The position numbers and the translations under genes are program-made. This document shows, one piece after another, positions 1 to 22,101 of a stretch of 22,101 nucleotides of DNA. The notes under the pieces are model-generated. The model had not been told where the DNA came from. It did not search any database and saw only the letters and a list, made by a program, of their open reading frames with translations. Source of the DNA: a virus; the IMG/VR virus record IMGVR_UViG_3300025466_001655, positions 1-22,101 of that record. One strand, 5' to 3'. Numbering within the stretch: the stretch's first letter is position 1; every line of letters starts with the position of its first letter.

Positions 1-1
1 A

Positions 2-256
2 TCAGTCTTAGCCGCCTATGTAGATCAAAGTATAAGTACTAATACCTTTTACAATCCGGCACATTTTGCAGATCGTAAAGTACCAACTACACTGATTGCT
101 CGAAATTTGATGCAGGCACATGCGTGGGGATTGAAGACATTCTACTACAGTTTGATAAACAAAGCTGGAAGCAAAGCAGTACAAGAAGACGCACCGGCTA
201 TGTTAGAGCCAATTGATTTTGATGATCAAGAATCATGTGAGGCATGTAAGCTATGA
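2..256 (+). CDS. nrdA: Ribonucleotide reductase class Ia large subunit, C-terminal end (partial)
   Basis: This is the last 84 codons of the catalytic subunit that reduces ribonucleoside diphosphates to deoxyribonucleotides. The 5' part lies outside the window. The visible text contains the typical C-terminal stretch DRKVPTTLIARNLMQAHAWG followed by KTFYYSLINKAGSKA, and ends in CEACKL. The CxxC pair near the very end is the swinging redox-active tail that re-reduces the active site and is itself reduced by glutaredoxin or thioredoxin. The stop TGA at 254-256 overlaps the ATG of nrdB (ATGA), so the two subunits are translationally coupled. A glutaredoxin gene follows two genes later, completing the electron path. 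Identification is firm. That it is a phage copy is inferred from context. Confidence 0.93.
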   Translation, partial: SVLAAYVDQSISTNTFYNPAHFADRKVPTTLIARNLMQAHAWGLKTFYYSLINKAGSKAVQEDAPAMLEPIDFDDQESCEACKL

Positions 257-1353
257 GCAAAGAACAATATAATTTAAACACACGCACAGACTATTTGAAC
301 CGTAAGATGTTTTTGGATCCAGCGGGTCCGGTGACTATTCAACGATTCGAAGAGGTTAAATACAAGAAGATTGCAGACTTTGAAGCGACAGCCCGAGGCT
401 TCTTCTGGCAACCCGAAGAGATTAGTCTTACCAAAGACGCCAATGACTTTAAGGACGCGAGCGATGCAATTAAACATATCTTTACCAGCAATTTATTACG
501 CCAAACGGCACTTGATAGTCTTCAAGGTAGAGGACCAACGCAGGTATTTACTCCAGTGTGTTCCTTACCAGAAGTCGAAGCCCTCATGTACAACTGGGGA
601 TTCTTCGAAACCAACATCCACAGCAAGAGCTACAGTCATATAATCCGTAACATCTATAATGTGCCCAAGGATGTGTTCAACACTATCCACGACACTGAAG
701 AAATTGTCAGTATGGCATCAAGTGTAGGCAAGTATTATGATGATTTGCATTTAATTAATTGCCAAAAAGAATCTGGTGAAACAATCGATGAACAAACACA
801 TATCAAGGCCATTTGGTTGGCTCTTAATGCTAGTTACGCCCTCGAAGCCTTCCGCTTCATGGTATCATTTGCAACTTCTCTTGCAATGGTAGAAAACAAG
901 ATCTTTATCGGTAATGGTAACATTATCAGTTTGATCTTACAGGACGAATTACTACACAAAGGATGGACAGCCTATTTGATCAATCAAGTAGTCAAAGAAG
1001 ATTCACGTTTTGCACAGGCCAAGATCGATTGTGAACAAGAAGTGTATAGTATGTACGTAGATGTTATCCGTGAGGAAAAGCAATGGGCAGACTACTTGTT
1101 TAAGAAAGGTCCAGTTATTGGTCTTAACGCAAATATTCTTAAAGACTTTGTGGACTACACAGCGGTAGATGCATTAAAGCAAATTGGCATCAAATATCAA
1201 CAGGCCGCACCACGTAGTACACCTATTCCTTGGTTTAACAAACACGTTGATACAAGTAAAAAACAAACAGCACTACAAGAAAGCGAATCAACCAATTATG
1301 TGATTGGCGTGATGAGTGAAGGCATCGACTATGATGCCCTACCAGCACTATAA
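253..1353 (+). CDS. nrdB: Ribonucleotide reductase class Ia small subunit (radical/di-iron protein)
   Basis: A 366-residue R2 protein, near the usual length for the family. It houses the di-iron centre and tyrosyl radical that start catalysis in NrdA. Recognisable parts are RQTALDS (metal-ligand Asp at about 88), FFETNIHSKSYSHIIRN (ligand Glu 119 and His 123, with radical Tyr at about 127) and QDELLHKGW (second Glu/His ligand pair). The ligand spacing is ETNIH rather than the ETIH of E. coli, a variant I believe is common in other bacterial R2s. The start ATG overlaps the nrdA stop. The protein supplies dNTPs for phage DNA synthesis and depends on iron, which may explain the Fe-S and heme-handling genes further along. 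Confidence 0.95.
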   Translation: MSKEQYNLNTRTDYLNRKMFLDPAGPVTIQRFEEVKYKKIADFEATARGFFWQPEEISLTKDANDFKDASDAIKHIFTSNLLRQTALDSLQGRGPTQVFTPVCSLPEVEALMYNWGFFETNIHSKSYSHIIRNIYNVPKDVFNTIHDTEEIVSMASSVGKYYDDLHLINCQKESGETIDEQTHIKAIWLALNASYALEAFRFMVSFATSLAMVENKIFIGNGNIISLILQDELLHKGWTAYLINQVVKEDSRFAQAKIDCEQEVYSMYVDVIREEKQWADYLFKKGPVIGLNANILKDFVDYTAVDALKQIGIKYQQAAPRSTPIPWFNKHVDTSKKQTALQESESTNYVIGVMSEGIDYDALPAL

Positions 1354-1365
1354 TAGGAGTTCATG

Positions 1366-1539
1366 ATGGCAGGTAAAGGAAGCAAGTCCAGACCTTTCAG
1401 TGTCGATCGCAAGACTTTTGAAAGTAACTGGGATAATATTTTTAAGAAGGATAAGAAGAATGAAAGCAATAGTTTGGAGCAAAAATCAGTGCCCGTACTG
1501 CGAGCAAGCAAAGAGTCTACTAAAACTAAAAAACATTGA
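1366..1539 (+). CDS. Small conserved phage-type protein, overlaps glutaredoxin gene
   Basis: A 57-residue basic protein beginning MAGKGSKSRPFSVDRKTF and containing NWDNIFKK. This N-terminal pattern (GKGSK.RP.S...F..NWD.IF) resembles very short proteins I recall from many T4-like phages; their function is unknown to me. An AGGAG Shine-Dalgarno at 1355-1359 sits 6 nt before the second of two consecutive ATGs (1363 and 1366), so 1366 is preferred. The last 80 nt overlap the glutaredoxin gene out of frame. The C-terminal tail (K/S/E-rich) looks unconstrained, as expected where another gene dictates the sequence. I infer that the first ~30 residues carry the function. Confidence 0.7.
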   Translation: MAGKGSKSRPFSVDRKTFESNWDNIFKKDKKNESNSLEQKSVPVLRASKESTKTKKH

Positions 1540-1684
1540 TTACGAAGAACGCAATATCAATAAAGAATATACACGTGAACAACTATTAGAAGCAGTACCT
1601 AATGCCAGAACTGTACCACAAATATTTTTAGACGATAAATTAATAGGCGGGTTCACAGAACTCAAAAAACATTTTGAAGGATAA
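1460..1684 (+). CDS. grx: Glutaredoxin
   Basis: A 74-residue single-domain glutaredoxin that reduces disulfides, most likely the C-terminal CxxC of the neighbouring NrdA. The redox site CPYC lies at residues 11-14 after the first beta strand (KAIVWSKNQ). The cis-proline motif TVPQIF and the glutathione-binding GGFTEL follow in the correct order. The length equals that of small phage and bacterial Grx proteins. The ATG at 1460 is preferred over in-frame 1400 because upstream residues do not fit the fold and an AAGAAG purine stretch precedes 1460. It begins inside the preceding small gene and ends 2 nt before the next gene, so it belongs to the nrd operon. Confidence 0.93.
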   Translation: MKAIVWSKNQCPYCEQAKSLLKLKNIDYEERNINKEYTREQLLEAVPNARTVPQIFLDDKLIGGFTELKKHFEG

Positions 1685-1686
1685 TT

Positions 1687-1977
1687 ATGCTTATTAATAA
1701 AGGTATATCAGCTGGTGAAGTTGTAACAATCAAAACAACTGCTGGTGAAGAAATTGTAGCAAAACTAATTGAAGAAGGTCCAATATCTGTTAAGGTTAGC
1801 AAGCCATTGTGTCTAACAGCTACTAAAGATGGGATCGGACTAGTTCCATTTTTGTTTACTACAGATCCAGATGCTGAGATTAGTATTAACCGTAATACAG
1901 TAATGGTCCTAGCACCAACTATCAAAGATGCCGCAGATCGTTACACAGAACAGACAACTGGCATAAAACTAGCATAA
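1687..1977 (+). CDS. Small phage protein, possibly Sm/SH3-like barrel
   Basis: A 96-residue protein with alternating short beta-like segments: GEVVTIKTTAGEEIVAKL, then PISVKVSKPLCLT, then GLVPFLF, then NTVMVLAP. The pattern of a G-E-E-I-V-A-K-L strand after a turn, followed by more strands, is what a Sm-like or SH3-like small barrel looks like. I recall similar proteins in T4-like aquatic phages without a known function. AAGGA about 7 nt before the ATG serves as ribosome binding site. It is the last gene of the nrd cluster before a late-promoter-like box. The RNA-binding idea is only inference from pattern. Confidence 0.6.
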   Translation: MLINKGISAGEVVTIKTTAGEEIVAKLIEEGPISVKVSKPLCLTATKDGIGLVPFLFTTDPDAEISINRNTVMVLAPTIKDAADRYTEQTTGIKLA

Positions 1978-1980
1978 ATA
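1973..1980 (+). promoter_or_regulatory. Late-promoter-like box CATAAATA
   Basis: CATAAATA matches the T4 late promoter consensus TATAAATA at 7 of 8 positions. It lies 20 nt upstream of the ATG at 2001, with an AGGAG Shine-Dalgarno between them. This fits late transcription of the following virion-type genes. Confidence 0.5.
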
Positions 1981-2000
1981 TCACTATTAGGAGATAAACT

Positions 2001-2651
2001 ATGCCAAGTGTAGTTACAATGACCGGGCCGGGTACGGCCACTGTTACTGACGATGCGGCTGCCGCAATAGCCTTACAAACAGTTGCAATTACCGCTGCCT
2101 TAAATACTCTTCAAGCTACCTTATATGGACCAGGTATTCCTCCGGCTCCTGCACTACCGGGTAGCATAGGTGCTTGTTTAAGTGGTATTAACTCTAGTCT
2201 TACTAGAATAGCCGACTATGACAAGGCAATAGCTAAATCTATTAGTGATCTTAATATTGCTATTGGCAGTATGGCAGTTAGTACATCTGCATTAACTTCT
2301 ATCACTGCACATGCGGCCGCTAACCAAATAACAACAAATAACTATCAAGTGCAGGCAACAGCAGAAGCATTAGAACGTTCTGGATTGCCTCCTCCTAGTT
2401 TGCCCTCAGAAGAAGATCAATTAAAAGCCGGAGTTACCAGCGGACTGGCACTGCATGCGGCAGGTGTTGCTCAAGGAGCTATTGGACAATTTGTTACAAC
2501 AAATACTCTATCACTAGGACAATGGATCGGTGAAACCAGTGCGTATCAAACAGTAGCCGGTTGGGCAAACCAAGCAAAGGATTCACTAATATCAGTGCTA
2601 CCACCTAGTGTGCAATCAGTACTAGACAAAGCTAAAGGCGGACCAACTTAA
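2001..2651 (+). CDS. Probable virion protein, first of two tandem paralogues
   Basis: A 216-residue Ala/Ser/Thr-rich protein of unknown function. It shares a central block (SGINSSLTRIADYDKAI, then SDLNIAIGSMAV) and the exact C-terminal style LPPSVQSVLDKAKGGPT with the next gene, so the two arose by duplication. The middle is predicted helical (repeated A/L/I heptads). Residues 115-145 are proline-rich and linker-like. It is preceded by a late-promoter-like box, followed by its paralogue with a one-base TAATG overlap, and then by a PAAR tip protein. That context suggests a tail-tip or baseplate-associated component. No enzymatic motif is visible. Confidence 0.65.
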   Translation: MPSVVTMTGPGTATVTDDAAAAIALQTVAITAALNTLQATLYGPGIPPAPALPGSIGACLSGINSSLTRIADYDKAIAKSISDLNIAIGSMAVSTSALTSITAHAAANQITTNNYQVQATAEALERSGLPPPSLPSEEDQLKAGVTSGLALHAAGVAQGAIGQFVTTNTLSLGQWIGETSAYQTVAGWANQAKDSLISVLPPSVQSVLDKAKGGPT

Positions 2652-3325
2652 TGGCCTATGGTCAGATACAAAACTTTGTAGCTATTCCGCAACCTGGAAC
2701 TACTAATACTCCAATTCCGGCGATATTACCAGCGTTCGTACCGGTAACATGCACAGTTACTGATACGTATGGTCTAGCAGTTGGTGCCGAAATGACAACC
2801 ATATTAACTATGATTGGCAAATTAATAGCAGTCATAGGTGACAGTTCAGTTCCACCCGGATCGCTGGCCGCTAGTTTAAATGGAATCAACTCTAGTCTCA
2901 CTAGAATAGCCGATACTAAAAAATCACTTGCAAGTTCTTTGAGTAATTTGAATATTGCCATTGGAGCACTTGCAGTAGCTCGATCTCATCATGCTAGTGT
3001 GTTAAATCATAGCACATCAAGCAACGTGCAAAGTAACAATTACTATCAAGCCGCAAGCCCAGATAAGCCTTCATTACCAACTGAAGAAAAACAATTATCA
3101 ACAGCAGTAAGCAGTGGTGCAAAGTTAGATTCCGCAGGCAAGGTACAAAGTGCGGCAGTATCTGTTAGTTCTAAAGCTATTAGTACAGTAAACACTTGGA
3201 TATTAAATTCAGGTATCTATCAAACTGTGGGCAATTGGCTAGGTTCCTACAAGGATTCAATAGTGGCTTTACTACCACCTAGTGTCCAATCAGCATTAGA
3301 TAAAACCAAAGGTGGACCAACATAA
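2651..3325 (+). CDS. Probable virion protein, second of two tandem paralogues
   Basis: A 224-residue paralogue of the preceding protein. Shared blocks are LNGINSSLTRIADTKKS, SNLNIAIGALAV and LPPSVQSALDKTKGGPT. The N-terminal 70 residues differ (proline-rich TNTPIPAILPAFVPV followed by a hydrophobic stretch), so the conserved part is the central helical block plus the C-terminal tail. It starts at TAATG overlapping the upstream stop and ends the same way against the PAAR gene. All three are therefore one translationally coupled unit, which supports a joint structural role at the tail tip. Function remains unknown. Confidence 0.65.
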   Translation: MAYGQIQNFVAIPQPGTTNTPIPAILPAFVPVTCTVTDTYGLAVGAEMTTILTMIGKLIAVIGDSSVPPGSLAASLNGINSSLTRIADTKKSLASSLSNLNIAIGALAVARSHHASVLNHSTSSNVQSNNYYQAASPDKPSLPTEEKQLSTAVSSGAKLDSAGKVQSAAVSVSSKAISTVNTWILNSGIYQTVGNWLGSYKDSIVALLPPSVQSALDKTKGGPT

Positions 3326-3594
3326 TGGGATTACACGGAGTGGCCCGAGCTGGGCAAGATCATGCAGGTGGTATTATTGCTGTGGGAGCCAATTCAGTTA
3401 TTACTGAAAATAGACCTACCGCTTGCATAAATCTAAGTACAGTAGGCGGCCCACCAAATGTCGGAGATGTCATTGTTAATACTCTTTCACAGACAGTGTT
3501 TGCCGAAAATAAACCTGTGGCAGTGACCGGAGCTGTGACCGGACTAGGTATTTCGATAGGTTCGGCTAGCACAACCGTGTTTGCACACCCCTAA
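3325..3594 (+). CDS. PAAR-domain protein (tail spike tip)
   Basis: An 89-residue protein with the layout of PAAR proteins. Glycine-rich beta turns recur (GAGQD-like AGQDHAGG, VGGPPNVGDVI, VTGAVTGLGIS), with the internal two-fold similarity typical of the family: VITENRPTACINLSTVG compared with VFAENKPVAVTGAVTG. PAAR proteins cap the membrane-piercing spike of contractile tails and bind a metal at the tip through His/Cys residues; candidate ligands here are the His residues and Cys in TACINL. In T4 the equivalent is gp5.4. The call rests on pattern and gene context. Coupling to the two upstream paralogues suggests they travel with the tip. Confidence 0.75.
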   Translation: MGLHGVARAGQDHAGGIIAVGANSVITENRPTACINLSTVGGPPNVGDVIVNTLSQTVFAENKPVAVTGAVTGLGISIGSASTTVFAHP

Positions 3595-3606
3595 AAGCCA
3601 GGTTTG

Positions 3607-3635
3607 TTGACAATTACCCTAACATGTGCTAAATT
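3607..3635 (+). promoter_or_regulatory. Sigma70-type promoter TTGACA-17-TAAATT
   Basis: A perfect -35 (3607-3612), a 17-base spacer and a -10 matching 4 of 6 (3630-3635) lie directly upstream of the histone-like gene. AAGGAG precedes the ATG at 3663. This looks like a host-polymerase (early) promoter. Confidence 0.7.
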
Positions 3636-3647
3636 ACTATAGCACAT
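3624..3647. repeat. 8-bp inverted repeat over the -10/start region
   Basis: ATGTGCTA at 3624-3631 and TAGCACAT at 3640-3647 are perfect inverted repeats separated by 8 bases. They straddle the -10 and the expected transcription start. It could be an operator for a dimeric repressor, or a 5'-terminal hairpin in the transcript. Confidence 0.6.
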
Positions 3648-3662
3648 TTTAAGGAGAATCAA

Positions 3663-3851
3663 ATGTCAAAATATTCAGAATTCACAACACTAGTAGAAGC
3701 AATGGAATCAGATTTCGAAAAGTTCTACGACAAAGGCGTTTCAGCCGCAGGTACTCGTGTGCGTAAGCATTTACAAGAATTGGCTAAGTTATGCAAAGAA
3801 ACTCGTAACGATGTTACCGCAGTTAAGAACGCAAGAAAAGAAGCCAAGTAA
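3663..3851 (+). CDS. Histone H1/Hc1-like DNA-binding protein
   Basis: A 62-residue, Lys/Arg-rich, all-helical protein. The signature FEKFYDKG..AAGTRVRKHLQEL is close to the small bacterial histone H1-like (Hc1-type) proteins known from Bacteroidetes and Chlamydiae, where a KxxAAGTRVRK segment precedes a basic C-terminal tail. These proteins bind DNA and help condense it. Here the tail is short (KNARKEAK). The gene has its own strong promoter and a perfect AAGGAG, so high early expression is likely. In a phage it could act on the host nucleoid or on packaged DNA; that is inference. The family match is strong by motif, though no structure or search was possible. Confidence 0.8.
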   Translation: MSKYSEFTTLVEAMESDFEKFYDKGVSAAGTRVRKHLQELAKLCKETRNDVTAVKNARKEAK

Positions 3852-3906
3852 GTCAACTAAATATTAGTCTAAGGCGTTATATTATTATACGTCCAAGGAG
3901 TATATT

Positions 3907-4230
3907 ATGAAAAAGACAGTTTTACTTTTATCATTGTTAGCACTGATAGGAACAGCATCGGCCCATGAAGGATTTCGTTATCGTGGCGGTTGCTGTTATA
4001 GAGGTGGATACGGTATGGGTTGGGTCGCTCCAGCTGTAGTAGGTGGAGTCATTGGATACGAATTAAGTCGTCCAAATGTCGTAGTTGAACAACAACCAGT
4101 ATACGTTACACCCCCACCAGTAGTTTATGTAAATCCTCCTGGAACACTTAATCCCCCAGCTGGCTATCATTATGCTCAAATGATTGACCCTAAGACAAAT
4201 CAATATACTATTGTTCTAGTACCAAATTAA
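3907..4230 (+). CDS. Small exported Gly/Pro-rich protein
   Basis: A 107-residue protein with a clear signal peptide (MKKTVLLLSLLALIGTASA, cleavage before HEGF). A Gly/Tyr/Cys-rich patch (RYRGGCCYRGGYGMG) follows, then one short hydrophobic glycine-rich segment (APAVVGGVIGYEL) and a Pro/Val-rich part with PPPVVYVNPPG. The end, AGYHYAQMIDPKTNQYTIVLVPN, resembles small periplasmic or envelope proteins seen in aquatic phages and bacteria, whose function I do not know. AAGGAG precedes the ATG. The stop overlaps the iscU start (TAATG), so it is co-translated with the Fe-S genes. Any link between them is unclear. Confidence 0.7.
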   Translation: MKKTVLLLSLLALIGTASAHEGFRYRGGCCYRGGYGMGWVAPAVVGGVIGYELSRPNVVVEQQPVYVTPPPVVYVNPPGTLNPPAGYHYAQMIDPKTNQYTIVLVPN

Positions 4231-4622
4231 TGGCATATTCAGATAAGGTAATTGATCATTATGAAAATCCTCGTAATGTAGGATCGTTTGATAAGAATGA
4301 TCCTACAATAGGTACAGGTATGGTGGGAGCACCAGCTTGTGGTGATGTAATGAAGTTACAAATAAAGGTAGACGAAGATGGTATTATTAGAGATGCTCGT
4401 TTCAAGACATACGGATGCGGTTCAGCAATCGCGTCGAGCTCACTGGTTACTGAGTGGGTTAAAGGTATGCATATTGATGATGCTATTAACCTTAAAAACT
4501 CCCAAATCGCAGAAGAACTAGCATTACCACCTGTAAAGATACATTGTTCAATTCTTGCAGAAGATGCCATTAAGGCAGCCATAAATGATTATCGTAACAG
4601 ACACAGCACAAAAGAAGATTAA
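4230..4622 (+). CDS. iscU: Fe-S cluster assembly scaffold IscU
   Basis: A 130-residue IscU on which [2Fe-2S] clusters are built before transfer to target proteins. All three cluster-binding cysteines are present (Cys37 in GAPACGD, Cys63 in YGCGSAIASSS, Cys106 in IHCS), together with the stabilising Asp39. The sequence LPPVK at 99-103 is the motif recognised by the Hsp70 chaperone HscA in bacteria. No iscS, hscA, hscB or fdx gene is beside it, so a sulfur donor must come from the host. The phage's own DnaK, 6 kb downstream, is a possible chaperone partner (inference). The last 38 nt overlap iscA. Confidence 0.95.
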   Translation: MAYSDKVIDHYENPRNVGSFDKNDPTIGTGMVGAPACGDVMKLQIKVDEDGIIRDARFKTYGCGSAIASSSLVTEWVKGMHIDDAINLKNSQIAEELALPPVKIHCSILAEDAIKAAINDYRNRHSTKED

Positions 4623-4911
4623 ACAAAATCTTGCCAAACGTGGTAAGGGTGTTGGTATTCGGGTAGGTGTAAGAACTACAGGATGCAGTGGGTTAGCCTA
4701 TGTGTTAGAGTACGTGGACAAGTATGAAGGCGAAGAAGGCATAATCAATTATGCTCAAAATGACTTCTGTGTACTGGTCAGTTTAAAAGACGAACCTTAT
4801 CTAAATGGTTTAATAATGGATTGGGTCCGCAATGGGCTCAACGAAGGATTTGATTTTCAAAATCCAAATGAACGCGATCGTTGCGGTTGCGGCGAAAGTT
4901 TTCGAGTATAA
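4585..4911 (+). CDS. iscA: A-type Fe-S cluster carrier IscA
   Basis: A 108-residue A-type carrier that accepts clusters from IscU and hands them to apo-proteins. The three invariant cysteines are present: Cys34 in RTTGCSGLAY, and Cys100 and Cys102 in the C-terminal RCGCGESF. The length is normal. The ATG lies inside the end of iscU (38-nt overlap, different frame), with AAGG about 9 nt upstream. This strongly suggests coupled translation and a stoichiometric IscU-IscA pair. Likely clients in this genome are not visible in the window. Host ferredoxin, needed by the bilin reductase further on, would be a reasonable one (inference). Confidence 0.95.
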   Translation: MIIVTDTAQKKIKQNLAKRGKGVGIRVGVRTTGCSGLAYVLEYVDKYEGEEGIINYAQNDFCVLVSLKDEPYLNGLIMDWVRNGLNEGFDFQNPNERDRCGCGESFRV

Positions 4912-4917
4912 CAATAA

Positions 4918-4946
4918 TTGACACAAGTTAGGTTTGCTAGTATAAT
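4918..4946 (+). promoter_or_regulatory. Perfect sigma70 promoter TTGACA-17-TATAAT
   Basis: TTGACA at 4918-4923, a 17-base spacer and TATAAT at 4941-4946, just after the iscA stop. The expected start at about 4953 gives a leader of about 25 nt to the TTG start at 4978, containing GGAG. Confidence 0.85.
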
Positions 4947-4977
4947 ACTAGTATTGTTATAACTTTTGGAGTTAAAA

Positions 4978-5289
4978 TTGACACCAGATCAGCAAGATTT
5001 TTGGAATTGTTTAAAATTTGATGCACAATACTTTGCTCATAGTTGCGGCAAAGATATGAAGGGAAAGTCAGAAAACAAAGTGAATAAAGAAGCTCAAAAT
5101 TATCTTGATTTGGCCATGGGGCATTTGTCAGTAGAAGATCTAACTGGGGTAGTTAAAACCTGGCTTAGTTATTATCATTTACCATTGGATCCTAACAAGT
5201 TAGGTGAGCCATATGATAAATTTCACAAAAAGTACGGTGCTTGGATTGCCAACAATGCTAAAAATATTACAATGATTGGATGTTACTAA
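4978..5289 (+). CDS. Unknown phage protein, TTG start
   Basis: A 103-residue protein (TPDQQDFWNCLKFDAQYFAHSC onward) of unknown function, mainly helical, with two cysteines near the start and one near the end. There is no ATG. The TTG at 4978 is chosen because GGAG at 4968-4971 is 6 nt upstream; the TTG at 4966 would itself lie in the Shine-Dalgarno. It is driven by a consensus promoter 30 nt upstream, so it is probably expressed early. It is coupled by TAATG to the next gene. I do not recognise a family with certainty, but such pairs occur in T4-like aquatic phages as far as I recall. Confidence 0.65.
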   Translation: MTPDQQDFWNCLKFDAQYFAHSCGKDMKGKSENKVNKEAQNYLDLAMGHLSVEDLTGVVKTWLSYYHLPLDPNKLGEPYDKFHKKYGAWIANNAKNITMIGCY

Positions 5290-5687
5290 TGAGTATGCAT
5301 CTATTACCGCCCATGTATTCAACTACAGGCAAAAAGAAAGGCAAAAAGAAATTCGCTTCAGCAGAACACGCAAGGAAAGCTAGAGAATTGGACGAGTCAT
5401 GGAAGGAACTTCAGAAAAAATGGGGTATCGAAGCAGAAGAAAAGAAACGCAGTCGTGCGTTATCTGCTCCTAATTTGAATACAGCATACAAATTAACTAT
5501 TCCAGAAGGTCGTAATACAACAGCGCACATCAAAAGTTTGGGTACAAATTCGGGTGTTGCAACATTATCACCAGCTAAGGTTTATACTGGTGATAAGGTA
5601 AAGGGCATTGCAACCATGCATAAAAGCAACGCAGTGCCGGTTTTTAGTGATGAACAAGCAGTTGACATTTCTCGTATGAGGCGTTAG
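5289..5687 (+). CDS. Unknown basic phage protein
   Basis: A 132-residue protein with a Lys-rich N-terminus (TGKKKGKKKFASAEHARKAR) followed by a charged helix (ELDESWKELQKKWGIEAEEKK). A less structured C-terminal part then contains LNTAYKLTIPEGRNTTAHIKSLG. The start ATG at 5289 overlaps the upstream stop; an in-frame start at 5280 would lie inside the preceding gene. The arrangement of a basic patch then a helix suggests nucleic-acid or virion association, but no known domain is evident. It reads like a conserved hypothetical of T4-like phages. Confidence 0.65.
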   Translation: MSMHLLPPMYSTTGKKKGKKKFASAEHARKARELDESWKELQKKWGIEAEEKKRSRALSAPNLNTAYKLTIPEGRNTTAHIKSLGTNSGVATLSPAKVYTGDKVKGIATMHKSNAVPVFSDEQAVDISRMRR

Positions 5688-5690
5688 ACT
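5662..5690 (+). promoter_or_regulatory. Possible sigma70 promoter inside the end of the upstream gene
   Basis: TTGACA at 5662-5667, a 17-base spacer and TAGACT at 5685-5690 (4 of 6). It would start transcripts near 5697 and give a leader of about 160 nt for the hydrolase at 5859. The weak -10 makes this uncertain. Confidence 0.35.
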
Positions 5691-5748
5691 GTGTATAAGT
5701 ATAAACATAGTACTTTTCCTCTAGAAACAGAGGATAACTATATATTGT

Positions 5749-5766
5749 CCCCAAAAGGTTTTGGGG
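5749..5766 (+). other. Perfect palindrome CCCCAAAA-GG-TTTTGGGG
   Basis: An 18-base palindrome with 8 complementary pairs lies in the stretch between the upstream gene and the hydrolase start. It could be a hairpin in the leader RNA or a protein-binding site. No U-run follows, so a classical terminator is unlikely. Confidence 0.55.
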
Positions 5767-5858
5767 CAACGGCTATTAACTTTAGGAGAAATAGATACAG
5801 CCAAACATTAACCAATGACGGTAGTAGCGATACCTCATCCAGCGTAAAGGAGACAAAA

Positions 5859-6392
5859 ATGATACGCATTATCAAAATAGGAATCAATATACTAGTGGCA
5901 ATGTCAATAGTATTTGTAGCACAATTAGCAGTTTCAAAGAAATTTGAACATCTCAAACAAGCTCGAGAAACAGCGAGTCCGATTACAGCACAAATGAGAC
6001 AAGCACAATTAGATTGTCTAGCTCGTAATATATACCATGAAGCAGGCAGTGAGCCGTTTGAAGGCAAAGTAGCTGTCGCACAAGTTACAATCAACCGTGC
6101 AGAAAGTAGCCAATTTCCCGGCGATATCTGTAAGGTAGTATATCAAAAGAATATAGTATACGAAAAAGTTTTTTGCCAATTTAGTTGGTATTGTGAAAAT
6201 CCAGGTGCCAGCTTAAAACCAATGAATGGCCCAGTTTACACAGAATCAATGGAAGTGGCCAAAAAAGTATTACTGGAAGGTTTTAGACTTCCAGATTTGA
6301 AAAATGCTTTATATTTTCACGGTGACTATGTACAGCCCGGCTGGAACAAAAAACCCGTAGCCAAGATTGGCCATCACATATTCTATAATTAA
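5859..6392 (+). CDS. Membrane-anchored cell-wall hydrolase, SleB/Hydrolase_2 type
   Basis: A 177-residue protein with one N-terminal membrane segment (about residues 8-25) and a SleB-type peptidoglycan hydrolase domain. The domain motif LARNIYHEAGSEPFEGKVAV (catalytic Glu about 61), then AQVTINRAES, PGDICKVVY and CQFSWYCE, is diagnostic of the Hydrolase_2 family of lytic enzymes. The start at 5859 has an excellent AAGGAG. The frame stays open upstream to a GTG at 5691 without a good ribosome site, which would add 56 residues of non-conserved sequence. A signal-anchor suggests a SAR-type or membrane-tethered endolysin acting on the wall at lysis (inference). Confidence 0.85.
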   Translation: MIRIIKIGINILVAMSIVFVAQLAVSKKFEHLKQARETASPITAQMRQAQLDCLARNIYHEAGSEPFEGKVAVAQVTINRAESSQFPGDICKVVYQKNIVYEKVFCQFSWYCENPGASLKPMNGPVYTESMEVAKKVLLEGFRLPDLKNALYFHGDYVQPGWNKKPVAKIGHHIFYN

Positions 6393-6400
6393 GGATTAAC

Positions 6401-6748
6401 ATGAACACACAAGCATTTGTAGCAACTTTTAAATCAAAAATTCATGATTTGTTTGATTTAGATTTATGGGTCAAGAACATCAAAGAACATGCTCCGCACG
6501 TAAGCGCAGAAACTATGGGTTGGGTAGCAGTAATATTATTGCATCTAGCTACCGTCCCTACTTTACTAGCAGTTTTGACAGGATTAACCGAAAAAATGCC
6601 TCCTGTAGACTTAGTACTTTTTAGTTGGGCAGGATTGTTTTGCTTTTTTATCAAGGCCGCAATTCAAAAAGATTTTTTGAATATTGTAACCATTGGTTTT
6701 GGCTTTTTCTGCCAAGCGGCTATGCTTGCTTTAATTGTGTTTAAGTAA
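6401..6748 (+). CDS. Small membrane protein
   Basis: A 115-residue protein with an amphipathic N-terminus and three hydrophobic segments: about 40-62 (WVAVILLHLATVPTLLAVLTG), 70-88 (VDLVLFSWAGLFCFFIKAA) and 93-114 (LNIVTIGFGFFCQAAMLALI). AAGGA precedes the ATG, and it lies 8 nt after the wall hydrolase. Adjacency to a hydrolase invites the idea of a holin, but three segments and the length are not decisive. I recall look-alikes in aquatic T4-like phages annotated only as membrane proteins. Confidence 0.65.
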   Translation: MNTQAFVATFKSKIHDLFDLDLWVKNIKEHAPHVSAETMGWVAVILLHLATVPTLLAVLTGLTEKMPPVDLVLFSWAGLFCFFIKAAIQKDFLNIVTIGFGFFCQAAMLALIVFK

Positions 6749-6790
6749 TTCTGTGGCTAAATATAACTAATAAACTAGGAGTAGGCAATT

Positions 6791-7483
6791 ATGGCCGGAT
6801 CAGGATACCAACAAGACAGTAATCAAATAACACCAGGGTTGTACCGCGTGGTGTTAACTATGACAAATACAACATATTACCCAAATGCGTCAGGAACAGT
6901 TGCGCAAAACGGTAGTGTAAACCCATACGATTGGAGTAACTCAGCATACACCAATGCTACTACAATGACAGCCGCTCAAGCTACATACCTAGCACAAGGA
7001 AATGTACGTTGGAATAACATTCTAAACGGATTGGACAATGTAGCCGACTGCCGCATTTTGAACGTGGTCGTAGGTGGTAACACAAACGGTACAGATGCTA
7101 CCACTCAGCCAACCAGTGTTGCTTTCACTGTAGAATTCTTCAGAGATGAATTTGTATTAGGTGAGTGGAACAATTATTTAAAATCAATTGGACAATCAAC
7201 AAGTGGTACATACACTAATGCAGACGGACTAGCTGGTAATACAGCCTATGTTGGCATTGGCGGAACAGCAGTTACTACTATTCCGTTAGCAATACAAGAC
7301 ATTGTTACTAACGCAATTATGCAGTCTACTAGCCGTACATACAGAACATTTAATCCACCAACAAGTGGCGACAGTCAACAAAAGATTTCTGTCGTTGCTC
7401 CAAGTGCTACAGCATCAAATATTTTTGGTACTGTAGGTGTCACACAAGTATCGGGCACAACATTGTCTGGAACTCCTGTTTAA
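6791..7483 (+). CDS. Probable structural protein
   Basis: A 230-residue Thr/Asn/Ser/Gly-rich, beta-type protein without signal peptide or membrane segment. A structured core is suggested around RVVLTMTNTTYYPNASG, VADCRILNVVVGG and VAFTVEFFRDEFVLGEWNNY. The tail is low-complexity Ser/Thr. The composition is typical of virion surface or fibre-associated proteins. An AGGAG lies 10 nt before the ATG. The intergenic spacer (6749-6790) contains an AT-rich CTAAATATA that only weakly resembles a late promoter. The function is not identifiable from motifs. Confidence 0.6.
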   Translation: MAGSGYQQDSNQITPGLYRVVLTMTNTTYYPNASGTVAQNGSVNPYDWSNSAYTNATTMTAAQATYLAQGNVRWNNILNGLDNVADCRILNVVVGGNTNGTDATTQPTSVAFTVEFFRDEFVLGEWNNYLKSIGQSTSGTYTNADGLAGNTAYVGIGGTAVTTIPLAIQDIVTNAIMQSTSRTYRTFNPPTSGDSQQKISVVAPSATASNIFGTVGVTQVSGTTLSGTPV

Positions 7484-7506
7484 TCTAATTTAGAAAACGC
7501 TACTGG

Positions 7507-8670
7507 ATGATATTAGCTTACTTACTCCTTTTAACTGGTCTAACAATTTCAGCAGTGGCGATTTACTATAGTGTAGTAGGTCTCACCGCAATATTCTCTG
7601 CGGCAGTAATTCCAATTATAATTATGGGGTCGGCTTTAGAAGTCGGCAAACTTGTCTGCGCCTCTTGGCTAAAAGCCAACTGGGAACGTGCTCCACGTTT
7701 CATGAGATACTATATGACCATTGCGGTTGTAGTACTAATGCTCATTACCTCAATGGGTATTTTTGGATTCCTTTCGAAAGCACATAATGACCAAAACCTT
7801 GTATCGGGCGACGTTCAAAGCAAAATCGCTATTTTTGATGAAAAGATCAAAACTGCCAAAGAAAATATCGAAGCCGACCGTAAACAACTTAAACAGATGG
7901 ATGAGGCAGTGGACCAGATCATGGGTCGTTCGTCGGATGAAAAAGGTGCCGACAAAGCCAACGCTGTACGTAAGAGTCAGCAGAAGGACAGGGTTTCGCT
8001 TGCCAAAGACATTGAATCCCAACAGAAACTTATTGCTAGTCTTAACGACGAAGCGGCTCCAATACGTGCAGAAGTACGCAAGGTCGATGCCGAAGTTGGC
8101 CCTATTAAGTATATCGCTGCCTTTATCTATGGTACCACACCAGATGCCTCCATGCTCGAACGAGCCGTTACTTGGATCATCATCTTAATTGTTATTGTAT
8201 TTGATCCGCTAGCAGTTATCATGTTATTGGGTGCTCAAATGACATTTGGATGGGCTCGAGAACAAAAAGAAGAACAAGCACATCCTACTATTGCAGAATT
8301 GGATACGTTTGTTGGTGAAAAGCCGACAGCCGAAGAACTGGAGACTACTCCAGTGGACAATACTATTGTAGAAGTATCTAGAGATATTGGGCCATTACCT
8401 CCATTATTTCCAGATCCTGTGCCAGAGCCAACTGCTGACAGTGAACGTTCGATTCCGATGACAGACGAAAGCGAATTGGAAAAATGGAATAAAATGATCG
8501 AAGAAGCAGAACGTCAAGTGGCAGAAGAATCTACTCTAGAAGAAAGATTAGCTTCGGGTGAAACATACATCAATGAACAAGGTGTAGAAGTGCCTTTAGA
8601 TGAAGAATCAAAAAAAAAGACTTACATGATCAAGAACGAGCAGGGACAGATGGAAATCAAGAATCGGTAG
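7507..8670 (+). CDS. Four-helix membrane protein with central coiled coil (zero-frame product)
   Basis: A 387-residue protein. Membrane segments are at about 3-23, 25-50, 66-90 and 219-245. Between helices 3 and 4 lies a long charged coiled coil (about 100-195). The segment after helix 4 is acidic and Pro/Glu-rich (about 255-370), so it should be cytoplasmic or disordered. The first segments (GLTAIFSAAVIPIIIMGSAL) resemble a membrane protein I recall from T4-like cyanophages with no known role. No Shine-Dalgarno is obvious before the ATG at 7507. Near its 3' end an A9-G run provides an A AAA AAG slippery heptamer in the correct phase. The ribosome can shift there into the open -1 frame and make a 478-residue form (see 8613-8619). 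Confidence 0.75.
   Translation: MILAYLLLLTGLTISAVAIYYSVVGLTAIFSAAVIPIIIMGSALEVGKLVCASWLKANWERAPRFMRYYMTIAVVVLMLITSMGIFGFLSKAHNDQNLVSGDVQSKIAIFDEKIKTAKENIEADRKQLKQMDEAVDQIMGRSSDEKGADKANAVRKSQQKDRVSLAKDIESQQKLIASLNDEAAPIRAEVRKVDAEVGPIKYIAAFIYGTTPDASMLERAVTWIIILIVIVFDPLAVIMLLGAQMTFGWAREQKEEQAHPTIAELDTFVGEKPTAEELETTPVDNTIVEVSRDIGPLPPLFPDPVPEPTADSERSIPMTDESELEKWNKMIEEAERQVAEESTLEERLASGETYINEQGVEVPLDEESKKKTYMIKNEQGQMEIKNR
8613..8619 (+). promoter_or_regulatory. Programmed -1 frameshift site A AAA AAG
   Basis: Zero-frame codons read tca aaa aaa aag (8608-8619), so the heptamer is in the exact X XXY YYZ phase. A AAA AAG is the classical slippery site used in E. coli dnaX. The -1 frame is open for 107 codons beyond it, to a stop at 8940-8942. 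Confidence 0.6.
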
Positions 8671-8942
8671 GCTATGTACAAAATCAAGAACAAAAACCAA
8701 ACAGTTTATGGGCAAGAGTAATAGGCATAAATCCAATAGATCAATTATATAAAGAGTACAGTGACCATAAATTTACAGACTTTACAGTAGATGCTACAAC
8801 AGAACCTGAATTGGCTGCATTTGTGGAAGAAACCAAACAGTATGGTCCACGCTTTAGTGACTATCCTTTAGAAAAAATAACATACTTTGAAGAGCGAATA
8901 CATGAACTTAGGTCGAATAACACTGATAACACCGCCGGATAA
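8619..8942 (+). CDS. C-terminal extension in the -1 frame, no start codon of its own
   Basis: Reading in the -1 frame from the slippery site gives 107 codons (DLHDQERAG... NSLWARVIGINPIDQLYKEY... [19 protein letters not shown]). No ATG, GTG or TTG lies between the upstream in-frame stop (about 8600) and an internal TTG far inside. The composition is ordinary coding (aromatics in place, SLWARVIGINPIDQLYKEY looks like a helix), so it is probably made only as a fusion to the membrane protein, total 478 residues. The alternative is that one A is missing from the homopolymer in this assembly, which would also fuse the two. Its last 41 nt overlap the next gene. Confidence 0.6.
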   Translation, partial: DLHDQERAGTDGNQESVGYVQNQEQKPNSLWARVIGINPIDQLYKEYSDHKFTDFTVDATTEPELAAFVEETKQYGPRFSDYPLEKITYFEERIHELRSNNTDNTAG

Positions 8943-9324
8943 ACTATTCAATATGAGTTTAAGTTATCTATTAGTCAAACCATCTAATACAGTTAAAGAA
9001 CAATTTCAATCAATTCTAAGTCATTTAGTTGAAGATGTAAATGTTTTTATGTTTGACCAAGATGATTACGATATTGATTGGTTATTAAGCATTGCACAGC
9101 AAGTAGAAGTTTTAATTATTGATATCGATAATTGCGATCCAATAACCAAATTGTTTGTAACATGTTTACTTGCTCATCCGAACAGCCATTACATAACAAT
9201 GGACGACTTAGTTCCTTATAAATTGATAAGTAAAAATCGCATATATAATTTAGATTGGCTAGCCGAACAAATTAAAAATGCAACTGAACAACAAGACGAA
9301 GACGATGATACACAAGAAGAATAA
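8902..9324 (+). CDS. Unknown acidic phage protein
   Basis: A 140-residue acidic protein ([20 protein letters not shown] onward) with alternating strands and helices: [27 protein letters not shown], and a C-terminal tail [15 protein letters not shown]. The pattern of hydrophobic strands ending in acidic turns is reminiscent of a Rossmann-like alpha/beta fold, but I do not recognise it. The ATG at 8902 is preferred over the TTG at 8887 because residues before it look spurious. It starts inside the frameshift extension of the upstream gene, and its end overlaps bS21 by 20 nt, so it is tightly embedded in this operon. Confidence 0.65.
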
Positions 9325-9538
9325 AGGTACTGGCATTACTGTAAAGGATGGTGAAAATATTAATGTTTCTCTACGACGATTTAAACGAAAAATTGAAGAA
9401 GCTGGAACTTTAGAAACCTTACGTGCCAAAGAATTCTACGAAAAACCAACAACTGAACGCAAACGTAAAAAAGGTGCCGCCAAAGCACGTTGGAATAAAA
9501 AACTTCGCGATCAACAATTACCACCAAAACTCTATTGA
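9305..9538 (+). CDS. rpsU: Ribosomal protein bS21
   Basis: A 77-residue bS21 of the 30S subunit. Diagnostic blocks are [18 protein letters not shown], then [17 protein letters not shown], and the basic C-terminus ending in LY, which match bacterial bS21 in order and spacing. bS21 sits near the anti-Shine-Dalgarno of 16S rRNA and promotes initiation. Phage-encoded bS21 is established knowledge for several aquatic phages. The ATG at 9305 overlaps the previous gene. A more internal start would shorten the N-terminus to the usual ~70 residues. The stop TGA lies within the -35 hexamer of the next promoter. It probably biases host ribosomes toward phage mRNAs (inference). Confidence 0.93.
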
Positions 9539-9563
9539 CACATTGAATTGAAGGTGTTATAAT
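9535..9563 (+). promoter_or_regulatory. Consensus sigma70 promoter, extended -10, leaderless
   Basis: TTGACA at 9535-9540 (sharing bases with the rpsU stop), a 17-base spacer, and TGTTATAAT giving an extended TGn plus TATAAT at 9558-9563. The expected start (about 9570) coincides with the ATG of the exonuclease gene, so no room remains for a Shine-Dalgarno. Confidence 0.85.
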
Positions 9564-9569
9564 GTTAGT

Positions 9570-10151
9570 ATGAATACCGACATTATGATAGATTTGGAGA
9601 CTCTAAATACAACTCCCGACGCGGCTATCTTAACAATTGGTGCTGTAAAATTCGATCCATTTGGTTCCGAAGTTAAAGAACCAAAAATGGATAGTTTTTA
9701 TTGTAAAGTAGATTTAGATAGTTGTGATCGTATTGGATTAACTACTAACGATGATACAATCGCTTGGTGGGCTAATCAAAGCAAAGAGGCACAAGAAGCT
9801 GCCTTTGACCCCGAAGGAAGAATTGATATAGAAGATGCATTTGCACAACTATACAAATTCTGCTGGGGTGCTAAACGTGTTTGGTCAAATGGTAGTTGTT
9901 TTGATATTATCATTTGCGAACATGTATTCCGTAAAATTAATCGTGCTATCCCTTGGAAGTTTTGGGAAGTGCGAGATGTACGTACAGCATTTGATTTAGG
10001 AATTAATCCACAACGCCCGCCAGTTACGGCCCACCATGCTTTAGAGGATGCGTGGAACCAGGCAGTAGGCATTCAAAATGTCTATAACACACTACGTACT
10101 AGTACAACAACAGAAGGCAAATATATTGCCCCATTTGCAAATCAGAGGTAA
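9570..10151 (+). CDS. dexA: DEDDh 3'-5' exonuclease, DexA-like
   Basis: A 193-residue exonuclease of the DnaQ/DEDD superfamily, like T4 DexA or the Rv2179c-type exoribonucleases. The catalytic set can be read: Asp8 and Glu10 in MIDLETLNTTPDAAI, Asp112 in SNGSCFDIIICEHVF, and His155/His156 with Asp160 in HHALEDAWNQA, i.e. the DEDDh variant. It removes nucleotides from the 3' end of DNA or RNA. In T4 it helps degrade host DNA or process ends. The promoter is consensus and the ATG is at the predicted transcription start. The next gene follows after 1 nt with its ribosome site inside this gene. Confidence 0.85.
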   Translation: MNTDIMIDLETLNTTPDAAILTIGAVKFDPFGSEVKEPKMDSFYCKVDLDSCDRIGLTTNDDTIAWWANQSKEAQEAAFDPEGRIDIEDAFAQLYKFCWGAKRVWSNGSCFDIIICEHVFRKINRAIPWKFWEVRDVRTAFDLGINPQRPPVTAHHALEDAWNQAVGIQNVYNTLRTSTTTEGKYIAPFANQR

Positions 10152-10152
10152 T

Positions 10153-10323
10153 ATGATTAAAATTAAAAAATCCAACGATATTTGGTGGGAAATAACTGAA
10201 TGGAATTGCAACAACAACTACATCGTTGAAATGGAGGATGGCGAAAAATGGTTCACAGCTACTCCTTGTAATTCTAAAGCCCAATTTTTATTTTCATTAA
10301 CATTCTCAGAATATATTTTATGA
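10153..10323 (+). CDS. Small unknown protein
   Basis: A 56-residue protein with a beta-rich look (IWWEITEWNCNNNYIVEMED, then GEKWFTATPC) and three Trp residues close together. AGAGG ends 4 nt before the ATG at 10153, within the exonuclease stop region. It ends at ATGA, overlapping the MazG-like gene, so it is a link in the dexA-mazG operon. No known family is recognised. Confidence 0.6.
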   Translation: MIKIKKSNDIWWEITEWNCNNNYIVEMEDGEKWFTATPCNSKAQFLFSLTFSEYIL

Positions 10324-10604
10324 ACAGTCAAACTAAAGAAGTAATGGACATTCTCCAAGAAGAGTGCGCAGAAGTTATACAAGCGATAAGTAAAATCAGC
10401 CGCTTTGGACTTGATAATTTTAAACCAGGAAAACCCAAAACTAATAGGGAACACTTGGAAGAAGAGTTAGGCGATTTAATGGCTATGATAGATATTCTAC
10501 AACAACTGGACATTGTTAGCTATACTAATATTGAACTAGCTAGTCAGGCTAAAGTAGAAAAACTTAAAAAATGGTCAAATATTTTCAACGAAAATATTTC
10601 TTGA
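10320..10604 (+). CDS. mazG: MazG-like nucleotide pyrophosphohydrolase
   Basis: A 94-residue all-alpha NTP pyrophosphohydrolase of the MazG/dUTPase superfamily. Metal-binding motifs are EECAE (Glu14, Glu15, Glu18) on helix 1 and EEELGDLMAMID (Glu48/Glu49, Asp52) on helix 2, the EExxE and ExxD pattern of the family. Such enzymes hydrolyse NTPs or (d)NTP analogues to NMP and PPi, cleaning the nucleotide pool. Phage MazG proteins have also been linked to altered ppGpp levels. Its single-domain length is normal for phage versions. It is coupled to the upstream gene by ATGA. An AT-rich late-like box follows 3 nt after its stop. Confidence 0.85.
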   Translation: MNSQTKEVMDILQEECAEVIQAISKISRFGLDNFKPGKPKTNREHLEEELGDLMAMIDILQQLDIVSYTNIELASQAKVEKLKKWSNIFNENIS

Positions 10605-10606
10605 GA

Positions 10607-10614
10607 GATAAATA
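10607..10614 (+). promoter_or_regulatory. Late-promoter-like box GATAAATA
   Basis: GATAAATA matches the T4 late consensus at 7 of 8 positions. Transcription would begin at about 10621 and give a leader of about 70 nt ahead of dnaK. I find no sigma70 promoter in this gap. Confidence 0.45.
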
Positions 10615-10619
10615 ATTAC

Positions 10620-10693
10620 GTGCTGAAACGCCGTAAGGGTTTAGTACATAGGGCATGGTGCCCGAATTTACTTGCTTAATTAAGGAGAAAATT
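10620..10693 (+). ncRNA. dnaK 5' leader with two hairpins
   Basis: Stem 1 pairs 10620-10627 (GTGCTGAA) with 10640-10647 (TTTAGTAC), 8 pairs including two G-U. Stem 2 is GGGC-ATGGT-GCCC at 10651-10663. Eighteen nt later comes AAGGAG (10682-10687), then 6 nt to the ATG. CTTAATTAAG at 10675-10684 is a palindrome that includes the first bases of the Shine-Dalgarno. The geometry matches the hsp20 leader (12621-12676), which suggests a shared cis-acting RNA element. Confidence 0.5.
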
Positions 10694-12589
10694 ATGAGCA
10701 AAATCATCGGTATCGATTTAGGTACAACAAATAGCTGTGTGGCAATCTTAGAAAACGGAGTTGCTAAAGTAATTGAAAACAGCGAGGGTGCTAGAACAAC
10801 ACCATCAATCATTGCGTATACAGATAAAGAAATTTTAGTAGGCGCAACAGCAAAACGACAAGCAGTCACAAACCCAAAGAATACAATTTACGCAAGTAAG
10901 CGTTTAATCGGACGTAAGTTCGAAGAACAAGCTGTGCAAAAAGACATCGACTTGATGCCATACACTATTATCAAAGCTGATAACGGTGATGCATGGATCG
11001 AAGCTAACGGCGAAAAGCTAGCACCACAACAAGTGTCAGCAGAAGTTCTACGCAAGATGAAAAAGACTGCCGAAGACTATCTAGGCGAAACAGTAACACA
11101 AGCGGTTATTACTGTACCAGCTTACTTTAACGATAGCCAACGTCAAGCAACTAAAGATGCAGGACAAATTGCTGGTTTAGAAGTTCTACGTATTATTAAT
11201 GAACCAACAGCGGCCGCACTAGCATACGGTGTTGATAAGGCAGATAAACGTGATCGTAAGATTGCTGTATATGACTTAGGTGGTGGTACATTTGATATTT
11301 CAATTATTGAAATTGCCAACATCGATGGTGATAAACAAATCGAAGTACTTGCTACTAACGGTGATACATTCCTAGGCGGTGAAGATTTTGACCAAGCTAT
11401 TATGGATCACTTGGTAGCAGAATTTAAGAAAGAAAATGGTATTGATCTTAAGACAGACGTACTGGCATTGCAACGTTTAAAAGAAGCCGCAGAAAAGGCC
11501 AAGATTGAATTGTCCAGCGCCGCAAGCACTACAGTTAATCTGCCATACGTTACAGCAGATGCAACCGGTCCTAAGCACATGAACGTAACAATTAGCCGTA
11601 GCAAGTTTGAAGCTATGGTCGAAGCATTGATTCAACGTTCAATTGAGCCATGCAAAACATGTATGTCCGATGCTAAAGTTACAGCCGCAGACATTGACGA
11701 AGTTATCCTAGTTGGTGGACAAACACGTATGCCAGCAGTACAAGCCGCAGTTGAAAAATTGTTTGGCAAGGCTCCACGTAAGGATGTTAATCCAGATGAA
11801 GCGGTTGCCGCAGGTGCCGCAGTACAAGGTGCTGTTCTAGCAGGCGACAAGACAGACGTATTGTTGTTAGACGTTACACCATTGACCTTGGGTATTGAAA
11901 CAATGGGCGGTGTGTTTACCAAGTTGATTGCTAAGAACACAACTATCCCAACTAAACACAGCCAAACATTTAGTACAGCAGATGATAATCAACCAGCTGT
12001 TACAATTAAAGTAGCACAAGGTGAACGTGATTTGTTCAAGTACAATAAATTGCTTGGCGAATTCAATCTAGAAGGTATTGATCCTGCTCCACGCGGCATG
12101 CCACAAATTGAAGTTACACTTGACATCGATGCTAACGGCATTTTGAATGTTAGTGCAACTGATAAGAAAACTGGTAAGGCTAACAAGATTACCATTAAGA
12201 GTGATTCAGGACTAAGCAAAGAAGATATCGAGCGTATGATTGCAGAAGCGGAAGCCAATGCTGAATCGGATAAGAAAGCCGCAGAATTAATCAACGCACG
12301 TAATAGCGCAGAAAGTCAATTGCACTCAATGGGCAAAGATTTTGATACGTACAAGGATCAAATCACCGACGAAGAAAAGACTGCATATGAAACAGCAGTC
12401 ACTAGCGCACGTGATGCGATTGCAGGAGAAGATATCGAAGCTATCAATTCTAGCATGAGCAAATTGTTTGAATCAGCAGGCCCAATCTTAACTAAGAAAC
12501 AAGCCGCTGAAACAGCGCAAGCAACTGATACAACCGGTGCACAACCTGCAGAAGGCCAAACAGTTGATGCGGCGTTCAAAGAAGTTTGA
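10694..12589 (+). CDS. dnaK: Molecular chaperone DnaK (Hsp70)
   Basis: A 631-residue full-length Hsp70. ATPase signatures are [18 protein letters not shown] at the start, [15 protein letters not shown] in the middle and [14 protein letters not shown] later. [18 protein letters not shown] and [13 protein letters not shown] are intact. The linker [19 protein letters not shown] joins it to the peptide-binding domain, and the C-terminus ends in the typical VDAAFKEV. It folds and refolds proteins with DnaJ and GrpE, neither of which is seen here, so host co-chaperones are needed. The start at 10694 is chosen from homology and AAGGAG; an upstream in-frame GTG at 10655 lies in the leader hairpin. 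A complete dnaK is uncommon in phages. Hsp20 follows under its own promoter. Confidence 0.97.
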
Positions 12590-12614
12590 CACACAGACAG
12601 ACTAGTAGTATAAT
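12586..12614 (+). promoter_or_regulatory. Perfect sigma70 promoter TTGACA-17-TATAAT
   Basis: TTGACA at 12586-12591 overlaps the dnaK TGA stop. A 17-base spacer leads to TATAAT at 12609-12614. Transcription should start at about 12621, exactly where the leader hairpin begins. Confidence 0.85.
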
Positions 12615-12620
12615 AAACGT

Positions 12621-12676
12621 GTAGGGTGCCCATGGTGGGGCCCTACAGAGTTCTTGCTTAATATAAGGAGACCAAA
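12621..12676 (+). ncRNA. hsp20 5' leader hairpin
   Basis: GTAGGG (12621-12626) pairs with CCCTAC (12641-12646). Inside it CCC-ATGGT-GGG (12629-12639) forms the tip with the same ATGGT loop as the dnaK leader but an inverted stem. Eighteen nt separate the hairpin from AAGGAG (12665-12670), then 6 nt to ATG. CTTA-ATA-TAAG (12657-12667) can fold over the first bases of the Shine-Dalgarno, a possible temperature-sensitive switch. Confidence 0.55.
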
Positions 12677-13105
12677 ATGTCACAAATGCAACTAAGAACT
12701 ATTAACCCAGCTGACTTAGCACAGATCAGCAGAGCCCTTGTAGGATTTGATCAATATTTCAATAATCCTCGATTACAAAACAGCAACTATCCTCCACACA
12801 ATATTGTGAAGTTTAGTGATAGTGAATATGCTATCGAAGTAGCAGTAGCAGGGTTCAGTAAAGAAGAAATCACAGTAGAAGTAGACCAAGACCAACTTGT
12901 TGTTCGCGGTACTCAAAAAGTTTCAGATGAAACTACTAAAGAGTATTTGCACAAAGGTCTAGCTAGCCGTGATTTTGAACAAACATGGACTTTAGCAGAG
13001 TACATGGAAGTCAAGGATGCAGAAGTCAAGGATGGTATGTTGATTATTAATATTCAACGAATCATTCCAGATTCACTAAAGCCAAGACAAATCGAAATTA
13101 AATAA
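12677..13105 (+). CDS. hsp20: Small heat-shock protein Hsp20 (IbpA-like)
   Basis: A 142-residue alpha-crystallin-type chaperone that holds unfolding proteins for DnaK-dependent refolding. The core runs from about residue 36 to 130: YPPHNIVKFSDSEYAIEVAV, AGFSKEEITVEVDQDQLVV, RGLA-type segment HKGLASRDFEQTWTLAE, and GMLIINIQRIIPDSLKP, i.e. the IbpA pattern of proteobacteria. The short C-terminal IEIK supplies the I-x-I anchoring motif. Hsp20 is a frequent gene of T4-like cyanophages. It sits directly behind dnaK with its own consensus promoter and matching leader, so both arms of the refolding pair are phage-supplied. Confidence 0.93.
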   Translation: MSQMQLRTINPADLAQISRALVGFDQYFNNPRLQNSNYPPHNIVKFSDSEYAIEVAVAGFSKEEITVEVDQDQLVVRGTQKVSDETTKEYLHKGLASRDFEQTWTLAEYMEVKDAEVKDGMLIINIQRIIPDSLKPRQIEIK

Positions 13106-13111
13106 TCAACC

Positions 13112-13129
13112 GGGGGAGGAAACTCCCCC
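13112..13129 (+). terminator. GC-rich hairpin with GAAA loop
   Basis: GGGGGAG-GAAA-CTCCCCC is a perfect 7-bp stem closed by a GNRA tetraloop, between hsp20 and clpS. CTCTTAAT follows rather than a long U-run, so it may be a weak terminator or an mRNA-stabilising or processing hairpin that separates hsp20 from clpS expression. Confidence 0.5.
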
Positions 13130-13149
13130 TCTTAATAGAAAGAGAAAAC

Positions 13150-13452
13150 ATGTCGACAACTGATATCCAATTAGAAGAAAAGATTAAAGTAGTAATCAGT
13201 GAACCTAAGCGTTGGAAAGTAATCCTATTGAACGATGATTCCACCCCAATGGAATTTGTAATATCATTGTTGATGGAAGTTTTTAGACATAACGAAAACA
13301 CAGCCCGAGATATCATGCTTCAAATACACGAGCAAGGTAGCGGTGTTGCTGGAACATATAGTTTTGAAATTGCCGAAGCTAAAGCAGTAGAAGCTACAAA
13401 TGCGGCAAGAACTAACAACCATCCTTTACAAATTAAATTGGAAGAAGAATGA
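13150..13452 (+). CDS. clpS: ClpS-type adaptor of the ClpAP protease (N-end rule)
   Basis: A 100-residue adaptor that delivers proteins with bulky N-terminal residues to ClpAP. The substrate-binding signature WKVILLNDDSTPMEFV (Asn28, Asp29, Asp30) is intact, as are His60 in MLQIHEQGSGVAGTY and the FEIAEAKA strand. The length is about that of E. coli ClpS (106). The N-terminal extension that engages ClpA (about residues 1-20) is present and charged. AAAGAGA precedes the ATG. The stop overlaps the heme oxygenase start (ATGA). No Clp ATPase or protease is seen in the window, so it must act on the host's; this could redirect host proteolysis during infection (inference). Confidence 0.93.
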   Translation: MSTTDIQLEEKIKVVISEPKRWKVILLNDDSTPMEFVISLLMEVFRHNENTARDIMLQIHEQGSGVAGTYSFEIAEAKAVEATNAARTNNHPLQIKLEEE

Positions 13453-14000
13453 GTTTACGTGATCTCACTAAAGAAGCACATACTAATGCTGAACGTCAGG
13501 AATTTGTAAAAATTCTGTTTTCCGGTAACATGGATCCAAAACTCTATGCTACATTTTTAAAGAATCAACATCCGTGCTATGAGTTATTAGAAGTATGCGC
13601 AATGACACATGGACTACTAAGTGATATGCCCGATGTTCGTAGAGCTCCTTATATTTTAAGTGACTTTATGGAACTATGGGGATCCGATAGTACTGAAGCA
13701 CCAAAGATTTGTCCAGTTGTTCAAGAATACTTAGATCACATAATGAGTATTAAGCATGATCCCCATAAATTAATGGCACACTTATATGTACGCCATATGG
13801 GAGATTTAGCTGGAGGCCAAATGATTGCTAAACGAGTACCTGGTAGTGGTCGTATGTATCAATTTGAAAATCCTGAAGAAATTAAAACAGCGATTCGTGC
13901 TAAAATTAGTGATGATATGGCAGATGAAGCAAATATATGCTTTGGATTTGCTACCCAACTGTTTAAAGAAATGTTAGAAATTGCCGATGAACTCAAGTAA
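13449..14000 (+). CDS. ho1: Heme oxygenase (biliverdin-forming)
   Basis: A 183-residue bacterial-type heme oxygenase that opens heme to biliverdin IXalpha, CO and Fe2+ using reduced ferredoxin. The proximal heme ligand is His11 in TKEAHTNAERQEF. The distal helix motif HMGDLAGGQMIAKRV (Gly118, Gly122, Gly123) is intact. It is somewhat shorter than plant and cyanobacterial HO1 (~235). It is coupled to clpS by ATGA and to the bilin reductase by a 14-nt overlap, the same HO-reductase pairing known from cyanophages and from pcyX-carrying phage contigs. Products are a bilin precursor and free iron, either of which could be the point. Confidence 0.93.
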   Translation: MSLRDLTKEAHTNAERQEFVKILFSGNMDPKLYATFLKNQHPCYELLEVCAMTHGLLSDMPDVRRAPYILSDFMELWGSDSTEAPKICPVVQEYLDHIMSIKHDPHKLMAHLYVRHMGDLAGGQMIAKRVPGSGRMYQFENPEEIKTAIRAKISDDMADEANICFGFATQLFKEMLEIADELK

Positions 14001-14673
14001 AGTTTGGGATACTCTAATAAATATTCAACATTTATTGGAGACTGAGTTTGGCAGGACTGGCACTGAAATCTTTGAGCCTGGAATGGATCGCTTCAATCAG
14101 CCTGGCTGGATTAATCGTGTATGGAGTTCTGATCTTTATCGCCGTGCTCACGTTGACGTGGTTGATGCGAGAGATTCAAAAGGACTCTGGATGATGCATT
14201 GTTGCATCTTCCCACATACTCACAACCCTGCTCCTATATTTGGCTTTGATGTAATAGCTGGCAAGAACAAAATAACTGGTTGTTTTCACGATTTCAGTCC
14301 AGCAGGCGATACATTCCATCCTATGATTGAATGGTTTGGTTCTGAAGTTGCCAAACTAGAATGGCGTAAATCACGTGCTTTGCCTGATTGGGCACAGCGT
14401 ATTTTTACAGAACACATGGTGGCCGCAGGCAATGTTAGCGATGAAGCAGAGTTAGATCAGATTACAGAAATGGCTAGAACTACCCTAGCGCATTATTTGG
14501 ACTCTGTGGGTGAAACTAACCATACTGTAGCAGATACTACCAGTTTCCAAAACTATTATTGCGATAATCAAAAACAAAATCCACATACTCCCCGAGTTAT
14601 GGCTAGCTTGGGTTTAAATGAGGACGATGTACACGCATTCATACAGGAATGTCTCTTCCCTGAAATAGTATAA
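13987..14673 (+). CDS. pcyX: Ferredoxin-dependent bilin reductase, PcyX/PcyA-like
   Basis: A 228-residue enzyme of the ferredoxin-dependent bilin reductase family, which reduces biliverdin to phycobilins. Recognisable segments are SSDLYRRAHVDVVDAR, WMMHCCIFPHTHNPAPIFGF-D (His71, Asp88) and GCFHDFSPAG (Asp102). The FG-x-D strand carries the Asp usually involved in protonation. Known relatives are PcyA, PebS of cyanophage P-SSM2 and PcyX from phage metagenomes; pairing with a short HO and a non-cyanobacterial context favours PcyX, which yields phycoerythrobilin. The ATG at 13987 lies within the HO gene; an in-frame TTG at 13981 adds two residues. The subfamily is inferred, the family is firm. 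Confidence 0.87.
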   Translation: MNSSKVWDTLINIQHLLETEFGRTGTEIFEPGMDRFNQPGWINRVWSSDLYRRAHVDVVDARDSKGLWMMHCCIFPHTHNPAPIFGFDVIAGKNKITGCFHDFSPAGDTFHPMIEWFGSEVAKLEWRKSRALPDWAQRIFTEHMVAAGNVSDEAELDQITEMARTTLAHYLDSVGETNHTVADTTSFQNYYCDNQKQNPHTPRVMASLGLNEDDVHAFIQECLFPEIV

Positions 14674-14676
14674 ATA
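14669..14676 (+). promoter_or_regulatory. T4-type late promoter TATAAATA
   Basis: An exact TATAAATA overlaps the end of the bilin reductase gene. Seven bases separate it from the ATG at 14684, where late transcripts normally begin, so the head-protein mRNA should be leaderless. No Shine-Dalgarno is visible. Confidence 0.75.
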
Positions 14677-14683
14677 TTGTACT

Positions 14684-16360
14684 ATGCATATTTTAGACAT
14701 TTTATCAGAAGCCAGCCTAGTTTCAGGTGCAAAAAGTTACAGCTACGGCCATGCTGTTCGTCTCAAGGACAGCCCTACCGCTATGAAAGGCGGAGTACAA
14801 AAAATATTAGATGCTGTACCTGGTTTGGAAAACGATGAAAAATTAGAATGGATTGATCCCAAATCCGTTAACAAAAAAACAGATGAAATTTATCCAGTAA
14901 TACTTGGCAGAGGCGGTGATTCATTGTTTTTTAGACGAGCAGACAACTCAGTTCTATTAATACAAGGTCCTGTCAAAACAATAGAAGGACTGTTACTACA
15001 TTACGAATCCTTCAATAGAGGTGATATTGCAGAAGGCTTGTTAGGTGCGGCACTTACTGCGAAATTGGTCAAACGTGGCGGCGATAGAATTGGTAAAATT
15101 GATATAACCGATATCAAGAATATTTTGAATCAGGCAGTGGCCCGCGGCGATAACACCATGGTTGTTAGAGTAAATGATAAAAATAGCGAAATTGCTGACA
15201 ATGTAAATTTTTATTTAAGATTGCCAACCAACAGCATGGCTTTTATTAAAACCCCAGCCAACTGGGATCGTGTTCAAGATTTGTTCAGCAGTGCTCTAGA
15301 ATATTGCAACGGTACAGATGCGGAACGTTATAGCAATTATTTTTACCGCAACGGCAAAGTGGATGATGTTAGAATTGTCAGTGACGGAGTTGGCGGTTCA
15401 AAAGAACGTAAAACTGATGTACAAGCAGTGGTATATGAGACTGACCCCATCACTGGTAAGAAAACCAAACGTGATCTAAAAAATGTAGATATCAGTCTCA
15501 AAGCTGACAGCGATACTATAGGACAAATGACTTCAGGAGGGTTGCAAGCCAAACCAGATGTGTGGCTTGCAAATGCCAATGAAATGTTTAATCAATTGGG
15601 TGTGAGTGTGGTTATGCCTTTGAAAGGCAAAAATGATATTATATCTTTTTGGAATAATGTATATAAACAAGCCTATAATCAATTAAAAACTATTTTGGCT
15701 GAATCCAATGCCAACAAAGAAACTGCCATCATAGAGAAAATAGCTGATTTTCTTGAAAAACAAGGTTCACAACAATTAGATAAAGAAACTAATACATGGA
15801 GTGTGAATAAAAATTTAAAACTGCTGAGTTTTAAAGGCGGCACTTATACCATGCACAGTTTTGCCATATTAAAAAAACAATTGATTAATAAAGGTATCAA
15901 TTTAGATGTAAAACTTGTGGTTGGAAAAGCCAGCCAGAAACCTAAGATAGTGTTTTTTGATACAGGAGCGACTGGTTTAGCCCTTGCAGAAATTAGATAT
16001 ACACAAGGTGCAACAAAATCCAGTAATTATTTCACCAAAGGTCCGTTAATGAGTGAATTAACTAAAATAGAAAAACATAAACAAGATCCCGGAGAAATTA
16101 TTGCTCCTCCACCCGCAGATGCAACTCCTCAAAAACCTGTAACAGCACAACCGGTTAAAACTCCAGCAGGAGCTAAACCGTTAACTATTAAACCAGTTAA
16201 ACATGATAAGTTCCCACAATGGACTGGACGTCAGCCTACAACTCCAGGACTTGCACCAGTTGGAACAATATCTGGCACAACTTCAAATATTCCATCATCG
16301 AAAAAATCATATGTAGATGAACCGGATGAAATTGTAACAGAAACCAAAAAACGCAAGTAA
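14684..16360 (+). CDS. Probable head-internal protein with PD-(D/E)XK-like nuclease region
   Basis: A 558-residue protein. Its first residues, MHILDILSE followed by ASLVSG, fit the T4 capsid-targeting peptide (short amphipathic leader ending in L/I-x-E before A/G, cut by the prohead protease gp21). Residues about 113-128 (GDIAEGLLGAALTAKL, Glu117), 243-250 (KTDVQAVV, Asp245) and 268-276 (VDISLKADS, Lys273) followed by GQMTSGG have the order and spacing of PD-(D/E)XK nucleases. The C-terminal ~100 residues are Pro/Thr/Lys-rich and basic. An exact late promoter drives it. I infer an enzyme packaged in the head and injected with the DNA, comparable to T4 Alt or internal proteins. The nuclease assignment is tentative. 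Confidence 0.6.
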   Translation: MHILDILSEASLVSGAKSYSYGHAVRLKDSPTAMKGGVQKILDAVPGLENDEKLEWIDPKSVNKKTDEIYPVILGRGGDSLFFRRADNSVLLIQGPVKTIEGLLLHYESFNRGDIAEGLLGAALTAKLVKRGGDRIGKIDITDIKNILNQAVARGDNTMVVRVNDKNSEIADNVNFYLRLPTNSMAFIKTPANWDRVQDLFSSALEYCNGTDAERYSNYFYRNGKVDDVRIVSDGVGGSKERKTDVQAVVYETDPITGKKTKRDLKNVDISLKADSDTIGQMTSGGLQAKPDVWLANANEMFNQLGVSVVMPLKGKNDIISFWNNVYKQAYNQLKTILAESNANKETAIIEKIADFLEKQGSQQLDKETNTWSVNKNLKLLSFKGGTYTMHSFAILKKQLINKGINLDVKLVVGKASQKPKIVFFDTGATGLALAEIRYTQGATKSSNYFTKGPLMSELTKIEKHKQDPGEIIAPPPADATPQKPVTAQPVKTPAGAKPLTIKPVKHDKFPQWTGRQPTTPGLAPVGTISGTTSNIPSSKKSYVDEPDEIVTETKKRK

Positions 16361-16374
16361 TTCTGCCAAATCAG

Positions 16375-16408
16375 TTGTAATTTTTGTTAACATGTAGTAT
16401 TATAAATA
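16375..16408 (+). promoter_or_regulatory. Promoter region: TTGTAA-17-TATTAT and TATAAATA
   Basis: A sigma70-like pair (TTGTAA 16375-16380, TATTAT 16398-16403) overlaps an exact late box TATAAATA (16401-16408). The ATG at 16415 is 6 bases after the late box and no ribosome site is visible, so the transcript would be leaderless or nearly so. Confidence 0.6.
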
Positions 16409-16414
16409 CTAGAC

Positions 16415-16786
16415 ATGGAAATTTTCATATTATTACTATTACTTCAAATCAAACATTGCTACGCTGATTTCGTAATACAAACTTACAAGCAAACGGTGCA
16501 TAAGGGCATCTATCGTGACCCTATTGGCATCAGCCATAGCGTTGACCATGTCTGGACAAGTCTAGTAGCATTACTTGTCTTTAGTTTTTTCTATACTACA
16601 AATCCTTTTACAATCATGTGGTTATGTATTGCAGAGGGTATACTACACTATCACATCGACTTTGTCAAAGTTAAGTTTGGCAGTAAAGATCAAACAAAAC
16701 CTATATTTTGGGCACAGTTTGGTCTTGATCAATTAGCACATCAAGTAACATATTTGTTGATGGCCGCTCTCTTATTAAAATTATAA
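16415..16786 (+). CDS. DUF3307-like membrane protein
   Basis: A 123-residue protein with four hydrophobic segments: 1-12, 45-62, 66-80 and 105-122. Polar motifs within or between them fit DUF3307: HCYADFVIQTYKQTVHKG near the start, ISHSVDHVWTSL, and GLDQLAHQVTYLL near the end. The family's function is unknown. Members occur in bacteria, plasmids and phages, usually as a single small integral membrane protein. It is transcribed from the composite promoter just upstream and stands alone between the head-protein gene and the curli cluster. Confidence 0.75.
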   Translation: MEIFILLLLLQIKHCYADFVIQTYKQTVHKGIYRDPIGISHSVDHVWTSLVALLVFSFFYTTNPFTIMWLCIAEGILHYHIDFVKVKFGSKDQTKPIFWAQFGLDQLAHQVTYLLMAALLLKL

Positions 16787-16796
16787 TATTACTGTC

Positions 16797-16819
16797 GTAT
16801 TAAAGTACTACTTTAATAC
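16797..16819. repeat. Perfect 10-bp inverted repeat before the curli cluster
   Basis: GTATTAAAGT (16797-16806), loop ACT, ACTTTAATAC (16810-16819). It lies 41 nt upstream of csgF. No U-run follows, so it may be an operator or a leader hairpin rather than a terminator. A GTACTTAAATAAAGTAT segment downstream (16830-16845 approximately) echoes the same arms imperfectly. Confidence 0.65.
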
Positions 16820-16860
16820 CGTTCGGATGTACTTAAATAAAGTATAGAGGAGCGAAACTC

Positions 16861-17373
16861 ATGAAAAAACTACTGGTATTCAGTACTTTCTGCATACTGA
16901 CTGCAAATTTTGCACACGCAGAATTAGTACAACAATTCAAAGATCCAACATTCAGCGGGAATGGTTGGGCTACCCAAGTGTTGACTTTACAACAAATGGA
17001 AATGAATAATAAAGCTGCCAATCAAAGTAAAGTCGATGCCGCCGCCGCACAGGCTAAAGCTGATGCCGCAAATACTCCAATATCTAAATTTATGAGTTTG
17101 TTCAGTAGTCAAGTATACAGTCAACTTGCTACACAGTTGAGCAATAATTTATTTTCAACTTGCAAAGATTCCAGTGGCGCGGCTATTCCAGGATGCAATC
17201 CAGCTACAACAGGAACATTTAACGTAGATGCTAACACTACTGTTAACTGGTTCAAAACTGTAAGTGATCCTGCTTATAACGGACAAAGTAGTGTTACATT
17301 AAAAGTAACAAATAAAGCAGACGCTAGTCAAAACACAACATTAACTGTGCCGATTGCCAGTTTTGCATTTTAA
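16861..17373 (+). CDS. csgF: Curli assembly protein CsgF-like
   Basis: A 170-residue exported protein with a signal peptide (about residues 1-20, cut after AHA). The mature N-terminus ELVQQFKDPTFSGNGWATQV followed by LTLQQMEMNNKA matches the CsgF pattern, in which an N-terminal FxxPxFGGN-like segment plugs into the CsgG pore. The rest contains a coiled/Ala-rich helix (AAAAQAKADAA) and a beta C-terminal half. In E. coli CsgF (~138 residues) couples the CsgG channel to fibre nucleation at the cell surface. It is immediately upstream of csgG (14 nt apart), as expected for a functional pair, with a GGAG Shine-Dalgarno. Confidence 0.85.
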   Translation: MKKLLVFSTFCILTANFAHAELVQQFKDPTFSGNGWATQVLTLQQMEMNNKAANQSKVDAAAAQAKADAANTPISKFMSLFSSQVYSQLATQLSNNLFSTCKDSSGAAIPGCNPATTGTFNVDANTTVNWFKTVSDPAYNGQSSVTLKVTNKADASQNTTLTVPIASFAF

Positions 17374-17387
17374 GGAGAGCTAGATAA

Positions 17388-18239
17388 ATGAAAGTATTAA
17401 AATTAACAGCACTAGCCCTTGCAATAGCAATGATGGCAGGTTGCAGTACCGTACGCCCATTGGGTAAAGTAGATATTCAGGATCAACCTACTGTCAGTAA
17501 GAATATGACGAAGGAAATTGATCGACTACCGTCACCAGATGGAGCTCCGATTGCTGTAGCTGTATACGGATTCAAAGATTTAACAGGGCAACGTAAAAAT
17601 AGCCAAACACTAAGTTTGTTCAGTACAGCCGTTACACAAGGTGCTGAAGCATACATGATTAAGACCCTACAAGAAGCTGGTAATCGTCAATGGTTTACAG
17701 TTGTAGAACGTGTTGGCCTAGACAACTTGTTAAAAGAACGTCAAATGATTAAACAAACACGTGAGATCTATGAAGGACAAAATGCTAAATTATTACCTCC
17801 ATTAACTATGGCTGGTGTAATTATTGAAGGCGGTATTATTGATTATAATAGTAACGTTCTTACAGGTGGTACAGGAGTAGCTGTATTTGGAATTGGTCCG
17901 TACACGCAGTATACACAAGATCAAGTTGTCATCAGCTTGAGATTAGTAAGTGTACAAACTGGCGAGATCTTAACAACAGTAACCATTGAAAAGAACTTAT
18001 TGAGTACACAAGATGGTATTACAGCATTAAAATTCTTTAATCAAAACACAGACAGTTTTGAATTTGATTCAAGCCAAAGTTTCAATGAGCCAGGAAACTA
18101 TGCATTGCGTAGTGCCATTGAACAAGGTGTTGTTGAATTGATTAAGAAAGGCGAGCGTCAGGGACTATGGCGCTTTAAGACTAGTGTTGTAAATCCAACA
18201 CCTGTTGAAAATCCCACACCTGAAGTGTTGAAAAAATAA
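17388..18239 (+). CDS. csgG: Curli secretion channel lipoprotein CsgG
   Basis: A 283-residue outer-membrane lipoprotein forming the nonameric pore that exports curlin subunits. The lipobox MAGC puts the lipidated Cys at position 19. Core motifs are PIAVAVYGFKDLTGQRK, FSTAVTQGAEAYMIKTLQEA, WFTVVERVGLDNLLKERQMI and the membrane-crossing stretch GGTGVAVFGIGPYTQYTQDQ. The C-terminal tail (NPTPVENPTPEV) is a short proline repeat. The length is close to E. coli CsgG (277). CsgG homologues are known in T4-like marine phages. Here it is accompanied by CsgF and two curlin-repeat proteins, so an export system, not a lone gene, is present. Confidence 0.95.
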   Translation: MKVLKLTALALAIAMMAGCSTVRPLGKVDIQDQPTVSKNMTKEIDRLPSPDGAPIAVAVYGFKDLTGQRKNSQTLSLFSTAVTQGAEAYMIKTLQEAGNRQWFTVVERVGLDNLLKERQMIKQTREIYEGQNAKLLPPLTMAGVIIEGGIIDYNSNVLTGGTGVAVFGIGPYTQYTQDQVVISLRLVSVQTGEILTTVTIEKNLLSTQDGITALKFFNQNTDSFEFDSSQSFNEPGNYALRSAIEQGVVELIKKGERQGLWRFKTSVVNPTPVENPTPEVLKK

Positions 18240-18338
18240 CAGCGGAGTATTTCTTTTAGATACTTCATATTAAATATTTTAGTAAAGGTAGGTTTGTAGA
18301 AGTTTATTTGGGTTAATAGCCCGCGGAGAGTAACAAAA
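18240..18338 (+). promoter_or_regulatory. 99-base spacer between csgG and curlin gene
   Basis: AT-rich spacer. It holds an imperfect hairpin (GAGTAT at about 18245 with ATACTTC at about 18261), an ATTAAATATT that only loosely resembles a late promoter, a short GGG-TTAATAG-CCC hairpin, and GGAGAG before the ATG. I see no convincing promoter or gene in it. Confidence 0.35.
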
Positions 18339-19109
18339 ATGAAAATAAAAATAATAGCAGTAGCCACAGCAATGATCTTGGCACAAACTGCATGGTCACA
18401 AACAGCGCCAACAGCGCCAACAGCAACAGTTATACCAGCGGCCGTACAAGCCACTGATGCTAATTTTGTCGCAGGCGTAACAACGGCATTAAGCAATGCT
18501 ACAACCAACATTGTTTACTTACAGCAAAGTGGTAGCACTCCAACTGTAAGTATTACACAAGATGGCAACAGCAATAAAATTGGTTATGGTAACGGAACAG
18601 CTAACCCTGTTATGTTGAATGGTAGTAATCAAACTGTAAATATTATTCAATCAGGAAATTTGAATAGTGTAAACACTTTGACATTGACCACAACTAGTGG
18701 TAGTAGCACAGTAAGCCTATTACAAAACGGCAATAGTAATTCAGCAAACATTACTTGTGTTACATGTAACGCATTTGAAGCTAACTGGCAATTTACTGGT
18801 AATAGCAATACACTAAACTTCCAAGGCAACGGTGCTAACTTAATCAGTGGTGCTAATGTTCAAGGAAACGGCAATACTATTAACAGCTTAATGACTGGTG
18901 ACGGACATCAACAGTTAGTAGATGTTAGCGGTAACAACAACACAATCAACTTAACACAAACTAGCGCAACCGCTAGCAGTATTAATTTGGCTCAAACTGG
19001 TACAGGCACTACTTTTAATATCAGTCAAACAGGCACATATAGTAACGTAGCAAATATTCAAGCAACTGCTAACGGCGGTAGTTTTAATATTACACAACAT
19101 AGTCACTAA
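18339..19109 (+). CDS. Curlin-repeat amyloid subunit (CsgA/CsgB-like)
   Basis: A 256-residue exported protein with a signal peptide (residues 1-20 or so, ending AWSQ). Repeats of about 20-22 residues with the curlin spacing, a hydrophobic strand then Q-x-G-x-x-N, follow: VSITQDGNSNKIG, VNIIQSGNLNSVN, VSLLQNGNSNSAN, INLTQTSATASSIN, INLAQTGTGTTFN, FNISQTGTYSNVAN and FNITQHSH. I count at least eight units, some degenerate. Curlin repeats stack into amyloid beta-solenoids after export through CsgG. One short cysteine pair (ITCVTCNAF) is unusual for curlins. Its place after csgF-csgG makes it the likely main cargo. Confidence 0.88.
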   Translation: MKIKIIAVATAMILAQTAWSQTAPTAPTATVIPAAVQATDANFVAGVTTALSNATTNIVYLQQSGSTPTVSITQDGNSNKIGYGNGTANPVMLNGSNQTVNIIQSGNLNSVNTLTLTTTSGSSTVSLLQNGNSNSANITCVTCNAFEANWQFTGNSNTLNFQGNGANLISGANVQGNGNTINSLMTGDGHQQLVDVSGNNNTINLTQTSATASSINLAQTGTGTTFNISQTGTYSNVANIQATANGGSFNITQHSH

Positions 19110-19118
19110 GGAGTAGCT

Positions 19119-20297
19119 GTGAAATGTTTTGCCCTTTCATTGTTGTTAGTCGCAACAGCGGCTGTGGCGGACATTGGTTCGGTAACGGATGTCACTGGAA
19201 TTGCCATTATTAAACGTGGCAGTTCCAGTGTCGTTGTTTCGAAAGGTACTCTGGTGGAAATGAATGATCGAGTAGAGGCAAAAGCAGGCGAAGTAAAGAT
19301 AGTATTCAAAGACGATACAACCGTGCGAGTAACGGCAAGTAGCGCATTAGTCATAGACGATTTCGTTTACGATCCTAAAACTAAAGGTGGTAAACTTGGC
19401 CTTAAGGCCGCGGAAGGCACAGTACGTTATGTGTCTGGTAATATTGCTCACAATAATCCAAATAGTGTGAACATCAAGACCCCCACAGCCGCTATTGCGG
19501 TTCGTGGGACCGATTTTGTTATGGCGGTTGGCGAAACAGGTGCAAGTACTGTTATTCTTATGCCAACTTGTGAAATAGAACATAACATTAATTTAAAAGG
19601 CTTAATCTGCGGTAGTGGTGCTATTGATGTAGAATCAGGCGGGCACATTATACACATGACTAAACCTTATGAAGCGGCAATGGTAATGAATCAAGACGAT
19701 GCACCAATGGGCCCGGTAGTTGTTGACCTAGGCGGCGCTCCTATTGGTAATAACTTGATGATAACTCCACCTAAGACCCCAACTGGTATGACTATTCAGC
19801 AGGCCGCAAGAAGTGCCGCTGAAAAAACAGGTGATGTTAGAAAGAAAGAAAGTGTAGATAAAAAAGAAGATAACAAACAAGCACAAGGCTCTGAAAATAA
19901 CAATCCAACTAGTGGTGAAGCGGCCGCACAACAACAGCAACAACAACGTGAACAACAAGCACAGTCTAGTGAACAACAGCAACAAGAACAAGCGGCTTTG
20001 TTAAACAAAGTTATTGATACTAGTGCTCTTAAAGCCGCAGGTGTAAATGTTAGCAATGCCGCCAGCGGTGATCCTAATGTATTTGAAATACACAAAGACA
20101 ACAACGCCACATTACAGCAATTAGGTTGGGGATATGCTAGTTTGAGTGCTAACGGTCATAATTATGCTAACATAGCATTACCAACAGACAGCCAAGTGCT
20201 AGTGATTGTAACACAAGATCGTGTTACTGATGCTTATAATTTTTCTAGTAGTACTAAGGCATATGGTAGCATAATAATCAATCAGAGTTACAAATGA
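19119..20297 (+). CDS. Exported FecR-domain protein with Gln-rich region
   Basis: A 392-residue protein with a signal peptide (MKCFALSLLLVATAAVA, cut before DIGSV). A FecR-type domain follows (about residues 22-150): AIIKRGSSSVVVSKGTLVEM, VKIVFKDDTTVRVTASSALV, and the diagnostic TPTAAIAVRGTDF. After it come a Cys pair (PTCEIEHNINLKGLICGSG), a charged Lys/Glu stretch and a poly-Gln-rich segment at about 270-292, then a C-terminal globular part. FecR domains are also used in exported surface proteins without a sigma factor, which fits here. It starts 9 nt after the curlin gene with GGAG, and is coupled by ATGA to the next gene. A role in anchoring or nucleating fibres is inference. Confidence 0.8.
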   Translation: MKCFALSLLLVATAAVADIGSVTDVTGIAIIKRGSSSVVVSKGTLVEMNDRVEAKAGEVKIVFKDDTTVRVTASSALVIDDFVYDPKTKGGKLGLKAAEGTVRYVSGNIAHNNPNSVNIKTPTAAIAVRGTDFVMAVGETGASTVILMPTCEIEHNINLKGLICGSGAIDVESGGHIIHMTKPYEAAMVMNQDDAPMGPVVVDLGGAPIGNNLMITPPKTPTGMTIQQAARSAAEKTGDVRKKESVDKKEDNKQAQGSENNNPTSGEAAAQQQQQQREQQAQSSEQQQQEQAALLNKVIDTSALKAAGVNVSNAASGDPNVFEIHKDNNATLQQLGWGYASLSANGHNYANIALPTDSQVLVIVTQDRVTDAYNFSSSTKAYGSIIINQSYK

Positions 20298-22101
20298 AAC
20301 GTTTTTTAATTTGTTTATTCTCTTTAATAGGAATTCATTTCAGCGCCTATAGTCAAGCAGGCGATCTTCCTGCTGGATACTTGGGTAGTGTTCTAAATTA
20401 TTCATACGGAACACAACCATACAATTATTCATTTACTCCTACAACTTCGGGAGTAGACTATGTGGGATTTGCTTTTAGACAAGATCCAGGATTTTGGACA
20501 TTTACTAATCCAGATGTAACCGCAGGCAATAGCTCTACTAATTTATTAATTAACGGCAACTTACAATACGGCGGTGGTTTGTCAGTAAACACTACAAATT
20601 ATGGAACACAGTATATTCAAGCACCTAGTGATTGGGGAGTATGGTATCAAAATGGAACATACCCTAGTGCGGCAGGTAGTTGGAGTCCCGGTCAATGGTA
20701 CGATGGTGCTGTAGGTTCGTACGATGGTATCTATCAAGGTATAAATGTAACAGCTGGTACAACTTATCATATTAGTTTTAGTTTGTCAGGAACTAATCCT
20801 AGTAGTAATCCTAGTATTGAAGTAGGAACTTATATGGGTACTTGCGCGGCCGGTACAAGCATTTTTACTTGTGTGCCAAATACAAGTGCCAGTATGAGTG
20901 CGATTGCGGCGCCACAAGCAACACAATCAGTAGGCGGCGCTCCTGCTCCTGTAGTTCCTGTTGCACCACCTAGTGTTGCATTTACAGATTTGAAATTCAG
21001 TGGCAATCAAATCGCCGACACACAATGGAACGTGGGATCATGTACTAATGCTGGCGGAACTAATTGTCAAATTTACAGTAAGAATCCTGGCCCAACCTGG
21101 AACACAGGTAGTCCAGTATATCCAACAAGTACACAATATATTGCCTTTACTGCTACTGGCGACTCAACCAATCCTTGGCACATGTGGTTATACAATAGTG
21201 ATGGAAGCGTAGCAAGAGATTTAGGTGTAGGACATATATTAAGTCAAGGTTTAGGCAGTGACGGACATCATTATTTCTTTTTTAGTAATGCCAATTTTAA
21301 TGGAACATTGTTTAGTACAGATTGGGGTATGAACAACACAGCTGGCGTTACTATTAACGGAACTAATAGTCCTACCGTAGCACAAACTAATGACTTTGCC
21401 AGCACAGGATCTACAACACCATTAGCCGCAGGTGCAACTGGTGGTAGCGGAAGTTCTGCACCTACTGTTACTGGTACAACTACTTCAAATACAACAACTA
21501 CAAGTTCAAGTGATGGTGCTACAACTACTACTAACAATAACTACACTTTTGGCGGACAAAATTATACAGTAACAGGAACTAGCACACCTACTACAACAAC
21601 AGTAACAGTAACTCCTATAACTACTACAACATATAGTGATGGGTCGACAACTACTACTCCTGGTACAACTACAACAACATCAACTACTACTTGGAATTAT
21701 ACAGTAACTGGCCCAGCTAATGGTCCAACTAGTCCTTATGCTGGAACTAATACTAATGGAGTTTATATAACACAGTCTACTGGTAGTAGTAATACAGTCA
21801 GTGCTTATCAAAGTGGGCATGGCAATTATGAAAGTATCAATTTATCAGGTACTGGTAATACTATAAATGCTGGGCAAGGATACACATTTAATACCATTGG
21901 TATTGCTAGTGAATCGTTAACAGTTAGCAATTACAATGTCTTAGGATTATCAGTTACTGGCAACAGTAATAATGTTACAACTACACAATTAGGTACAGCT
22001 AATAGTGCAATTATAAATGTTGCAGGTGGAACTAATACTATAACTGTTGCACAAAATGGCAACAACAATCAAGAGTACAATATTATCAATGGTTCAGGCA
22101 A
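20294..22101 (+). CDS. Large exported protein with C-terminal curlin-like repeats (partial)
   Basis: An open frame of 602 codons that continues past the window. Signal peptide MKRFLICLFSLIGIHFSAYSQ. Residues about 22-215 form a beta-rich globular part (YVGFAFRQDPGFWTF, GVWYQNGTYPSAAGSW) with a Cys pair near 185-196. Residues 235-360 form a second beta part (WNVGSCTNAGGTNC, PWHMWLYNSDGSVARDLG). A Thr/Ser-rich linker runs from about 390 to 475, followed by curlin-type units (VYITQSTGSSNTVSAYQSG, VTTTQLGTANSAIINV, ITVAQNGNNNQEYNI). The layout suggests an adhesin joined to an amyloid-forming tail, exported by the same CsgG system. The start overlaps the FecR stop (ATGA). I do not recognise the N-terminal domains. 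Confidence 0.8.
   Translation, partial: MKRFLICLFSLIGIHFSAYSQAGDLPAGYLGSVLNYSYGTQPYNYSFTPTTSGVDYVGFAFRQDPGFWTFTNPDVTAGNSSTNLLINGNLQYGGGLSVNTTNYGTQYIQAPSDWGVWYQNGTYPSAAGSWSPGQWYDGAVGSYDGIYQGINVTAGTTYHISFSLSGTNPSSNPSIEVGTYMGTCAAGTSIFTCVPNTSASMSAIAAPQATQSVGGAPAPVVPVAPPSVAFTDLKFSGNQIADTQWNVGSCTNAGGTNCQIYSKNPGPTWNTGSPVYPTSTQYIAFTATGDSTNPWHMWLYNSDGSVARDLGVGHILSQGLGSDGHHYFFFSNANFNGTLFSTDWGMNNTAGVTINGTNSPTVAQTNDFASTGSTTPLAAGATGGSGSSAPTVTGTTTSNTTTTSSSDGATTTTNNNYTFGGQNYTVTGTSTPTTTTVTVTPITTTTYSDGSTTTTPGTTTTTSTTTWNYTVTGPANGPTSPYAGTNTNGVYITQSTGSSNTVSAYQSGHGNYESINLSGTGNTINAGQGYTFNTIGIASESLTVSNYNVLGLSVTGNSNNVTTTQLGTANSAIINVAGGTNTITVAQNGNNNQEYNIINGSG
21466..21700 (+). repeat. Thr/Ser-codon low-complexity tract
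   Basis: Short reiterations of ACA/ACT codons (for example actactacaact-type runs) encode a threonine-rich linker between the globular part and the curlin-like repeats of the last gene. It is in frame throughout, so it acts as a protein linker; length variation by slippage is plausible. Confidence 0.6.

Follow-up and report, generated by a model that had tools for sequence, protein, structure and literature searches.

The 22.1-kb virus fragment analysed here (the window) carries a gene whose product we read, with moderate confidence, as a restriction-like endonuclease that a jumbo phage, its head being of the T4 type, encapsidates and injects. Sequence comparison gives good support to the class of the leader peptide, to gp21 and gp23 in the lineage, to a late promoter and to a set of invariant residues of catalytic type; processing, packaging, injection, catalysis and target are what we infer for the protein. 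By analogy, virion proteomics of cyanophages at the corresponding locus lends indirect support to the proposed capsid storage and injection.

Gene, family and late expression

The features of the gene and its product are as follows.

14669..14676, plus strand: late promoter TATAAATA of the T4/cyanophage type, 7 nt ahead of the ATG
14684..16360, plus strand: coding sequence, 558 aa, comprising leader, N-terminal domain, PD-(D/E)XK-like core, C-terminal domain and disordered tail
14684..14710, plus strand: capsid-targeting-type leader MHILDILSE, predicted cut after E9 (between 14710 and 14711), mature start Ala10
14741..15007, plus strand: N-terminal alpha/beta domain, about residues 20–108, present in jumbo-lineage members only and missing from most cyanophage members
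15008..15583, plus strand: PD-(D/E)XK-like core, about residues 109–300, with the invariant columns and the HinP1I fold match
15032..15034, plus strand: E117, invariant, on helix 112–129
15410..15418, plus strand: K243-T-D245, K243 and D245 invariant, at the beginning of strand 246–253
15494..15502, plus strand: S271-L272-K273, invariant, strand 270–273
15524..15526, plus strand: Q281, invariant
15635..16078, plus strand: C-terminal alpha/beta domain, about residues 318–465
16079..16357, plus strand: Pro/Thr/Lys-rich disordered tail, residues 466–558, pLDDT mostly <50

The 558-codon ORF is open exactly over 14684–16360 and its N-terminus reads MHILDILSEASLVSG; both the frame and the first residues, MHILDILSE-A, agree with a preliminary description of this DNA. 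The protein recurs at 100% identity on two further contigs, each about 26 kb long, the gene being interrupted by the end of one of them. A Pfam search with the 558-aa protein returned no family. Its centre is matched by the uncharacterised families PHROG 33928 (E = 4e-14, residues 111–281), which matches 30/30 family members examined, and PHROG 3560 (E = 2e-10), and the member in Syn19 is annotated as T4-like GC 979. The initial view that the protein belongs to no described family has to be narrowed accordingly, as it does fall into PHROG 33928/3560, families without an assigned function. These cyanophage proteins are clear homologues sharing the E...D...SLK core; they differ in that most are devoid of the leader and the N-terminal domain and are encoded in the replication-gene region.

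Besides an unannotated Desulfovibrio phage 7757 gene, the relatives include hypothetical proteins of the cyanophages ACG-2014f, S-RIM8, Syn19 and Syn2. When IMG/VR was scanned with a profile, 65 loci were recovered, and scanning with the closest members found further ones; a genome scan for bacterial or archaeal homologues of the 558-aa protein confirmed none, and the scan using the Desulfovibrio phage member as query gave zero matches.

Late promoters have been described as NATAAATA in cyanophages and as TATAAATA in T4 (PMC2984593). The late promoter initially proposed ahead of the gene is borne out at 14669–14676, as TAAATA lies 4–7 nt ahead of the ATG in all six subfamily genes (6/6), between which the frame of the upstream stop differs. 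In a 364,554-bp relative (G009), TAAATA stands 3–8 nt ahead of the ATG in 19 genes against 0.85 expected (P about 1e-19), with a Shine-Dalgarno-like site in just 1/19; a second group in this genome carries TAAATA 12–30 nt upstream, and 34/48 of these genes do have such a site. Since TAAATA is kept despite the differing stop frame and is enriched 3–8 nt before ATGs without a Shine-Dalgarno sequence, the idea that TATAAATA arises incidentally from the stop of the preceding gene (GTA TAA ATA) could be ruled out. A promoter merely 7 nt from the ATG implies a leaderless mRNA, and the pattern points to leaderless late messages, that of the window gene included. TAAATA 3–8 nt before the ATG with almost no Shine-Dalgarno sequence was observed at 14669–14683 and 16401–16414 of the window, in the 19 genes of G009 and in 11 genes of G004, which suggests that leaderless late mRNAs may be widespread in the jumbo phage lineage.

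Leader peptide and head assembly

The T4 proteins IPI/IPII/IPIII and Alt bear a capsid-targeting sequence (CTS), are processed by gp21 and are injected. The leader of IPII/IPIII reads MKTYQEFIAE/A (the slash marking the cut) and that of IPI is longer, MKTFKEFTSTTTPVSTITE/A, with the cut sites established for T4. Among the relatives of the window protein, the leaders are MHILDILSE/AS (L099), MRFKEFLIE/AS (L009), MRFTELKE/AS (L008/L096), MRIIDVISE/AS (L101) and MQLLDLVENTRILNE/AS (L097/L098), so that [LI]xE/A-S is retained in five relatives with leaders of 8, 9 or 15 residues. A protease site would be expected to impose just such a constraint, constant in motif despite differing leader length. 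The L009 leader, MRFKEFLIE/ASV, and the T4 leader, MKTYQEFIAE/ASV, are closely alike.

CTS propeptides of T4 comprise 10–20 residues (PMC5694885) and are the sole conserved portion of its diverse internal proteins; staphylococcal nuclease has even been packaged via the T4 CTS, the packaged DNA being cut only upon addition of calcium (PMC3012670). A head of this kind is encoded in the lineage of the window protein, as the 364-kb relative, which is the contig of L096, encodes gp23 (E = 8e-100) as well as a protease of the gp21 type (E = 1e-25), both located in that genome and not within the window, adjoined by gp20- and gp22-like genes as judged by position and sequence appearance. Moreover, 20 of its ORFs carry [LI]xE[AGS] near the start compared to 7.5 expected (P about 1e-4), and ten carry [LI]xEA compared to 2.6 (P about 4e-4). 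A lineage devoid of gp21, as none was found in G001–G004, could be ruled out, these being fragments and the 364-kb relative having the gene.

Taken as sequence evidence, the kept motif at variable length, the likeness to the T4 leaders and gp21/gp23 in the relative uphold the T4-like head-targeting leader with a prohead-protease site that had been suggested for this gene, and its assignment as a T4-type capsid-targeting sequence is well supported. It counts against our reading that the leader was not found in most cyanophage members, nor in the syntenic L071 member. In S-SCSM1, the leader motif by itself does not separate virion proteins (3/48) from other proteins (3/201), and its use as a general virion-protein predictor in that phage is unsupported. 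With IPI/IPII/IPIII and Alt, the window protein shares the short N-terminal leader ending in [LI]xE/A, the gp21/gp23-type head of its lineage and probably late expression; in contrast to the T4 internal proteins it is far larger (558 aa), its mature domain is unrelated and bears a nuclease-type signature, and its packaging is predicted only.

Apart from this family, further proteins have conspicuous N-termini. At L086:9119–9661 (minus strand), a CTS-like leader, MRISEIISE/A, is followed by YLYHGTSPRNAAKI, resembling the start of an ADP-ribosyltransferase domain; the match to PARP reaches E = 0.19 only, and an injected enzyme similar to Alt is a possibility. At 82–92 kb of G003 (L081) and 4.4–7.3 kb of G002 (L092), several encoded proteins have N-termini of the M[RK]xxEL/F type and are possibly internal head proteins as well; two of them end in RLSGFK or KKLSGLK, and one matches DUF6267.

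Conserved core, fold and genomic slot

Conservation was assessed in 30 divergent sequences from cyanophages, the jumbo-phage lineage and others, 21–41% identical to the window protein, and in a second set, likewise of 30 sequences, with three further jumbo-lineage members among them. Invariant in the first set are G113, E117, A122, A123, A126, D172, N209, G235, K243, D245, S271-L272-K273, Q281 and R438; the second set yields the same columns minus A123 and R438. E117, D245 and S271-L-K273 sit where the preliminary description had placed them by eye, and all proved invariant; E117, D245 and K273 all being among the 13–15 invariant columns has a chance of about 4e-5. Of the residues following K273, where a G-Q had been noted, Q281 is invariant. 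Together, E117, K243/D245, S271-L-K273 and Q281 form a PD-(D/E)XK-type signature in which S replaces the D/E of (D/E)XK, with the E on a helix, the D on a strand and the S-x-K variant on a later strand. Active restriction enzymes with S-x-K, N-x-K or Q-x-K in this place are known, namely Cfr10I/Bse634I, MspI and HinP1I.

In the structure that AlphaFold predicts for the window protein (pLDDT 77; 75–95 over most of the core, tail disordered), E117 lies on a helix, D245 at the opening of a strand and SLK two strands further on in sequence, adjacent in motif order. A Foldseek search of the PDB with this model put HinP1I on top (E = 7e-3, probability 0.89), alone above noise, with a probability of ≤0.25 for the other matches listed; the superposition is loose (TM 0.21/0.38). 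For a cyanophage member, an independent AlphaFold model (pLDDT 86, less good in the core region) gave no nuclease among its matches, and in a viral structure library the significant matches were two cyanophage family members only. Sequence and profile searches of PDB sequences matched no solved nuclease, HinP1I and MspI included. Thus, of the nuclease-like core suggested at the outset, the residue pattern holds and HinP1I is found with the window model, but the fold match was not reproduced with the cyanophage model; for this reason HinP1I was not adopted as a firm family. Given also the loose superposition, we regard motif conservation as good support for the nuclease assignment, and the fold as no more than moderate support. 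HinP1I/MspI resemble the window protein in that HinP1I is the top PDB fold match and a non-canonical residue replaces the D/E before x-K; they differ in showing no sequence similarity to it, and the window protein has extra N- and C-terminal domains, is encoded by a phage and bears a capsid-targeting leader.

In the jumbo lineage, the gene comes after ClpS-like, heme oxygenase and bilin-reductase genes. In the window, heme oxygenase and a ferredoxin-dependent bilin reductase lie directly upstream (13449–14673), syntenic in jumbo relatives, which places bilin-synthesis-type genes in a phage lineage. Elsewhere, the window encodes a curli-like cluster at 16861–20297, consisting of CsgF (E = 4e-7), CsgG (E = 1e-46), a protein whose Q-x-G-N repeats resemble those of curlin and another with a FecR domain, and, by sequence appearance, Fe-S assembly proteins resembling IscU and IscA, a complete DnaK and Hsp20-like and ClpS-like proteins at 4230–4911 and 10655–13452.

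In cyanophages, the gene follows gp41 and mazG, and a DUF6267 gene and/or a CTP-transferase/NMNAT-like gene lies downstream, the latter encoding proteins with MKSFxxFLxEA-type (CTS) leaders. An NMNAT-like protein of this CTS-bearing kind has been detected in virions by mass spectrometry, and on the same basis the NMNAT of S-SCSM1 (leader MKSFLQFLKE/AA) is recorded as a virion protein, as are the proteins encoded next to it (PMC9602691, GenBank notes). The slot of GC 979 in Syn19 is occupied by GC 533 in S-SSM5, P-SSM7 and P-HM1, with homologues of GC 533 at the same position in S-SCSM1, S-CAM8, S-CAM4 and ACG-2014e; their alignment contains an invariant K-W-x-P-x-D...G-x-S-L-K, and mass spectrometry places S-SCSM1_90, a GC 533 protein, among the virion proteins. 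The likeness to the window family thus comprises the shared slot between mazG and DUF6267/NMNAT, the invariant P-x-D...G-x-SLK and an upstream G-x-G...E...AA segment, whereas GC 533 is without a CTS-type leader and sequence and profile comparison detected no relation to the window family. The latter makes this a case of analogy, and SSCSM1_90 was ruled out as a family member and regarded as a motif analogue in the same slot.

A D12/Dam methylase gene adjoins the family gene in two lineages, immediately preceding it in the L018 group and immediately following it in ACG-2014f. No D12-type methylase was found in G004/G010, nor in the 364-kb relative, where its absence counts against our reading. 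At L018:3480–7077, a GHKL-type ATPase (HATPase_c_3, E = 8e-24), a Dam/D12 methylase and the nuclease-family gene stand in a row, a trio resembling a restriction-modification or defence-type operon within a phage contig.

Proposed function and its alternatives

In our reading, the gene would be transcribed late in infection from TATAAATA, probably as a leaderless mRNA, and the N-terminal leader would steer the protein into the prohead core, where a gp21-type protease would cleave after L-S-E (E9/A10) and leave Ala10 as mature N-terminus. The mature protein would then be packed alongside the genome and injected, and in the new host could act as a PD-(D/E)XK-type (E117/D245/SLK273) metal-dependent endonuclease, a putative fold kin of HinP1I-like restriction enzymes, on DNA that lacks the phage's own protection, i.e., host or competing DNA.

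Alternatively, the protein could be a PD-(D/E)XK-type nuclease working in the producing cell, e.g., on recombination intermediates, in host-DNA breakdown or in packaging, any virion association being secondary. The leaderless cyanophage members adjoin uvsX, the primase-helicase gene gp41 and mazG, as would suit such a role, and novel REase-fold proteins, proposed to be Holliday-junction resolvases, are reported from jumbo phages, as is a function in packaging for T4 gp4, a virion-associated REase-fold DNase (PMC7824862). We nevertheless regard a role confined to the producing cell as rather unlikely, as the window subfamily keeps [LI]xE/A-S at variable leader length, its gene has a late promoter and virion proteins neighbour the corresponding cyanophage slot.

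Improbable, in our estimation, is a packaged and injected but catalytically weak or dead DNA-binding protein or inhibitor, e.g., a decoy against host restriction; IPI*, for comparison, blocks GmrSD. Known T4 internal proteins mostly serve counter-defence (PMC3012670). The S in place of the D/E of (D/E)XK and the loose fold match would also fit an inactive protein, and a DNase lying next to packaged DNA calls for self-protection, for which no D12-type methylase is at hand in the 364-kb relative. However, dead enzymes do not usually keep residues such as E117, D245 and K273 invariant at such low identity, P-x-D...SLK is seen again at the same slot in a family without relation to this one, and active enzymes with non-canonical residues before x-K are known. 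About as improbable, finally, is a merely coincidental likeness to PD-(D/E)XK, with the conserved residues serving a different purpose, structural or enzymatic, in a protein of the head interior or one associated with DNA: profile searches match no nuclease and the cyanophage-member model gave none, but E, D and SLK come in the order and on the secondary-structure elements that suit the fold, HinP1I stands out for the window model and methylases are neighbours in two lineages.

Returning to the packaged endonuclease, the capsid-targeting leader on a nuclease-type protein appears to be new, a limited literature search having found no description of it, and already known is the T4 kind of internal protein. 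Inhibition of host defences and modification of RNA polymerase are the main activities known for injected proteins of the T4 type; a restriction-like nuclease carried in the head would instead serve for attack, reaching the host ahead of any phage gene expression. This would raise the question whether a DNase is held in the head next to its own genome via metal exclusion, DNA modification or activation by leader cleavage. Moreover, our reading supplies a function hypothesis for hypothetical proteins spread among marine T4-like phages. More tentatively, T4-lineage phages of aquatic bacteria might reserve one locus for restriction-type nucleases that are packaged in the head and injected, with at least two SLK families of separate descent (GC 979 and GC 533) occupying it beside injected NMNAT-like/DUF6267 proteins and sometimes a protecting Dam methylase. 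If so, the phage would bring along a ready-made restriction enzyme, destroying unmodified DNA of the host or of competitors at the very moment of infection.
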